From the NCBI RefSeq assembly GCF_000735525.1, contig NZ_JMPR01000021.1, positions 1-64,000 on the forward strand: DNA of 64,000 nt. The letters are read 5' to 3'. A program made the translations under genes and the position numbers. The stretch is from Tatumella ptyseos ATCC 33301 (GTDB lineage Bacteria > Pseudomonadota > Gammaproteobacteria > Enterobacterales > Enterobacteriaceae). The notes beneath the pieces are model-generated. The model ran no database searches, was not told where the DNA came from, and worked only from the letters and a program-made list of their open reading frames with translations. Position 1 is the first letter of the stretch. Every line of letters begins with the position of its first letter. Positions 1 to 64,000 of this stretch are shown one piece after another.

Positions 1-1
1 C

Positions 2-64
2 CGGGAGAAGGGGGCGGAGAGGCTCCGTGAGATCACCGCAGCCTTTAATGTGACCACTGAATGA
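2..64 (+). CDS. 3' end of an unidentified gene running in from the left
   Basis: Only the last 20 codons and the TGA stop are in the window. The other two forward frames are stopped or lack a plausible protein end here. The tail is charged (begins REKGAERLREI) and could end a helical domain. The fragment is too short to identify. It might equally be non-coding sequence that happens to be open. Confidence 0.3.
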   Translation, partial: REKGAERLREITAAFNVTTE

Positions 65-522
65 TGTGTTGAGCCGTTATTCCTGCAGTAGTAATAATGG
101 TAATACGCAGGAAAATATTGTGTATGAACGCTGCTGGCAGCAAAAAAGCGGATATCTCCCCTTCTGATACCGGAGAATGTCAGGCTGATCAGGAGGTTTT
201 ATTTCCACCCGAGGGGGCATTCGCGATAACGATTGTTATGTGGTCTGTCTGGCACCTTATATCAGCCTGTCTTAACTAAATAAAAACAGCATAAAACGTG
301 ATTCAGTATTCCCTTTTTTTTGAATTATGCAGTGACAGATACCATTTTTTTCACAAAATCTGGTTATAATGACTGAAAAATGCACGATTTTTCCTATGTT
401 CTGTTATTTTCCTATAAAAATGTTTTTTGATATAACGAAAAATGATAAATGATCTTTACTTTGCCTCTGTGATACTTATGCTGGGATGACCAATAAATGT
501 CTAATAACGATTAAGGCCATTC
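65..522. other. Gene-free region upstream of kgtP
   Basis: This 458-bp stretch holds no convincing gene. A 60-codon open frame at 97-279 has no clear ribosome-binding site and no recognisable protein. The half next to kgtP (about 290-470) is AT-rich and should contain the kgtP promoter, but I could not pick a single convincing -35/-10 pair. In E. coli this side of kgtP faces an rRNA operon; none is visible here. Confidence 0.6.
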
Positions 523-1836
523 ATGTTAAAGAGTCATCTTTCTGCGGCCGCTTCTGCAGATACACAACCACCAATGACTAACACAGACCGCATTAAAGCG
601 ATTGTCGGTGCTTCTTCGGGAAACCTGGTCGAATGGTTCGACTTCTATGTCTATTCATTCTTTTCCTTATATTTTGCCCATATCTTCTTTCCTGAAGGGG
701 ATACCACTTCTCAGCTGTTAAAAACAGCGGGTATTTTTGCTGCCGGTTTTCTGATGCGTCCTATCGGTGGCTGGATCTTCGGATATATTGCGGATCGCTA
801 TGGTCGCAAAAACTCCATGCTCATTTCCGTCTGTATGATGTGTTTTGGTTCCCTCGTGATTGCCTGTCTGCCTTCCTATGACTCTATCGGGGTGATGGCT
901 CCGGCATTATTACTGCTGGCCAGAATGCTGCAGGGGCTTTCTGTCGGCGGTGAGTACGGTACCAGTGCGACCTATATGAGTGAAGTCGCAGTTGAAGGCC
1001 GTAAGGGCTTTTATGCTTCGTTTCAGTACGTCACGCTGATTGGCGGACAACTGCTGGCAGTGCTGACGGTGGTTATCCTGCAGATTATCCTGTCCGATGC
1101 GGAATTGCGTGCCTGGGGATGGCGGATCCCGTTTTTCCTCGGGGCGGTGCTGGCGGTGATCGCTGTCTGGTTACGTCGCTCATTGCATGAAACTTCCGAC
1201 AGCAAAACACGGAGTCATAAAGATGCAGGCAGCCTGAGTGGATTGCTGAAAAATCACTGGCGTCCTTTCCTGATGGTGATTGGTTTCACTGCCGGAGGTT
1301 CCCTTAGCTTTTATACCTTCACCACCTATATGCAGAAGTACCTGGTAAATACGGCGGGATTGAATGTAAAAACTGCAAGCCTCATCATGACCGGTGCTCT
1401 GTTGGTCTTTATGATCCTACAGCCACTGATCGGTGCGCTGTCGGATAAGATCGGTCGTCGTGCCTCTATGCTGATTTTCGGCGCAGGCGTGACTCTGTTC
1501 ACCGTGCCCTTACTGACCTTACTGAAAGCGCCGGGCAGCAGCCCCGCATTCACCCTGGTACTTGTCGTGTTGGCACTGCTGATCACCAGCTTCTATACCG
1601 CAATCAGCGGCGTCCTGAAGGCTGAGATGTTCCCTGCCGAAATTCGGGCGTTGGGGGTCGGATTACCTTATGCGCTGGCAAATGCGATTTTTGGTGGCTC
1701 TGCGGAATATGTTGCATTGCTGCTGAAAGATAGTGGTATTGAAAGCAGCTTTTTCTGGTATGTGTCGGTCATGGGGGCGATCAGTTTCCTGATAGCGCTG
1801 GGACTGCACCGGAAAGGGAAGGAAATAAAGCTATAG
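523..1836 (+). CDS. kgtP: Alpha-ketoglutarate permease (MFS, proton symporter)
   Basis: KgtP imports 2-oxoglutarate with protons across the inner membrane. The 437-residue protein matches the family length (E. coli 432) and has the twelve-helix hydrophobic pattern of the metabolite:H+ symporter branch of the MFS. Diagnostic segments are [16 protein letters not shown] at about 30-45, the loop 2-3 motif DRYGRK at 91-96, its repeat SDKIGRR near 310, and [17 protein letters not shown] near 150. The start at 523 gives an N-terminal tail of normal length; a later ATG at residue 18 is possible because the ribosome-binding site (TAAGG) is weak. It is transcribed alone, is convergent with pssA and ends in a clear terminator. 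E. coli yfiM, which lies between kgtP and pssA there, is absent. Confidence 0.95.
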
Positions 1837-1847
1837 TCTTAAAGACC

Positions 1848-1871
1848 AGCCCCGTAAGGGGCTGTTTTTTT
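1848..1871 (+). terminator. Rho-independent terminator of kgtP
   Basis: Perfect 6-bp stem AGCCCC/GGGGCT around a GTAA tetraloop, followed by GTTTTTTTA, 11 bp after the kgtP stop. Confidence 0.9.
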
Positions 1872-1990
1872 ATGTTCTGTAAACGACCACTGTGCGAGGC
1901 GATGCAGTAGCCGAAAGTTCTCTGTTCTTTCTTAACCTTCAGCTGATCGCCGTAAGTCGTTCTGCGGTTGGTTTGCGGAGTACAGAGTAG

Positions 1991-2014
1991 AAACAGCCCC
2001 GGGTGGCCGGGGCG
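1991..2014 (-). terminator. Terminator of pssA
   Basis: Read on the minus strand, a GC-rich stem GCCCCGG/CCGGGGC with a short loop is followed by TGTTTCT, just after the pssA stop. The U-run is short, so termination may be incomplete. Confidence 0.6.
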
Positions 2015-2021
2015 GGAGATA

Positions 2022-3380
2022 TTACAGAATACGGCTGATAAGGCGATCGATTCTGATCCTGCGCAGGCGGCGGATCAGTTTTTTAATCCTGGCCGGATAT
2101 TCAGCAATACTTTCCAGCTCATTGTAGTGATTGAGCATCGTGGTGTGTTCACGGATCAATGCCAGTTCCTTCACTTTCTGATCCAGCAGTTGCTGCTGCG
2201 GATCGTGAACAAGAATGGCATTTTCGAGATCGAGTCGCCAGGCACGAGGGTTCAGATTATTACCAGTCAGCAGCATCCACTCGTCATCTACCCAAATTCC
2301 TTTCAGATGATAACTGTTTTCTCCGTCCTTCCAGAGACGCACGGTGAGTTGCTGATTATCGACATAATATTGTAACCGGCTGACGAAACGTCGCAGGTTA
2401 ATTTCATACAGATAAGGCAGCGCACCGATAATTTTAAACGGCTCTTCCGGCGGAATATAAAAATCATTCGCGGTTTTATCACCGACGATAATCTCAACCT
2501 GCTTACCCTGACGTAATAGCCGGATAATATTTCTGACGAGGATCGCCGGCATATTAAAGTACGGAGTACAGATAGTTAATTTGTATTCTGCACAGGGCAT
2601 CAGATGAAAAATAGTCTGGTTCAGAATGTTATTCTTACCCAGGCCGACCAGAGGCGTCACGGTCAGTTGCCCTTCGGCAGACTGGTCTTCAAATTCATAA
2701 TTAAACGTGCGTAATTCCTGGCGGAATTGCTTTGTATCGCTTTTAATTTCCGGGCTGGAAGGGCGCTCAGACTGATCCAGACGGTGGACCGCTTCGGCCT
2801 GCTTCAGATTGATATCAATCCATTCAGACATCGTATCGGCTAAGGCTGAATTACGGATGACCTGATAGCGGTCATAGCGATAGCGGTCTTCCTGATGGAG
2901 ATAAACATTATTCAGACTGGCACCACTGTAAATTACGCAGTCATCAATAATAAAGCCCTTCAGATGCAGTACGCCAAGTGCTTCGCGGGTGTTCACCGGT
3001 ATACCGTAAACAGGGATCGCTATATCAGGGTGTGCCGAGGCCATTTCACAATACCAGTCGGCATTAGTCACGCCCCGGGCTGCACCGATACGACCGCGCT
3101 GTGCGCGGTGCCAGTCAACGCAAATGGTGATATCCAGGTCCGGGTTCGCGCGTTTGGCGGCATACAGGGCATCCATTACACTACGGCCACCTTCATCATT
3201 TTCCAGATAAAGTGCAACCAGGCAGATACGGGTCGTTGCCGCCGAAATTTTTTCGAGTAAGGTTTGGTGAAACTCTACCGCAGAGTACAGCATAGTGAAA
3301 TCAGCAGCAGATTGGGCGAGTCCGGGCAGTTGCGCGAGGTACTGTTGGTGATTATTGAGTTTAAATTTTGACAATATCAC
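2022..3380 (-). CDS. pssA: CDP-diacylglycerol--serine O-phosphatidyltransferase
   Basis: PssA makes phosphatidylserine from CDP-diacylglycerol and serine, the committed step to phosphatidylethanolamine. It acts at the cytoplasmic face of the membrane. The 452-residue product is collinear with E. coli PssA (451). It is a phospholipase-D superfamily enzyme with two HKD motifs: HLKGFIID (H139, K141, D146) and HLKGIWVDD near 357. The C-terminus is basic (KLIRRLRRIRIDRLISRIL), as expected for binding acidic membrane lipids. The first codon is GTG at 3380, two codons before a TTG that lines up with E. coli Leu2; no ATG is available near the conserved N-terminus, so a non-ATG start is required. Confidence 0.96.
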   Translation of the reverse strand: MILSKFKLNNHQQYLAQLPGLAQSAADFTMLYSAVEFHQTLLEKISAATTRICLVALYLENDEGGRSVMDALYAAKRANPDLDITICVDWHRAQRGRIGAARGVTNADWYCEMASAHPDIAIPVYGIPVNTREALGVLHLKGFIIDDCVIYSGASLNNVYLHQEDRYRYDRYQVIRNSALADTMSEWIDINLKQAEAVHRLDQSERPSSPEIKSDTKQFRQELRTFNYEFEDQSAEGQLTVTPLVGLGKNNILNQTIFHLMPCAEYKLTICTPYFNMPAILVRNIIRLLRQGKQVEIIVGDKTANDFYIPPEEPFKIIGALPYLYEINLRRFVSRLQYYVDNQQLTVRLWKDGENSYHLKGIWVDDEWMLLTGNNLNPRAWRLDLENAILVHDPQQQLLDQKVKELALIREHTTMLNHYNELESIAEYPARIKKLIRRLRRIRIDRLISRIL

Positions 3381-3500
3381 AATGCGCTTCTTCTCTGTTC
3401 AATGTACGTTTTAACCGAAAAAGTCATGGTCTGAAGGGCAAGTGTAACATTAACCCTGTCATGTCGTGGCAATTTTACTTTTCTGTACGCTTTTCAAACC

Positions 3501-6146
3501 CTAACGCAAGGGAAGGCGGAGTGTGACTACCTCCTCATCGGCTTGCCTTTCCATACTAAATCCGAGCTTTCCAGCCAGTGTCATCATACCCTGATTACGG
3601 GGCAATGTGATGCCGTTCAGGCGATGCAGTCCATGCTGGCGGGTGTAAGTTATCATCTTCTCCAGCAGACGGCGGCCCAGCCCGATATTTTTAAGATCTG
3701 AACGTACCAATACGGAAAATTCTGCATCAATATTATCAGCATCTGAAATCGCGCGGGTCACTCCGATAATCTCTTCCTGATCAGCGGCAGACTGAATAGC
3801 GACTATAGCCATTTCCCTGTCATAATCAATCTGTGTCATATTGGCCAGGTCTTCATGAGTAAATTCACTGATCTCACTGAAATAGCGATAGTAGAGGTCT
3901 TCTTTCGTGACCTTCGAGATAAAGGTTTTCAGTCCCGGCTCATCTTCCGGAAGGATAGGACGGAAGAGTACCTGCTGACCGTTTTTAAGTGTTACCTGCT
4001 CTTCAAGGTGTTGCGGATATGGCCGGATGGTAAGGCGTGATTCACTTTCGCCACTGAACGGTGCCAGCAACACCGTGGCATCGAGCAGGGTCAGCTGGTC
4101 TCCTGCCGCCAGTAGCGGATGGATATCCAGCCATTCAATTTCAGGACAGTCGATAATCATCGTCGAAATCCGGACCAGGTATTCGCTTACCGCCGTAATA
4201 TCCAGCGCCTGTAAGGCATTTCTTCCGCGGATGGCGCCCAGGGTAATTGCCCGCTCAACCAGATTTTTCGCCAGTGTCATATTCAGAGGCGGAAGAGCTA
4301 CCGCCATGGACAGATCACTTTCCCATTCACCATTACCTTCGCCCAGAAGGATCACGGGTCCGAAAAGCGGGTCTGACCGGACGGAGACTCTCAACTCCTC
4401 AGCACCGGCACGCCGCGCCATACTCTGGACGATGAGTCCCCGGATATCAGCCTCAGGCCAGGCCGAACGAGCCCGGCTCAGAATAGCCTCTGCCGCCTGC
4501 CGGACATCGGTTGCGGTATGCAGATACAACATGACTCCCTGGATCTCAGACTTATGGGGGATATCCGGAGAACGTAATTTCAGTGCGACCGGGTATCCGA
4601 TATTTTCGGCAACCCTGACCGCCTGCTGGCTATCAGCTGCCACCCAGGTGGGCAGGGTATTAAGTCCGTATTCGCGAAACAGTGCCTGTACTTCGTGAGT
4701 ATCCAGATGTCTCTTACCACTGCACAGCATTTGCTGTAACAGTTGACGTATATTGAGATGTCGCTGTGGCATGCCCGCCGGGCGGGCCGGCGTTTCACGT
4801 AGTTGCTGCTGGTTACGACGGTATTCCACCATATGCATAAACGCGGTGACCGTTCCTTCCGGGGTTCGCCAGGTCGGTATCCCCGCGCGGGTAAAGGCTT
4901 CCCGCGCTTCCCGTGATGAGTATTCACCGCACCAGTTGGTCAGCAGAGTGACCCGCCTGCCACGGGGATGTTCCCGAACGCGGCGGATGATCTCTGTGGC
5001 CGTCTCACTGGCGGAGGAGACGGCACTGGGCGCATGAATGATCATCAGCGCATCGATATCCTGACTGTCCAGTAACGGGGTTATCACCGACAGGTAACGC
5101 TCCGTGGTTGCATCATCCAGCAGATTGAGCGGGTTACCTGTACGAAGAGCTGGCGGCAGAACCGATTGTAGTGCTTGCGTCAGCGCGTGGCTCATCGGTG
5201 CCAGCACGCCTTTTCGGGTGTGAAGCTCATCCAGCGCAAGAGCCGCGGGAGCCGCACCGTTACTGATGATAAACAACCGTTCACCACGCAGGGGGCGCAT
5301 ATGACTCAGGGTTTCTACCGCAGAAAAGAGTTCATGTGTATCTTTTACCCGCAGCATCCCGGCACGGCGGATGGCAGCATCCCATGCGGCATCCAGACTT
5401 TCTGTAGCCTCCAGCAGTTCTCTGGCCTGATGACTGCGGCCGCTTTTGATCACCAGAATGGGCTTATTGCGCGAAGCACTGCGGGATGCCGACACAAAGC
5501 GCCTGGCATCTGCCAGATTTTCCAGTGACAGAAGGATTGCGCTGGTCTTACTGTCTCTGGCGAGGAAGTCGAGGATATCATCGACGGCAATATCAACGCT
5601 GTCTCCGAGGCCGATAAACCACGAAAACCCCAGATGTCGCTGTTGTGCCCAGTCCAGCAGAGTATTGGAAACGGCGGCTGATTGTGAAATGAAGGCCAGC
5701 CTGCCGCGGCGTATTGGCAACGGAGAAAAACTGGCGTTGATCCCTTGCCAGGGGGCCAGCAGTCCCAGGCTGTTCGGGCCAAGAATACGCATTCCCAACT
5801 CACCTGCCAGCCGCTTTAATACGGGCAGTTGCTCCCGGGGGGCAGACAGAATAATACAGGCTTTACAGCCGAGGGTTGCGAGTTGTCGCAGGATATCTAT
5901 GTTACGTGAAGCATGTGTGCAGAACACCGCCAGGTCCGGGATCCGCGGGAGCATTTCAATCGAGGGATAAGCCAGTACGCCACAGACCGACGCCCGGCCG
6001 GGATTTACCGGCAGTACCGGACCTTTAAAGCCCCCGGCAAGCAGGTTACGCATCATCAGGTGACCGGCGCGACCGGGCTTCTCTGAAGCACCGATCACTG
6101 CGACCGAGGCGGGTTTCAGTAATGCTTCAAGGCCACGCTGACTCAT
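3501..6146 (-). CDS. patZ: Protein lysine acetyltransferase Pat (acetyl-CoA synthetase-like + GNAT)
   Basis: PatZ (YfiQ/Pka) acetylates protein lysines with acetyl-CoA; acetyl-CoA synthetase is the classical target. The 881-residue protein has the family layout. An N-terminal CoA-binding fold begins VAVIGASEKPGRAG at about 14-27, followed by NDP-forming acyl-CoA synthetase-like and ATP-grasp domains (HKSEIQGVMLYL near 540). A C-terminal GNAT domain spans about 720-881, with the acetyl-CoA loop seen as NIGLGRRLLEKM. The ATG at 6146 has a good site (AGGAGAT). The gene sits upstream of pssA and after tapT in the same direction, as in E. coli. Confidence 0.95.
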   Translation of the reverse strand: MSQRGLEALLKPASVAVIGASEKPGRAGHLMMRNLLAGGFKGPVLPVNPGRASVCGVLAYPSIEMLPRIPDLAVFCTHASRNIDILRQLATLGCKACIILSAPREQLPVLKRLAGELGMRILGPNSLGLLAPWQGINASFSPLPIRRGRLAFISQSAAVSNTLLDWAQQRHLGFSWFIGLGDSVDIAVDDILDFLARDSKTSAILLSLENLADARRFVSASRSASRNKPILVIKSGRSHQARELLEATESLDAAWDAAIRRAGMLRVKDTHELFSAVETLSHMRPLRGERLFIISNGAAPAALALDELHTRKGVLAPMSHALTQALQSVLPPALRTGNPLNLLDDATTERYLSVITPLLDSQDIDALMIIHAPSAVSSASETATEIIRRVREHPRGRRVTLLTNWCGEYSSREAREAFTRAGIPTWRTPEGTVTAFMHMVEYRRNQQQLRETPARPAGMPQRHLNIRQLLQQMLCSGKRHLDTHEVQALFREYGLNTLPTWVAADSQQAVRVAENIGYPVALKLRSPDIPHKSEIQGVMLYLHTATDVRQAAEAILSRARSAWPEADIRGLIVQSMARRAGAEELRVSVRSDPLFGPVILLGEGNGEWESDLSMAVALPPLNMTLAKNLVERAITLGAIRGRNALQALDITAVSEYLVRISTMIIDCPEIEWLDIHPLLAAGDQLTLLDATVLLAPFSGESESRLTIRPYPQHLEEQVTLKNGQQVLFRPILPEDEPGLKTFISKVTKEDLYYRYFSEISEFTHEDLANMTQIDYDREMAIVAIQSAADQEEIIGVTRAISDADNIDAEFSVLVRSDLKNIGLGRRLLEKMITYTRQHGLHRLNGITLPRNQGMMTLAGKLGFSMERQADEEVVTLRLPLR

Positions 6147-6176
6147 TATTTATCTCCTGAGATATCCTGCTGCAGT

Positions 6177-6878
6177 TTATTCCTGTTGTTGCTGCTTTTC
6201 TGTGAGGTATGCCTGGTGAGAGGGTTTTCCGGCCAGATAGCGCTCACGAAAACATTCAAAGTGATTCAGTAACCCGGCGGCTGCGGCTTCATCACCGGCC
6301 TGTTCCAGTAATGCGATAGCGATTTCCGCAGTGCAGTGTTGTCCGGCACCCGGTGATTCCCGCAGGCTGTAACGGGATGGACGGGTGACATTTAATGACA
6401 TTACCGGAAAGCGGTCCATCCAGGGGCTTTTACGAAACATTTTTGCGGCTTCGGTCCAGGTACCATCCAGCATAATAAAAAGGGGTGGTTTCCCCTGGCG
6501 TGGCGGGGCAGTTATGACTTCCCGGCCAGGGGCCGCATAATGGCCGGGAAAGACAACCAGCGGTTGTAGCAGGTCATTATTTACCGTATCCAGCAATGCC
6601 TGCGGGGGAGCGGTACGGGACCATTCGTAGGCCGTGGTTTCAGGCAGAATATCGGCAATCAGGCGCCCGGTATTGCTCGGTTTCATCGGCTCTGTATCGA
6701 ACATCACCAGACAAAACTGACTTCGTGCCGGCACAGGAGTGATGGTGTGGCATAAACACCGGGGAACGGGGAGCAGGCAACGCTGACACCGGACAACCCG
6801 GTTTCCCCGGGCAAGGAAGGGGCGGGTGGACCGCGCAAGGCGATGTGCCCTGAGTGTCAGTACGGCATTATCTGGCAT
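6177..6878 (-). CDS. tapT: tRNA-uridine aminocarboxypropyltransferase (DTW domain)
   Basis: TapT (YfiP) transfers the 3-amino-3-carboxypropyl group of SAM to uridine-47 of tRNA (acp3U). The protein carries the DTW-domain signatures: the cysteine cluster CQRCLLPVPRCLC, FDTEPMKPSNTGRLI, and LDGTWTEAAKMFRKSPW with the DGTW core. I place the start at the ATG at 6878 (MPDNAVLTLRAHRLAR), which aligns with the E. coli N-terminus and leaves a 76-bp gap after trxC. The frame is open 43 codons further upstream (to 7007) but would then overlap trxC. The ribosome-binding site at 6878 is poor, so the start is chosen on homology. Confidence 0.88.
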   Translation of the reverse strand: MPDNAVLTLRAHRLARSTRPFLARGNRVVRCQRCLLPVPRCLCHTITPVPARSQFCLVMFDTEPMKPSNTGRLIADILPETTAYEWSRTAPPQALLDTVNNDLLQPLVVFPGHYAAPGREVITAPPRQGKPPLFIMLDGTWTEAAKMFRKSPWMDRFPVMSLNVTRPSRYSLRESPGAGQHCTAEIAIALLEQAGDEAAAAGLLNHFECFRERYLAGKPSHQAYLTEKQQQQE

Positions 6879-6954
6879 AGGTATCTTGTTATCCGGGAAA
6901 ACTGCAGTGTAAATCAAAAAGGTGACGACTGCGTAGTTTTCCCGGAGGCGGGTA

Positions 6955-7377
6955 TTATCCGCGTGGCTCATCGAGCCATTGTTCAAAGCCGGATTTCGGT
7001 AAGGCACCGCCCAGAGTGTCGATGTGTTTACCCTGACTGAACAGCATCAGCGTCGGAATGCTACGGATCCGGAAACGGGCACTGAGCTCTGCTTCGTTCT
7101 CAGTATTGACCTTGATAAAGCGCATCTCTGTCGCCCGTTCTTCGGCGACATCCTCAAATACCGGCGCAAATCCGACACAAGGACCGCACCAGGGGGCCCA
7201 GAAATCAATCACGACCGGTAAGTCATCACGGAGCAATTTATCCAGTGTCGCGGCGGTCGCGTTGATGACTTCTCCGGTAAACAAAGGCTCAGCGCAGCGT
7301 CCGCATTTTGCGTTATCGTCTTTCTTTTCTTCAGGCAGGCGGTTGATGGCAAGGCATTGGCTACATACGGTATTCAT
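6955..7377 (-). CDS. trxC: Thioredoxin 2
   Basis: A cytoplasmic disulfide reductase of 140 residues (E. coli 139). The N-terminal zinc-binding extension that separates Trx2 from Trx1 is present as C5-x2-C8 and C25-x2-C28. The thioredoxin fold follows, with WCGPC at 63-67 and the cis-proline segment SIPTLMLF near 117. The ATG at 7377 has a GAGGTC site. The neighbours tapT, patZ and yfiF match the E. coli arrangement; trxC lies divergent to yfiF. In E. coli the gene belongs to the OxyR regulon, but I did not identify an OxyR site. Confidence 0.96.
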
Positions 7378-7549
7378 GATGACCTCTGATAAAGGTAAAG
7401 CAAATTTATCCCTGATTATCTGCCATACTGCGTTTACGGGCCAGAAGGATCCATCAATAGCTATAATAGATGACAGTATTAATGGGCAAAGTTAATAGAT
7501 TAGCTGCGTGACATCAGGTAATCTTCGCGCTCCAGAACAGGAGGAAAGA

Positions 7550-8557
7550 ATGAGCGACGATTTAAAAGGCAAAAGCAATAAAGTTAAAGTGATGTATGTT
7601 CGCAACGAGGATGATACCCGTCAACGTACAGGGAATCCGCGGACAGGCAAAGGAGGTCGTTCTCCGTCACGTCAGCAGGAGCCAGGTCGCCGTCAGGAAG
7701 AGAAATCCCGTTCTCCGTGGCGTACGGTTTCACGGGCGCCGTCTGAAGAGGACGCGACTGCGAAAGCGACTGCCCCGAAAGCGGATTCTCCTGTCAGAAA
7801 TATTATCGATCCTGAAGTTATTCGTAAGCAGCGTCAGGAAGAAACGCGTGTTTATGGTGAAAATGCCTGTCAGGCGCTGTTCCAGAGCCGTCCTGAAGCC
7901 ATTGTCCGTGCATGGTTTGTTCAGAGTGTGACCCCGCGTTTTCGTGAAACCCTGCGCTGGCTGGCTGCTAACCGTAAAGCTTATCATGTGGTTGAAGATG
8001 CTGAGCTGGTAAAAGCGGCGGGCACTGAACACCATGGTGGCGTCTGTTTCATCATCAAGAAACATATGGGACAGGATGTCAGCGAATGGCTGGCACAGTC
8101 TGCTGAAAAAGAGTGCGTGCTGGCATTAGAAAATGTCGGTAACCCGCATAACCTGGGTGCGATTATGCGTAGCTGTGCGCATTTCGGTGCGAAAGGTATT
8201 CTGGTTGATGATGCTTCATTACTGGAATCCGGTGCGGCTGTTCGTACGGCGGAAGGCGGGGCTGAGCATGTGCAGGCCATTACTGCGAATAACTTCGGGC
8301 AGGGACTGGATGCATTCCGTCAGGCCGGTTACACCATTGTTACCACCTCCAGTCATGCCGGTCAGCCTTTGTCTGCGGCCACGCTGCCGGAGAAAATGGT
8401 ACTGGTATTAGGTCAGGAAGGCGACGGGCTGACAGAGTCGACGCTGAAGCAGGGAGATGTCAGTCTGTCGATTGATGGTACAGGTAGTGTCGAGAGTCTG
8501 AATGTCTCTGTTGCCACAGGGATCCTACTGGCTGAATGGTGGCGTCAGAATCGCTAA
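7550..8557 (+). CDS. yfiF: SPOUT-family RNA 2'-O-methyltransferase YfiF
   Basis: A SpoU/TrmH-class methyltransferase of about 335 residues; its exact RNA target is unproven. The N-terminal ~100 residues are basic and low-complexity. A SpoU substrate-binding domain follows ([11 protein letters not shown] near 103). The C-terminal knotted methylase has the three SPOUT motifs: [28 protein letters not shown] and [15 protein letters not shown]. The start at 7550 (MSDDLKGK) sits 5-6 nt after an excellent AGGAGGA; the frame is open 14 codons further upstream but without a start context as good. Confidence 0.92.
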
Positions 8558-8566
8558 GCCGCATAA

Positions 8567-8595
8567 GAAAAAAGCGCCGAAAGGCGCTTTTTTTT
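8567..8595 (+). terminator. Terminator after yfiF (probably bidirectional with emrB)
   Basis: AAGCGCC-GAAA-GGCGCTT stem flanked by A-run and T-run, so it can stop transcription arriving from either side. It lies 10 bp after yfiF and about 20 bp after the emrB stop on the other strand. Confidence 0.92.
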
Positions 8596-8614
8596 GGCGA
8601 AAATATATCTGTGG

Positions 8615-10174
8615 CTAATGGCCTCCGCCATCACTGGCTTTCCCGCTACTGCCAAACGGGGGTCTGGCAAACCAGATAGTCACCAGTAACAGAATAAAAA
8701 TCCCTCCTGCTGCCCAGAAAATCTCATTGGCAGAAATGATTAATCCCTGATTCGTAATTTGTTGCGCCAGATAACCGGAGGCCTGCTGGTGGGTCATTCC
8801 CATATTTTCGAGTTTCTGGTACATCTGCTGCGCATTCGGATTATACGGATTGATGGACTCAGTCAGCTGACTATGGTGCAGTGACTCGCGGTCACTCCAG
8901 AGCGTCGTCGTAATAGAGGTACCTATCGAACCCGCGAGTGTCCTCAGAAAGTTTGACAGGCTGGACGCCGCCGCCATCCGTTCCGGAGGCAGCCCTGACA
9001 AGGTAATGGTTGTCAGTGGCATAAAGAAGCAAGCTACCGCAAATCCCTGGATAAACTGAGGCCACGCACTGGCTGCAAAATTCATCGCCGGTTCAAAAGT
9101 ATAAGCACGCCAGTAAAAACAGACGGCATACATAATGAAGCTAAAGGTCACCAGCATCCGCATATCAAGCTTATGGGCGAATCGCCCGATGATTGGTGAT
9201 AAAATGACCGGTAAAATGCCTACCGGCGCGGAGGCCAGCCCGGCCCAGGTGGCGGTATATCCGAAGACTTCCTGCAACAGCTGAGGCAGCAAAACGATAG
9301 TCCCGAAATACAGCATATAAGCCAGACTGATCGACACACAACCGATGGTGAAATTTCGTGAGCGGAACAGCGATAAATCTACGATAGGGTGGTCATCTGT
9401 CAGTTCCCAGATGAGCAATACCAGCAAGGCAACCACCGACAACACCGTCAGGGTAATAATTTCATTGGAACTGAACCAGTCCAGTTCTTTCCCCCTGTCC
9501 AGCATGACCTGTAAACAACCGATCCCGATCACCAGACTGACCAGCCCGACGATATCGATGGGCTGACGGGTGATTTTAGTTTCCCGGCCGCGGATCGTTT
9601 GCAGACTCAGTAAAATGACCACGATACCTATCGGGACATTGATGAAAAAGATCCATCCCCAGTGATAATTATCACTGATCCATCCCCCCAGAATTGGGCC
9701 GCAGATAGGGGCCACAATCACAGTCATCGCCCACAGTGACAAGGCGACGCTCCGTTTTGCTGGCGGGTAGTTGTTCAGCAGCAGGCTCTGGGACAGCGGG
9801 ATCAGGGGGCCGGCGACCACCCCCTGAATGACACGGAAGAAAATCAGTGTAGACAGACTGCCTGACATACCACATGCCCAGGACGCAATAGCAAAACAGA
9901 TAGTCGACAACATAAACAGTCTGACTTCGCCAAAGCGTTTTGCCAGCCATCCGGTCAGCGGGATTGAAATAGCGTTTGCGACCCCGAAGGAGGTGATAAC
10001 CCAGGTCCCCTGGGAGTTTGACGATCCCAGGTTCCCTGCAATGGTAGGGATAGCAACGTTCGCAATGGTAGAGTCCAGTACCTGCATGAACGTTGCCAGT
10101 GATAAGGCAATGGTCATCAGGACCAGCGGGAGTCCTTCCAGTGGTTTCTGTGGCATGACTTTATCCCCGGCCAT
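8615..10174 (-). CDS. emrB: Multidrug efflux MFS permease EmrB
   Basis: The inner-membrane pump of the EmrAB-TolC tripartite exporter, a DHA2-family protein with about 14 helices driven by the proton gradient. Conserved pieces include LDSTIANVAIPTIAGNLG near 33-50, WVITSFGVANAISIPLTGWLA, the motif-C-like VIVAPICGPILGGWISD and the Gly-rich end PPFGSSGKASDGGGH. The first ATG at 10174 overlaps the emrA stop (TAATG). An internal ATG at 10156 (MPQKPLEG) matches the E. coli N-terminus and follows GGGGAT, so translation may begin there. In E. coli luxS follows emrB; here yfiF does. Confidence 0.95.
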   Translation of the reverse strand: MAGDKVMPQKPLEGLPLVLMTIALSLATFMQVLDSTIANVAIPTIAGNLGSSNSQGTWVITSFGVANAISIPLTGWLAKRFGEVRLFMLSTICFAIASWACGMSGSLSTLIFFRVIQGVVAGPLIPLSQSLLLNNYPPAKRSVALSLWAMTVIVAPICGPILGGWISDNYHWGWIFFINVPIGIVVILLSLQTIRGRETKITRQPIDIVGLVSLVIGIGCLQVMLDRGKELDWFSSNEIITLTVLSVVALLVLLIWELTDDHPIVDLSLFRSRNFTIGCVSISLAYMLYFGTIVLLPQLLQEVFGYTATWAGLASAPVGILPVILSPIIGRFAHKLDMRMLVTFSFIMYAVCFYWRAYTFEPAMNFAASAWPQFIQGFAVACFFMPLTTITLSGLPPERMAAASSLSNFLRTLAGSIGTSITTTLWSDRESLHHSQLTESINPYNPNAQQMYQKLENMGMTHQQASGYLAQQITNQGLIISANEIFWAAGGIFILLLVTIWFARPPFGSSGKASDGGGH

Positions 10175-11340
10175 TAACCGGCATTCGCCCTGATAACGTC
10201 AGAGATGACCTGGTTGACCTGGCCCAGTTGTAACTCAAGCGCGTTACTTTGATAGGCCGGTGTTTTGCGCACTGTACTGGCCAATACCGCCCCGCTCTGG
10301 TCACTGGTATCCACGGTGACCAGCGTAGATAAGCCGATACGCAGCGGATGTTTTGCTAAGTCGGCCGGGTCGATATCCACACGGACAGGTAAACGTTGTA
10401 CCACTTTAATCCAGTTACCGGTCGCATTCTGGGCCGGAAGCAGAGAGAAGGCGCTACCGGTCCCCATATCCAGACCGACGACTTTACCGTGATAGACCAC
10501 ATTGTCGCCGTAGAGGTCAGAAACAATGGTCGCCGGTTGTCCGATACGGACACCCGCAAGTTGCGTTTCCTTAAAGTTAGCATCCACCCACAGTTGTTTA
10601 TCCGGCACGACAGCCATCAGTGAACTTGAGGGGGAAATCTGTGCGCCGACCTGAACTGCACGGCGTGAAATATACCCATCAATCGGGCTGCGGATGTCGG
10701 TACGTTGCAGTGCCAGCCAGGCATCGCGTACGGCTGTCGCGGCTTGCTGAACGGCCGGCTGATTTTCCAGCGACGTATCCAGCAATATCGCCTGATTAGC
10801 ATTGTATTGTTGTGTAGCGACATCCAGAGCAGCCTGAGCACTGGTTACCGCATCACGTGCGTGTTGCAGGTCTTCACGGCCGATTAACTGTGCTTTCCCT
10901 AAAGGGATCCGCCGTTGTAAATCTTCCTGAGCCTGCGAGAGGGCTATTTTTTTGAGGGTAATGTTGGCCAGGTACTGTTTACTGTTGATCATCGCCTGGC
11001 GGGTCTGACGCACGCTGGTGGCGAGTGCAGTGAGCGATTTTTCATACGCCTGTTCGGCGTCAGTTTTGTCCAGAGTGACCAGAACGTCGCCCTGTTTAAC
11101 GTAATCGGTATCATCAAACCAGACCTTAGTCACACTCCCTGAGACCTGCGGCATGACCTGAACCTGATTGCCTGCGACATAAGCATCATCTGTATCCTGA
11201 TAATGGCTCAGGACCAGGAACCAGTAGGCGAAATATCCGATGGCGATGACAACACACAGAACGGCCAGAAGCGTTAATAATGTTTTACGCGTTTTCTTTT
11301 TCTTACTTTGGGGCTGCAGAGTTTCCTCACCTGCACTCAT
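10174..11340 (-). CDS. emrA: Multidrug efflux membrane fusion protein EmrA
   Basis: The periplasmic adaptor linking EmrB to TolC. A basic N-terminal tail (SKKKKTRK) precedes one transmembrane helix at about 20-45. Then come the lipoyl half-motif TDDAYVAGNQVQVMPQVSGSV, a long alpha-helical hairpin rich in Gln and Ala (about 95-205), and the beta-barrel segment RRAVQVGAQISP. GTGSAFSLLPAQNATGNWIKVVQR is also present as a family signature, quoted here only by its two ends: GTGSAFSLLP and GNWIKVVQR. The ATG at 11340 follows GGTGGAG; an in-frame GTG four codons upstream is less likely. The gene lies between emrR and emrB in one operon. Confidence 0.95.
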   Translation of the reverse strand: MSAGEETLQPQSKKKKTRKTLLTLLAVLCVVIAIGYFAYWFLVLSHYQDTDDAYVAGNQVQVMPQVSGSVTKVWFDDTDYVKQGDVLVTLDKTDAEQAYEKSLTALATSVRQTRQAMINSKQYLANITLKKIALSQAQEDLQRRIPLGKAQLIGREDLQHARDAVTSAQAALDVATQQYNANQAILLDTSLENQPAVQQAATAVRDAWLALQRTDIRSPIDGYISRRAVQVGAQISPSSSLMAVVPDKQLWVDANFKETQLAGVRIGQPATIVSDLYGDNVVYHGKVVGLDMGTGSAFSLLPAQNATGNWIKVVQRLPVRVDIDPADLAKHPLRIGLSTLVTVDTSDQSGAVLASTVRKTPAYQSNALELQLGQVNQVISDVIRANAG

Positions 11341-11492
11341 AGAATTCTCCACCTATGATAAAATTTAAAATTCCAGCCCCGCTTTTCTGAAAAAAGAACA
11401 GACGCCGCAGCCGGAAAAGGCACGGAAGCATAACCAAAACTGAATTACATGATTTAGCACTTCATGACATATTACGTCTTTTCAATCACATC

Positions 11493-12002
11493 TCAGGATT
11501 TACTGCCCATTTCATCCAGCCGGCCCAGTAATTTTCTTGATAACGTCTCCAGCTGTTGCTGTTCTTCTGCTGTCAGTACACTCCACAAATGCTTGAGGCT
11601 TTCATGCTGTGGCGGAAGCACTTCACACAGAAAATCATAGCCTTTTTGTGTCAGGTGCAGATGCAGGCAGCGCCTGTCGTTATCGCTTTCCTTACGTTCA
11701 ATCCAGCCTCTCTTTTCCAGCTCATCGGCAATCCGTGTCGCGTTGGTGCGGGAGGACCCCAGTGCAGAACTCAGCTCAGAAGGCTGAATACTTTGATTTT
11801 CACGCGCGTCCAGTGTCATCAGCGCGGTAAACAGGGTGTCATTAATTCCGCGATCTTTTAGCATCTTATTACGATTATCGAGCAGTTTGCCCTGAATATG
11901 CATACATAGTCGTGTCAGCAGGACTTCATGAACCGGATAATTGGTATGACGTTCTGCCAGAACATCCAGCATTTTTTCAATCGGAGAAAATGAACTTTCC
12001 AT
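11493..12002 (-). CDS. emrR: MarR-family repressor EmrR (MprA)
   Basis: EmrR represses the emr operon and releases DNA when it binds uncouplers, salicylate or other drugs. The protein has 169 residues (E. coli 176). The winged-helix core includes [20 protein letters not shown], split here as [11 protein letters not shown] and NRNKML. The DNA-contact region is [20 protein letters not shown] at about 78-97, followed by the wing [14 protein letters not shown]. The GAGGTC site precedes the ATG at 12002. It is the first gene of emrRAB; the operator should lie within 12003-12330. Confidence 0.95.
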
Positions 12003-12325
12003 GGAGTGACCTCACTGATAATAATTATTTTGGTTTCCATTCCCGTCAGTGACTGCTCCCTATCTCTGGCTCAGAAGAGAATCAGGTAATTTTGCAAGAC
12101 TAATAATTACTTGTGGGAAAGTCACCCGACTAAAAGAATATGCCGCTAACGATAGCAAACCCATCCGACACTTAATAGTACGGAACGATATTTTTGTTGT
12201 TTTATACGTTTGTTGGTGGCGGAATCGCACCATATGTTTACTGCATTGATATCAGGGCAGGGGCGGGGAACGTCAGTAAGGGTATCAATCCGGCGGAGAG
12301 GTTTTTGGTGAACAAAATGAAGATA
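12003..12325. other. Gene-free region upstream of emrR
   Basis: About 320 bp between emrR and the proX terminator. Short open frames at 12049-12249 and 12194-12409 show no recognisable protein. The region should contain the emrRAB promoter and the EmrR operator, but I could not assign them with confidence. Confidence 0.55.
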
Positions 12326-12356
12326 AAAAAAGGGACAGCACCAGGCTGTCCCTTTT
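12326..12356 (-). terminator. Terminator of the proVWX operon
   Basis: An 11-12 bp stem AAAGGGACAGC/GCTGTCCCTTT with a 5-nt loop, followed on the minus strand by a run of Ts (plus-strand A-run at 12325-12331). It lies about 13 bp after the proX stop. Confidence 0.9.
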
Positions 12357-12369
12357 CTGACACGTTAAA

Positions 12370-13365
12370 TCAGGATTTCGCGGCGGCTAAAGCATCGCTT
12401 ACCCATTGATTAAAGACGGCCTGATGAGCGTGGATCCATCCGTCTACCTGACGGTTGATATCTGCATCACTGCTTTCACCTGCGTACATACGGGCATTCT
12501 GAGCATTGATGTCAGCCAGCGGCAGGCGCATCTCAGAGAAAAGCTTCGCAGCAGCCGGGTTTTTCAGTGCCCATGCTTTGTTTGCCACAATATGCATGGT
12601 GTTTACCGGGAACCCATAGTTGGCGCCATTCGGTAATTGAGTGTTCACATTTTTCTGTGCACCCGGTAATGACGAGAACGGTACCTGTAACCAGACAACA
12701 TCGCGTCCCGGTTTCAGGATATCGCTCACCCAATAAGGGGTCCAGGTGTAGTAAAAGATCGGTTTCCCTTGTTTGTAGCGGGAAATCGTATCGGCCATCA
12801 TCGCGGAATAGTTACCCATGTTCGCCTGGACGGTATTCTGCAGCGAGTAAGCTTTGACCTGATGATTAATCACGGTTTCACAGCCCCAGCCCGGCGTACA
12901 ACCCGTCAGGTCGGCTTTTCCGTCACCGTTGGTATCGAATAATTTCGCAATCTTAGGGTCTTTGAACTGAGCAATATTGGTAATGTGGTATTTATCGGCG
13001 GTTTTCTTATCGATCAGGTAACCCTGAGCCGCACCGGTCACATAAGTCCCTTCACGGTAAAAGACTTTATCGCCGCCTGCCGCCTGATACATATCATCAT
13101 GCAGGGGCTGCCAGTTAACGGCAGTGAAGGTGGCATCCCCGGAGGCTATCGAGGTATATCCCACGTTATAGTCCACTTCATCCGGAGCATCGACGGTATA
13201 GCCCAGCTTTTCCAGCGCGCGGCTGACCAGTAATGTCTGGAACGTTTCGCCGCTGATGGTACTTTGAACCGGTTTTACGGTAATCCCTTTACCCGGCAGA
13301 TCGGCCGCGTAGGTCTGACCCGCCATCAGCAAAGTCAGGGTTGTCGCTGTGAGTAATTTGCGCAT
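12370..13365 (-). CDS. proX: Glycine betaine/proline betaine-binding periplasmic protein ProX
   Basis: The solute receptor of the ProU osmoprotectant importer. A 20-residue signal peptide ends QTYA|ADLPG. The mature protein (about 311 residues) is an OpuAC-type binding protein. Tryptophans that form the betaine cage family-wide are visible in [10 protein letters not shown] and [12 protein letters not shown]. The cysteine pair in GCTPGWGCE matches the family disulfide. The ATG at 13365 follows AGGAAAG. It is the last gene of proVWX and is separated from proW by a strong hairpin (13385-13409). Confidence 0.96.
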
Positions 13366-13384
13366 AGTCTTTCCTCAGTTATCG

Positions 13385-13409
13385 GGATACCCGCAGGGGG
13401 CGGGTATCC
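13385..13409 (-). promoter_or_regulatory. Intercistronic hairpin between proW and proX
   Basis: A perfect 10-bp inverted repeat GGATACCCGC/GCGGGTATCC with a 5-nt loop fills the 50-bp proW-proX gap. It has no U-run, so it is not a classical terminator. It could protect the upstream mRNA from 3' exonucleases or help set the ratio of ProX to ProVW. The function is inferred; the structure is directly visible. Confidence 0.65.
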
Positions 13410-13415
13410 GCTTGA

Positions 13416-14615
13416 TTATTTGGTCGCTGAAGGTTTAACAAAGGGACGTAACAGTAATCCGACAGGACCCGTGAGATACCAATGACGCTGCAGACGATTA
13501 CGTTTGCTGCTACCGACAGATTGCGTCAGGCGGTCGAGAATAATCGCCAGGATAACGATGCCGACACCGCCGACAGTGGCCAGACCCATATCCAGTCGAC
13601 CAATACCCCGCAGAACCATCTGCCCCAGTCCGCCGACAGCGATCATGGACGCAATCACGACCATCGACAGGGATAACATCAGCGTCTGGTTCACGCCGGC
13701 CATGATGGTAGGCATGGCCAGAGGCAACTGAACTTTAAACAGCATCTGACGCGGGCTGGCACCGAAGGATTCGCTCGCTTCAATCAGGTCAGCCGGGACT
13801 TGTTTAATCCCCAGGATGGTCAGTCTGACAATCGGAGGAAGCGCGAAGATAATGGTAACCACGACCCCGGGCACATTACCGATACCAAACAACATCACGA
13901 TCGGTACCAGGTAGACGAATGCCGGCGTTGTTTGCATAGCATCCAGGATCGGTCTGATGATTTTTGCTGCCCGGTCACTGCGTGCCAGCCAGATACCCAG
14001 AGGTAAACCGATGACAATACAGAACAGCAGGGAGGTCAGTACCAGAGAGAGCGTAACCATCGCATCCCCCCAGGCACCGATAGCCCCGATGACCACCAGT
14101 GATACCAGGGTAGCGATGCCCATCCCGCCGGTTGTCATCTGCCAGGCTATCAGGGTGAAGATCAGGATAGCGACAGGTGACGGCATTGACGTCAGTAAAT
14201 GCTGGAACGCACTCAATATGTAATCAATCGGTACACGTATCCCCTGGAATAACGGACGGAAATTATTCACCACCCAGTCAATGCCGTGTGTCACCCAGCT
14301 ATCCAAAGGAATTAACGTTTTATGGAACGGGTCCATAATATTAAAGTGTTCATGGGCGGGAGCTGCAGGGGCATTCAGCCAGCTGTCATTTGACGCTGCC
14401 GCGTGGCTGCTGCTGTCCCCGCCGCTGCTCCATGCATCACCCGCACTGCTGCTATTGGGAGTCCCGCTGGCAGGTGCTGAGCTTGCCGGTGCAGAAGAGG
14501 TTGTCGACCAGGGATCGCTTGCGCTGCTGTCAGCCGCCGGGGCCGCGGTATGTGCCGGTGCTGCACTGCCGGTCGCTGCAGAATCACCCCATGGATTAGT
14601 GTCTGGTTTACTCAT
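13416..14615 (-). CDS. proW: Glycine betaine/proline betaine ABC permease ProW
   Basis: The membrane subunit of ProU. The protein has 399 residues against 354 in E. coli. The extra length is all in the cytoplasmic N-terminal tail before the conserved [20 protein letters not shown] (from about residue 88). That tail is rich in Ala, Ser, Gly and Pro, with recurring aromatic units (NPWGD, SDPWS, GDAWS, NDSWL). The rest is typical: about seven helices and the ABC-contact EAA loop [20 protein letters not shown]. The ATG overlaps the proV stop (TAATG), indicating translational coupling. Confidence 0.95.
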
Positions 14616-15808
14616 TACTGATTACCCTCGCGATCCAGAGCCTTTAACAGACTGCTCTTTGAAATTATGCCGATATACTGGTTATCTTCGTCAGTGACAG
14701 GGACAGCACAAGGTGCTGCTGCAATGTGCGAAAATATTTCATTCAATGGTGTCGTTGCCGGAATCGGCTCAGGGTTTTCCAGGAATGCGCTTTCCAGAGG
14801 GGCACCGTCTTCCAGAGCTTTTTGTAACGAATCACCGGAAACAATCCCGGCAAACTTCTGTTTGTCCAGCACGTAACCGTATTCCCTGTCTTTGTCCCGC
14901 AGCAACTGCAATGCTGAGCGCGGGCCAAAGCCTGGGGTTTTTCGCAGCAGTCCGTCTGCACCACGGCGGGCGATGTCTTTCGCACTAAAGACCTGACTGA
15001 TATCCACCCCCCGGAAGAAGGTTTTGACATAGTCATTGGCCGGGTTATTCAGGATTTCATCCGGCGTACCGACCTGAACAACTTCGCCGTTTTGCATAAT
15101 GGCAATTCTGTCCCCGATACGCATCGCTTCGTCTAAATCATGGGAGATAAAGACAATGGTACGTTGCTGACGGGTCTGGAGTTTGACTAACTCATCCTGC
15201 ATTTCAGTACGAATTAACGGGTCAAGTGCAGAGAAAGCCTCATCCATCAACAGGATATCTGGGTTGATAGCCAGTGCGCGGGCAAGACCAACACGCTGGC
15301 GCATTCCCCCGGAGAGTTCATCGGGGAATGAATGTGCATATTTATCAAGCCCTACCTGACGCAATGCATCCATAGCTTTGGTTTCACGCTCTTTTGGCGG
15401 AACGCCAGCCAGTTCCATCCCAAAGGCCGTATTATTAACGACGTTCATATGGGGCATCAGTGCAAAAGACTGGAAGACCATGCTGATTTTACTGCGGCGA
15501 ATATCTCTCAGTTGAGATTCCGGTATTTTCGCGATATCCAGGCCATCAATGAGAACCTGACCGCGGGTGGGTTCGATCAGACGATTGAGAAGGCGAACCA
15601 TGGTTGATTTTCCGGAACCGGATAATCCCATGATCACAAAAATCTCGCCTTCTTCAATGGCCAGACTGGCGTTATTAACACCCACAGAAAGCCCGGTTTT
15701 TTCCAGGATCTGCTCTTTGTTGAGCCCCTGGTCCAGATATTTAAAGGCTTTGCCCGGGTGATCGCCAAAAATTTTATATAAATTTTTTACTTCAAGTTTA
15801 ATTGCCAT
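14615..15808 (-). CDS. proV: Glycine betaine/proline betaine ABC ATPase ProV
   Basis: The energising subunit of ProU, 397 residues (E. coli 400). Walker [10 protein letters not shown] is at 61-69, the signature is [16 protein letters not shown], and Walker B is [13 protein letters not shown], followed by the H-loop [11 protein letters not shown]. Two C-terminal CBS domains (about 280-397) are the usual ionic-strength sensor of this family. It is the first gene of proVWX and starts at 15808 with a weak site (AGGAT, rather distant). A long AT-rich region upstream would suit H-NS-type silencing, as known for E. coli proU. Confidence 0.96.
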
Positions 15809-16845
15809 TCGGTCGTATTATCCTGGTTATATTTATTTTTTCATGGGTTTATATTGTCCGGAGGGTGATGTACTTATATAACCGCACCATACTCAGAATA
15901 TCTGACAACCCTTGACTTTGTTAATTCCCGCGGGGGGCGGGTGCCCTATTTCCCGCTAGCGCAGTGCTGGCAAGGGATACGCGGCATCCGGGAAACGGAT
16001 ATATTATTTACCGTCGAGGCCCTATTCTTTGGTAATAATAAACAGAGTGACTTGATCCAACTGGCTGAAATTCATCAGTAAAAAAAGTCGTTATTTTAAC
16101 CGGAAGCCACTTTCACCTTCTGTACACTATTTATGACCCAGGCTACAGATAATTGAGTGAATGCCGTGATATTTATGGGGAATAATACCTTTGTGAAATA
16201 ACGATTTATTTTTGCAGTGTTATCTCTGTAGTTAGTGGTTTATTGTCCTGACTTACACCTCATTCATTGGTGTTTAATTCTTGATATTGTTTTGTTTTTG
16301 GATTTTTGTGTTGGTTCGGTTTTCGGAAATACCCTTCTGTTTTTCGGACGGAAAGCATTAATTACCGATAGCTTTGAGGGGAGGTGACATTAGCGAAAAA
16401 TGGCTTGAAATAATATCAATCAGCCACATTCCCGATGATGATTATTCAGCCCTCACCCGATGAAATATCAGTAACAGTATCGCCTCATATGTTATGGCGA
16501 CAGTGGGCGGATATTGCCGGAATGTTATCTTTATTATTTTCTGTCTTTGAGGCGGGTAAGAGTAAATATAGGATGTCTGCAGCGTGTCAGAGGGGTACCG
16601 ATATTTTTTACAGTCACCGGAAAATACCTGGCCGATCCGGGAGGGCATAGCAGACAGAATTCCGTTCAAAAAACAGGAGTATCCGGCCCCGTGCAGTCAG
16701 GGGAAATAGCCGGTTAACTGTAGAGAATACAGGGATAATATCAGAGGTCAGGGGGCATCAGCAGAGCAGAAATAACGGCAGCAGAGAGCGGGTGGAATTT
16801 CGAAACAATTTGGCAGGAAAACGACGTAAATATTTGGGTGAAAAG
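15809..16845. other. Long gene-free gap upstream of proV, at the nrdHIEF position
   Basis: About 1 kb lies between proV and the ygaM terminator. In E. coli the nrdHIEF ribonucleotide reductase operon occupies exactly this place. Short frames at 16435-16650, 16442-16669 and 16514-16717 look random, and I recognise no NrdH, I, E or F remnant. Parts at about 16130-16330 and 16380-16560 are AT-rich. The proU promoter must lie at the proV end; TTAACA and TATTCT spaced 18 bp on the minus strand (about 15890-15930) are one weak candidate. Confidence 0.6.
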
Positions 16846-16881
16846 TTCCCGGTTAACGGGATAACTTACATTAACCGGGAG
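16846..16881 (-). terminator. Terminator of the ygaM-like gene
   Basis: Inverted repeat TCCCGGTTAA/TTAACCGGGA with a loop of about 15 nt. On the minus strand it is followed by ACTTTTC, about 20 bp after the ygaM-like stop. Confidence 0.55.
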
Positions 16882-16901
16882 CTGATATCTCGGAATTAAT
16901 A

Positions 16902-17192
16902 TTAACGTTTCGCTAACAAAATCCCAAAGACAACACCGACAGCGGCACTGATACCGGCGGCAGGAAGCGGATTTTCACGGATCCAGTTACCTGCGCAACA
17001 GGTTTCACCGTCATCCCCCTTCAGGGTCGCACGGGCTTTTTTCAGTAACTGCTGTGCATTTTTTTGTGCTTCTTCCAGGCCGTCCTGAGCATCATCCGAA
17101 TAAGACTTCAGTAATGCTTCAAGACTGTCCGCAAGTTCGCCCACTTCCAGTTCACTTTCTTCAGCTTCAGATTTTTTGTATTTCGTTGGCAT
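16902..17192 (-). CDS. ygaM: DUF883 (ElaB/YqjD/YgaM) membrane-anchored ribosome-associated protein
   Basis: A 96-residue protein with a charged helical body and one C-terminal hydrophobic anchor (AAGISAAVGVVFGILLAKR). This is the layout of the YqjD/ElaB/YgaM family, members of which bind stationary-phase ribosomes and tether them to the inner membrane. The symbol rests on position next to ygaC and upstream of proV; the sequence itself could equally be an ElaB-like member. The start at 17192 (MPTKYKK) has GGAGAGAA at good spacing. A CC pair precedes the NWIRENP segment. Stationary-phase control is typical for the family. Confidence 0.75.
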   Translation of the reverse strand: MPTKYKKSEAEESELEVGELADSLEALLKSYSDDAQDGLEEAQKNAQQLLKKARATLKGDDGETCCAGNWIRENPLPAAGISAAVGVVFGILLAKR

Positions 17193-17344
17193 GTGTTCTC
17201 TCCGTGTTATCTCAACCTGGTAATAAGCATAGCCCAATATTTAGGCTATGCTGTGAGTTAAGGAAAATTCCGAATGCTCTGAGCCACAATACAGGGTGGC
17301 TGCGTTACAGTGGGCGGGCATGATAAGAATTAAGGGGATTTGCT

Positions 17345-17680
17345 ATGTACTTACGTCCGGATGAAGTGGCCCGTGTTCTGGAAAAAGCGGGTTTTGAAAT
17401 GGACCTGGTCACACCCAAAGCTTACGGGTACCGCAGGGGTGAAAGCTATGTCTATGTCAACCGGGAAGCCCGGCTGGGGAGAACGGCGTTAGTCATTCAT
17501 CCGACATTGAAGGAAAAAAGCCAGCATTTTGCTGAACCTGCATCCGAAATTAAAACCAGTGACCATTATAAAGAGTTCCCGGTCTATCTCGCGGCAGATG
17601 AGCAGGAGCATTACGGTATTCCTCATGGGTTCAGTTCCAGAATGGCTTTGGAACGCTATATCAGCGGAGTCTTTGGTTAA
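17345..17680 (+). CDS. ygaC: YgaC family protein (DUF2002)
   Basis: A conserved enterobacterial protein of unknown function, 111 residues, almost identical in layout to E. coli YgaC. It shows [17 protein letters not shown] at the start, [20 protein letters not shown] at about 28-47 and [16 protein letters not shown] near the end. It is a small soluble protein with no signal or membrane segment. It is divergent from the ygaM-like gene and has an AAGGGG ribosome-binding site. E. coli ygaC has been linked to Fur; no clear Fur box was seen here. Confidence 0.88.
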
Positions 17681-17694
17681 ATCGTGACTCCGGT

Positions 17695-17730
17695 AGTGAC
17701 AAACAGCACAGGGAGTGGCTGTTTGTCACT
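17695..17730. terminator. Hairpin between convergent ygaC and speG
   Basis: A perfect 13-bp inverted repeat (AGTGACAAACAGC and its complement) around a 10-nt loop. There is no marked U-run, but the position between two converging genes suggests bidirectional termination. Confidence 0.6.
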
Positions 17731-17737
17731 CTGCAAC

Positions 17738-18286
17738 CTACTGAGCTGTCGGCTTAACCATCGGTGCCCGGTGAGGCTTGAACTTCTCCAGAAACTGATG
17801 CTGAAAAATACACATACGGATAGTGTTACGGTATTCCCCGTTAATGAAAAATTCGTGCTTCAACACTCCCTCGGTTTCAAATCCCAGCTTGCTATAAATA
17901 TGAATCGCTTTCTCGTTTTCCTCATCAACGATGAGATAGAGCTTATAGAGATTAAGCACCGAGAAGCCGTATTCCATTGCCAGCCTGGCGGCCTGACTGG
18001 CCAGCCCTTTTCCCTGATGTGCCGGGTCGATAATTATCTGAAATTCAGCACGCCGGTGGACATGATTGATTTCGACCAGTTCCACCAGTCCTGCGTTCAC
18101 ACCCGCATGCTCTACCACAAACCGCCGCTCTGTCTGATCATGGATATGCTTATTATAAAGGTCGGTAAGCTCCACGAAGGCTTCATACGGTTCTTCAAAC
18201 CAGTAGCGCATTACACTGGCATTGTTGTCCAGCTGGTGGACAAAGTGCAGGTCTTCCCGCTCCAGCGGGCGTAGTTTTATCGTCAT
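17738..18286 (-). CDS. speG: Spermidine N1-acetyltransferase
   Basis: A GNAT enzyme that acetylates spermidine and spermine to relieve polyamine excess. The protein has about 182 residues (E. coli 186). It opens with [18 protein letters not shown]. The [17 protein letters not shown] segment belongs to the allosteric polyamine region. The acetyl-CoA loop is [20 protein letters not shown], followed by [16 protein letters not shown]. It is monocistronic. In E. coli speG lies elsewhere, so its position beside ygaC is a local difference. Confidence 0.94.
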
Positions 18287-18402
18287 TTGCGGTTCCTGAA
18301 ATACTGAGTTGCTTTGCGTCAGAAAATTGTGCCACGCCTGCTGTCTTCCCTGAAAACCAGGAGGGGCGACCTGAAGCGACTATAGTTCAGGATATCGCGC
18401 TC

Positions 18403-18418
18403 TGGCACAAGGATTGCA
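18403..18418 (+). promoter_or_regulatory. Sigma-54 promoter of puuE
   Basis: TGGCACAAGGATTGCA matches the -24/-12 consensus (TGGCAC-N5-TTGCA) at every defined base. GG (18404-18405) and GC (18416-18417) are exactly 10 nt apart. The predicted start is near 18429, 47 bp before the puuE ATG. I found no convincing NtrC site upstream within the speG-puuE gap. Confidence 0.8.
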
Positions 18419-18475
18419 TTGAAATAACTGATTAATTTGCAGAGGAGGCCAGCTCCTCTGATTCAGGAGATCAGC

Positions 18476-19429
18476 ATGATGAAAAACAACGATTGCCGGC
18501 AATATGGTCTGGCAGAACCTTATCCGCGCGACCTGAGAGGCTACGCCGGTACTCCGCCACAGGCAGCCTGGCCGGGCGGGGCCAGGATAGCGGTTCAGTT
18601 TGTCCTGAATTACGAAGAGGGTGCCGAGAACCATATCTGGCACGGCGATGCGGGATCAGAACAGTTCCTGTCCGATATTATTGGCGCGGCCAGTTATCCC
18701 TCTCAGCATATGTCGATGGATTCACTGTATGAATATGGCTCCCGGGCCGGGTTCTGGCGTATCCATGGGGAGTTTGTTAAGCGGGGCCTGCCACTGACGG
18801 TTTTCGGGGTGGCGATGGCGCTGGCCCGTCACCCTGAAATCGTCTCAGCCATAAAAGCGGCCGATTTTGACGTGGTCAGTCATGGCTGGCGGTGGATCCA
18901 CTATCAGGATATGTCGCCGGACCAGGAACGTCAGCATATGCAGCAGGCCATAGAGGTATTGACTGAGTTATTCGGTCAGCGGCCGACAGGCTGGTATACC
19001 GGACGTGACAGCCCGAACACCCGACGACTGCTGGTGGAACAAGGCGGCTTTCATTATGACAGCGATAATTACGGGGATGATTTACCTTTCTGGACCCCGG
19101 TCACGTGCAGCAGCGGAGAAACGCGGCAGCATCTGGTGATCCCTTATACCCTGGAATGCAATGACATGCGATTCTGCACGCCGCAGGGGTTTAATACCGC
19201 AGAGCACTTCTTCACCTATTTGCGGGACAGTTTCGATGTGCTGTATGAGGAAGGCGCGACCGCGCCTAAAATGATGTCGGTGGGTATGCACTGCCGTATT
19301 CTTGGCCGGCCCGGGCGCTTCCGCGCCCTGCAGAAGTTTCTTGATTACATCGGAGACTACCCGGAGGTCTGGGTCTGTACCCGTCAGCAGATCGCTGAGC
19401 ACTGGACGACTCATCACCCTGCACCTTAA
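18476..19429 (+). CDS. puuE: Allantoinase PuuE (polysaccharide deacetylase family)
   Basis: A metal-independent type of allantoinase from the polysaccharide-deacetylase superfamily, converting allantoin to allantoate in the cytoplasm. The protein has about 317 residues. Recognisable segments are the N-terminal YPRDLRGYAGTPPQAAWPGG, VQFVLNYEEGAENHI, SHGWRWIHYQDM, GWYTGRDSPNTRRLL and YDSDNYGDDLPFW. Two adjacent ATGs (18476, 18479) follow TCAGGAGAT; the frame is open 13 codons further upstream. The gene is alone on its strand, convergent with hpxZ and driven by a sigma-54 promoter. Klebsiella uses an unrelated allantoinase (HpxB) for this step. Confidence 0.9.
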   Translation: MMKNNDCRQYGLAEPYPRDLRGYAGTPPQAAWPGGARIAVQFVLNYEEGAENHIWHGDAGSEQFLSDIIGAASYPSQHMSMDSLYEYGSRAGFWRIHGEFVKRGLPLTVFGVAMALARHPEIVSAIKAADFDVVSHGWRWIHYQDMSPDQERQHMQQAIEVLTELFGQRPTGWYTGRDSPNTRRLLVEQGGFHYDSDNYGDDLPFWTPVTCSSGETRQHLVIPYTLECNDMRFCTPQGFNTAEHFFTYLRDSFDVLYEEGATAPKMMSVGMHCRILGRPGRFRALQKFLDYIGDYPEVWVCTRQQIAEHWTTHHPAP

Positions 19430-19434
19430 CCGGC

Positions 19435-19464
19435 GTGTCCCTGTCCCGGCCGGGACAGGGACAC
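19435..19464. terminator. Perfect 30-bp palindrome between puuE and hpxZ
   Basis: Fifteen bases (GTGTCCCTGTCCCGG) are followed directly by their exact reverse complement, filling the 39-bp gap between the two converging genes. There is no U-run. It is probably a bidirectional terminator or transcript-end stabiliser. Confidence 0.65.
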
Positions 19465-19468
19465 GGGA

Positions 19469-19852
19469 TTATGACATCAGGCTGACCTGAGCCGCCACTA
19501 TCCGCCAGCCTTCGGGGAATCGTACCCAGCTTTGTTGTTGCCGGCCGATTTTATCGGTCGTGCTGCGGGTGAACTCCGTACTGCAGACCGCAAAATCATT
19601 GCCATAGGTCGTGATCACCGTGTTCTGCAGGACCCGTTGCAGGTTGGCTGAAGGCCTGCCGGCACGGAATGCCTGGATCTGTTCGATGCCGTATAAATTC
19701 TCGCCGGCACCCAGGCGGACGGTATGGGGGCTGTGCCAGAATAATTCGTCCAGCACCTCAATATCATTGGTCGTCAGGGCGGTTTCGTAGCGACAGAACT
19801 GGGCTGTGACTTCTTCCAGCACATCGGGCTGGTTAATGACCGGAGTATTCAT
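19469..19852 (-). CDS. hpxZ: HpxZ, NTF2/SnoaL-like protein (DUF3225)
   Basis: The last gene of the hpxWXYZ operon, 127 residues. The sequence has the cone-like NTF2 fold pattern: an N-terminal helix pair (VTAQFCRYETALTTNDIEVLDELFW), here cited by its ends VTAQFCRYE and VLDELFW, then HTVRLGAGENLYGIEQIQAFR and a C-terminal sheet (WRIVAAQVS). It always travels with the AtzE-type amidase in this operon type. Its role is not established; it may assist or stabilise the amidase or act on a related small carbonyl compound. Its ATG overlaps the hpxY stop by 4 bp (ATGA). Confidence 0.8.
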   Translation of the reverse strand: MNTPVINQPDVLEEVTAQFCRYETALTTNDIEVLDELFWHSPHTVRLGAGENLYGIEQIQAFRAGRPSANLQRVLQNTVITTYGNDFAVCSTEFTRSTTDKIGRQQQSWVRFPEGWRIVAAQVSLMS

Positions 19853-21252
19853 GCATGAGCATCCATTAATGAAAAGGGCGGCAGGGTAATATTCATCTGT
19901 TCCAGGGCCCGCGCTGCACGTAGCGCGACCGCTTCTTTAAACGGTGCGGCAATAATCTGTACCCCGACAGAGAGGCCGTTTGCCGCGGCCAGTGGCACGG
20001 TACAGACCGGTAAGCCGAGGAAGGAGATGGGCTGTGTCAGCATCCCCATACTGGCCCGGACCGGCAGATCCTGCTGGTTTATTCGCATCGTTTCCTGGTT
20101 AATCACGGTGGCACTGCAGGGAGTCGCCGGTGCCAGTAAAATATCCACATTATCGAATAAGGGCAGGATCTGGTCACGGAAGTGACGACGGAAGCGCTGG
20201 GCCTGAACGTACCAGCTGGCGGGAAGCATGGCACCGGCCAGCAGACGTTCACGTGAGTGAGGTTCAAACAGCTCCGGCGACTGTCGCAGTGCCGGCAGGT
20301 ACTGGTTGCCCCCTTCACAGGCACTCAGGATAAAGGCGGCCTGCCTTGCCAGTTCGGCCCCGGGAAGTTCAGTCTCTTCTGTGGCATTCAGCGCCCGGGC
20401 CACGGTGGCGACGGCCCCCCGGGCCTCATCATCACACCACTGAGAGAAATATCCCCCCAGAACACCGACCCGTAACCCGGAAACGGACTGAGTCAGTGCC
20501 GGTGTTGCGGCCTCCGGGGGGCGTGAGGACTGAAAAGCATCCTGCGGATCATGGCCCTGCAACTGGTCATAAACCAGCGCCAGATCACCGACGGTCCGGG
20601 CAAACGGACCGATGTGATCGAGGCTGCCGACAAAAGGATGAGTACCGTGGCGGGATAACCGGCCAAAAGTCGGTTTTAGCCCGAAGACACCACACAAGGC
20701 CGCGGGCACCCGTATCGAACCATTGGTGTCGGAGCCGAGCGCGAAGGGGACGAGTCCGGCAGCAACGGCGGCGGCTGAGCCACCGGAGGAACCGCCGGCA
20801 ATACGCTGTAAATCTCTCGGGTTATGACAGGGGCCATAGTGCGTGTTTTCGGTAGTAAAGCCGTACGCATAAGCATCCATATTCAGCATGCCGGAAAGCA
20901 GGGCACCTGACTGATGTAACAGAGCGACGGCCCGGGCATCGGCGGTCGCCGGCGGACGGTTGCAAAACAGTTTAGCCCCGGCCACGGTGGTGTACCCTTT
21001 GACATCGAACAGATTCTTTACCGCATAAGGGATCCCCGCCAGCGGGCTGCCCGTCTGACCGGCCTGAAACTGTTTATCCACGGCGGCGGCTTCCTGTAAC
21101 ATGCGCTCCCCGGTGACCTCGGTCCAGGCATTCAGCCGGGGATTGTAAGTGGCGATGGACTGTAATGTCTGCCGGGCAATATCGGTTGCACTTATCTCAC
21201 CACGCAGCCGGGCCTGGCGGAGTTCACTGATACTTAATGCGTTAATTGTCAT
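19849..21252 (-). CDS. hpxY: HpxY, AtzE-family amidase
   Basis: An amidase-signature hydrolase of 467 residues, close to AtzE (1-carboxybiuret hydrolase). The Ser-cisSer-Lys triad is visible: K79 in PYAVKN, S155 in GGSSGGSAAAV and nucleophile S179 in GSDTNGSIRVPA. AtzE works as a complex with the small protein AtzG, and the AtzG-like HpxX is encoded immediately upstream with a 4-bp overlap. In the purine pathway the expected substrate is a carbamoylated C2 acid such as oxalurate or a related ureido compound; this is inference. The frame overlaps hpxZ by 4 bp, so hpxX-Y-Z look translationally coupled. Confidence 0.88.
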   Translation of the reverse strand: MTINALSISELRQARLRGEISATDIARQTLQSIATYNPRLNAWTEVTGERMLQEAAAVDKQFQAGQTGSPLAGIPYAVKNLFDVKGYTTVAGAKLFCNRPPATADARAVALLHQSGALLSGMLNMDAYAYGFTTENTHYGPCHNPRDLQRIAGGSSGGSAAAVAAGLVPFALGSDTNGSIRVPAALCGVFGLKPTFGRLSRHGTHPFVGSLDHIGPFARTVGDLALVYDQLQGHDPQDAFQSSRPPEAATPALTQSVSGLRVGVLGGYFSQWCDDEARGAVATVARALNATEETELPGAELARQAAFILSACEGGNQYLPALRQSPELFEPHSRERLLAGAMLPASWYVQAQRFRRHFRDQILPLFDNVDILLAPATPCSATVINQETMRINQQDLPVRASMGMLTQPISFLGLPVCTVPLAAANGLSVGVQIIAAPFKEAVALRAARALEQMNITLPPFSLMDAHA

Positions 21253-21434
21253 AACGTATAAACCCCGGCAACATCCAGACGATCATCCAGCGGGTAATCC
21301 ATCAAGGGCTGTGCCATACCGGCAATACGTGTCAGCTGTACCAGCAGTTCGGCTCTGCGATCGTCGGTCAGCGTCAGGTCCAGAATTTGCTCCATCAGGG
21401 TCAGGTAGGCTGACCAGGTGTCGGATTGTGTCAT
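21249..21434 (-). CDS. hpxX: HpxX, AtzG-like small subunit (DUF4089)
   Basis: A 61-residue protein starting MTQSDTWSAYLTLMEQ. It contains the DUF4089 helical pair and ends with PLDDRLDVAGVYTL, close to AtzG tails (family motif P-x(4)-E/D-P/V-A). AtzG is the partner that stabilises the AtzE amidase, so HpxX is likely the partner of HpxY. The ATG at 21434 has AGGAGAAAA. The frame is open another 23 codons into hpxW but has no good start there. Confidence 0.85.
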   Translation of the reverse strand: MTQSDTWSAYLTLMEQILDLTLTDDRRAELLVQLTRIAGMAQPLMDYPLDDRLDVAGVYTL

Positions 21435-21444
21435 AGTTTTCTCC

Positions 21445-23031
21445 TCAGAAGCCGGCAGCACTGCCGTTACTGCGTGGGTCAGATGCACCTTCAAGCATGC
21501 CATTCACATGGCGGACAATGGCACCGGCATGGCCGGTGGCTTCACTGAAATCGCTGAGTAATTCGACGTCATGGCCCATTTTTTTCAGTGCTTCCACGGT
21601 GTCGGTACTGAAACGGCTTTCCAGTTTCAGAGACTCAGACGAATCTCCCCAGGTCCGGCCAAGCAGCCAGCGCGGTGCAGTAATGGATTGTTGTAAAGGC
21701 TGGTTCTGCAGGACATAACGGGTAAACAGGGTCGCCTGAGTTTGTGGCTGACCATCGCCGCCCATCGATCCGTAGACCATGACGCGGCCGTCCTTAAGGC
21801 GGACAGCGGCGGGGTTCAGGGTATGAAAGGGTTGTTTACCGGGCGCCAGGGTCAGCAGGTGATCCTTTTGCAGCGTAAAGGCGGCACCACGGTTCTGCCA
21901 CAGGATCCCGGTGTCAGGGATCACCACACCGCTGCCAAATTCGTGGTAAATGCTCTGGATAAAGGAAACGGCCATTCCGTCTTTATCGATAACTCCCATC
22001 CACACCGTATCCCCGGGATCGCGCTGCCCCGTATCTGAAGCGGCGTGCTGCAGGTCAATCGCCGAGGCTAAGCTGTCGAGTCTGTCGGCTGACAGCAGGT
22101 CTTGTGCTTCTGCCTGCATTTCCCGCGGGTCAGTCAGCCAGTTATCCCGTAGCGTAAATGCCTGCCGGGTGGCTTCAACGATACGATGAATGGTATCGAC
22201 TTCACTGGCTTCCGGCAGGCCGAGCCTGTCAGTGATACCGTTAATCGCCAGGGATACCAGCCCCTGCGTCGGCGGGGCCAGATTATACAGGGTGCCTGTG
22301 CTGTGGTTTAAGCGGAGCGGTGCTTTCTGTTTTGCATGGTGGGCTTGCAGATCACTTAAGGTGACCGGCATCCCCAGAGACTCCATTCCGCGGGCGATCC
22401 TGCGGGCCAGCGAGCCCCGGTAAAAGCTATCCAGCCCTTCCGAGGCCAGCGTTCTCAGGGTGTCTGCCAGCGCAGGCTGAGTAAAGCGGCTGCCGGCGTC
22501 GGGTGCTTGTCCCCCGGGAAGATAAATATCTGCAAATCCGGGCTGCCCCTGCAATTCCTGCTGCTTCGCGGCACTGGCTGCCGACTGAGATCCCGAGACC
22601 GGCATACCTGAAGCGGCGTAATGAATGGCGTCGTCCAGTAATTCAGCCACACTCGCCGGGGCATAGCCCAGCGTTTCCGAAAGTGTCAGGGCTTTCTGCC
22701 AGCCACTGACGGTGCCGGCGACCGTCAGGGCCGCTTTCGGCCCGCGGTAAGGAATGCGGTCCATTCCCTGATAGAAATCGTGATTTGCCAGGCTGCCTGC
22801 AGCACCGCTTGCATCAATGGTGATCGGTTCACCTTCCGGGGGCACAATCAGCCAGAAACTGTCGCCACCCAGACCATTCATATGCGGATAAACCACCGCG
22901 ATGGTGGCCGCGGCTGCGACCATCGCCTCAATGGCGTTGCCCCCTTTTCGAAGCACGGCCAGAGCACTTTCACTGGCCAGATGGTGCGGGGTCACCGCCA
23001 TACCGTTTGGCGCAATATTGCTTTGTATCAT
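21445..23031 (-). CDS. hpxW: HpxW, oxamate amidohydrolase (gamma-glutamyltranspeptidase family)
   Basis: An Ntn-hydrolase of about 528 residues that in Klebsiella hydrolyses oxamate to oxalate and ammonia. The proenzyme should cleave itself before the nucleophilic threonine of GDTVWMGVIDKDGMAVSF (near residue 360). Other family segments are ALAVLRKGGNAIEAMVAAA, GGDSFWLI and YGSMGGDGQPQTQ. There is no signal peptide, unlike periplasmic GGT. The start at 23031 (MIQSNIAPNG) has GAGGAAGAG; the frame is open 29 codons upstream. It is the first gene of hpxWXYZ, with a sigma-54 promoter 41 bp upstream, and is divergent from hpxU. Confidence 0.9.
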   Translation of the reverse strand: MIQSNIAPNGMAVTPHHLASESALAVLRKGGNAIEAMVAAAATIAVVYPHMNGLGGDSFWLIVPPEGEPITIDASGAAGSLANHDFYQGMDRIPYRGPKAALTVAGTVSGWQKALTLSETLGYAPASVAELLDDAIHYAASGMPVSGSQSAASAAKQQELQGQPGFADIYLPGGQAPDAGSRFTQPALADTLRTLASEGLDSFYRGSLARRIARGMESLGMPVTLSDLQAHHAKQKAPLRLNHSTGTLYNLAPPTQGLVSLAINGITDRLGLPEASEVDTIHRIVEATRQAFTLRDNWLTDPREMQAEAQDLLSADRLDSLASAIDLQHAASDTGQRDPGDTVWMGVIDKDGMAVSFIQSIYHEFGSGVVIPDTGILWQNRGAAFTLQKDHLLTLAPGKQPFHTLNPAAVRLKDGRVMVYGSMGGDGQPQTQATLFTRYVLQNQPLQQSITAPRWLLGRTWGDSSESLKLESRFSTDTVEALKKMGHDVELLSDFSEATGHAGAIVRHVNGMLEGASDPRSNGSAAGF

Positions 23032-23071
23032 CTCTTCCTCAGAACGGGTCTTACAGTCATACCGACTACCT

Positions 23072-23087
23072 AGCAATTTTTGTTCCG
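23072..23087 (-). promoter_or_regulatory. Sigma-54 promoter of hpxWXYZ
   Basis: On the minus strand CGGAACAAAAATTGCT matches TGGCAC-N5-TTGCW except at two positions of the -24 element. GG and GC are exactly 10 nt apart. The predicted start is near 23061, about 30 bp before the hpxW ATG. Confidence 0.7.
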
Positions 23088-23142
23088 CTTCTGGTTTTTT
23101 TTGGCAGAACAGTAACAATGGATCGAATTATGCTAGCTTCTG

Positions 23143-23160
23143 CTGTAACAAATGTTGCAG
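23143..23160. promoter_or_regulatory. Imperfect palindrome at the hpxU start: candidate HpxU operator
   Basis: CTGTAACA-AA-TGTTGCAG is an 8-2-8 inverted repeat with one mismatch, ending inside the hpxU ribosome-binding site. A repressor bound here would block hpxU (autoregulation) and sit about 55 bp upstream of the hpxW -24 element. The right half (AAATGTTGCA) also resembles an NtrC half-site, so its owner is uncertain. Confidence 0.4.
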
Positions 23161-23168
23161 GAGGGATG

Positions 23169-24008
23169 ATGAAACCACTGGACCAACGGCTGGAATGCCA
23201 TTACGACCAGCTTTCTCCTCAGGAGAAGCGGGTCGCTGATTTTGTGATCGATCATTTTGATGATGTGATCAGTTACAACAGTGCTGAACTGGCTCGTCTT
23301 AGCGGGGTCTCGAAAGCCACGGTCAGTCGCCTGTTTAAGCGTCTGGGATATGAAAAGTATAAAGATATGCACGATGAACTGCGTACTCTGCGCCAGACAG
23401 GTATGCCGTTAACCGATAACCGGGATGCGGTGCAGGGCAATACGCTGCTGGCCAGACATTATAAACAGGAAATGGCTAACCTGGCGCACTGGTCCGGCAC
23501 ACTGGATGCACAGCAGTTCACCCGCATCATTGACGCGCTAAGCCGTGCCCGTCGGGTCGCTATCTTTGGTCTGCGTAATGCCTATCCGGTGGCGATGCAC
23601 CTGCGGTTGCAGCTAATGCAGGTTCGCCGGCAGGTACAACTGTTACCGACACCGGGGCAAACATTGTCTGAAGAACTGGTCGACCTGGAGCCGGACGATC
23701 TGGTCGTGGTGGTGGCGTTCCGTCGGCGTCCGGCGATTATCCGGCCATTACTGGAACAGTTGCAGCGTCAGTCAGTGCCGGTCGTGCTGATCAGTGAGCC
23801 GAATGTGGGAGCTCTGCAAGGGCTGGTGGACTGGCATCTGGCGTGTCCTCTGGAAAGTGTGTCGGCGTTTGACAGTTACAGTGCGGCCATGAGTCTGGTG
23901 AATTTGCTGGCGAATGCCCTGCTGCATGAATTACTGATGAGCGGGCGTCAGCGCATCCATCAGATAGCCGATCTTTATCAGCAACTTGAGGAGCTGGAAC
24001 GTCGATGA
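23169..24008 (+). CDS. hpxU: HpxU, RpiR/MurR-family transcriptional repressor
   Basis: A local regulator of purine catabolism. The RpiR N-terminal HTH is clear (AELARLSGVSKATVSRLFKR, about 38-57). A sugar-isomerase (SIS) effector domain follows at about 120-250 (RVAIFGLRNAYPVAMHL). In Klebsiella an RpiR-type protein HpxU represses the allantoate operon and hpxWXYZ; both targets flank this gene here. Two in-frame ATGs (23166, 23169) follow AGGAGGG very closely; the second has the more usable spacing. The frame is open upstream to 23007, with another ATG at 23118. Confidence 0.85.
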   Translation: MKPLDQRLECHYDQLSPQEKRVADFVIDHFDDVISYNSAELARLSGVSKATVSRLFKRLGYEKYKDMHDELRTLRQTGMPLTDNRDAVQGNTLLARHYKQEMANLAHWSGTLDAQQFTRIIDALSRARRVAIFGLRNAYPVAMHLRLQLMQVRRQVQLLPTPGQTLSEELVDLEPDDLVVVVAFRRRPAIIRPLLEQLQRQSVPVVLISEPNVGALQGLVDWHLACPLESVSAFDSYSAAMSLVNLLANALLHELLMSGRQRIHQIADLYQQLEELERR

Positions 24009-24011
24009 CGG

Positions 24012-24059
24012 GGCACCATGCTGGTGCTTTGCATTATTATAGTGCGCAATTATTGCGCA
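24012..24059. promoter_or_regulatory. Two NtrC-like enhancer sites upstream of hpxF
   Basis: Site 1 at 24012-24028 is the near-perfect dyad GGCACCATGCTGGTGCT (consensus TGCAC-N7-GTGCA). Site 2 at 24043-24059 is TGCGCAATTATTGCGCA, a perfect 7-bp dyad that is a weaker match. Centres are about 31 bp apart (three helical turns) and lie at about -136 and -105 from the predicted sigma-54 start, very like the strong sites at glnA. Confidence 0.65.
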
Positions 24060-24129
24060 TTGATCTCCGCAGTCACCGGTAAGCCTTTTTAAATCTGCTG
24101 TTTTCTGACATTTCCCCGGAGTATGTGGT

Positions 24130-24145
24130 TGGCACATTAGTTGCA
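24130..24145 (+). promoter_or_regulatory. Sigma-54 promoter of the hpxFGHIJK-QT operon
   Basis: TGGCACATTAGTTGCA is a full consensus match (TGGCAC-N5-TTGCA), with GG at 24131-24132 and GC at 24143-24144. The predicted start is near 24156, 39 bp before the hpxF ATG. Confidence 0.85.
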
Positions 24146-24194
24146 ACAACTGAGTCTGAAGAATCTTTTGTTTCATAACAGCTCAGGGGAAAAT

Positions 24195-24980
24195 ATGAAA
24201 AAGTTATTGATGGTTTTCGCGGGAGTGGCCTTACTGGCAGCACAGAGCACCGCCGTACTCGCAGATCAATTGCAGGATATCCAGAAACGCGGGGTTCTGC
24301 GGGTGGCTGTCCCTCAGGATTTTCCTCCGTTTGGATCGGTCGGCACCGATCTCCAGCCCGAAGGGTATGACATTGATATGGCCGGGTATCTGGCCAAAAA
24401 GATGAAACTAAAGTTACAGCTGGTCCCGGTCAGTAGTGCTAACCGGGTCGCATACCTGCAAACGAATAAAGTCGACCTGGTCATTTCGAGTCTGGGGAAA
24501 AACGCAGAGCGTGAAAAAGTCATCGATTTCAGCCGCGCTTATGCCCCGTTTTTCCTGGGTGTTTTTGGTCCGAAAGGACAGCCACTGAAAGACCCGGCGG
24601 CACTGAGTGGTAAGACTATCGGCGTCACCCGCGGGGCTGTTGAAGATATGGTACTGACGGCGATTGCCCCTAAAGATGCCACTATCCAGCGTTATGAAGA
24701 CAACAATACCACGTTGTCTGCTTATCTCTCCGGTCAGGTTCAGTATGTGGCGACCGGCAACCTGGTCGTTGCGGCGATTAACCGTGAACATCCGTCAGCG
24801 GCACTGACCTCTCAGTTTACCCTGAAAGATTCTCCCTGCTTTATCGGTCTGAAAAAAGATGAACCGGCTCTGAAAAATGAGGTTAACACGCTCATTGGCG
24901 AAGGTATTAAAGACGGAACCCTGAATAAGATGTCTGAAACCTGGATGAAAGCCCCTCTGCCGGCAAGCCTGGGGAGCTAA
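24195..24980 (+). CDS. hpxF: ABC transporter periplasmic binding protein (polar amino-acid type)
   Basis: The solute receptor of the importer encoded in this operon. A 22-residue signal peptide ends AVLA|DQLQD. The rest (about 240 residues) is a SBP_bac_3 domain with RVAVPQDFPPFG, EGYDIDMAGYLAKKM and LVISSLGKNAEREKVIDFS. The ligand cannot be read from sequence. Operon context (first gene before two permeases, an ATPase and allantoate-degrading enzymes) suggests a purine-derived ureide or acid such as allantoate. The ATG at 24195 follows AGGGG; 18 open codons upstream are ignored. The symbol follows the six-gene hpxFGHIJK layout of Klebsiella and is less certain than the function. Confidence 0.8.
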   Translation: MKKLLMVFAGVALLAAQSTAVLADQLQDIQKRGVLRVAVPQDFPPFGSVGTDLQPEGYDIDMAGYLAKKMKLKLQLVPVSSANRVAYLQTNKVDLVISSLGKNAEREKVIDFSRAYAPFFLGVFGPKGQPLKDPAALSGKTIGVTRGAVEDMVLTAIAPKDATIQRYEDNNTTLSAYLSGQVQYVATGNLVVAAINREHPSAALTSQFTLKDSPCFIGLKKDEPALKNEVNTLIGEGIKDGTLNKMSETWMKAPLPASLGS

Positions 24981-24989
24981 GAGTCGTAT

Positions 24990-25658
24990 ATGACAGGACA
25001 TCTTGATTTTCCGGCTCTCTGGCCCTACCGGCAGGAATTGCTCTCCGGGCTGTGGGTCACTATTCAGCTGAGTGTGCTGGCGACCCTGGGGGGCGTGGGC
25101 CTGGGGATCCTCGGGGCGGCTATCCGCAGCGGTAAAACAACCCTGCTTAGCCGTCTGTGGGGGGGATACGTGGCGGTGATCCGCAATACCCCGTTTATGG
25201 TCCAGTTATTCTTTATTGTTTTCGGCCTGCCAAATATCGGGTTCCGTCTGACGGCCGGAGAAGCCGCATTGCTGACCATGATCATTAACCTCGGGGCATA
25301 CAGTACGGAAATTATTCGTGCAGGGATCCAGGTCACTCCGAAAGGACAATGGGAAGCCTGCCGGGTACTGGGCTTCACCCGGCTGCAGACCTTTTTACGG
25401 GTCATCCTGCCTCCCGCATTACAACGTATTTATCCGTCGCTGGTAGGGCAATGCATCATCGTGATGCTGGGGTCGTCGGTCGTTTCTCAGGTTTCTTATC
25501 AGGAGCTGACCTTCCAGAGCAGCCTTATTCAGTCGCGCACTTTCCTGAGTTTTGAGGTTTATCTGGTCACGACGGCCATTTATCTGTTGCTATCCATTGC
25601 CATGCGCCAGCTCCTGATGTTAATCGGCCGCCGCTGGCTGGGAGTCACCGCAAAATGA
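24990..25658 (+). CDS. hpxG: ABC transporter permease, His/Glu/Gln/Arg type (first)
   Basis: An inner-membrane subunit of 222 residues with about five helices. The typical amino-acid permease features are RNTPFMVQLFFIVFGLP near 62-78 and the ATPase-contact loop KGQWEACRVLGFTRLQTFLRV near 118-138, cited here by its ends KGQWEACRVLG and LQTFLRV. It pairs with the following permease to form the membrane channel. The stop overlaps the start of hpxH (ATGA). Confidence 0.82.
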   Translation: MTGHLDFPALWPYRQELLSGLWVTIQLSVLATLGGVGLGILGAAIRSGKTTLLSRLWGGYVAVIRNTPFMVQLFFIVFGLPNIGFRLTAGEAALLTMIINLGAYSTEIIRAGIQVTPKGQWEACRVLGFTRLQTFLRVILPPALQRIYPSLVGQCIIVMLGSSVVSQVSYQELTFQSSLIQSRTFLSFEVYLVTTAIYLLLSIAMRQLLMLIGRRWLGVTAK

Positions 25659-26311
25659 TGACATTTACTGACTGGGATATTGTCCGTAATTTACTGCTCG
25701 CCGGGCGCTGGACAATCCTGTTATCGCTGGTCGCTTTTTTTGGCGGCACGCTGACAACACTCCCTCTGTTGCTGATGCGCCTGAGCCGTTTCCGTTGCCT
25801 GCACCTGTTGGTACGTGCCTATTGCGGACTGTTCCAGGGCACCCCGCTGCTGATGCAGCTTTTCCTGGCGTTTTTTGGTGTGGCGTTATTCGGGATCGAT
25901 GTCTCGGCCTGGACGGCCGCGTCTGTGGCGCTGACCTTATACACCAGTGCGTATTTGCTGGATATCTGGTACGGGAGCATCCGCTCGCTGCCGAAAGGGC
26001 AGTGGGAAGCCTCCCGCTGTGTCGGACTCACTTTTACGCAAACGCTTATCCATGTTGTTGCCCCTCAGGCATTCCGCGTGGCCCTGGCACCGACCGTCGG
26101 GTTCGCCGTGCAGGCCATTAAAGGCACCGCGCTGGCTTCCATTATCGGCTTCGTCGAACTGACCAAAGCCGGCACCATGCTGACTAACGTGACTTTTGAG
26201 CCGTTCAAGGTCTTTGCTTTGGTAGCCCTGGGGTATTTTATTTTGTGTTATCCGCTGTCCCGTTACAGCCTCTATCTGGAGAAGAAATTCGATGCCTCTC
26301 ATCACCATTAA
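25655..26311 (+). CDS. hpxH: ABC transporter permease, His/Glu/Gln/Arg type (second)
   Basis: The second channel subunit, 218 residues, same fold as its neighbour: QGTPLLMQLFLAFFGV near 65-80, then the EAA-type loop GQWEASRCVGLTFTQTLIHVV. It overlaps the previous gene by 4 bp and the following ATPase gene by 20 bp, showing tight co-translation. Two consecutive ATGs (25655, 25658) could serve as start. Confidence 0.82.
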   Translation: MMTFTDWDIVRNLLLAGRWTILLSLVAFFGGTLTTLPLLLMRLSRFRCLHLLVRAYCGLFQGTPLLMQLFLAFFGVALFGIDVSAWTAASVALTLYTSAYLLDIWYGSIRSLPKGQWEASRCVGLTFTQTLIHVVAPQAFRVALAPTVGFAVQAIKGTALASIIGFVELTKAGTMLTNVTFEPFKVFALVALGYFILCYPLSRYSLYLEKKFDASHHH

Positions 26312-27023
26312 TCAGATGCAGAAATTCTACGGTGATAACCATGTTCTGAAAGGGATCGATCTTGATATCGATGCCGGTGAAGTGGTGTCTATCATCGGGC
26401 GTAGCGGTTCAGGAAAAAGTACCTTGTTGCGCTGTATTAACGGCCTTGAGAGCTATCAGGAAGGCAGTATTAAACTGGGCGGCATGACTATCACCTCCAG
26501 TGACAGTCAGGCCAAAACGATCAGCCAATCCATTGGCATGGTTTTCCAGAGCTTTAATCTGTTCCCCCATATGACAGCACTGGAAAATGTCATGCTGGCC
26601 CCGCGGCTGGTACTCAAAAAAAGTCGGGCAGAGAGCCGGGATCTGGCCGCCCGTATGCTGGAGAAAGTCGGGCTGGGAGAGCGACTGAACTATTCACCGG
26701 CCAGCCTTTCCGGCGGACAACAGCAGCGTGTTGCCATTGCCAGGGCACTGGCGATGCAACCGAAGGTATTGCTGTGTGACGAAATTACCTCTGCACTGGA
26801 CCCCGAGCTTGTCGGGGAGGTGTTGCGGGTACTGGAACAACTGGCTGCTGATGGCATGACCCTGATTCTGGTGACGCATGAAATGAATTTTGCGCGAGAG
26901 GTCGGGGATCGGGTGGTGTTTATGCATCAGGGGAAAGTCCGTGAACAGGGGGACAGCAAAACCTTCTTTACTCACCCGCAGACCGCAGAACTCAAACAGT
27001 TCATCTCTACGGTTCGTTTGTAA
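26292..27023 (+). CDS. hpxI: ABC transporter ATPase, polar amino-acid type
   Basis: The energising subunit, 243 residues, typical of GlnQ/HisP-like proteins. Walker A is GRSGSGKST (36-44), the Q-loop is [12 protein letters not shown], the signature is [16 protein letters not shown], Walker B is [12 protein letters not shown] and the H-loop is [12 protein letters not shown]. With the two permeases and the binding protein it completes a four-part importer. It starts 20 bp inside hpxH and is followed 23 bp later by hpxJ. Confidence 0.85.
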
Positions 27024-27046
27024 TCACTCTTTTTAAGGAACGCATT

Positions 27047-28294
27047 ATGGATCTCAGCCAGATTTCCTCTATCAATCCGCCCCAACGATTACTGATGGGC
27101 CCCGGTCCGATCAATGCCGATCCGCGGGTACTGCGGGCGATGTCCAGTCAACTGATCGGACAATATGATCCCGCCATGACCGGCTACATGAATGAGGTGA
27201 TGGCACTGTACCGCGGGGTCTTTTGTACCCAAAATCAGTGGACACTGCTGGTTAACGGGACCTCCCGTGCCGGAATTGAAGCGATTCTGTTATCCGCCAT
27301 TAAACCGGGCGACAAAGTGCTGGTCCCCGTGTTCGGGCGCTTCGGACACCTGTTATGTGAAATCGCACATCGCTGCCGTGCAGAAGTGCACACCATTGAC
27401 GTTCCATGGGGAGAGGTGTTCACGGCAGATCAGATTGAAGATGCCGTTCGCCGTATTAAACCGCGTCTGTTACTGACGGTACAGGGTGATACATCGACCA
27501 CGATGTTACAGCCGCTGGCGGAACTCGGTGAAATCTGCCGTCGGTATGGCGTGTTGTTCTATACAGATGCGACCGCCTCGCTGGGCGGAAATGCGCTGGA
27601 GACGGATGCCTGGGGACTGGATGCCGTATCGGCCGGGATGCAGAAATGCCTGGGCGGGCCTTCGGGCACGTCACCGGTCACCCTCAGCGCACAAATGACA
27701 GAGGTGATCAGACGACGCAGACGTGTTGAACAGGGGATCCGCACGGACGCTCACCAGCAGGGTGAGGATGAAATGATCTATTCCAACTATTTTGATCTGG
27801 GCATGATCATGGATTACTGGGGTGCGGAACGGTTAAACCACCATACGGAAGCGACCAGTGCATTATTTGCCGCCCGCGAATGTGCGCGCATCCTTCTGCA
27901 GGAAGGGATCGACGAGGGGATTGCCCGACATAAGCTGCATGGTGATGCGATGCTGCAGGGGATCCGGGCCATGGGGCTTACGGTCTTTGGCGATGTCCGT
28001 CATAAAATGAATAATGTGCTGGGCGTGATGATCCCTGCACAGGTCAATGGCGATCAGGTGCGTAGCATGATGCTGAACGACTTCGGGATCGAGATCGGCA
28101 CCTCATTCGGACCGTTACATGGCAAAGTCTGGCGTATCGGCACCATGGGCTATAACGCGCGTAAACAATGCGTCCTGCAAACCCTGACCGCTCTCGAAGC
28201 GGTACTGAATCGCCTCGGCTTTATCACCCGTCAGGGGGCTGCGATGCAGGCCGCGTGGGATCACTATCTGACGGAAGCACCTCATGCAGAATAA
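27047..28294 (+). CDS. hpxJ: (S)-ureidoglycine--glyoxylate aminotransferase
   Basis: A class-V PLP aminotransferase of 415 residues (PucG/HpxJ type). It transfers the amino group of ureidoglycine to glyoxylate, giving oxalurate and glycine. The PLP lysine is K200 in GMQKCLGGPSG. The motifs LLMGPGPINADPRVL and NGTSRAGIEA are typical of the alanine-glyoxylate transaminase group. The context directly before allantoate amidohydrolase, whose product chain yields ureidoglycine, fixes the substrate better than sequence alone. A generic alanine--glyoxylate transaminase is the alternative. AAGGAA precedes the ATG; the end overlaps hpxK by 11 bp. Confidence 0.88.
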   Translation: MDLSQISSINPPQRLLMGPGPINADPRVLRAMSSQLIGQYDPAMTGYMNEVMALYRGVFCTQNQWTLLVNGTSRAGIEAILLSAIKPGDKVLVPVFGRFGHLLCEIAHRCRAEVHTIDVPWGEVFTADQIEDAVRRIKPRLLLTVQGDTSTTMLQPLAELGEICRRYGVLFYTDATASLGGNALETDAWGLDAVSAGMQKCLGGPSGTSPVTLSAQMTEVIRRRRRVEQGIRTDAHQQGEDEMIYSNYFDLGMIMDYWGAERLNHHTEATSALFAARECARILLQEGIDEGIARHKLHGDAMLQGIRAMGLTVFGDVRHKMNNVLGVMIPAQVNGDQVRSMMLNDFGIEIGTSFGPLHGKVWRIGTMGYNARKQCVLQTLTALEAVLNRLGFITRQGAAMQAAWDHYLTEAPHAE

Positions 28295-29576
28295 AATGAG
28301 CGTCCGGCAGGCGCAACAGGCCGGGGAGCGGGCGATGGCCCGCTGTGATTCTCTGGCTGAGATCAGTGAAACCGAAGGACAACTGACCCGGGTGTATCTC
28401 TCGGCGGAGCATCTCCGTGCTAATCATCTGACCGGTCAGTGGATGAAAGAAGCGGGGATGGCGGTCTGGCAGGATGAGGTCGGGAATATCTGCGGGCGTT
28501 ATGAAGGGCAGACACCGGATGCCCCGGCAATCTTACTGGGATCCCATCTGGACAGCGTGCGTAATGCGGGAAAATACGACGGGCCGCTGGGGGTACTGAC
28601 GGCGATAGAAACCGTCAGCTGGCTGAATGAGCAGCAAATCCGTCTGCCGGTCGCCATTGAAATTATCGGTTTTGCCGATGAGGAAGGGACGCGTTTCGGG
28701 ATCACGCTGCTGGGTAGCAAAGGCATTACCGGACGCTGGCCTGATAGCTGGACGGCACAGCCGGACAGTGAAGGGATCACTGTCGCGCAGGCGATGCAGT
28801 CTGTCGGCCTGCAGGCGGAGACTATTGCACAGGCCACCCGACGCCGGGACGCCTTTATCGCCTATCTTGAGTTACATATCGAGCAGGGACCCTGTCTGGA
28901 AGAGGCCGGACTGGCACTGGGGGTGGTGACGGCGATCAACGGCGCACGTCGCCTGAACTGTTCCTTTACCGGGATGGCGGGCCATGCCGGCACCGTCCCG
29001 ATGACTCACCGGAAGGATGCTCTGGCCGCGGCGGCGGAGTGGATGGTCTTTATTGAACGGGTGACGTGTGAGGCCGATCCGTTATTAGTCGCAACGGTCG
29101 GGACCCTGACCTGTGAACCTGGAGCGGTGAATGTGATCCCGGGCGACGTCAGGCTTTCTCTGGATATCCGCGGGCCGGAAGATGGCCCGCTGGCAGAACT
29201 GCTGGCCACGCTGTTGCAGGAAGGTGAGCAGATCGCGGCGCGGCGGGGACTGTCATTCCGCGCAGAAGAGTATTATGGCATTCAGGCAACGACCTGCGAT
29301 CCGGCACTGCGTGATGCTTTCAGTGAAGCGGTCACTGAGATTCAGGGGCAGTCGCTCCTGCTGCCCAGCGGAGCCGGACACGACGCCATTGCTATTGCAG
29401 AGTGCTGGCCTGTGGCGATGTTGTTCGTCCGCTGTGCCGGGGGGATTAGTCATCATCCGGAGGAGTCGGTAACCACGGAGGATGTATCGCTGGCCATACA
29501 GGCGTATTTACAGGCTATTATTAAGGTGGCGGATTCGGCCATTAGCGGGAACTCACGTAATGCGGAGAACGTCTGA
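28284..29576 (+). CDS. hpxK: Allantoate amidohydrolase (M20 family)
   Basis: A zinc/manganese amidohydrolase of 430 residues that splits allantoate to ureidoglycine, ammonia and CO2. Metal ligands of the M20 core are visible: H88 in GSHLDSV, D99 in KYDGPLG, the E133-E134 pair in ADEEGTRF, H196-type residue in LELHIEQGP and the C-terminal SHHPEES. The dimerisation-domain segment GMAGHAGTVPMTHRKDA is present. The same family includes ureidopropionase and N-carbamoyl amino-acid hydrolases, but the hpx context favours allantoate. The start overlaps hpxJ; an ATG four codons later is possible. Its TGA overlaps the hpxQ start. Confidence 0.9.
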   Translation: MQNKMSVRQAQQAGERAMARCDSLAEISETEGQLTRVYLSAEHLRANHLTGQWMKEAGMAVWQDEVGNICGRYEGQTPDAPAILLGSHLDSVRNAGKYDGPLGVLTAIETVSWLNEQQIRLPVAIEIIGFADEEGTRFGITLLGSKGITGRWPDSWTAQPDSEGITVAQAMQSVGLQAETIAQATRRRDAFIAYLELHIEQGPCLEEAGLALGVVTAINGARRLNCSFTGMAGHAGTVPMTHRKDALAAAAEWMVFIERVTCEADPLLVATVGTLTCEPGAVNVIPGDVRLSLDIRGPEDGPLAELLATLLQEGEQIAARRGLSFRAEEYYGIQATTCDPALRDAFSEAVTEIQGQSLLLPSGAGHDAIAIAECWPVAMLFVRCAGGISHHPEESVTTEDVSLAIQAYLQAIIKVADSAISGNSRNAENV

Positions 29577-30070
29577 TGAATATTGAGCAGTTTAATCAGT
29601 TGTCGCCCTCCGAGGCGAGGGCGGCCATTGAAAGCTGTGTGGCGATCCCCTCCTGGCAACAGCAACTGGTGGCTGCCCGTCCTTTCCTGTCGGTACAACA
29701 GGCGCTGGACTATGCCGACGGATTATCCCGGCAGTGGCAGCAGACCGAATTAGCTCAGGCGTTCAGCGCTCACCCACGGATTGGCGAAAGAGCCACAGGT
29801 CAGCAGGCACATCAGCAGGCCTCCCGCAGTGAGCAGGCAGCGGTACTGACGGCAGATAGCCAGGTCAGGCAGGCGATGGCCGAGGGAAACCAGGCGTATG
29901 AAGCACGTTTTGGCCGTATTTTTCTGATCCGTGCCAAAGGACGGACGCCGCAGGATATTCTGGAGCAACTCCGCCGGCGTCTGCATAATGATGACAGTGA
30001 AGAGCTGGGGGAAACCCTGGCGCAATTACGTGAAATTACGTTATTGCGATTACAGGAGGTATTGTCATGA
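29576..30070 (+). CDS. hpxQ: 2-oxo-4-hydroxy-4-carboxy-5-ureidoimidazoline (OHCU) decarboxylase
   Basis: Converts OHCU to (S)-allantoin, the last step of ureide formation from urate. The protein has 164 residues and is all-helical. The catalytic histidine is H66 in AHPRIGE; the SRSEQAAV segment (about 83-90) supplies the conserved Glu-Gln pair, and FGRIFLIRAKGR closes the active site. The gene starts in the overlap TGATG with hpxK and overlaps hpxT by 4 bp. Confidence 0.92.
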   Translation: MNIEQFNQLSPSEARAAIESCVAIPSWQQQLVAARPFLSVQQALDYADGLSRQWQQTELAQAFSAHPRIGERATGQQAHQQASRSEQAAVLTADSQVRQAMAEGNQAYEARFGRIFLIRAKGRTPQDILEQLRRRLHNDDSEELGETLAQLREITLLRLQEVLS

Positions 30071-30402
30071 GTACCATCACCACACATATTCTGGATACGG
30101 CGCTGGGTAAACCTGCCCGTGACGTCCGCATTACGCTTGAGCAGCAATCGACAGAAGGCTGGGCTGAACTGGCGCAGGGTAAGACGGACGATGACGGGCG
30201 TCTGAAAAACCTGACACCGGAACCGGTGACTCCGGGGCATTACCGGCTGACCGCCGAAATCGGGGATTATTTTGCGATAGCCGGGCGGCAGTCGCTGTAT
30301 CTGACGGCACAGATTGATTTTGTGATCCCGGAAGCCGGCAGTCACTACCATCTGCCGTTTCTGATCACCCCCTGGTCATGGTCGACCTATCGGGGAAGTT
30401 AA
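30067..30402 (+). CDS. hpxT: 5-hydroxyisourate hydrolase (transthyretin-like)
   Basis: Hydrolyses 5-hydroxyisourate to OHCU. A 111-residue transthyretin-related protein that lacks an export signal and so is cytoplasmic. The family start TTHILDTALGKPARDV carries the first active-site histidine. YHLPFLITPWSWSTYRGS gives the diagnostic C-terminal YRGS. It is the last gene of the operon and converges on the omega-amidase gene. Confidence 0.95.
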   Translation: MSTITTHILDTALGKPARDVRITLEQQSTEGWAELAQGKTDDDGRLKNLTPEPVTPGHYRLTAEIGDYFAIAGRQSLYLTAQIDFVIPEAGSHYHLPFLITPWSWSTYRGS

Positions 30403-30412
30403 CCCCCTGGTT

Positions 30413-30445
30413 GTGATGGCGGGCAGTCACACCGCCCGCTATCAC
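30413..30445. terminator. Hairpin ending the hpx operon
   Basis: A 12-bp stem with one G-T wobble (GTGATGGCGGGC pairing with GCCCGCTATCAC) and a 9-nt loop, between the stops of hpxT and the omega-amidase gene. There is no strong U-run. Confidence 0.55.
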
Positions 30446-30450
30446 GGCGG

Positions 30451-31221
30451 TTATTCCAGGGTAAAGCTGTCCGCATCACGCCAGGCCGGGAAGCGCTGAC
30501 GGTAAGCCTGAAGTTCTTCCAGAGAGAGAGTGGCTGAGATAACTTCCGCCGCATCCGCGGCAGCGGTCGCCAGCAACTCGCCGGTCGGGCTGATAATGCG
30601 GCTATCACCACTGTAGCTCAATGCGTTAGCGTCCTGGCCGACGCGGTTACATCCCGCGATATACGTCTGGTTTTCAATCGCCCTGGCCAGCAGGAGTGCC
30701 TGCCAGTGTGCGCTGCGTGCCGCCGGCCAGCTGGCGATATACAGAGCCAGGTCGTAATCATTCCGGTTCCGCGAAAACACCGGGAAGCGCAGGTCATAGC
30801 AGATCTGCGGAAGAATTCGCCATCCCCGCCACTCGATAATGACCCGTTCACGGCCCGCCTCGTAATGGTGATGTTCCTCACCCATTCTGAACAGATGGCG
30901 TTTATCGTAACGATGAACTTCTCCTGCAGGAGTGACCAGCAGAAAACGGTTAACCGCGCCCTGATCTGTTTGCAGTGCCACACTGCCACCGGCCAGCGCG
31001 TCATACTTTTTCGCCTGCGCCGACAGCCATTCAATGACGACGGATTCCGGTAGCGAAGACCGGGCAGCCTCCATGGCAAAACCGGTGGTAAACATCTCCG
31101 GTAACAGGATCAGATCACTGTCGGGGACGGTCTCCAGTACCTGCCCGAAATGACGTAAATTGGCCTCCCCGTCCATCCAGACCAGAGGCTGCTGAAGTAA
31201 GCTAATCTTTAAATCCGGCAT
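30451..31221 (-). CDS. yafV: Omega-amidase YafV (nitrilase superfamily)
   Basis: Hydrolyses 2-oxoglutaramate, and likely other omega-amides, to 2-oxo acids. The protein has 256 residues, the same as E. coli YafV. The nitrilase triad is E42 (LPEMFTTGF), K107 (YDKRHLF) and C141 (ICYDLRFP). It overlaps the upstream mtnE-like aminotransferase gene by 13 bp. In methionine salvage the aminotransferase uses glutamine as amino donor and leaves 2-oxoglutaramate, which this enzyme removes, so the pairing pulls the last step forward. Confidence 0.92.
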   Translation of the reverse strand: MPDLKISLLQQPLVWMDGEANLRHFGQVLETVPDSDLILLPEMFTTGFAMEAARSSLPESVVIEWLSAQAKKYDALAGGSVALQTDQGAVNRFLLVTPAGEVHRYDKRHLFRMGEEHHHYEAGRERVIIEWRGWRILPQICYDLRFPVFSRNRNDYDLALYIASWPAARSAHWQALLLARAIENQTYIAGCNRVGQDANALSYSGDSRIISPTGELLATAAADAAEVISATLSLEELQAYRQRFPAWRDADSFTLE

Positions 31222-32369
31222 AAGCGCTCCGCGGCAGCCTGCAGAGTCGGCTCCTGTTTGGCAAAACAGAGACGGATCAGCTTATGCGGAAATTCACCGT
31301 CACAAAACACGGACAGCGGGATCGCCGCCACACCGACTTCTTTGGTCAGCCACTGACAGAAGCTGACATCATCCAGATCTGAAATCGCGCTGTAATCCAG
31401 TAACAGGAAGTAGGTACCTTCACAAGGCAGGACCCGGAAGCGGCTCTCCTGTAAGGCATTGATCAGGAAGTCACGACGCTGGCGGTAGAATGCCGGCAGA
31501 TCGAGATAATGCTCCGGTTCTTTACGCAGCATATCCGCCAGCGCCAGCTGTGCCGGGGTATTGACGGCAAAGGTCAGGTACTGGTGAACCTTACGGATTT
31601 CGGCGGAGATCGCCGCCGGTGCCACACAGTAACCCACTTTCCAGCCGGTCATATGATACGTTTTCCCGAAGGAGGAAACGGCAATCCCGCGTTCCCGCAA
31701 TTGCGGATGCTGCAGAATACTGAAGTGTCCCCCTTCAGCAAAACAGATGTGTTCGTAGACTTCATCGCTCAGGACATAGGTTTCCTGCTGGCCGATAGCC
31801 TGCCAGAGTGCATCAAAATCGGCAGCCTGCCAGACGGTTGCCGTCGGATTATGTGGTGTATTGAGGATAACCAGGCGTGTTTTATCCGACAGTAATTCAG
31901 AAAAGGCCTGCCAGTCAGGGCGAAAGGCCGGGGGCTGCAGGGCAATACGTTTCAGTACACCGCCGGAAAGTGCCACGGCAGGCGCATAACTGTCATAACT
32001 CGGGTCAAAGCAGATCACTTCATCACCCGGCCTGACCAGCGCCGTAATGGCCGCAAACAGTGCTTCGGTGGCACCCGCAGTGACGGTAATATCGGTGTTC
32101 ACATCCGGCGTATAACCATAGCAACGCTGTGTTTTTTCAGCGATGGCTTCGCGAAGTGGCTGAACACCGGTCATCGGTGCATACTGGTTGGCCCCCTGAC
32201 TGACATGCCAGGCCAGTTGCTGTTGCAGGTATTCCGGGCCATCAAAGTCAGGGAAGCCCTGTGACAGGTTAATTGCCTGATATTCTTGTGCCAGCGCACT
32301 CATCTGACTGAAGATAGTGGTGCCCAGGGCCGGAAGTTTACTGTCGGGAGTGAAAGTATGCTGCGTCAT
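31209..32369 (-). CDS. mtnE: Methionine (glutamine)-oxo-acid aminotransferase, YbdL/MtnE type
   Basis: A class-I PLP aminotransferase of 386 residues, clearly orthologous to E. coli YbdL, which prefers methionine. In this locus it should aminate 4-methylthio-2-oxobutanoate to methionine, the final salvage step. Landmarks: NLSQGFPDFDGP near 34-45, NQYAPMTGVQPLREAI, NTPHNPTATVW, PLP lysine K236 in SSFGKTYHMTGWKVGY. It is divergent from mtnC across a MetJ-box array. A paralogue is encoded at 53866-55032. Naming as ybdL would be equally defensible. Confidence 0.88.
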   Translation of the reverse strand: MTQHTFTPDSKLPALGTTIFSQMSALAQEYQAINLSQGFPDFDGPEYLQQQLAWHVSQGANQYAPMTGVQPLREAIAEKTQRCYGYTPDVNTDITVTAGATEALFAAITALVRPGDEVICFDPSYDSYAPAVALSGGVLKRIALQPPAFRPDWQAFSELLSDKTRLVILNTPHNPTATVWQAADFDALWQAIGQQETYVLSDEVYEHICFAEGGHFSILQHPQLRERGIAVSSFGKTYHMTGWKVGYCVAPAAISAEIRKVHQYLTFAVNTPAQLALADMLRKEPEHYLDLPAFYRQRRDFLINALQESRFRVLPCEGTYFLLLDYSAISDLDDVSFCQWLTKEVGVAAIPLSVFCDGEFPHKLIRLCFAKQEPTLQAAAERLCRI

Positions 32370-32476
32370 TATTACTCTGCCTTATCGACGGCTATCTGTA
32401 TTAAGAGATAAATCGTGTGTGTGACCAAAGCCTTTATTGATGCCACTATAAACAGGATGGTAATATTTGGCAATCA

Positions 32477-32500
32477 AGACACTTAGATGGCTAAACAGAC
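32477..32500. promoter_or_regulatory. MetJ-box array between mtnE and mtnC
   Basis: Three 8-bp units in phase, AGACACTT AGATGGCT AAACAGAC, score about 5, 6 and 3 of 8 against AGACGTCT. The middle GATGGCTAAA is shared, in the same register, with the array at 42780-42803 (reverse strand), which raises confidence. Confidence 0.5.
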
Positions 32501-32571
32501 AAACAGCCGGCAGATCCTGAAATAATCATGTTTTTACTGCAAATATCAGGCAGCTGTGCTGCGGAGGTAGA

Positions 32572-33255
32572 ATGATTCGAGCAATTGTGACGGATATTGA
32601 AGGCACGACCAGTGATATCCGCTTTGTACACCAGGTGCTGTTTCCTTATGCACGTCAGCATCTGGAAAGCTATATCCGTAAAAATGCACAGGCACCGGAA
32701 GTGTCTCAGGCGCTGGAGAGTTTACGCCAGGAACTGGCTCAGCCGGAGGCCGGTACGGATCAGCTGATCGAAGCGTTATACCGGTTTATGGATGAAGACC
32801 GTAAGTCCACTGCCCTGAAAGCCCTGCAGGGCATGATCTGGCAGGACGGCTACGTTAACGGGAATTTTACCGGGCACCTCTATCCGGACGTTTTACCGGC
32901 CCTGAAACAATGGCAGGCTCAGGGGCTGACCCTATGTGTCTATTCCTCGGGTTCCGTGGCCGCACAGAAACTGCTGTTCGGTTACAGCGATGCCGGGGAT
33001 ATTACCGGGGTCTTCAGCGACTATTTTGATACCCATGTCGGGGCCAAGCGGGAAGAGCAATCCTACCGGAATATCGCCGGTAAGCTGGGGCTGCCGGGCG
33101 AAGACTTACTGTTTTTATCGGATATTCATCAGGAACTGGATGCCGCACGCGCGGCGGGCTGGAAAACCGTTCAGCTGATCCGCGGAGAGGCTGACCCGGA
33201 AAGCGTACATCCGGCGGTGAGCAGTTTTGAACAGATTACACCGGAGACCTTCTGA
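32572..33255 (+). CDS. mtnC: Enolase-phosphatase (acireductone synthase)
   Basis: A HAD-superfamily bifunctional enzyme that enolises and then dephosphorylates 2,3-diketo-5-methylthiopentyl-1-phosphate to acireductone. The protein has 227 residues. The nucleophile motif is VTDIEGTT near 6-13, motif II is CVYSSGS, and motif III/IV are the lysine in GAKREEQSY and [18 protein letters not shown] precedes the ATG. It is followed at once by mtnD. In most bacteria with this route mtnB lies beside mtnC; here it does not. Confidence 0.95.
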
Positions 33256-33256
33256 A

Positions 33257-33799
33257 ATGAGTGCATTAACGATTTTTAGCGATAAAGACGCCAGCCAGCC
33301 GATCTGGCAGAGTGAAGATGCCGCGCAGATCCGTGAAAAACTGGCGCAACAGGATGTCCGTTTTGAGCGCTGGGCGGCCGACCGTGATTTAGGGGCCGAC
33401 CCGACGCCGGAGACGGTACTTGAGGCCTATCAGCATGCGATTGATAAACTGGTGGCAGAAAAAGGTTATCAGAGCTGGGATGTGATCAGCATGCGTGCCA
33501 GCCATCCGGAGAAACAGGCATTACGCGAAAAATTTCTCTCTGAGCACACCCACGGTGAGGACGAGGTGCGCTTTTTTGTCGAAGGGGCAGGGTTGTTTTG
33601 CCTGCATCTGGACGGGCACGTGTATCAGATCCTGTGTGAGAAAAATGATCTGATCTCGGTCCCTGCAGGCACGCCTCACTGGTTCGATATGGGATCGGAA
33701 CCCAACTTCACGGCTATCCGCATTTTTGATAATCCGGAAGGCTGGATCGCCCGCTTTACCGGCGATCCGATTGCCGAAAGTTACCCCCGGCTGGCCTGA
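33257..33799 (+). CDS. mtnD: Acireductone dioxygenase
   Basis: A metal-dependent cupin dioxygenase of 180 residues that splits acireductone with oxygen. The iron form yields 4-methylthio-2-oxobutanoate and formate. The metal site is visible in [15 protein letters not shown] (HxH plus Glu), and a later histidine occurs in [13 protein letters not shown]. The start at 33257 lies one base after the mtnC stop, with CCGGAGA as binding site. It converges with mtnA. Confidence 0.95.
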
Positions 33800-33815
33800 C
33801 CGGGATTGACCGGGT

Positions 33816-34844
33816 TCAGGCCGTCTGTGGCCGGAAAATGCCTTCGGCCACCTGCTCCGGCGTGATAAGCCCGGTATCCAGCACCCAGCCACTGATCAGC
33901 GCCGCAGGGGTGACATCAAAGGCCGGATTATGGACCCGGATATTCTCCGGTGCCCATTGTACGGCCCCGAAACTGCCGGCAACACCGGTCACTTCCGCGG
34001 CCGCTCTTTGTTCTATCGGAATATCTTTTCCTGACGGACAGTGACGATCCAGAGTGGTGTGCGGGGCAGCCACGTAAAACGGGATCCCATGATAGCGGGC
34101 CAGTACCGCCAGGCTGTAAGTGCCGATTTTATTGGCCACATCGCCGTTTGCCGCAATCCGGTCAGCACCGACCCAGATAGCATCGACCTGTCCGTCGGCC
34201 ATCAGTGCCGCAGCCATGCTATCGGTGATCAGCTGGCAGGGAATACCGGATTCCGACAGTTCCCAGGCCGTCAGGCGTCCGCCCTGCAGCAGAGGACGGG
34301 TTTCACCTACCCAGACATGGGCCACTTTCCCCTGTTGCCAGCCACGGGTAATTACGCCCAGTGCGGTACCGACGCCGGCCGTAGCCAGGCCTCCGGTATT
34401 ACAGTGCGTCAGAATACGGCTGCCCGCGGTGATCAGCGGCGTGCCGGCCTGCGCGATATTGTCACAAAGCTGCCTGTCTTCATCGACCAGACGCAATGCC
34501 TCACGGACCAGTGCGGTGACATAGTCTTCTGCCGCCAGCGCTTCCTGCATTCTGTCCAGATTATTCATCAGATTCACGGCCGTCGGACGGGCTGCCCGTA
34601 GCGTGAGTAATGAGTCCTGAAGGTCGGCACGTGACATTCCCTGCTCAGCCTGCAGGGCCAGCAGGAGTGAAGCCGAAAGGCCAATCAGTGGCGCTCCCCT
34701 GACACGTAAGGCATGGATATGGCTGACAAGCGCGTCGGTACTGCCGGCACTGAGCCAGTTTTTTTGTTGCGGAAGGGCCTGCTGGTCAAGGATCCAGAGC
34801 TGGTTATCAATAATTTTCAGGCTGGTCGTTTGCAGAGTTTGCAT
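33816..34844 (-). CDS. mtnA: 5-methylthioribose-1-phosphate isomerase
   Basis: Converts methylthioribose-1-phosphate to methylthioribulose-1-phosphate. The protein has 342 residues and belongs to the eIF2B-like family. Catalytic segments are [17 protein letters not shown] (cysteine) and [18 protein letters not shown] (aspartate). [10 protein letters not shown] marks the N-terminal domain. The ATG at 34844 follows GGAAATA; an adjacent TTG is ignored. It is divergent from mtnK across two perfect-phase MetJ boxes. Confidence 0.95.
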
Positions 34845-34902
34845 CAATATTATTTCCGGGTTGCTTCACTGAGGAATAGTATGCCAATATGCGGGGCAGA
34901 AT

Positions 34903-34918
34903 AGAAGTGTAGACGTCT
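34903..34918. promoter_or_regulatory. Tandem MetJ boxes between mtnA and mtnK
   Basis: AGAAGTGT directly followed by AGACGTCT. The second unit is the exact consensus and the first matches 6 of 8. The position in the divergent gap suits methionine (SAM) repression of both mtnA and mtnK. Confidence 0.75.
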
Positions 34919-34959
34919 GAAAGGCTCAGGCGCAGAGAATAATAAGAGAGGAAAAGGCA

Positions 34960-36159
34960 ATGTCACAATACCGAACCTTCACCGCCACAGATGCTGTGGA
35001 ATACGCCAGGCAGTTTTCCGGGCTGGAAAATCCGGAACAACTGACAGAAGCGCTGGAAGTGGGGGACGGTAACCTGAATCTGGTGTTTAAAATTCTGGAT
35101 CAGCAAGGTAAAAGTCGTGTCATTGTCAAACAGGCCCTTCCTTATGTGCGTTGTGTCGGTGAGTCCTGGCCGCTGACCCTTGACCGTGCCCGGCTGGAAG
35201 CAGAAACGCTGATTGAGCATTATAAATACAGTCCTGAGCATACGGTCCGTGTGACCCATCTTGATGCCAGCCTGGCGGTGATGGTGATGGAAGACCTCTC
35301 TGAATATCACATCTGGCGAGGGGAGCTGGTGGCGGGTAAATCCTATCCGCAGGCGGCCCGGCAACTGGGTCATTACCTGGCCAGTGTCCTGTTTTCTACC
35401 TCTGATTTCGCCCTGCATCCTCATGAAAAAAAGGCGCAGGTCGCACGCTTTATCAATACGGAAATGTGCGAAATTACCGAGGATTTGTTCTTTAACGATC
35501 CTTACATTGAGCATCCGCGTAATGATTATCCGCAGGCTCTCGAACCGTTAGTGGCCTCACTGCGGGAAGATGCTGAATTGCGCATTGCCGTTGCGGAACT
35601 GAAACACCGTTTTCTGACCCATGCTGAAGCCCTGCTGCACGGAGATATTCACACCGGCTCGGTTTTTGTGACCGACAGCGGACTGAAAGCCATCGATGCG
35701 GAATTCGGTTATTACGGTCCGATGGGCTTTGACCTCGGCACCGCGATGGGGAATTTACTGCTGAACTACTGCGGCGTCCCCGGCCTGCTGGCCCCGAGAG
35801 AAGCGGCGGAAGCCAGGGACCAGCGTCTGGCTGAGATCATTACGTTGTGGCAGACCTTCAGTGATGAATTCCTGACACGCAGCCAGCAGTCCACCCGCGA
35901 TGTTGCGCTGGCGGTGCCGGGGTATGCACAGAAGTTTCTGCAGAAAGTCTGGTGTGATGCTATCGGGTTCTGCGGGACTGAATTGATCCGCCGTACGGTC
36001 GGCATGTCTCATGTTGCCGATATCAGTCACATTGAAGACGATATGATGCGCACCGACTGTCTGCGCCATGCCATCACGCTGGGACGTACTCTGATTCTGG
36101 CAGCAGGCCATATCAGTGATGCCGAATCACTCGTCGCCCGAATCCGTCAGGTAGCCTGA
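34960..36159 (+). CDS. mtnK: 5-methylthioribose kinase
   Basis: Phosphorylates methylthioribose with ATP, the entry step of the salvage route. The protein has 399 residues and a kinase fold like aminoglycoside phosphotransferases. An N-lobe loop [11 protein letters not shown] (about 36-46) leads to the lysine-containing strand [11 protein letters not shown]. The catalytic loop is [13 protein letters not shown], and [17 protein letters not shown] provides the metal-binding acid. The ribosome-binding site is GAGAGGAAA. Confidence 0.96.
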
Positions 36160-36489
36160 TCAGCAGGTCATGCCACACTCGTGGCATGACCCCGTAACAG
36201 AACACTGGCACAGACGCAGATACGTCTGAAGCAACAGCCTTCGTTTACCTGCCCGTCATCCCATCGTGATAACGCCGCCACGTGGGCTTCCGCTATGGCT
36301 CACTGCCACGAACGCATACCGGACAGACTAAGACCCGACAAACCCTGAAACAGGGGGGAACGGGGAATATCTCATGGTTAAGACGGGATCCGTATAACAC
36401 AGTGTGCAGGATCCTGTGACAGAGGCTTGCGCTGCCCGACGATTGGGCTACACTGGCGGCGTTAATTTTCCGATGTAAGGACATCCCCT
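36160..36489. other. Intergenic region mtnK-gmhA
   Basis: 330 bp without a gene. It opens with a perfect 11-bp hairpin with a 4-nt loop (36166-36191, GGTCATGCCAC arm) that lacks a U-run and probably ends the mtnK transcript. A dyad AGACG-N6-CGTCT lies at 36212-36227. At the far end TTGCGC (36427-36432) and TACACT (36449-36454), spaced 16 bp, are a candidate gmhA promoter. Confidence 0.55.
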
Positions 36490-37068
36490 ATGTACCAGGA
36501 TATTATTCGTTCAGAACTGAATGAAGCCGCAGAAACGCTTAATGCCTTCCTGAAAGATGAAAACAATATTCATGCCATTCAGCAGGCGGCGACGCTGCTG
36601 GCTGACAGTTTCAAAGCTGGCGGAAAGGTACTCTCTTGCGGCAATGGTGGTTCTCACTGTGATGCAATGCATTTCGCTGAAGAACTGACCGGACGCTACC
36701 GTGAGAACCGCCCGGGGTATCCGGCGATTGCGATTTCGGATGTCAGTCATATTTCCTGCGTCAGTAATGACTTCGGCTATGATTATGTTTTTTCCCGGTA
36801 TACCGAAGCCGTCGGTCGCCAGGGGGATGTGCTGTTAGGTATTTCCACCTCCGGAAACTCCGCCAATATTATTAAAGCGATTGAGGCTGCCCGCAGCCGG
36901 GGGATGAAAGTGATCACCCTGACCGGAAAAGATGGCGGCAAAATGGCCGGCAGTGCCGATGTGGAAATTCGTGTCCCGCATTTTGGTTTTGCTGATCGGA
37001 TCCAGGAAATACACATTAAAATTATTCATATTTTGATTTTGCTGATCGAAAAAGAGATGGAAAAATAA
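36490..37068 (+). CDS. gmhA: Phosphoheptose (sedoheptulose-7-phosphate) isomerase
   Basis: First enzyme of ADP-heptose synthesis for the lipopolysaccharide inner core. The protein has 192 residues, exactly the family length. It is a SIS-domain protein with [20 protein letters not shown] near 54-73 and [16 protein letters not shown] near 116-131. The catalytic Glu and His are in HFAEELTG and [12 protein letters not shown]. The neighbours yafJ and dinB match E. coli lpcA (gmhA). Confidence 0.97.
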
Positions 37069-37203
37069 TCAGCGCATACCTTTCCCGAAAAATACGCGGG
37101 CAGGCGGGCTATGGTGACTTGCCAGACCGCTGACTGCGTGTTATTTCTTTGGGTTATTACGGCTAAAAACGCCGGACCATGGGATTGTGAGAGGTGATAA
37201 CTG

Positions 37204-37968
37204 ATGTGTGAATTGCTCGGGATGAGCGCCAACATACCGACGGATATCTGTTTCAGTTTTTCCGGGCTCGTGCAGCGCGGGGGAGGCACCGGGCCGCACA
37301 AAGATGGCTGGGGTATTACTTTTTATGAAGGTAAAGGGTGCCGCACTTTTAAAGACCCGCTTCCCAGTATTCACTCGCCGATAGCCAGACTGGTGCAGGA
37401 ATATCCTATCAAATCACATTCCGTAGTGGCGCATATTCGTCAGGCAAATCGCGGAAATGTCTCGCTGGAAAATACTCATCCTTTCACCCGTGAGCTCTGG
37501 GGGCGTCACTGGACTTATGCTCATAACGGGCAACTCAGTGACTATGAGGACCTGGATACGGGGTCCTTCCGGCCGGTCGGGGAAACCGACAGTGAAAAAG
37601 CTTTTTGCTGGATCCTGCATAAACTGGCCACGCGTTATCCGGAGCCTCCGGAAGACTGGCCGGCGATGTTCCGTTATATTGCGACACTGGCGGCGGAGCT
37701 GAAAGAGAAAGGGGTCTTTAATATGCTGCTGTCAGACGGCCGTTATCTGATGGCATATTGTTCCACTCATCTTCACTGGATCACCCGGCGTGCGCCCTTT
37801 GGTAAAGCCACCTTACTGGATCAGGATGTTGAAATTGATTTTCAGCAGCACACGACACCTCAGGACATCGTCAGTGTGGTGGCGACACAGCCATTAACCG
37901 GCAATGAAACCTGGCACAAAATTGTGCCAGGAGAGTGGGTATTATTTTGTCTTGGTGAGCGTCAGTAA
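37204..37968 (+). CDS. yafJ: Class II glutamine amidotransferase YafJ
   Basis: A 254-residue Ntn amidotransferase with nucleophile Cys2 (MCELLGMSAN) exposed after Met removal. The segments GPHKDGWGI, VVAHIRQANRGNVSLENTHP and WTYAHNGQLSDY are the GATase-II glutamine site. No synthase domain is attached, so the acceptor is unknown. The 3' end overlaps the end of yafK on the other strand by 27 bp. Confidence 0.92.
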   Translation: MCELLGMSANIPTDICFSFSGLVQRGGGTGPHKDGWGITFYEGKGCRTFKDPLPSIHSPIARLVQEYPIKSHSVVAHIRQANRGNVSLENTHPFTRELWGRHWTYAHNGQLSDYEDLDTGSFRPVGETDSEKAFCWILHKLATRYPEPPEDWPAMFRYIATLAAELKEKGVFNMLLSDGRYLMAYCSTHLHWITRRAPFGKATLLDQDVEIDFQQHTTPQDIVSVVATQPLTGNETWHKIVPGEWVLFCLGERQ

Positions 37969-38682
37969 GGTCTTTGAGTCAGTCTCACTGTTGCCGCTGA
38001 ACGGATTTTTTCGAACCACATACCGGCCGTTTTCTACCGTCACTGAAGGCGGCTGTTGATGTTGCAGGAAGTAGTCGTAGCCCGGTTTCAGCTGTTGCCA
38101 GAAACTGTAATACGCTGAATCCTGATGCCGCTGCATATTTTGTGCTGTCATACGGAACGGAAAAATATCCACTTCAACTTCGGACTGCCCATTGCGCAGG
38201 GCGGCATTCACAAAGTCATAAATCTGCTCCATATAGGCGTTGGTCATGGCATAACAGCCAATCGACACACAGTTACCATGGATCATCAGATATTTACCGC
38301 TGTAACCATTGTCGCGATCATACTGGTTCGGAAAGCCGATGTTGATGGCCCGGTAAAAATGGCTGTCGGGATTCAGCTGATCCAGCTTTACTGAGTAAAA
38401 CCCTTCCGGACTTTTAAAATCACCCTCCACGCGTTTCGGACCCAGGCCGCCGGAAAACTTACAGATTTTGAAACTGTTCAGTAAACGGTATTCGTTACCG
38501 ACTTTACCGTATAAATCGAGTGTCCGTTCTTCCTTAAAGATCTGAATAAATACCGGCGTCCCCAAAAGCTGCTGAGTGAGCGGTTTACTCACGGGGGGCA
38601 ACAGGCTGACGGAGTTCTGAGACGCGGCCAGACAATATGCCGGGAGTAAAAACATCGCAAGTAAGAGTGCGATTTTACGCAT
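37942..38682 (-). CDS. yafK: L,D-transpeptidase-fold murein amidase YafK (LdtF/DpaA)
   Basis: A YkuD-fold exported protein that in E. coli detaches Braun lipoprotein from peptidoglycan. The signal peptide is about 20 residues, ending YCLA|ASQN. The catalytic motif HGNCVSIGCYAMTN (about 134-147) contains the active-site cysteine. PVFIQIFKEERTLDLY and GLGPKRVEGDFKSPEGFY are family markers. The protein has 246 residues. It is convergent and overlapping with yafJ. Confidence 0.92.
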   Translation of the reverse strand: MRKIALLLAMFLLPAYCLAASQNSVSLLPPVSKPLTQQLLGTPVFIQIFKEERTLDLYGKVGNEYRLLNSFKICKFSGGLGPKRVEGDFKSPEGFYSVKLDQLNPDSHFYRAINIGFPNQYDRDNGYSGKYLMIHGNCVSIGCYAMTNAYMEQIYDFVNAALRNGQSEVEVDIFPFRMTAQNMQRHQDSAYYSFWQQLKPGYDYFLQHQQPPSVTVENGRYVVRKNPFSGNSETDSKTLLTLTKTK

Positions 38683-38900
38683 GCTGCAAATACCTTGAAA
38701 ATGAGGGTGGAAAAGAACGTAACTTCGTTTATCGTGCAGATATCCACGGTGCGGCGAAGACTCAGCGCAACATTAGCACTGTCTGTCTTTTTAGCAAGAG
38801 AACGGTGAAGATATTTATCAGTTACGCTCTGTGATAGTGACCCTCCATACAAAAGGAGGGGGGCGTCCGTAACGGTACTTCACCGTGATTGATCTTTACA

Positions 38901-38916
38901 CTGATTATTTATACAG
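38901..38916 (+). promoter_or_regulatory. LexA (SOS) box of dinB
   Basis: CTGATTATTTATACAG has the invariant CTG-N10-CAG with an AT-rich core, 34 bp before the dinB ATG. TTTACA directly before it and TATTGA just after give a candidate promoter that the box would cover. Confidence 0.8.
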
Positions 38917-38949
38917 TATTGATGTTTCTTTTCTGCGGAGCCGTCACCC

Positions 38950-40005
38950 ATGCGTAAAATCATTCATGTCGATATGGACTGTTTTTATGCTGCGGTCGAA
39001 ATGCGGGATAACCCGTCGTTACGCGACATCCCCCTGGCCATCGGTGGCAGTCGTGAGCGACGGGGAGTTATCAGTACGGCAAACTACCTTGCCCGGCAAT
39101 ATGGTGTGCGCAGTGCCATGCCGACCGCGACCGCACTGAAACTTTGTCCCTCCCTGACCTTAGTGCCCGGGCGTTTTGATGTCTATAAAGATGTGTCGGC
39201 CCATCTCCGGCAGATATTTTCGCGCTATACCTCACTGATTGAGCCGCTCTCTCTGGATGAAGCCTATCTGGATGTCACCCATTGCACGCACTTTCGCGGG
39301 TCAGCCACGCTGATTGCGGAGGATATTCGTCAGGCCATCCGTCAGGAATTGAAACTGACCGCTTCTGCCGGTATTGCTCCGGTGAAATTTCTGGCGAAAA
39401 TCGCCTCTGATCTGAATAAGCCGGACGGTCAGTATGTGATCACGCCGGCCGGTATGGATAACTTCGTTTATAGCCTGGCTCTGGAGAAAATTCCTGGCGT
39501 TGGCCAGGTTTCTGCCAGAAAGCTTGCTGATATGGGGCTGAAGACCTGTGCGGATGTCCGGCAGACCGACCTGGCCCTGCTTCTGAAACGGTTCGGCAAG
39601 TTTGGCAGGGCGTTATGGGAACGAAGCCACGGTATTGATGAACGCGAAATCGTGGTTGACCGGCTACGTAAATCGGTCGGTGTTGAAACCACGCTGGCAC
39701 AGGACATTGATCAGTGGGAGCAATGCCTGGAGGTGCTGGAGAGACTCTATCCCGAACTGGAAAGACGTCTGAGGAATGTCCGACCGGATCTGCGGATACT
39801 GCGTCAGGGTGTGAAGCTCCGGTTTTCCGACTTTCAGCAAACCACCCGTGAGCATGTCTGGTCTGTTCTGAATAAAGAAGACCTGCTGACGATCGCCTAT
39901 GAAACCTGGCAGCAACGCCGGGCAGGCAGAGGGGTGAGGCTGGTGGGATTACATGTGACCTTACCGGAACCGGACACCGGGCGGCAATTACAGCTAACGT
40001 TGTGA
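38950..40005 (+). CDS. dinB: DNA polymerase IV
   Basis: An SOS-induced Y-family translesion polymerase of 351 residues (E. coli 351). The catalytic acids are in [12 protein letters not shown] (D8) and [10 protein letters not shown] (D103, E104). The steric residues follow in [12 protein letters not shown]. The helix-hairpin-helix [17 protein letters not shown] and the little-finger domain complete the protein. It ends without the usual C-terminal clamp motif being fully obvious ([11 protein letters not shown] resembles the QLxLxL clamp-binding box). The ATG follows GCGGAG. Confidence 0.97.
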
Positions 40006-40172
40006 CTGACCCTGCTATAGGCCATCGCCGGAGCCCTTTCTGTATCAGGCGTCAACAGGGCAGGTTGTGCTTGCGGGCGGAGAATACCGTCAGGGGCAAG
40101 GATATGCCGGACGGCCACAGGGCGGCACGTCCGGTGACAGACCGGGAAGACTGAGGCGCTTCCCGGCGGGGA

Positions 40173-41177
40173 TCAGGCTTGTCGTCCCCGGAAGTAGGTC
40201 AACGCCAGGGCCAGCGCAAGTACCAGCCCCTTAATGATATCCATGGCGTAGTAAGGCACGGACAGCATCACCAGACCATTCTGTAATACGCCCAGGATAA
40301 TGGCGCCAATCAGAGTCCCCAGTGCATTCGGCTTACCGGAACCTGCCAGTGACAGGCCAATCCAGGCGGCCGCCACCGCATCCATCAGATAACCACTGCC
40401 GGCATTGACCTGTGACGATCCAATTCTTGAGGCCAGCAGGATCCCGCCTAACCCTGCCAGTAAAGAGGCCAGCAGATAGGCGATGACCCGATAGCGGGTC
40501 GTACGGATCCCGGATAAGCGGGCCGCTTCAGGATTTCCGCCGAGCGCATACATTCTGCGACCGTGTTTGGTCAGAGAGAGGCCAATCTGTGTCAGGATCG
40601 TCACCACCAGCATAATGATCACGATCCCCGGGATCTCGCCCAGCCAGTTAAAATTCGCCGGAATGATCCCTTCAGCCATATCACCGCTCGGCATCACCAT
40701 ATTCTGGGTAATCGACCCCCCAAAGCTGTAAGTCATTGCGACCCCCTGGACAACAAACAGGGTCGCCAGTGTGGCCAGCATATCCGGAATTCGCAGCACA
40801 ACAATCAGGAAACTATTGAACAGTCCGACCAGCAGACAAAGCGCCAGGGTGATAATGATTGCCGTCGCCGTGCCATAGCCATGCCAGACAAACATCGAGA
40901 TCACCAGCGTATTTGCCAGTGAAGCGGTGGATCCCACGGAAAGGTCAAAGCCACCGACGGTCAGCGAGATTGCTACCGCCATCGCGATCACCGTTACAAT
41001 AGCGATAGAGCGCAGAATGTTCAGCAGATTATCGGGTTCCAGAAAGCCATCGGCGGTCAGCCCGAAGCCTGCCAGAAGCAGTACGACGGTCAGCAGCATG
41101 CCCCACTTATACAGGAAATCGAATAACCGGTGATGCCATGCCGGGGATGAAGTTAATGAGTTAGGGTTGCTGCTCAC
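40173..41177 (-). CDS. Ribose-type ABC permease, predicted methylthioribose transporter
   Basis: A BPD_transp_2 (RbsC-like) permease of about 334 residues with roughly ten helices. Typical segments are GGFDLSVGSTASLANTLV and ALGGNPEAARLSGIRTTRYR. The true start is the GTG at 41177 overlapping the ATPase stop (GTGA); the frame is open upstream inside the ATPase gene only by chance. Sugar specificity cannot be read from the permease. The MetJ-box array in front of the operon and methionine salvage nearby suggest methylthioribose, a pentose analogue. No binding-protein gene adjoins. Confidence 0.82.
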   Translation of the reverse strand: MSSNPNSLTSSPAWHHRLFDFLYKWGMLLTVVLLLAGFGLTADGFLEPDNLLNILRSIAIVTVIAMAVAISLTVGGFDLSVGSTASLANTLVISMFVWHGYGTATAIIITLALCLLVGLFNSFLIVVLRIPDMLATLATLFVVQGVAMTYSFGGSITQNMVMPSGDMAEGIIPANFNWLGEIPGIVIIMLVVTILTQIGLSLTKHGRRMYALGGNPEAARLSGIRTTRYRVIAYLLASLLAGLGGILLASRIGSSQVNAGSGYLMDAVAAAWIGLSLAGSGKPNALGTLIGAIILGVLQNGLVMLSVPYYAMDIIKGLVLALALALTYFRGRQA

Positions 41178-42679
41178 GCAGGGGTACCTCCGGTTGAATA
41201 AAGCAATAATAATTCTTCGCTGGCCTGTTTGCCGTCTATTTCGGCGACAATCCTGCCATCCCACAAAACACAAATACGGTCACACAGCCCGACCAGTTCG
41301 GCAAACTCACCGGACGCATAAATAATGCCTTTACCTTCCCTGGCAAGTTCATCCACCAGCAGGAAGAGATCCGACTTCGCTTTTACGTCGACACCTTTGG
41401 TCGGCTCATCGAAAATTAAAAGGTCAGATCCGCTGGCCAGCCATTTTCCGATGGCGACCTTCTGCTGATTACCGCCGGAAAGACGACGTAATACCTGCTC
41501 AGGACCGCGGCTGCGAACGGATAATTTACCAATGATCTCCTGTGCCCATTTCACCGACTGCCTCACGCTGAAGAAGCCATAGCGGGAAAAACGATCATCG
41601 GCAGCAGCGGAAAGATTCATGGCAATATTTTCATCAATAAAAATACCTTCTTTCCGGCGTTCTTCGGGCACCAGCGCGATCCCTGCCGTGACCGAATGAT
41701 AAGGCGATTTGGGTTTCCAGGGTTTCCCGTGCAGACGACCGGTTTTCAGGCGGCTTTTAGTGGCCCCGAACAACGCCTTACACAGCTCAGTTTTACCGGC
41801 CCCGGCCAGCCCCGCGATACCCAGAATCTCCCCTTTATGTAATGTCAGGTCGATATCCTGCAGCAGCTTGTGGTCATGTAAGCCTTCAACCCTGAGTAAT
41901 TCTTCTGCAGTATGAGGAGGGCGGCGCGGAGGGTACAGGTCGGTCAGGGTATGGCCTGTCATCTTCTCGACGATCTGCTCCCCGCTCAGGGCATTCATCG
42001 GGCAGGTCCCGATTAATTTCCCATCCCGCAGAACCGTCAGCTGGTCACAGATACTTTTCAGTTCGTGAATACGGTGAGAAATAAACACGATCCCGATCCC
42101 CTGTTGCTGCAGATGACGTACGACCCGGAATAACTGCTCGCTTTCATGCTGGTCCAGCGGTGCCGTCGGTTCATCCAGGATCAGGAAACGACAATCATGG
42201 GAAAGCGCCCTGGCCAGTAAAATCTGCTGTTTTTCTGCCAGTGAGCATCGCTCAACCGGCTGGCGCAGATCGAGGGTGACATTCAGTTGTTCCAGTAAGG
42301 CCGCAGCCTTGCGATAGACCTCTTTTCGTCGATAGAGATGACCGGCATCCGCCATACTGTCCAGCATGATGTTTTCAGCAACACTGAGCGCAGGCACTAA
42401 TCCGTTATCCACTTCCTGCTGTACCAGATGGATCCCGGCACTTTTTGCCTGACGCGGACTGCGGATGTTCAGGGGCTGCCCGTCCATCAGGATTTCGCCC
42501 TGGTAATGGTGATGGGCTCCTGACAATACTGCCATCAGGGTCGACTTTCCGGCTCCGTTAGCGCCGGTCAGTGCATGCACTGAATGGCCTTCAATAGAAA
42601 AATCGACATTATCCAGTGCGGCGAACCCGGCAAAATTAATCGAGATATTGCGCATCTCGAGGCGATGAGCTTCAGCCAT
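41174..42679 (-). CDS. Ribose-type ABC ATPase (double domain), predicted methylthioribose transporter
   Basis: A 501-residue RbsA/XylG-type protein with two nucleotide-binding domains. Walker A motifs are GANGAGKST (about 40-48) and GLAGAGKTE (about 291). The first signature region is degenerate (RCSLAEKQQILLARALS) and the second is intact (LSGGNQQKVAIGKWLA), as usual in this family. Walker B segments are FLILDEPTAPLD and LLIFDEPTKGVD. It heads a two-gene operon 100 bp downstream of three phased MetJ boxes. It must rely on a binding protein encoded elsewhere. Confidence 0.85.
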   Translation of the reverse strand: MAEAHRLEMRNISINFAGFAALDNVDFSIEGHSVHALTGANGAGKSTLMAVLSGAHHHYQGEILMDGQPLNIRSPRQAKSAGIHLVQQEVDNGLVPALSVAENIMLDSMADAGHLYRRKEVYRKAAALLEQLNVTLDLRQPVERCSLAEKQQILLARALSHDCRFLILDEPTAPLDQHESEQLFRVVRHLQQQGIGIVFISHRIHELKSICDQLTVLRDGKLIGTCPMNALSGEQIVEKMTGHTLTDLYPPRRPPHTAEELLRVEGLHDHKLLQDIDLTLHKGEILGIAGLAGAGKTELCKALFGATKSRLKTGRLHGKPWKPKSPYHSVTAGIALVPEERRKEGIFIDENIAMNLSAAADDRFSRYGFFSVRQSVKWAQEIIGKLSVRSRGPEQVLRRLSGGNQQKVAIGKWLASGSDLLIFDEPTKGVDVKAKSDLFLLVDELAREGKGIIYASGEFAELVGLCDRICVLWDGRIVAEIDGKQASEELLLLYSTGGTPA

Positions 42680-42952
42680 AGTTATGTCACTACCTGGTTA
42701 GTTATTGCTACGGAAATTTCCCTGGCGGGCTTCTGTTGCCCTTATCATCGGGCAGGCAGGGGGCATAAGCTACCATAAAAGACATTTAGCCATCCAGAAG
42801 TCTGTCTATATAAGTCGAAAACCCCGGTGATGGCTAACGTAGCAGTTTAAGACGTTGCACTGAACTCAAGATATAGCGATAAATTCTGACGTCCTGATCT
42901 GTCGTGATACTTAGTGCGTTACGGAAGGTCGGAAGCGGATGAAGGCCGGGAT
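42680..42952. other. Regulatory gap upstream of the ABC operon
   Basis: 273 bp without a gene between the ABC ATPase and the pepD terminator. It contains the MetJ array at 42780-42803. A further sequence AAGACGTT at about 42848-42856 resembles an isolated Met box. No periplasmic binding-protein gene or remnant was seen. Confidence 0.6.
42780..42803. promoter_or_regulatory. MetJ-box array upstream of the ABC transporter
   Basis: Three contiguous 8-bp units, AGACATTT AGCCATCC AGAAGTCT, match AGACGTCT at 6, 5 and 7 of 8 positions. On the reverse strand it shares GATGGCTAAA in register with the mtnE-mtnC array. Confidence 0.65.
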
Positions 42953-42984
42953 GAAAAAAACCAGAGCACAGGGCTCTGGTTTTC
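42953..42984 (-). terminator. Terminator of pepD
   Basis: An 11-bp stem AAAACCAGAGC/GCTCTGGTTTT with a 5-nt loop. On the minus strand it is followed by a run of Ts (plus-strand A-run at 42954-42960). About 18 bp after the pepD stop. Confidence 0.9.
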
Positions 42985-43001
42985 TGAGAGGAACGGGACC
43001 G

Positions 43002-44459
43002 TTATTTGACAGGAACTTCTTTCAATAGTCCGGTCAGTAACTTCCAGTAAAGATCAACACTGCCGATATGTACCTGTTCATCCGGGGAGTGTGGCCCGGT
43101 GATGGTCGGTCCGATAGACACCATATCTAAGTGCGGGTACGGTTTTTTAAATAACCCGCATTCCAGACCTGCGTGGATCACCTGGATATCGGGCATTTTA
43201 CCGAACAGAGACTGATAAATTTCACGGGTTCTGGCCATAATCGGTGAATCTTTATCCGGTTCCCAGCCCGGGTAGCTGCCTGAAGCTTCAGTCGTGGCAC
43301 CGGCAAGCTCACCCAGCGATGTCAGTGTATCGACAACGTACTCTTTTCCGCTATCAATCAGTGAACGGATCAGGCTCAGGATTTCAGCATGAGAATCATT
43401 CAGGCTGACGATACCGACGTTCAGGGAGGTTTCGACGACGCCGGGAACGACATCAGAAAAACGAACAACGCCGTTCGGTGTGGCATTCAGTAATCGCAGA
43501 AACGTATCGCGGCTGTTCCGGGTCAGGGCTTCGTGCTGGCTGTCGGCCGTTTCGGTCAGCAGAACAACATTTTCATCCTTCGGACCGGCTTCATTTTTCA
43601 GTAACTGACGGGCAGCATTCACGGCCTGTTCAAACTCTGCCTGTTGTGACGGGCTGAACGCGACAGTGGCGACGGCTTCACGCGGAATAGCATTACGCAG
43701 AGTACCGCCGTTAAAGCCGAGTAGCTGGTAATTAACGCTTTTTGACAGGGTGACCAGAACACGGGCTAATAATTTGTTTGCGTTACCCAGGCCCATATGA
43801 ATATTGGCACCGGAATGTCCGCCACGTAGTCCTTTCAGAGTCAGCGAGACCTGAACGCTGCCTTCCGCCAGGGGTTCACGCTGTACCGGCAGTGTCGTGA
43901 CGGCATCAATACCCCCGGCACAGCCCATATAGATCTCACCTTCTTCTTCAGAGTCGGTATTGATCAGAATATCGGCCTGTAACCAGTTTGCCTGCAGTCC
44001 GAAAGCACCTTCCATGCCGGCTTCTTCGGTCATGGTCAGCAGCACTTCCAGCGGACCATGCTCGACACTGTCGTCGGCCAGAACGGCCAGCGCCGAAGCC
44101 ATACCAATACCATTATCGGCCCCCAGGGTGGTTCCCCGGGCTTTCAGCCACTCACCGTCGATATAAGGCTGGATAGGGTCGGTGGTGAAGTCGTGGACGG
44201 TATCATTATTTTTCTGTGGCACCATATCGAGGTGAGCCTGCAGTGCGACCGGGGTACGGTTTTCCATGCCCGGGGTTGCCGCTTTACGGATAAGAATATT
44301 GCCCACGGCATCACGTTCATTCCACAGACCGCGCTCATTTGCCCAGGCCAGAATATGTTGTGCCAGAGCTTCTTCATGATAAGAGGGATGCGGGATGGAA
44401 CAGATGGTTGCAAAAATATCCCACAAAGGCTGCGGGCTGAGCTTAGACAGTTCTGACAT
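43002..44459 (-). CDS. pepD: Aminoacyl-histidine dipeptidase (peptidase D)
   Basis: An M20C zinc dipeptidase with broad specificity, cleaving carnosine and other Xaa-His dipeptides in the cytoplasm. The protein has 485 residues, like E. coli PepD. The zinc ligands are in LQAHLDMVPQ (H80 region), GADNGIGMAS (bridging Asp) and TEEAGMEGAFG (catalytic Glu and ligand). GLRGGHSGANIH marks the lid domain, and HAGLECGLF precedes the last ligand region. It is divergent from gpt, as in E. coli. Confidence 0.97.
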   Translation of the reverse strand: MSELSKLSPQPLWDIFATICSIPHPSYHEEALAQHILAWANERGLWNERDAVGNILIRKAATPGMENRTPVALQAHLDMVPQKNNDTVHDFTTDPIQPYIDGEWLKARGTTLGADNGIGMASALAVLADDSVEHGPLEVLLTMTEEAGMEGAFGLQANWLQADILINTDSEEEGEIYMGCAGGIDAVTTLPVQREPLAEGSVQVSLTLKGLRGGHSGANIHMGLGNANKLLARVLVTLSKSVNYQLLGFNGGTLRNAIPREAVATVAFSPSQQAEFEQAVNAARQLLKNEAGPKDENVVLLTETADSQHEALTRNSRDTFLRLLNATPNGVVRFSDVVPGVVETSLNVGIVSLNDSHAEILSLIRSLIDSGKEYVVDTLTSLGELAGATTEASGSYPGWEPDKDSPIMARTREIYQSLFGKMPDIQVIHAGLECGLFKKPYPHLDMVSIGPTITGPHSPDEQVHIGSVDLYWKLLTGLLKEVPVK

Positions 44460-44712
44460 GATTCAGTCTCCTGTGCTGGCGCCGGAAAAAGTAAAAACCG
44501 GCAGGAAAAGGGTTAAGAAAAGCGAAAACAGAGGCTTTCGGCATACATTCAGAATACCACTGTTTACAGGCCGGAGGACGTACCGGGCAGGAAAAAAAGC
44601 CTCCGGAGGCAGCGGATGCTGGTTTTTAGCTCATCATATCCTTATAATCCCGCGCAAACTTTTTCACCTTGCACTTAAATTAGGCTTTTTTAATGGCCGG
44701 GGTTCCTAAAAA

Positions 44713-45171
44713 ATGAGCGAAAAATACGTTGTCACCTGGGATATGCTACAGATCCATGCCCGTACCCTCGCCAGGCGTTTACTGCCGGTAGACCAGTGGA
44801 CAGGCATCATTGCTGTCAGCCGTGGTGGCCTGGTTCCTGCAGCACTGCTGGCTCGTGAATTGGGGATCCGTCATGTCGATACGGTCTGTATTTCCAGTTA
44901 CGACCATGATCATCAGCGCGAGATGAAAGTCGTCAAACGTGCAGAAGGTGACGGGGAAGGTTTCATTGTCATCGATGACCTGGTGGATACCGGCGGTACC
45001 GCGAAAGCTATCCGCGAAATGTATTCCAAAGCGCATTTTGTGACCATTTTTGCCAAACCGGCGGGCCGTCCGTTAGTGGACGATTATGTGATCGATATCC
45101 CTCAGAATACCTGGATTGAACAGCCCTGGGACATGGGCGTGGCTTATATTCCGCCTATCGTAGAAGACTGA
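44713..45171 (+). CDS. gpt: Xanthine-guanine phosphoribosyltransferase
   Basis: Salvages guanine and xanthine to nucleotides with PRPP. The protein has 152 residues, as in E. coli. The PRPP-binding motif is [15 protein letters not shown] (about 84-98). The purine-site segment is [12 protein letters not shown], and WIEQPWDMG lies near the C-terminus. A perfect TATAAT -10 at 44643-44648 lies 65 bp upstream, followed by a PurR-like sequence. The ribosome-binding site is poor (only GGGG at a distance of about 11). Confidence 0.96.
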
Positions 45172-45180
45172 GTTAGCTTT

Positions 45181-45217
45181 AAGTAGCATCCGCCTGACCG
45201 GATGCTACTTTCTTTTC
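45181..45217 (+). terminator. Terminator of gpt
   Basis: A perfect 11-bp stem AAGTAGCATCC/GGATGCTACTT with an 8-nt loop followed by TCTTTTC, 9 bp after the gpt stop. Confidence 0.88.
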
Positions 45218-45271
45218 CCCTCGTTATCGTTCTTCAGGTACACTCACTCATCATCTTCCGGTTCCGGAGTT

Positions 45272-46522
45272 ATGAGCATGCAGACGAAAAATCTGAGTGA
45301 AGAACTGTTTAAACCCCGCTTTGAACACCCTGAAACTTCCGCATTAGTCCGCCGCATTTCCGGCAGAGTCCCGGGTTCCGGCGCATTTCCTGATACCCGA
45401 TCGCCACATTGCTGGTACCGGACATTAACGCCTTTACTCTGGAGCTGGCGCGGAGTTTCACCGATAGAAATTAATGAGGTGTTATCACGGATTGCTGCCA
45501 GTACACTTGCCAGAACTAACGAACAATTGCTGGATACCGTTCGGGGCTACCGGAACGGTAACTGGATTTATGAATGGTCTGTGCAGGCGGCCCGATGGCA
45601 GGAGAAGGCGAAGTTAAAGACGGGCGACCTGGCCGGGCAGTCCTGGCTGCATGCGGCGAATCTGTTCAGTATAGCGGCGTATCCGCACCTGAACGAAGAT
45701 GAGCTTGCCGATCAGGCCCGGGTACTGGCGTACCGGGCGTATGAACAGGCAACAACCTGCCTGAAAGGGGAACTGCGCCCTTTAAAATTTCGCGTGGATG
45801 ACGGTAAAACCGTTGATGCTTTCCTGCATCTTCCGGAACAGGGGAATGGCCCGTTTCCGACGGTGCTGGTCTGCGGAGGCCTGGATACATTACAGCTCGA
45901 CTATTTCCGTCTGTTCCATGACTATCTGGCCCCGAGAGGCATGGCGATGTTAACCCTGGATATGCCTTCGGTAGGTTACAGCGTCCGCTGGCGGCTGACG
46001 CAGGATACCAGCATGTTACATCAGCAGGTCTTGAAACAGCTTGCAGAGGTCCCCTGGATAGATCATCGCAGGGTAGGTTTATGGGGACAACGCTTCGGTG
46101 CTAACGTTGCGGTTCGCCTGGCGTATCTTGAAAGCGGATTACTCCGTGCGGTAGCCTGCCATTCGCCCATCGTCCATTGCCTGCTGACACAGGAGCCACT
46201 GCAACGCAAAGTTCCTGATATGTTCCTGGATATTCTGGCCAGCAGGATGGGGAAAAATGTCCGGGATAATCAGACTCTGGCGACGGAAATCAGCGCCTAT
46301 TCCTTAAAAAACCAGGGATTACTGGGGCGCCGGACCCCGGTGCCGATGTTATCAGCCTTCCGTAAAAATGATTTCTACAGCCCGGAGGAGGAATCTCAGT
46401 TAATCGTTAATTCTTCCGTGCAGGGGAAACTCTTGCGTATACCGGCGTTGCCGGCCATGAAGTCGCTGGCGGGCACTCTGGAGCAAATCAGTGACTGGCT
46501 CGAAAAGCAACTCAAAAGATAA
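45272..46522 (+). CDS. frsA: Fermentation-respiration switch protein FrsA (alpha/beta hydrolase-like)
   Basis: FrsA binds unphosphorylated EIIA-Glc and affects the balance of respiration and fermentation in E. coli; esterase-like activity has been reported. The protein has 416 residues (E. coli 414). The N-terminal [18 protein letters not shown] and the core segments [27 protein letters not shown] and [15 protein letters not shown] match the family. The first of two ATGs (45272, 45278) follows CGGAG. Order gpt-frsA-crl is as in E. coli. Confidence 0.94.
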
Positions 46523-46580
46523 GTTGCGATTATTGTCAGGTTTGTTAAAAATTAATTTATCTTATTAAGGAGGATCAGTT

Positions 46581-46967
46581 ATGACATTACCTGGCGGACA
46601 TTCCAGGGGGCGCATTTTAAAGCGATTGCATGAGTTAGGCCCTTACCTCCGGGAGGATAAGTGCGGTACTGACCGCTTCTTTTTTGATTGTCTGGCAGTC
46701 TGTGTCAATGTAAAACCGGCACCGGATAAAAGAGAATTCTGGGGATGGTGGCTGACGCTGGAGGCAAAAGAAACACATTTTGCTTATCACTATGCGTTTG
46801 GACTTTTTGATAAAGAAGGCCACTGGCAGGAAATGCCGGTTAAAAAGGACGAAGATAAAGCCAGTGTTGAAAAAACATTGCAGGCTTTCTTTCAGCGGCT
46901 CGAAGCCCTGCTGGCACAACAGGATATTACCCTGGTACCGGCAGAAGGGGTGGTCAAGCCGGTCTGA
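46581..46967 (+). CDS. crl: Sigma-S factor-binding protein Crl
   Basis: Crl binds RpoS and promotes its assembly with core RNA polymerase, favouring stationary-phase and curli gene expression. The protein has 128 residues (E. coli 133). The family pattern is clear: LKRLHELGPYLREDKC near the start, FFFDCLAVCVNVKPAPDKREFWGWWL (cited by its ends FFFDCLAVC and REFWGWWL), and HYAFGLFDKEGHW. An excellent AAGGAGG precedes the ATG. It is followed by a terminator shared with the convergent porin gene. Confidence 0.95.
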   Translation: MTLPGGHSRGRILKRLHELGPYLREDKCGTDRFFFDCLAVCVNVKPAPDKREFWGWWLTLEAKETHFAYHYAFGLFDKEGHWQEMPVKKDEDKASVEKTLQAFFQRLEALLAQQDITLVPAEGVVKPV

Positions 46968-46983
46968 CCGGGAATTAAATGAA

Positions 46984-47020
46984 CAAAGGGACAGCGCTTT
47001 TGCCCGTCCCTTTGTTTTAT
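46984..47020. terminator. Terminator between crl and phoE
   Basis: A 9-bp stem CAAAGGGAC/GTCCCTTTG with a 13-nt loop and TTTTAT on the plus strand. It lies between two converging genes. Confidence 0.8.
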
Positions 47021-47030
47021 CTTCGGGTTA

Positions 47031-48137
47031 TCAGAACTGATATGTCAGGCCTAATGCCACAATGTTATCGGTATTCAGTGACAGGCGGTTATCGTTATTC
47101 AGACGGTTAATTTTATAGTCCACAAACGCTGACATATTTTTGTTGAAGTAGTAAGTGGCTCCGGCATCGATGTATTTTACTAAATCCACGTCCCCGATCC
47201 CGTTCTCTATATTCTTCCCTTTCGTCTGCACATATCCCAGTGAAGGACGCAGACCGTTTTCGAACTGATACTGTGCTACCAGCTCAATATTTTGTGCTGT
47301 GTTCGCCGCACCGGTGACTTTAGTCCCGGTCAGGCGGTTAGTCCCGCTGATCGGAGTCATATTGCTGGTCTGGGTATAGATAGCCGCCAGGTAAATCTGG
47401 TTCGCATCATATTTAATACCGGTCCCCCAGGAGGTGGCTTTATCGCCATGACCATAGCTGGCTGCTTCCTGACTTTGGGTACGGTCAGAGCTGGTGGCGG
47501 CCCCCATCAGGCTGATCCCGGTATCTGCAATCCGGTACCCGAGAGAGGCACCGAAACCGTCACCATTCTGGCGGGTAATATCGGTGCGTGAGTTCGCCGT
47601 GTTGTCATCATTTTTACCCTGATACTGGACGGCAAAACGTAATCCGTCCACCAGACCGAAGAAATCGGTGTTTCTCCAGGTCAGCAGGCTGGTGGAACGC
47701 TGGGTCATATAGTTATCCGAGCGTGCAGTACCGTCACCGCCGAACTCCGGGAACATATCGGTCCAGGCTTCCACATCATATAACACACCATAATTCCGGC
47801 CGTAGTCGATAGAACCCAGGGTCGGGTTCCGGAGACCGGCAAAACCGAGGCGGGTTTTGTTACCATTGCTGGCATCACTGCCTTCTGAATTCTTCAGGCT
47901 GTACTGATATTCCCACTGCCCATAGCCGGTCAGCTGATCATTAATCCGGGTCTGGCCCTTAAAACCCAGCCTGGCGTAAGACTGGTCTCCGTCGGAGCTA
48001 TTGTTGTCGGTGATGTAATGTTCAGCTTTTACCTTGCCATAGAAATCCAGCTGATTACCGTCTTTGTTATACACTTCAGCAGCATGGCTGACTGACGTCA
48101 GGCTGCATAATAAGAGTGCTAACGTACTTTTTTTCAT
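47031..48137 (-). CDS. phoE: General porin PhoE
   Basis: A 16-stranded trimeric outer-membrane porin of 368 residues. The signal peptide is 19 residues ([10 protein letters not shown]). The mature start [21 protein letters not shown], cited by its ends AEVYNKDGN and GKVKAEH, is typical of OmpC/OmpF/PhoE. The constriction loop L3 PEFGGDG and the C-terminal phenylalanine of LGLTYQF are present. The symbol rests on position (between crl and proB) and on a clear PhoB box upstream. It is slightly longer than E. coli PhoE (351), mostly in surface loops. Confidence 0.9.
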
Positions 48138-48209
48138 TGTCCGGTATCCCCGTTATCAAAGTATTTTATTCAAAATTGTGAAAGCGCAGCCTCGTTTTAC
48201 TGGAGAACA

Positions 48210-48227
48210 GTGAACGATTTATGACAG
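48210..48227 (-). promoter_or_regulatory. PhoB (Pho) box of phoE
   Basis: On the minus strand CTGTCATAAATCGTTCAC matches the Pho box CTGTCATAAATCTGTCAC at 16 of 18 positions, 73 bp upstream of the phoE ATG. It predicts induction by phosphate starvation. Confidence 0.82.
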
Positions 48228-48279
48228 AGCGCCATTTAATGAAAAAAATGAAAACAGTGATTTCATCGCCCTCCCGGCG

Positions 48280-48303
48280 TTATCTGCTGATAAGCGCAGA
48301 TAA
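48280..48303 (+). promoter_or_regulatory. Hairpin in the proB leader
   Basis: A perfect 8-bp dyad TTATCTGC/GCAGATAA with an 8-nt loop, 67 bp upstream of the proB start. It has no U-run. Its role is unknown; it might be an operator or an mRNA structure. Confidence 0.4.
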
Positions 48304-48369
48304 AGGGTTGGATTCCGCGGCGACACCTGATAAAAGGGAAGTTTGTTTAATATATAAATGGCAGGAAAT

Positions 48370-49473
48370 ATGAGTGGCAGTCAGACCCTTGTGGTCAAAT
48401 TGGGAACCAGCGTGCTCACCGGGGGATCCCGCCGGTTAGATCGCGCACATATCCTGGAACTGGTCCGGCAGTGTTCGCAGGCGATTAACGCCGGCCACCG
48501 GATAGTTATTGTGACCTCAGGCGCGATTGCCGCCGGGCGAGAGCATCTGGGATACCCCGAACTGCCCCCCACCATCGCCTCTAAGCAGCTGCTGGCCGCC
48601 GTGGGTCAGAGTCAGTTGATCCGTGTCTGGGAACAACTGTTTGGTATTTACGGGCTCCATGTCGGACAGATGCTGCTGACCCGTGCCGATATGGAAGATC
48701 GTGAACGTTTCCTGAATGCGCACGATATGCTGCATGCATTGCTTGATAACCGCATTATCCCGGTCATTAATGAAAATGATGCCGTGGCAACCGCCGAGAT
48801 TAAGGTGGGAGATAACGATAACCTTTCGGCGCTGGCCGCTATTCTTTCCGGTGCGGATAAACTGCTGCTGCTGACCGATCAGCGCGGGCTTTTCAGTGCC
48901 GATCCAAGAAGTAATCCTCAGGCAGAGCTTATCACCGATGTGCATGTGATTGATGACGAACTGCGGATGATCGCCGGTGGCAGTGTCTCCGGTCTCGGTA
49001 CGGGCGGAATGGCCACCAAATTGCAGGCAGCAGATGTTGCATGCCGGGCCGGTATTGATGTCATTATTGCCAGCGGGAATGAGCCGGAGCTTATCAATGA
49101 AGTGCTGAACGGTAAACCGGCAGGTACGCTGTTTCATGCCCAGAAAAATAAACTGGAAAACCGTAAACACTGGATTTTTGGCGCACCTCCGGCCGGTGCG
49201 GTCACGATTGATGACGGGGCTCTGGCGGCATTACTGGAACGGGGCAGTTCGCTGTTACCTAAAGGGATCACTTGTGTCGAGGGGGATTTCTCCCGTGGCG
49301 AGGTGATCTCTATCCGTAGCCAGCAAGGGCGGGATCTCGCGCACGGTGTTTCACGATATAATAGCGATGCCCTTCGCATGATCGCCGGGCATCACAGCCA
49401 GCAGATCAGTGAAATACTGGGGTATGAATACGGTTCAGTCGCCGTTCATCGCGACGATATGATTGTCAGCTAA
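48370..49473 (+). CDS. proB: Glutamate 5-kinase
   Basis: Catalyses the first step of proline synthesis, ATP-dependent phosphorylation of glutamate, with feedback inhibition by proline. The protein has 367 residues (E. coli 367). The amino-acid kinase domain shows [31 protein letters not shown] and [22 protein letters not shown]-terminal PUA domain follows ([16 protein letters not shown]). The start at 48370 (MSGSQT) follows AGGAAA; an upstream ATG (48358) gives a non-conserved four-residue extension. It is followed by proA 9 bp later. Confidence 0.96.
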
Positions 49474-49482
49474 GGAGCAGTC

Positions 49483-50736
49483 ATGCTGGAAATGATGGGG
49501 AAAGCAGCACGGGCTGCCTCATATCAGTTATCAACATTAAGCACGGCACAAAAAAATCAGGTATTGCTGACCATTGCCAGCCGCCTTGAAGAAGAGTCTG
49601 CGGTAATTCTGGAAGCCAATGCCCTGGATGTGGCCACTGCCCGTGAGAACGGGATGGGTGAAGCCCTGCTGGATCGTCTGACACTGACCCCGGAACGTCT
49701 GAAGGGGATCGCTGACGATGTGCGTCAGGTTTGCCGTCTGGCCGATCCGGTCGGGCAGTTAATTGATGGTGGCTTACTGGACAGCGGGTTGCGTATTGAG
49801 CGCCGCCGTGTACCACTGGGTGTGGTAGGGGTTATTTACGAAGCCCGTCCGAATGTCACGGTCGATGTGGCCTCGTTGTGCCTGAAAACCGGTAATGCCG
49901 TCATTTTACGTGGTGGTAAAGAAACCTGTAAAACCAATGCTGCAACCGTCAGTGTAATTCAGAACGCACTGGCTCTGCATGGTATTCCGGCAGGAGCTAT
50001 CCAGGCGATTGATAATCCGGATCGCCAGCTGGTGGCTGAAATGCTGAAGATGGATCGCTACATTGATATGCTGATCCCGCGGGGCGGGGCTGGCCTGCAT
50101 AAACTTTGCCGTGAACAGTCCACCATCCCGGTGATCACCGGAGGGATCGGGGTCTGTCATCTGTTCGTCGATGAGACGATGGAAACAGAAGCCGCACTGG
50201 AGGTGATCGTCAATGCGAAAAAGCAGCGGCCAAGCGCCTGTAATTCGCTGGAAACTCTGCTGATCCATGAAAATATCATGGCGGAGTTTTTGCCTCGGTT
50301 CTGTCAACGGATGTCCCGCGAAGGGATTAGTCTGCATGCCGATGAGAATATTATCGCTGAGCTGCGACGTTATCAGGCAGATGTACTGCCGGTGGCTGCC
50401 GGCGAGTATGATGATGAGTGGTTATCTCTGGACCTGAATGTGAAAGCGGTTGCCTCTCTTGATGACGCGGTTGCTCATATTCGTGAGCACGGCACGCAGC
50501 ACTCCGACGGTATTCTCAGCCGCAGTCTGAAAAACGCACAAGATTTCATCAATAAAGTCGATTCGTCTGCAGTGTATGTGAATGCCAGTACCCGCTTTAC
50601 CGATGGTGCACAATTCGGGCTGGGAGCAGAAGTGGCTGTCAGTACGCAGAAGTTACATGCCCGCGGCCCTATGGGCCTCGAAGCCCTGACCACTTATAAG
50701 TGGGTGGCCTGGGGGGAGGATACGCTTCGTAAGTGA
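49483..50736 (+). CDS. proA: Gamma-glutamyl phosphate reductase
   Basis: Reduces gamma-glutamyl phosphate with NADPH to glutamate semialdehyde, the second step of proline synthesis. The protein has 417 residues, identical in length to E. coli ProA. Key regions are [46 protein letters not shown] (with the catalytic cysteine) and [25 protein letters not shown] precedes the ATG; proBA form one operon. The tRNA-Thr gene that follows proA in E. coli is absent. Confidence 0.97.
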
Positions 50737-51130
50737 CACCGCTGAATTGGCCTTTGTAACTTCAGACTGAATGATCCTTCATGAGCCGGCAAGATGCGTT
50801 GCCGGCTCATTTTCGTTCAGTGGATCGCGTTATCTCTCGTATCGTTTGCCAGCCTGTTTATTGATGTAAAAACGTATTCACAGCGCTCCTTTCCCGGACA
50901 GTTATATGCTCTCCGTGGGTGACTGACTGATGATTTACCCGCGGTTTATTTATCCTGCCCGGTGCATAAAATCCGGCCAATTACAGAGTAGTGTAAGGAT
51001 TAGGTTAAAGAAAATAGCCGATGCAATGACTGTACACACTCTGCCGTCTCAAACCAGGAATAATCTTCATAAAATAGTGATGAGTATTCGCCATAGTAAC
51101 AGTCATATATTTCCTGTGAGGAACATAACA
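50737..51130. other. Intergenic region proA-rcnB
   Basis: 394 bp. It opens with the proBA terminator at 50781-50813, a perfect 12-bp stem ATGAGCCGGCAA/TTGCCGGCTCAT followed by TTTCG. The remainder has no tRNA and no convincing gene; short frames at 50930 onward are only in-frame extensions of the next gene. It should contain the promoter for the RcnB-family genes. Confidence 0.65.
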
Positions 51131-51604
51131 ATGAAACGTACAGCTATTACTTTATTAACAACTTTACTGATTGCCAATGGGTTTGCAGCTTCCTCTGCGA
51201 TGGCCGCACCGGGTGATAACCAGGGGGGGCCGGTTATCCCTCATCAGCAGAATGGTCAGCCACAGCGTCAGGGGCAGGGTCCGCAACAGGGGCCGGGTAA
51301 CGGACCAGGCCATCAGCGCCACGGTCAGGATCGTCCTCAGCAGGGCGGTGATCGCGGACGGGGTGAACCTCATCGTCAGCAGGGTGACCGCTTCGCTTAT
51401 CACGGTAATGATTTCCGCAGAGGCCATGCCGCGCCAAAAAGTTTCCGTGGCGACAAATACCGCGTCAATGACTGGCGTGCCCGCGGGCTTTCTCAGCCCC
51501 CGCAGGGCCATTACTGGGCAGCCATCAATGGTAATTACGTATTAATGGCGGCGACCACCGGGATCATTACGTCAATCATCATGAACAGTGCATTATCCCG
51601 CTAA
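51131..51604 (+). CDS. RcnB-family periplasmic protein (first of a tandem pair)
   Basis: An exported protein of 157 residues. The signal peptide is about 26 residues (SSAMA|APGDN). A low-complexity Gln/Gly/His/Pro/Arg linker (about 30-90) leads to the RcnB domain: KSFRGDKYRVNDWRARGLSQ, PPQGHYWAAINGNYVLMAATTG and IITSIIMNS. RcnB of E. coli acts in nickel/cobalt homeostasis, but family members also respond to other envelope stresses; the linker histidines could bind metal. It is followed 40 bp later by a homologue. Confidence 0.82.
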   Translation: MKRTAITLLTTLLIANGFAASSAMAAPGDNQGGPVIPHQQNGQPQRQGQGPQQGPGNGPGHQRHGQDRPQQGGDRGRGEPHRQQGDRFAYHGNDFRRGHAAPKSFRGDKYRVNDWRARGLSQPPQGHYWAAINGNYVLMAATTGIITSIIMNSALSR

Positions 51605-51644
51605 CGGGTGATTTCACCCGGTATCGGTTTTCCGGAGGAAAAAT

Positions 51645-52115
51645 ATGAAAAAAACACGGATGACATACCTGATCTCAGCTGTTTTGTTGAGCAGCCTGGT
51701 ATCTTCTGTTGCCGTCCGCGCAGATGATCATGGTCCCTGGCAGCCGCATGGCGGCGGTCATCAGGAAGGGCCCGGTCGTGGCGGACCCGGAGGTCCGGGA
51801 GGCCCGGGGCCACACGGCGGACCGGGAGGCCATTACGGTGGTCCTCATGGCGGGCCTCAGTCATACGGACCAGGCCCTGGCGGCCCCGGCAGAGGAGACT
51901 CCTTTGCCTGGCGGGGACACCGCTTTGAACCCGGTCAGCGTTTTCCGCATGATTTCCGCGGTCCACGATACCGGATAGATGACTGGCACCGGCGGGGTCT
52001 GCCGGCACCGCCTTATGGCCAGCGCTGGTCATATATCGATGGCAATTATGTGCTGGTGGCGGTGGCGACCGGAGTCATTACCTCGATTATTCTGAATAAT
52101 GCCTTTCATCCGTAA
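51645..52115 (+). CDS. RcnB-family periplasmic protein (second of a tandem pair)
   Basis: An exported protein of 156 residues. The signal peptide ends SVAVRA|DDHG. A strongly Gly/Pro/His-rich segment (about 28-85, repeats of GGPGG and HGGP) is followed by the same C-terminal domain: FRGPRYRIDDWHRRGLPAPP, YGQRWSYIDGNYVLVAVATG, VITSIILNN. The domain arrangement and closeness show that it arose by duplication with its neighbour. GGAGGA precedes the ATG; the two genes are probably co-transcribed. Function is not established. Confidence 0.82.
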   Translation: MKKTRMTYLISAVLLSSLVSSVAVRADDHGPWQPHGGGHQEGPGRGGPGGPGGPGPHGGPGGHYGGPHGGPQSYGPGPGGPGRGDSFAWRGHRFEPGQRFPHDFRGPRYRIDDWHRRGLPAPPYGQRWSYIDGNYVLVAVATGVITSIILNNAFHP

Positions 52116-52133
52116 TCGGTTCTGAGATAGCGC

Positions 52134-52172
52134 AAGGTCCCCGTCTGCTGAACAGCTGCGGGGGCCTTTTTT
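52134..52172 (+). terminator. Terminator of the rcnB-like pair
   Basis: Stem AAGGTCCCCG/CGGGGGCCTT (one wobble) with a loop of about 15 nt, followed by TTTTTT, 19 bp after the stop. Confidence 0.85.
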
Positions 52173-52372
52173 ATGCTCACCGCGGGTGTTGCCATGTGTT
52201 AAACGGTCACGGCTTCTGCTCCCTCGGGAACTTCACTCACCCGCTCAGGCGCTTTGCGGTCTCTGCGAACAGCCATCCTGTATTCCGGTTTCTGTTGCCG
52301 GGGAGAGTTTGCAGACCTTCAGCCGGAAATAGTCTACTGTAATGACAGAGAATCTTGCCGGCAGGAAAACGG

Positions 52373-52918
52373 ATGAAAAATGTACTGGTTGTGATCGATA
52401 TGCAAGCCGGGGTACTGGCTGTGGAGCGGTTTCAAATCAACGAAAAAATTGCATTGATTAACCGGCTTATTGAGGCCGCTGATGAAGTCATTTTTGTCCG
52501 GCATTGTGAGGGGGAAATGCAGCCTGGCACGATGGCCTGGCAAATTGTTCCGGGAGTTATTCAGCCGGAACACGCACGTTATGTCAGTAAAACCGCCTGT
52601 GATAGCTTCTTTCAGACAACCCTTGCCCGTGAGCTGAACGCGTGCGGTGAGCATGCTTTTACGGTATGTGGTTGTGCAACGGATTATTGTGTGGATACCA
52701 CCATTAAAACAGGAGCCAGCCTCGGATACGCCATCACCGTGGCAGAAGATGCCCATACCACCGCGGAGAGAACATTTGTCAGCGCACAGCAATTAATCAG
52801 CCACCACAATGAGCTATGGGCAGATCTGACTGTCCCCGGTCACCCGGTGCAGGTAGCAGCGACCCGGAACATTATTCAGCGCTGGCTATCGGCGGAACAG
52901 GCCGGTGTAACCAGTTGA
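52373..52918 (+). CDS. Isochorismatase-family cysteine hydrolase
   Basis: A cytoplasmic hydrolase of 181 residues with the family triad: Asp in VLVVIDMQAGV (about 4-14), Lys in YVSKTACDSFF (about 75-85) and Cys in VCGCATDYCVDTT (about 105-117). The substrate cannot be told from sequence; amides such as nicotinamide, ureidoacrylate and carbamoylated compounds are all handled by relatives. The start at 52373 follows AGGAAAA. Its 3' end overlaps the LysR gene on the other strand by 47 bp. Confidence 0.85.
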   Translation: MKNVLVVIDMQAGVLAVERFQINEKIALINRLIEAADEVIFVRHCEGEMQPGTMAWQIVPGVIQPEHARYVSKTACDSFFQTTLARELNACGEHAFTVCGCATDYCVDTTIKTGASLGYAITVAEDAHTTAERTFVSAQQLISHHNELWADLTVPGHPVQVAATRNIIQRWLSAEQAGVTS

Positions 52919-53738
52919 TCAGTGACTGTAATGCACTTTCAGGAAGGCTATCGGTGCGATGTATTAAACGATAGGCGGCCCCGGTTTTTACCGTGAGGTT
53001 AAAGGGGACGACCAGTCTGCCGCGGGCAATTTCTTCCGCCGCGAGGTGAATATCCGCCACGGTGATCCCGAACCCCTGTACCGCAGCATTGAGTGCCAGA
53101 TCCATGGTTTCAAAATGCTGGTTACGTACCATAGTGATCGGTAAGTCATGTTGACGGAGCCATAATAACCAGTCTCTGGTATCGGGAGTGGGATGCAGAA
53201 ACGTGTAGTTTTGCAGGTCATTAACCTCTGACGGCAGGGGCAGGTGACTGGCCATGACCGGGATAAGTTCCTCATCAAAGAGCGTTACTCCGCCTGAATC
53301 TGCGGTACCGTAAATAATGGCAGCATCAAAATCCTCCAGCTGACGCCGGTGATCCAGTGTGGTCGTCAGGGCAACATGGACATGAGGGGCATACTGTTCA
53401 AATGCGACCAGCCTGGGAACCAGCCAGCGCATTGCACAACTGGGGGCCTTCAGGCGTAACTGGTCAGGCGTTAGCCGGATTTTCTCTGTCAGGTGGTTCA
53501 GCTGTTCCAGTAGCTGACGGAGTTCCGGTAACAGTTGTCCGGCGCGCGGGGTCAGGGAAAGTCCGCGGGCATGACGGCGAAATAACGGGAAGCCGAACCA
53601 GGCCTCGAGAGCCTGAATCTGACGGCTCACTGCGCCCTGAGTGATACAGAGTTCCGTGGCTGCATGAGTCAGATTCAGGTGACGTGCGGTCACCAGGAAA
53701 GTCTGCAGCCCATTGAGCGGTAAATCACGTCGCGTCAT
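52872..53738 (-). CDS. LysR-family regulator (GcvA-like)
   Basis: A transcription factor of 288 residues. The N-terminal winged HTH contains HLNLTHAATELCITQGAVSRQ at about 20-40 (cited by its ends HLNLTHAATEL and ITQGAVSRQ), with the linker helix QIQALEAWFGFPLFRRHARG. The LysR substrate domain is of the GcvA/DsdC group (RLVAFEQYAPHVHVAL, FDAAIIYG). It is divergent from the aminotransferase gene, which is the likely target, and converges on the isochorismatase-like gene. Confidence 0.88.
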   Translation of the reverse strand: MTRRDLPLNGLQTFLVTARHLNLTHAATELCITQGAVSRQIQALEAWFGFPLFRRHARGLSLTPRAGQLLPELRQLLEQLNHLTEKIRLTPDQLRLKAPSCAMRWLVPRLVAFEQYAPHVHVALTTTLDHRRQLEDFDAAIIYGTADSGGVTLFDEELIPVMASHLPLPSEVNDLQNYTFLHPTPDTRDWLLWLRQHDLPITMVRNQHFETMDLALNAAVQGFGITVADIHLAAEEIARGRLVVPFNLTVKTGAAYRLIHRTDSLPESALQSLINWLHRPVPPIASAE

Positions 53739-53865
53739 ACATTCCCCGGTTATGCATAAAAGTCATGGCTATTATGACAATATTTCGATTGTTCTCCTAT
53801 GCCCCTCGCCGTTAGATAAACAACAGTTCACTAGTTTATTAATGCATTATCGCTCAGGGGTTGTG

Positions 53866-55032
53866 ATGTCTATCCATTCTTCAGTGGCTTTACCCTCGAA
53901 ACTTCCGGATGTCGGAACCACAATTTTCAGTGTTATCGGGGAGCTTTCCGCTAAACACCAGGCCATAAACCTGTCACAGGGGGCACCTGATTTTCCCTGT
54001 GATCCGGCACTGACTGAATCAGTGACCCGTGCCATGCAAAACGGTCATAACCAGTACGCGCCGATGGCCGGATTACTTACCCTCAGGGAAGCCATCGCCG
54101 GGAAAGTCCGGCAGTTGTATGGCCAGGCGTATGATCCGGCAAGCGAAATACTGGTCACCGGCAGCGCCAGCCAGGGGCTTTTTATGGCGATTTCTGCGCT
54201 GGTACACCCCGGTGATGAAGTGATCTTCTTTGAACCTGCGTTCGACAGCTATGCACCTGTCGTGCGTTTACAGGGGGCGACCCCTGTCGGGATTGCGCTG
54301 AACGTACCGGCATTTACCATCGACTGGCAGGTGGTTGCGGCAGCGATCACCCCGAAAACCCGGATGATTATTCTGAACAGTCCGCATAATCCCGGGGCTC
54401 AGATCCTAAGCGCTGATGATCTGCAGCAACTGATCAGGCTGACGAAAAATACCGACATCGTGATCCTGTCGGATGAAGTCTATGAGCATGTAATTTTTGA
54501 CGGGCGGCAACACCTGAGTATGGCGACACATCCGTCGCTGGCGGAACGCAGTGTGATCGTCTCTTCGTTCGGAAAAACATTTCATGTCACCGGCTGGCGG
54601 GTAGGGTATTGCCTGGCTCCGGAGGCTATCATGCACGAAATTATCGGTATACATCAGTTTATGATGTATGCCGCAGATACCCCGATGCAGTGGGCATTTG
54701 CGGAGTATTTACGCCATCCGGAGCATTACCTGGGGCTATCGGCTTTCTATCAGCAAAAGAGAGACCGGCTGGTGGCATTACTGGCGGACTCGCCTTTCCG
54801 TTTACAGCCTTCAGCCGGTTCTTTCTTTATGCTGGCCGGTTACGGGCATCTCAGTCAGCAATCCGACAGTGAGATCGTGCAACGGCTGATTACTGAGTGT
54901 GGGGTAGCCACGATCCCGCTGTCTGCGTTTTATACCGACGGCACAGATAATAAATTTATCCGCCTTTCATTTTCAAAAGATGATAAAACGCTGCTGGCCG
55001 GTGCAGAAGCGTTATGCCGCTTCACGGTCTGA
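53866..55032 (+). CDS. Class I aminotransferase, paralogue of the mtnE/YbdL enzyme
   Basis: A PLP aminotransferase of 388 residues, closely similar along its whole length to the protein at 31209-32369. The PLP lysine lies in SSFGKTFHVTGWRVGYCLAP. NLSQGAPDFPCDP, NQYAPMAGLLTLREAI and NSPHNPGAQ are the matching family blocks. I place the start at 53866 (MSIHSSVALPSKLPDVG), after AGGGG; the frame is open another 51 codons upstream. The amino donor is unknown; methionine, glutamine or aromatic acids are possible. It overlaps no gene but is followed 83 bp later by a binding-protein gene. Confidence 0.85.
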   Translation: MSIHSSVALPSKLPDVGTTIFSVIGELSAKHQAINLSQGAPDFPCDPALTESVTRAMQNGHNQYAPMAGLLTLREAIAGKVRQLYGQAYDPASEILVTGSASQGLFMAISALVHPGDEVIFFEPAFDSYAPVVRLQGATPVGIALNVPAFTIDWQVVAAAITPKTRMIILNSPHNPGAQILSADDLQQLIRLTKNTDIVILSDEVYEHVIFDGRQHLSMATHPSLAERSVIVSSFGKTFHVTGWRVGYCLAPEAIMHEIIGIHQFMMYAADTPMQWAFAEYLRHPEHYLGLSAFYQQKRDRLVALLADSPFRLQPSAGSFFMLAGYGHLSQQSDSEIVQRLITECGVATIPLSAFYTDGTDNKFIRLSFSKDDKTLLAGAEALCRFTV

Positions 55033-55115
55033 TACTGGCCGGAGAAGGGAGCAGTATCCGGGGGGATGCCCCCGGCAAAGACCATTATAACAGTGATATT
55101 CAGGGTGACAGAAAA

Positions 55116-55898
55116 ATGCAAAAGAAAGTAAAAGCAGTATGGATGGCAGCAGGGCTGTGCGCGGCATTTCAGGTATTCGCCGGGGATACGTTGCGTTTTG
55201 GTCTGGAATCTCAATACCCGCCTTTTGAAAGCCGGAACACGCAGGGGCAACCGGTCGGATTTGATATTGATTTAGGGAATGCGGTATGTAAAGCCGCACA
55301 CCTGAAATGTCAGTGGGTGGAAAGCAGTTTTGATGCCCTGATCCCGGCGCTTGAAGCCAAAAAGTTTGATGCCATCAATTCTGCAATGAATATCACCGCA
55401 CAGCGGGAAAAAATCATCGATTTCACGGTGCCGGTTTACCGTATTCCAAGCATGCTGGTCGCCCGGAAAGGCCTGAATTTGCAGGTCACGGCGGAGGGGC
55501 TGCAGGGGAAAAATGTGGGTGTATTACAGGGGTCGATTCAGGAAGCGTATGCCAAAAAACACTGGGAAACTCACGGTGTGAATGTGGTCTCTTATCAGGA
55601 CCAGAACCAGGTCTATAACGATATGGTGGCAGGAAGGCTTGATGCGACCCTGGTCATGTCAGCGGCCGGTCAGTCCGGTTTCCTGAATAAGCCTGAAGGG
55701 AAAGACTTTGCGTTTGCCGGTAAGCCGGTGGAAGACGATGCCATCCTTGGGACTGGCATCGGGTTCGGACTGCGTAAAGGGGATACCGCCCTGAAGCAGC
55801 AACTGGATACCGCCATTGAAACCGTGAAGAAAGACGGAACGCTGACCCGACTGGCAGCCCGTTATTTCCCGGGGATCGATGTCAACGTCAAACCCTGA
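55116..55898 (+). CDS. Amino-acid ABC transporter periplasmic binding protein (orphan)
   Basis: A SBP_bac_3 protein of 260 residues in the lysine/arginine/ornithine-histidine receptor group. The signal peptide is about 22 residues (FQVFA|GDTLR). Markers are RFGLESQYPPFESRNTQGQP, GFDIDLGNAVCKAA with the paired cysteine in HLKCQWVES, and FDAINSAMNITAQREKIIDF (the HisJ-like hinge). No permease or ATPase lies beside it, so it must dock on a transporter encoded elsewhere. The start at 55116 follows AGGGTGAC; 34 open codons upstream overlap the aminotransferase gene. Confidence 0.86.
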   Translation: MQKKVKAVWMAAGLCAAFQVFAGDTLRFGLESQYPPFESRNTQGQPVGFDIDLGNAVCKAAHLKCQWVESSFDALIPALEAKKFDAINSAMNITAQREKIIDFTVPVYRIPSMLVARKGLNLQVTAEGLQGKNVGVLQGSIQEAYAKKHWETHGVNVVSYQDQNQVYNDMVAGRLDATLVMSAAGQSGFLNKPEGKDFAFAGKPVEDDAILGTGIGFGLRKGDTALKQQLDTAIETVKKDGTLTRLAARYFPGIDVNVKP

Positions 55899-55910
55899 CA
55901 GCTAATACTT

Positions 55911-55952
55911 CCCCGGACGTATCACTCACTCCGCACGTCCGGGGTTTTTGTT
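55911..55952 (+). terminator. Terminator after the orphan binding protein
   Basis: A perfect 10-bp stem CCCCGGACGT/ACGTCCGGGG with a 14-nt loop followed by TTTTTGTT. Confidence 0.9.
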
Positions 55953-56244
55953 CTTATCGCCAGCCAGCATCCGGCGGGTGTCCTCTCTGCTTTATGCCTC
56001 CGTTTTCGCAGAAAAAAAGATCATCGCCTGCCGCTGACGGGATATCCGCTGAATTAACGAATATTCAGTCACTTACTTTAGTTTTGTAATTATTTGTTTA
56101 CACGTGGCAGGGTAAAAACCCTTTTTATACTATTGTTGTAAATAAATCAGTACACCGCGTGGATTGAAATGTTTACTGTGTATGGTAGGCTGTGGCCACG
56201 CTTACCAGAGCGAAGTGACGAGCCGTGATAACAGGATGCCAACC
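55953..56244. other. aroF upstream region
   Basis: About 290 bp without a gene. The aroF-proximal half carries the TyrR boxes listed separately and a TATACT hexamer at 56126-56131 that may be the -10 element; no good -35 is seen at standard spacing. Confidence 0.6.
56085..56177 (+). promoter_or_regulatory. TyrR boxes controlling aroF-tyrA
   Basis: Three sequences fit TGTAAA-N6-TTTACA. Box A at 56085-56102 (TGTAATTATTTGTTTACA) is strong. Box B at 56137-56154 (TGTAAATAAATCAGTACA) is moderate. Box C at 56160-56177 (TGGATTGAAATGTTTACT) is weak. Strong-plus-weak clusters are typical of tyrosine-repressed TyrR promoters. Confidence 0.7.
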
Positions 56245-57309
56245 ATGCAAAAAGATACGCTGAATAATTTACATATCACCGAAGAACGGATAATGATGAC
56301 GCCGGAACAGCTTAAAGCTCAGTATCCGCTGTCCGTTCAGTTGCAGGACCAAATAGCGCACTCCCGCCAGGTAATTTCAGATATTATCGCCGGGCGTGAT
56401 CGCCGGTTACTGGTGGTTTGCGGGCCATGCTCTATTCATGATCCTGACGCGGCGCTGGAATATGCTGAGCGTTATCAGCAGTTGGCAGAAAAGTACAGCG
56501 ATAGTCTCTATCTGGTAATGCGGGTTTATTTTGAAAAACCGCGGACGACCGTGGGCTGGAAGGGGCTGATCAATGACCCGCATATGGACGGGTCATTCGA
56601 TGTTGAGCACGGATTACAGATTGCCCGTGATCTGCTGGTGAAACTGGCGGAGAAGGGGCTGCCGCTGGCGACCGAAGCTCTGGATCCGAATTCACCACAA
56701 TATCTGGGGGATTTGTTCAGCTGGGCGGCTATCGGCGCCCGGACAACGGAATCACAGACCCACCGGGAAATGGCTTCCGGGCTTTCTCTGCCAGTCGGTT
56801 TTAAAAACGGCACCGATGGCAGCCTGAGCACGGCTATCAATGCCATGAAGGCAGCTTCTATGCCTCACCGCTTTATGGGGATCAACCAGGCCGGACAGGT
56901 GTGTTTACTGCAAACCCGGGGCAACCCCGATGGCCATGTTATTCTTCGTGGGGGTAAAACCCCGAATTACGGCCCGGAAGATGTGGCTGCCTGTGAAAAA
57001 GAGATGCAGAATGCGGGTCTCAGACCGGCATTGATGATAGATTGCAGTCATGGCAACTCCTGTAAAGACTATCGCCGTCAGTCGCTGGTGGCTGAATCAG
57101 CCATGGCCCAAATCAAAGACGGTAATCGTTCCATTATGGGTCTGATGCTGGAAAGTCATCTTTATGAAGGAAATCAGTCACCGGATCAGCCTCGTTCGGC
57201 CATGCGCTACGGTGTCTCGGTGACCGATGCCTGTATCAGCTGGGAAACTACAGAAACCCTGCTGCGCGATATTCATCAGGATATGTGTGCCGCGCTGCGG
57301 GTGTCATAA
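56245..57309 (+). CDS. aroF: 3-deoxy-7-phosphoheptulonate synthase, tyrosine-sensitive type
   Basis: The DAHP synthase isoenzyme feedback-inhibited by tyrosine; it joins phosphoenolpyruvate and erythrose-4-phosphate at the entry to aromatic synthesis. The protein has 354 residues. The start at 56245 (MQKDTLNN) matches E. coli AroF; 27 more open codons upstream are not conserved. Active-site blocks are VVCGPCSIHDPDAAL, YFEKPRTTVGWKGLINDP, GARTTESQTHREMASG and DCSHGNSCKDYRRQ. It is followed 15 bp later by tyrA in one operon. Confidence 0.97.
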   Translation: MQKDTLNNLHITEERIMMTPEQLKAQYPLSVQLQDQIAHSRQVISDIIAGRDRRLLVVCGPCSIHDPDAALEYAERYQQLAEKYSDSLYLVMRVYFEKPRTTVGWKGLINDPHMDGSFDVEHGLQIARDLLVKLAEKGLPLATEALDPNSPQYLGDLFSWAAIGARTTESQTHREMASGLSLPVGFKNGTDGSLSTAINAMKAASMPHRFMGINQAGQVCLLQTRGNPDGHVILRGGKTPNYGPEDVAACEKEMQNAGLRPALMIDCSHGNSCKDYRRQSLVAESAMAQIKDGNRSIMGLMLESHLYEGNQSPDQPRSAMRYGVSVTDACISWETTETLLRDIHQDMCAALRVS

Positions 57310-57324
57310 GAGGTGTTATAGATT

Positions 57325-58446
57325 ATGGTGGCCGAATTAACCGCGCTACGCGATAAAATTGATGAAACGGATAAAGCCTTGCTGCAATTGCTGGCCAGGC
57401 GTCTTGAACTGGTCGCTGAAGTCGGTGAAGTCAAAAGCCGTTATGGATTACCTATTTATGTGCCTGAACGTGAAGCCAGTATGCTGGAGTCGCGCAGGAA
57501 AGAAGCTGAACAGCTCGGTGTACCGCCGGATTTGATCGAGGATGTATTGCGCCGGGTGATGCGGGAATCTTATTCCAGCGAAAATGATAAAGGTTTCAAA
57601 ACACTGAACCCGGATCTGGGCCCGGTCGTCATTGTCGGTGGTGAAGGGCAGATGGGGCGTTTGTTCGGCAAGATGCTGACGCTGTCTGGCTATCAGGTCA
57701 GGACGCTGGAAAAAGATGACTGGGGCAACGCTGAACAGTTACTCAGTGATGCCGGTATGGTCGTTATCAGTGTGCCTATCCATCTGACAGAGCAGGTTAT
57801 CCAACAATTACCGCCATTGCCGGATTCCTGTATTTTGCTGGATCTGTGCTCGATTAAAAACAAACCACTGCAGGCGATGCTCGCAGCGCACCAGGGGCCG
57901 GTACTGGGGCTGCACCCGATGTTTGGCCCTGACAGTGGCAGTCTGGCGAAACAGGTTGTGGTCTGGTGTGACGGTCGTCAGCCAGAGGCTTATCAATGGT
58001 TGCTGGAACAGATTCAGGTCTGGGGAGCGCGGTTACATCGCACCAGTGCAGTTGAGCATGATCAGAATATGGCTTTTATCCAGGCACTGCGTCACTTTGC
58101 CACTTTCGCCTATGGCCTGCATCTGGCTGAAGAGAATGTCGATCTCAGCCAGTTGCTGGCGCTCTCTTCACCCATTTACCGTCTGGAACTGGCGATGGTC
58201 GGGCGTCTTTTTGCCCAGGACCCGCAGCTGTATGCGGATATCATTATGTCTTCAGAAAATAACCTGGCGCTTATCAAACGTTATTATCAGCGGTTTGGTG
58301 AGGCGATCGCGTTACTGGAGTCCGGGGATAAAGCAGAATTCATCGACAGCTTCCGCAGTATTGAACGCTGGTTCGGCGATTATGCCGGTTCATTCCTTGC
58401 AGAAAGCCGGGGGCTGTTACGCTCAGCGAATGACAGTCGCGCTTAA
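57325..58446 (+). CDS. tyrA: T-protein: chorismate mutase / prephenate dehydrogenase
   Basis: A bifunctional enzyme turning chorismate to prephenate and on to 4-hydroxyphenylpyruvate. The protein has 373 residues, as in E. coli. The AroQ-type mutase spans about 1-90 ([23 protein letters not shown]). I cite it by its ends [10 protein letters not shown] and RRLELV. The dehydrogenase follows with the NAD motif [17 protein letters not shown] near 100-116 and [12 protein letters not shown]. The catalytic histidine is in [10 protein letters not shown]. It is the second gene of aroF-tyrA and ends before a hairpin shared with pheA. Confidence 0.97.
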
Positions 58447-58457
58447 CGGGCCGGAAA

Positions 58458-58481
58458 TCAGGGCACCTGAAGGTGCCCTGA
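58458..58481. terminator. Hairpin between convergent tyrA and pheA
   Basis: A perfect 10-bp stem TCAGGGCACC/GGTGCCCTGA with a TGAA tetraloop in the 39-bp gap. No U-run on either side, but the position suits bidirectional termination. Confidence 0.7.
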
Positions 58482-58485
58482 GCCA

Positions 58486-59646
58486 TCAGTCGACGGAGAC
58501 CGGAATGACGTTATCTCCCGGATAACAGCCAAGAACTTTAACGAAACGGGTCAGAGCCGTCAGCTCTTCCAGAGACTGTTGCATTTCTTCTGAATGCACA
58601 TTGGCCTGAATATCCAGATAGAACATCTCTTCCCAGGGATTTCCGTTGATCGGACGGGATTCCAGTTTGGTCATCACCAGACCATATTTCCTTAGCACCA
58701 TCAATGCATCGACCAGCGCCCCGGATTGCTGGCCTGTGGCCATCAGTAAGGTGGTTTTGGCCGGAACCTGTGCTGAGACTTTCACCGGCTTACGGGCCAG
58801 GATAATAAAGCGGGTCATATTTTGTTGCTGATTCGCCAGATTACGTTCCAGTACCTGCAGATTATACAGGTTACCGCCGGCTTCACTGCCGAGAGCTACG
58901 GCCTGGCTGTCCTGCAATTCTGCCACTTTTTCCATGGCGGCCGCGGTGCTTTCGGTATATTTAATCTTCCAGTGCGGATACCGGGCCAGAAAGTGGCTGC
59001 ATTGCTGGAAAGGCTGCGGGTGGCTGTAAACGGTGGTGATATTATCCAGGCAGGTGTCGGCGGGGACCAGAATACAGTGGTCAATCGGTAGTGTGAGCTC
59101 TCCGACAATATGCAGGCTGGTATGCTGCAACAGGTCATAGACATCGTTTATGGAACCGGAACTGGTATTTTCCAGGGGTAATACAGCATAGTCAGCCAGC
59201 CCGGTTTCGACCTGTTGCAAAATATCCGGGAATTTACTGCAACCGACTTCGGTCATATGAGAAAAGTGACGGGAGGCATACTGACGGGCTGCCAGGTGCG
59301 AGTATGAGCCCTTAGGTCCGAGGAAGGCGACCCGGGCACTGTTTTCCTGTGCCTGATTCAGAGCTTTCTGCAGCAGAGCCTGTTGGGTCAGTACCGACTC
59401 TTCAATGATCAGTTGGAAAATACGGGTGATGTACTGGCTGTCTAATGACTGGCTACGTCCCTTTTCAATCAGTGTTTCCAGTAGCTGCTTCTCCCTTTCG
59501 ATATCACGGATAGGGCGGTGGGTAGTCATTTTGAATTTCCCTACCGCGACAGCCACCTCCTGACGCTCTGCCAGTAAAGACAGAAGCTGTTCATCCAGGC
59601 GGGTGATCCTTTCCCGTAAATGCTCTAAAGAAGGCTCTGCGCTCAT
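58486..59646 (-). CDS. pheA: P-protein: chorismate mutase / prephenate dehydratase
   Basis: Makes phenylpyruvate from chorismate via prephenate and is inhibited by phenylalanine. The protein has 386 residues, exactly the E. coli length, when started at 59646 ([14 protein letters not shown]). Mutase about 1-95; dehydratase about 100-285 with [18 protein letters not shown] and [21 protein letters not shown] regulatory domain at the end with [16 protein letters not shown] and the allosteric [17 protein letters not shown]. Expression is governed by the pheL leader and attenuator immediately upstream. Confidence 0.97.
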
Positions 59647-59683
59647 TTTTGTCACCTGTATTCCTGTTATTTTTATACCCAAT

Positions 59684-59710
59684 AAAAAAGCCCCCCTTAC
59701 GGGAGGCTTT
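59684..59710 (-). terminator. phe attenuator (terminator hairpin)
   Basis: On the minus strand AAAGCCTCCC-GTAA-GGGGGGCTTT forms a 10-bp stem (one G-T pair) followed by a T-run, 38 bp before the pheA ATG. Two alternative pairings are visible. CTTCTCATTC in the Phe-codon run (59776-59785) complements GAATGAGAAG (59720-59729) perfectly. CGGGAG (59750-59755) complements CTCCCG of the terminator arm (59700-59705). Confidence 0.9.
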
Positions 59711-59733
59711 GCTGTTTGTCTTCTCATTCATTC

Positions 59734-59805
59734 TTATACGACAACATCTCTCCCGGAAGAAGGCATGCTAAAAAAGAATGAGAAGAAAAACACGAGGGGT
59801 TGCAT
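59734..59805 (-). CDS. pheL: Phe leader peptide
   Basis: A 23-codon leader whose residues 6-12 read FFFSFFF: six phenylalanine codons that sense charged tRNA-Phe. It is longer than the 15-residue E. coli leader and continues with SMPSSGRDVVV before TAA. When phenylalanine is scarce, ribosomes stall on the Phe run, break the 59776-59785 pairing and let the antiterminator form. The Phe codons lie exactly over segment 1 of the hairpin system, which supports the start at 59805, although the ribosome-binding site is weak. Confidence 0.85.
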   Translation of the reverse strand: MQPLVFFFSFFFSMPSSGRDVVV

Positions 59806-59864
59806 AGCAGGTTGTCCCTGAAAGATGTTTCCCGAGATTAACTTTTGCGCCAGGGCACGTCAAC

Positions 59865-59889
59865 TAAAAACGCGCCCTGCGGGCGCGTT
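59865..59889 (-). terminator. Terminator of raiA
   Basis: On the minus strand an 8-bp stem ACGCGCCC/GGGCGCGT with a 3-nt loop is followed by TTTTAG, 15 bp after the raiA stop. Confidence 0.85.
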
Positions 59890-59903
59890 CGTGGGATCTC
59901 AGG

Positions 59904-60236
59904 TTATTCTGTTTCAGCAGGGATAATATCTTTTACGCTGGCTGAGGCACGTCTTGCCTCACCTTTATGCTGAACCTTATTCAGCTGGCGTTCAAGTTTA
60001 CTGAGCAGGTCATTAATAGCGGCATACATATCAGCGTGTCTGCCGGTCGCGACCAGCGGGCCATTCGGTGTATTTATGGTCGCATCGGCGACAAATTCTT
60101 TTGGCTCTTTCGACAGCACAATATGAGGATTAATTAGCTGGGTTTGCCACTTTTCCAGTTTGGTCAGACGGTCTTCAACATGGTTGCGGATAGCGTCGGT
60201 AATTTCCATTTGTTTACTGGTGATGTTCATAATCAT
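59904..60236 (-). CDS. raiA: Ribosome-associated inhibitor A (short hibernation factor)
   Basis: RaiA (YfiA, pY) binds the 30S decoding centre and silences ribosomes in stationary phase or cold. The protein has 110 residues (E. coli 113). The beta-alpha-beta pattern is clear: [22 protein letters not shown], cited here by its ends [11 protein letters not shown] and HVEDRL; then [38 protein letters not shown] and [15 protein letters not shown]. The start at 60236 follows AGAGGTAAG; upstream frame is open for 12 codons. A consensus CRP site lies 64 bp upstream. Confidence 0.95.
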
Positions 60237-60554
60237 CGCACTTACCTCTCTGTTGTTACCATCGTGTGACATTCAGATTAACGGCTTCAGTTAAGAATAA
60301 TGTGATCTGGATCACAAAATAAAGCCACTTTTTGCTAATTAGTAAAATTCCTAATCAGTACCGCAAAAAGCAAAGATAATGATTGAACCCGTGAATATTA
60401 CCCGCCATTATTGACCGGATAAGCAGATGATGGCCGTCATGTTTTCCGTGACTTCTATAGACCCGCGACGGGGCATTAAGTGCTTTCTCCCGGGGTTGTG
60501 GTAGCACAAGTCAACAGGATGGGAATGACGTAAAGGCTTAGCAGGAAGGGGACT
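60237..60554. other. Intergenic region raiA-DUF6404
   Basis: 318 bp between divergent genes. Next to raiA it contains the CRP site (60298-60319). The remainder shows no gene and no clear structured element. Confidence 0.6.
60298..60319. promoter_or_regulatory. CRP-binding site upstream of raiA
   Basis: TAATGTGATCTGGATCACAAAA contains a perfect TGTGA-N6-TCACA, with further matches to the 22-bp CRP consensus. It suggests cAMP-CRP control of raiA, in line with its stationary-phase expression. Confidence 0.8.
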
Positions 60555-60905
60555 ATGGTGTCGTTTGACGAAAGAAAAAAAACAGCCATTCGGATTTTAG
60601 AAGAAAAAAAGATATGGCAACCTAATCGTACGCCGCTTCTGATGAAGTGCTTATGGCATATGGGTGTGCGGATCCCCCCTTTCCCGGTCGCGCCATTCTG
60701 GCTAATCGCCCTGGTCACAGCGCTGGGATTTGGTTTGTCATGGGGAGTGTTCATGTGGTTTTTCGCATGGCAAAAAGAAGGTTACACGATAACCGCGGCC
60801 TTAATCGCGAGTAGTGTGGCGGGTCTCTTGTTCGGCTTAATGGCGGCAGGTTCGCACCTGTACCGCAGGAAGGCCCAACAACTGCCGGAATGGAAAAGTC
60901 TTTAA
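60555..60905 (+). CDS. DUF6404 family small membrane protein
   Basis: A 116-residue protein with a charged N-terminus (FDERKKTAIRILEEKKIWQP) and two transmembrane helices at about 48-68 (FWLIALVTALGFGLSWGVFM) and 77-97 (TITAALIASSVAGLLFGLMA). The layout and the segment LLMKCLWHMGVRIPPFP resemble small uncharacterised proteins grouped as DUF6404. AGGAAGGGG gives a strong ribosome-binding site. Function unknown. It is absent from the E. coli raiA-bamD interval. Confidence 0.7.
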   Translation: MVSFDERKKTAIRILEEKKIWQPNRTPLLMKCLWHMGVRIPPFPVAPFWLIALVTALGFGLSWGVFMWFFAWQKEGYTITAALIASSVAGLLFGLMAAGSHLYRRKAQQLPEWKSL

Positions 60906-61062
60906 CACCCGAAGCACAGGTATTCTGCTATCACCTGATGTGAATAAAAAATTCAGCGACTGAGACCGTCAGGGGAAGAGGTACTGCAACGGCCCGACGG
61001 ATGTATTCATCATCCCGCTTATGCGAACCTTTTGCAGACTAAGACACCAGAAACGGGTTTAC

Positions 61063-61092
61063 AAAAAAAGCAGCCGGCATGGGCTGCTTTTC
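61063..61092 (-). terminator. Terminator of bamD
   Basis: On the minus strand AAAAGCAGCC/GGCTGCTTTT surrounds a short loop and is followed by TTTT. About 30 bp after the bamD stop. Confidence 0.85.
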
Positions 61093-61121
61093 TCTTTATA
61101 CCCGCGGAAAGGTTCCCTGAA

Positions 61122-61856
61122 TCAACGCTTCTGGTTATCCGCAATGATTTTGGCCACTTTATCGGCCTCGGTGTTGAGTTGCATCTGGCGGTAAGCATTT
61201 TCCATCAGCGGAAGTGCCTGGCGGGTCGCCTCAGTATCTGCATAGTTTGTCAGCATGTCCTGTGCCCGGTTAACAACCGCGACATAAGCCCCTCTTTTGG
61301 TATAGTATTGCACCACAGAAAGTTCATGTTTAGCCAGACGGTCTTTTAAAGCCACCAAACGCAGTCTGGCATCAGCGGCGTACTGACTGTTCGGGTAGCT
61401 CTGCAGCAGTTGAGAGAAATCGGTAAATGCCTGACGGGCATAGGCCGGGTCTCTGTCAGAGCGATCGATACCGAAGAAGTGTTGCACTGCTGACTCATCC
61501 ATCGCCATGTCGGTCAGACCCTTCATATACATGACATAGTCAATATTAGGATGTGTCGGGTTCAGTCGCATAAAACGGAGAATGGTGGCCTGGGCCATCG
61601 GCATATCTCCGTTTTTATAGTAGGCATAGATCAGATCAAGCTGCACCTGCTGAGAATACGGACCAAACGGGTAACGATTATCCAGTGCTTCTAACTGAGT
61701 AATGGCAGCCCTGAAGTTCCCGTCCTGCAGTTTTTGCTGGGCGGTTGCATAGATCACCGAAGGCGGGTTGTCCGGGACAATGTCTTTAGAGCCGGAGCAA
61801 CCTACCAGTGCCAGGCCCAGAGTGGCAACGGCCACCAGATGTTTCATACGCGTCAT
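61122..61856 (-). CDS. bamD: Outer membrane assembly lipoprotein BamD
   Basis: An essential subunit of the BAM complex that folds outer-membrane proteins. The protein has 244 residues (E. coli 245). The lipoprotein signal ends in the lipobox LVGC at about 17-20, so Cys20 is the lipidated first residue; Ser follows, directing it to the outer membrane. Five TPR-like repeats follow, with [54 protein letters not shown] and [14 protein letters not shown]. It is divergent from rluD. Confidence 0.96.
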
Positions 61857-61984
61857 GACGAAATGATTATCCTCAAAGGTTTAGCGGAGGCTTTCTGTGA
61901 AGCGTCCATTGATGATCAGCTAAGATAGCACATTATAGTAAACGGCTTTGCCGTGAAAACCCAACGTTAACGAAAGAAGCTTAT

Positions 61985-62965
61985 ATGGCACAACAAGTAC
62001 AACTCACCGCGACAGTCTCCGAAGCGCAACTTGGACAACGCTTAGATCAGTCTTTAGCGGAATTGTTCCCTGATTATTCACGTTCACGCATAAAAGAGTG
62101 GATTTTACAGGGCCGGGTCACCCTGAATGGTATCCCGACCACCGTTCCTAAGGAAAAAGTCCTCGGTGGTGAACGGATCACTATTGATGCCGAAATAGAA
62201 GAGGAACTTCGCTGGGAACCTCAGGATATCGCGCTCGATATCGTGTACGAGGACGATGACATTCTGGTTATCAATAAGCCGCGCGGGTTCGTCGTTCATC
62301 CCGGAGCCGGTAATCCCGATGGTACGGTATTAAACGCATTATTACATTATTATCCTGCCATTGCGGATGTTCCGCGGGCGGGTATCGTGCATCGTCTGGA
62401 TAAAGATACCACCGGACTGATGGTCGTTGCCAAGACTGTACCGGCGCAAACTCATCTCGTTGACTCTTTACAACGACGTGAAATTACCCGTGAATATGAG
62501 GCGGTTGCCATTGGTACGATGACGGCCGGGGGCTTTGTTGATGAGCCTATCTCTCGTCACCCTACCAAACGTACCCATATGAGCGTGCATCCGATGGGGA
62601 AACCGGCGGTTACCCACTACCGTATTATGGAACATTTCCGTGCCCATACCCGGTTACGCTTGCGCCTGGAAACCGGCCGTACTCACCAGATCCGTGTACA
62701 TATGTCTCATCTCAGTCACCCGCTGGTCGGGGATCAGCTGTATGGGGGACGTCCACGCCCGCCTAAGAATGCGTCAGAGGAATTTATCTCGGTTCTGAGA
62801 GGGTTTGACCGGCAGGCACTCCATGCCACAATGTTACGTCTCTACCATCCGATCACCGGTATAGAAATGGAATGGCATGCGGCACTGCCGCAGGATATGG
62901 TCGAATTAATCGATGCACTGAAAGCAGACACGGAATTACATAAAGACGACATGGACTGGTTATGA
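61985..62965 (+). CDS. rluD: 23S rRNA pseudouridine synthase D
   Basis: Makes pseudouridines 1911, 1915 and 1917 in helix 69 of 23S rRNA, important for ribosome assembly. The protein has 326 residues (E. coli 326). An N-terminal S4 domain (GQRLDQSLAELFPDYSRSRI) precedes the RluA-type core. The catalytic aspartate lies in GIVHRLDKDTTGLMVVAKT (HRLDKDTTG). TGRTHQIRVHMSHLSHPLVGD is the conserved motif III, cited by TGRTHQIRVHM. The stop overlaps the pgeF start (TTATGAG). Confidence 0.97.
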   Translation: MAQQVQLTATVSEAQLGQRLDQSLAELFPDYSRSRIKEWILQGRVTLNGIPTTVPKEKVLGGERITIDAEIEEELRWEPQDIALDIVYEDDDILVINKPRGFVVHPGAGNPDGTVLNALLHYYPAIADVPRAGIVHRLDKDTTGLMVVAKTVPAQTHLVDSLQRREITREYEAVAIGTMTAGGFVDEPISRHPTKRTHMSVHPMGKPAVTHYRIMEHFRAHTRLRLRLETGRTHQIRVHMSHLSHPLVGDQLYGGRPRPPKNASEEFISVLRGFDRQALHATMLRLYHPITGIEMEWHAALPQDMVELIDALKADTELHKDDMDWL

Positions 62966-63693
62966 GTTCACTGATTATTCCGGAGTGGCCGGCACCGGCG
63001 AACGTCAGAGCCTGCTCGACAACCCGAATCGGGGGAGTCAGTCAGCAGCCTTACGATAGCCTGAACCTGGGGGCCCATGTTGCAGATGACCCTGTGCATG
63101 TCCTCAAAAATCGCCACCTTCTGTGTGATATTGCCGGCTTACCGGCGATGCCGCTCTGGCTTAATCAGGTTCACGGAACCCATGTTGTGACCTTGCCGCA
63201 TACCGGTGATTGTGTTCCGCAGGCCGATGCCTGTTATACCCGGGCAGAAGGCCAGGTTTGCGCAGTGATGACGGCAGACTGCCTGCCGGTTATTTTCTGC
63301 TCAAAAGACGGGCGGGAAGTTGCAGCTGCCCATGCCGGCTGGCGGGGGTTATGTGCCGGTGTTCTTGAAAGCACGCTGGCAACGTTCCGGCGCCCGCCGG
63401 AAGATATCCTGGTATGGCTGGGACCGGCCATCGGCCCGCAGGCGTTTGAGGTTGGCCCGGAAGTGCGCGAGGCGTTTATTGCCCACGACCCCGCAGCCGC
63501 AGAAGCCTTTATCCCTTACCAGCATAAGTATCTCGCGGATCTCTGGACATTATCCAGGCAGCGTCTTTCCCGCGCGGGTGTCACGGCTGTCTATGGTGGC
63601 GGTCGCTGTACCTATTCTGAAAGCGGGTCTTTTTTCTCCTACCGGCGGGAGCGCGTGACCGGACGTATGGCAACTTTGGTGTGGCTGGTATAA
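62962..63693 (+). CDS. pgeF: Purine nucleoside phosphorylase / peptidoglycan editing factor (YfiH)
   Basis: A multicopper-oxidase-like fold protein of the DUF152 (LACC1/YfiH) family, 243 residues as in E. coli. It is linked to purine nucleoside turnover and to removing mis-incorporated residues from peptidoglycan precursors. Metal and active-site residues are visible: NQVHGTHVV (His), TADCLPVIFC (Cys) and AAHAGWRGLCAGVLE (His), with RCTYSESGSFFSYRRE at the end. It is translationally coupled to rluD and upstream of clpB as in E. coli. Confidence 0.95.
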   Translation: MSSLIIPEWPAPANVRACSTTRIGGVSQQPYDSLNLGAHVADDPVHVLKNRHLLCDIAGLPAMPLWLNQVHGTHVVTLPHTGDCVPQADACYTRAEGQVCAVMTADCLPVIFCSKDGREVAAAHAGWRGLCAGVLESTLATFRRPPEDILVWLGPAIGPQAFEVGPEVREAFIAHDPAAAEAFIPYQHKYLADLWTLSRQRLSRAGVTAVYGGGRCTYSESGSFFSYRRERVTGRMATLVWLV

Positions 63694-63750
63694 TCTTAGC
63701 CACTGGACGATCCTGTATGTGTAATTTTTCTCTGTTTTCCGGGTGATAAA

Positions 63751-63781
63751 ACTTGAATATTTGAGGGATTGACCTCATTTA
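63751..63781 (+). promoter_or_regulatory. Sigma-32 heat-shock promoter of clpB
   Basis: CTTGAA (63752-63757) and CCTCATTTA (63773-63781) are separated by 15 bp, matching the RpoH consensus (CTTGAA, then CCCCATNT). 37 bp before the clpB ATG. Confidence 0.82.
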
Positions 63782-63818
63782 ATCTCCTGTAGCATTTTGA
63801 CCTTTAACAGGAGGAATT

Positions 63819-64000
63819 ATGCGTCTGGATCGTCTAACCAATAAATTCCAACAAGCGCTGGCTGACGCTCAGTCACTGGCACTCGGCAACGACAACCAAT
63901 TTATCGAACCTCTTCATCTGATGAGTGCTCTGCTGACTCAGGAAGGGGGATCGCTGACTCCTTTACTTTCTTCCGCCGGGCTCGATGTGGCAGCTCTCCG
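63819..64000 (+). CDS. clpB: Chaperone ClpB, 5' part (runs off the window)
   Basis: The first 60 residues of the AAA+ disaggregase, which works with DnaK/DnaJ to rescue aggregated proteins. [20 protein letters not shown] opens the Clp-N domain; [17 protein letters not shown] is the conserved repeat. An excellent AGGAGG is 6 nt before the ATG. The gene continues past position 64000; full-length ClpB is about 857 residues. Confidence 0.97.

Follow-up and report, generated by a model that had tools for sequence, protein, structure and literature searches.

A probable conserved sigma-54 promoter with tandem NtrC-like sites and a candidate HpxU operator upstream of the allantoate operon hpxF-G-H-I-J-K-Q-T in Tatumella ptyseos

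The allantoate operon hpxF-G-H-I-J-K-Q-T in a 64,000-nucleotide stretch of Tatumella ptyseos ATCC 33301 (bases 1–64000 of one contig, in the following referred to as the window; whole genome 3.53 Mb) is probably controlled by a promoter with two inputs, activation by NtrC and sigma-54 on the one hand and a veto by the regulator HpxU exerted from the leader on the other. The conserved NtrC/sigma-54 promoter itself is probably genuine, and a repressor site in the leader is likely. That NtrC and sigma-54 act on the operon directly, in addition to repression by HpxU, had already been proposed in a first-pass annotation of this DNA and is still the best reading, considering the promoter, the dyad pair, the presence of RpoN and NtrC and the tandem at glnA. 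The HpxU repression, named but not placed in that annotation, can now be assigned to a candidate operator at 24161–24174.

Materials and Methods

For comparison, 87 upstream regions were collected from the window, 80 loci of relatives (the 80 best-ranking out of at least 556) and six further loci, 86 of these regions being distinct. Locus L103 was removed as a duplicate of L001, and L107 was kept out of the statistics (sigma-54 score of 9/11). Sites were scored by the consensus letters for sigma-54 (TGGCACN5TTGCW, 11 informative) and for NtrC sites. NtrC pairs were counted after excluding three regions with a sigma-54 score of 9 (n = 83), while column information refers to an alignment, on the sigma-54 element, of those 70 regions (out of 86) whose leaders are similarly long. 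Gaps between hpxU and hpxW were counted when a locus contained both genes and the match to hpxW included the gene start, which applies to 65 of 81 loci including the window. As the region sequences are related, the counts are not independent; values for the first region per genus-level record name are given as well.

Results

Locus and Regulators

The coordinates of all features are collected in Table 1. Names of hpx genes follow those used in Klebsiella. From hpxF to hpxI, the operon encodes an ABC binding protein, two permeases and an ATPase, all ABC genes scoring below the substrate-specific cut-offs of the family profiles, and from hpxJ to hpxT a class V aminotransferase, an allantoate amidohydrolase, an OHCU decarboxylase and a hydroxyisourate hydrolase. 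The genes hpxQ and hpxT, covering steps from urate to allantoin, come after hpxK within the same gene run (29576–30402). On the other side of the promoter region, hpxW, the product of which we take to be an oxamate amidohydrolase, and its companion genes are oriented opposite to hpxU. In profile searches of the genome, a single RpoN and a single NtrC exceeded the cut-off. Of the named organisms in the 80 best-ranking loci (out of at least 556), Tatumella morbirosei (L001) is closest, its HpxF being 86% identical, and the upstream region of the same-genus genome G004 is identical to that of L001.

Table 1. Positions of predicted regulatory elements and of genes at the hpx locus, numbered from the first base of the window.
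Feature	Position	Strand	Sequence	Remarks
Sigma-54 promoter before puuE	18403..18418	+	TGGCACAAGGATTGCA	11/11 in the window and in four congeners
puuE, allantoinase	18476..19429	+		TIGR03212 at 514 bits, above cut-off
hpxW, gamma-glutamyltransferase-like	21445..23031	-		TIGR00066 at 326.9 bits, under its cut-off of 357.85
Candidate sigma-54 promoter of hpxW	23072..23087	-	CGGAACAAAAATTGCT	9/11; distance to the NtrC pair about 0.95 kb
Degenerate candidate HpxU operator O2, hpxU leader	23145..23158	+	GTAACAAATGTTGC	Counterpart of GAAACRAAAGTTAC in relatives
hpxU, RpiR-family regulator	23166..24008 (start 23166 or 23169)	+		Pfam HTH_6 and SIS above cut-offs
Predicted NtrC site 1 (distal), centre about −136	24012..24028	+	GGCACCATGCTGGTGCT	Perfect 15-mer; kept across relatives
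Predicted NtrC site 2 (proximal), centre about −118	24030..24046	+	TGCATTATTATAGTGCG	18 bp from site 1; conserved partner
Second dyad of the first-pass annotation	24043..24059	+	TGCGCAATTATTGCGCA	Overlaps site 2; same geometry in L101
Sigma-54 promoter of hpxF	24130..24145	+	TGGCACATTAGTTGCA	11/11 consensus; expected start 24156
Candidate HpxU operator O1	24161..24174 (about +6 to +19)	+	GAATCTTTTGTTTC	Nearly invariant; two-copy specificity
Operon hpxF-G-H-I-J-K-Q-T	24195..30402	+		Eight closely spaced genes (operon by spacing); families by profile

Probable Sigma-54 Promoter of hpxF

The full-consensus −24/−12 element reported in the first-pass annotation is borne out, as TGGCACATTAGTTGCA shows all 11 informative letters in the GG-N10-GC arrangement. 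Full consensus matches amount to two in the window versus 0.15 expected, and to nine in the genome versus three for the reversed control. Upstream of hpxF, scores of 11, 10 and 9 are reached in 71, 12 and 3 of the 86 distinct regions, respectively, giving a proportion of 83/86 with at least 10/11 compared to about 1.6% of shuffles, and in 61 of them, window included, hpxF is preceded by the identical 16-mer. When only the first region per genus-level record name is considered, 25 of 27 score at least 10. In the 70 regions of similar leader length, the columns of the element carry 1.58–2.00 bits, and the 59 spacer columns upstream of it 0.02–0.44 bits, with one adjoining column at 0.81.

The module is not lost in the four other same-genus genomes possessing hpxF (G001, G003, G004, and G005), while the fifth, G002, does not show any hpxF match at all. 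Likewise, a simple scan of 23700–24500 did not reveal a sigma-70 candidate on the + strand, the alternative that had been raised in the first-pass annotation. There is little sign of an IHF site between enhancer and promoter, with best scores of at least 7/9 in 53% of regions versus 43% of shuffles.

Leader Element as Candidate HpxU Operator

Just 3' of the sigma-54 element, a conserved leader block, GAATCNNNNGTTTC, is present with columns of 1.0 to 2.0 bits (70 regions). The leader element at 24161–24174, proposed here as candidate HpxU operator, is found with at least 9/10 in 83 of 86 leaders versus 0.35% of shuffled leaders, and in 24 of 27 when counting the first region per genus-level record name. 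Its start is at +5/+6 in 70 of the 86 leaders (+6 in the window), at +28/+29 in ten, at −1 in four and at +3 in two. A matrix derived from the element also detects GTAACTTTYGTTTC-like sites in the gap between hpxU and hpxW, where 55 of 65 regions score higher than 95% of shuffles; the hpxU leader of the window is among the ten failing, its best value being 1.1 versus a threshold of 3.7.

At genome level, the motif TGAAACRAAAGWTWC, deduced from the hpxF and hpxU leaders, has exactly two copies in 8/8 chosen genomes and none in the reversed control, where only the absence of further matches is informative since the motif was built from these same leaders and the eight genomes were hand-picked. 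The two copies are separated by 1.02 to 1.09 kb and lie on opposite strands, and their coordinates fit the hpxU and hpxF leaders. In the genome of the window, matches to the leader element with up to three mismatches number 12 versus 16 for the reversed control, and only the hpxF copy is exact.

That 24161–24174 is bound by another regulator or represents an RNA element, rather than serving HpxU, is unlikely. In favor of another regulator, eight hpxF loci of split operons (see below) carry the leader element without hpxU in the same locus; however, these genomes still encode hpxU beside hpxW, and the restriction to two copies in each of the eight genomes searched, one per leader of hpxU and hpxF, argues against it. 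Moreover, locus L080, which does not contain hpxU, is devoid of the leader element, too. As for an RNA element, the orientation relative to transcription is opposite at the two leaders, as would be expected of a site acting in DNA rather than in RNA, and no RNA family was found at 23000–25000 when applying the Rfam gathering thresholds.

NtrC-Like Dyads and Their Spacing

Two dyads resembling NtrC sites, at 24012–24028 and 24043–24059, had been claimed for the region upstream of the promoter. The distal one indeed contains the perfect 15-mer GCACCANNNTGGTGC, which has just two exact occurrences in the genome, one of these being at 24012–24028. Taken alone, its loose form GCACN7GTGC is unremarkable in the window (one found versus 1.53 expected), and it is position and conservation that carry the weight. 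The second dyad, TGCGCAATTATTGCGCA, is present in the sequence as well, and with a start at 24156 the stated centres (−136 and −105, a distance of 31 bp) are correct, but it is not the conserved partner of the distal site. This role belongs to a third dyad, TGCATTATTATAGTGCG at 24030–24046, which had been overlooked. Tandem NtrC-like dyads at a distance of 18 or 19 bp are found in 71 of 83 regions versus 10 of 2490 shuffles (0.4%), whereas pairs at 31, 32 and 33 bp occur in 13, 7 and 1 of the 83, respectively; with the first region per genus-level record name, the 18/19-bp pair is present in 18/25 and the 31-bp pair in 2/25. In 12 of the 83 regions (L020, L027, L043, L045–L047, L054, L055, L065, L068, L074, and L078), the pair remains below threshold. 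The centre of the distal dyad varies between −128 and −252 relative to the start across regions, as is allowed for an enhancer.

The Pectobacterium loci L043, L045, L046, L054, and L055 possess a longer leader with two tandem operator-like elements and no NtrC pair at threshold. Judging from these letters, the hpxF promoter of these loci appears differently built.

With the sigma-54 promoter unchanged, the working enhancer could also consist of 24012–24028 and 24043–24059 in the 31-bp, glnA-like arrangement assumed in the first-pass annotation, but this is very unlikely. In its favor, 24043–24059 and 24030–24046 reach the same plain consensus score of 8/12, so that the two are set apart by conservation. 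In addition, both arms of the 24043–24059 dyad are unchanged in L101 although the DNA 3' of it has diverged, and the dyad may thus still matter there. However, part of a half-site is common to this dyad and site 2, and in the five distinct same-genus regions compared by eye (window, L101, L102, L001/L103, and L104) its 17-bp form is seen only in the window and L101, the latter three lacking this geometry. The 24043–24059 dyad is lineage-specific and may serve as a weak accessory site or form a hairpin in the RNA. Since the conserved partner sits 18 bp away from the distal site, the 31-bp pairing is not supported, and a conserved spacing of 31–33 bp, characteristic of a glnA-type enhancer, is not found in the hpxF regions.

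Split Operons and the Terminator Alternative

A natural experiment is provided by eight genomes in which the hpx operon is split. Their hpxF loci, all from the enteric set (L037, L038, L041, L047, L049, L059, L063, and L064) do not contain hpxU, and hpxU-hpxW is located elsewhere (L128–L135), with hpxU now followed by hpxJ. Upstream of hpxJ, a 19-bp NtrC pair and the identical sigma-54 16-mer are present in all eight, accompanied by the leader element, which is exact in seven and shows one change in L134. The hpxF half likewise bears the sigma-54 16-mer in 8/8 and the NtrC pair in 7/8, L047 being the one without it. The gene 5' of hpxF then has about 290 codons in all eight cases and was typed in L049 as the LysR-type yeiE. 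Conversely, in 8/8 genomes having hpxF beside hpxU, the approximately 260 bases after yeiE do not contain an NtrC site scoring at least 9, a pair, or a sigma-54 element scoring at least 10. Split genomes and empty yeiE 3' regions together show that the promoter module travels with the operon halves and not with the end of the upstream gene.

These findings also bear on the highly improbable case that the dyads are not an enhancer but mainly terminate hpxU or form hairpins at its 3' end. The distal dyad is positioned just 3' of the hpxU stop codon and is listed as terminator-like, and the stretch 24005–24045 is predicted to fold with −14.1 kcal/mol (z −2.27), extended to −25.3 kcal/mol (z −2.99) for 24005–24070 by a second hairpin at the 24043–24059 dyad. 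In split genomes, the hpxF pair is again found behind a stop codon. On the other hand, the stem is not followed by the U-run of an intrinsic terminator, the tail reading CATTATTATA, and 0.9 terminator-like hits are expected there by chance. Furthermore, two dyads at a fixed spacing and with NtrC letters argue against a terminator, as do split-genome arms like TGCACCAGTAACAGGCA, which would pair poorly yet keep TGCACC. The reading is further weakened by yeiE, which in 8/8 genomes does not have such a site when hpxF is not behind it.

Comparison With glnA

As at hpxF, the NtrC/sigma-54 promoter of glnA (glnALG) has NtrC dyads upstream of a GG-N10-GC element. In the same genome as the window, glnA (L092/L144, G000:C8:139083–139148) possesses three dyads with spacings of 33 and 18 bp, so that its sites 2 and 3 are arranged like the hpxF pair. 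In contrast to the latter, the two best glnA sites are 33 bp apart in this genome and 32 bp in E. coli, where identical scoring gave two strong sites at that distance. The hpxF pair and the glnA tandem of the same genome agree in 24 of 32 bases at equal spacing, and a pattern built from just these two sites does not match any third place in the genome within three mismatches. That another enhancer-binding protein mainly drives the sigma-54 promoter can hardly be assumed in view of this match to the genome's own glnA enhancer, even though four other frames match the NtrC model over the central domain.

In the glnA leader (L092), an inverted repeat, GTTTCATAACGGTTGAAAC, is located 3' of the sigma-54 site, with letters like the arms of the candidate HpxU operator but turned outward.

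Predicted Promoters of hpxW and puuE

In relatives, the candidate hpxW promoter mostly reads TGGAAC-N5-TTGCW, with 59 of 65 regions scoring 10/11 and six, among them the window, scoring 9, while at least 10 is reached in 0.23% of shuffles. A local NtrC pair between −260 and −60 of hpxW was found in none of the 65 regions. Single dyads of 8 or 9/12 occur before hpxW in 52/65, somewhat above the value of about 46% for shuffles; a score of 10 is not attained, and several of these dyads fall in one and the same coding stretch of hpxU. At the puuE promoter, the best NtrC dyad within 200 nt scores at most 7/12 in four of five regions and 9 in L125, without a convincing pair.

Distinctly unlikely, though worth stating, is a shared enhancer, by which the NtrC pair behind hpxU would serve both hpxF and the divergent hpxW (perhaps also puuE, 5.6 kb away) and would be cut off by an HpxU loop. 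For this, HpxU would have to bind the two operators about 1 kb apart that flank hpxU and the enhancer, thereby closing an insulating loop. If true, a bacterial enhancer would here be insulated naturally by a repressor loop, and three sigma-54 promoters sharing one repressor-flanked enhancer would offer a natural system for studying bacterial enhancer sharing and insulation. The split genomes do not prove that the enhancer serves hpxW, as hpxJ there has its own sigma-54 site directly behind the pair.

Discussion

According to the two-input promoter favored here, NtrC phosphorylated under nitrogen limitation would bind 24012–24028 and 24030–24046, just 3' of the hpxU stop codon, and loop to the RNA polymerase-sigma-54 complex at 24130–24145, resulting in transcription from about 24156 of eight genes that probably serve to take up and degrade allantoate and related ureides. 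HpxU sitting on 24161–24174 would block initiation or escape as long as it is not released by a metabolite of the pathway, and the repressor might bind its own leader as well. The comparison shows how well the elements are conserved, where they lie and how specific they are, and from this we infer the binding proteins, the start, the response to nitrogen, an inducer and an AND logic.

Guzman et al. reportedly described in 2013 an allantoate cluster of Klebsiella pneumoniae with the RpiR-type repressor HpxU, a system which, going by the title, resembles the present one in combining allantoate genes with this repressor. In 2011, Guzman et al. are said to have dealt with guaD and hpxSAB of K. pneumoniae, purine genes under NtrC or NAC, which differ in being another cluster with another specific regulator, HpxS.

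In Klebsiella oxytoca M5a1, hpxAB, hpxO and hpxWXYZ are reported to be strongly up-regulated in nitrogen-fixing versus nitrogen-replete cultures, the latter represented by one replicate, and the authors suggest NtrC and sigma-54 for these genes from promoter inspection, with data not shown (PMC8381380). In contrast to the present case, the hpxF operon is not named and sites are not given in the section of that paper on hpx genes. Taxon-specific expansions are described for the NtrC regulon in passages of another study (PMC5343134). Going by these parts of the two sources, NtrC control of these hpx genes is to be expected. The exact sites were not found in the literature searched, which was mostly without subscription journals and says little about what is in print. 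Subject to the 2013 work of Guzman et al., new here are the exact positions of the predicted sites, the correction of their spacing and a candidate for the operator.

Hence, an exact candidate operator is now supplied for HpxU. Promoter and NtrC-like pair are kept in most of the Enterobacterales regions compared, suggesting that in many Enterobacterales the use of ureides, a nitrogen-rich route, may have been placed directly under general nitrogen control.
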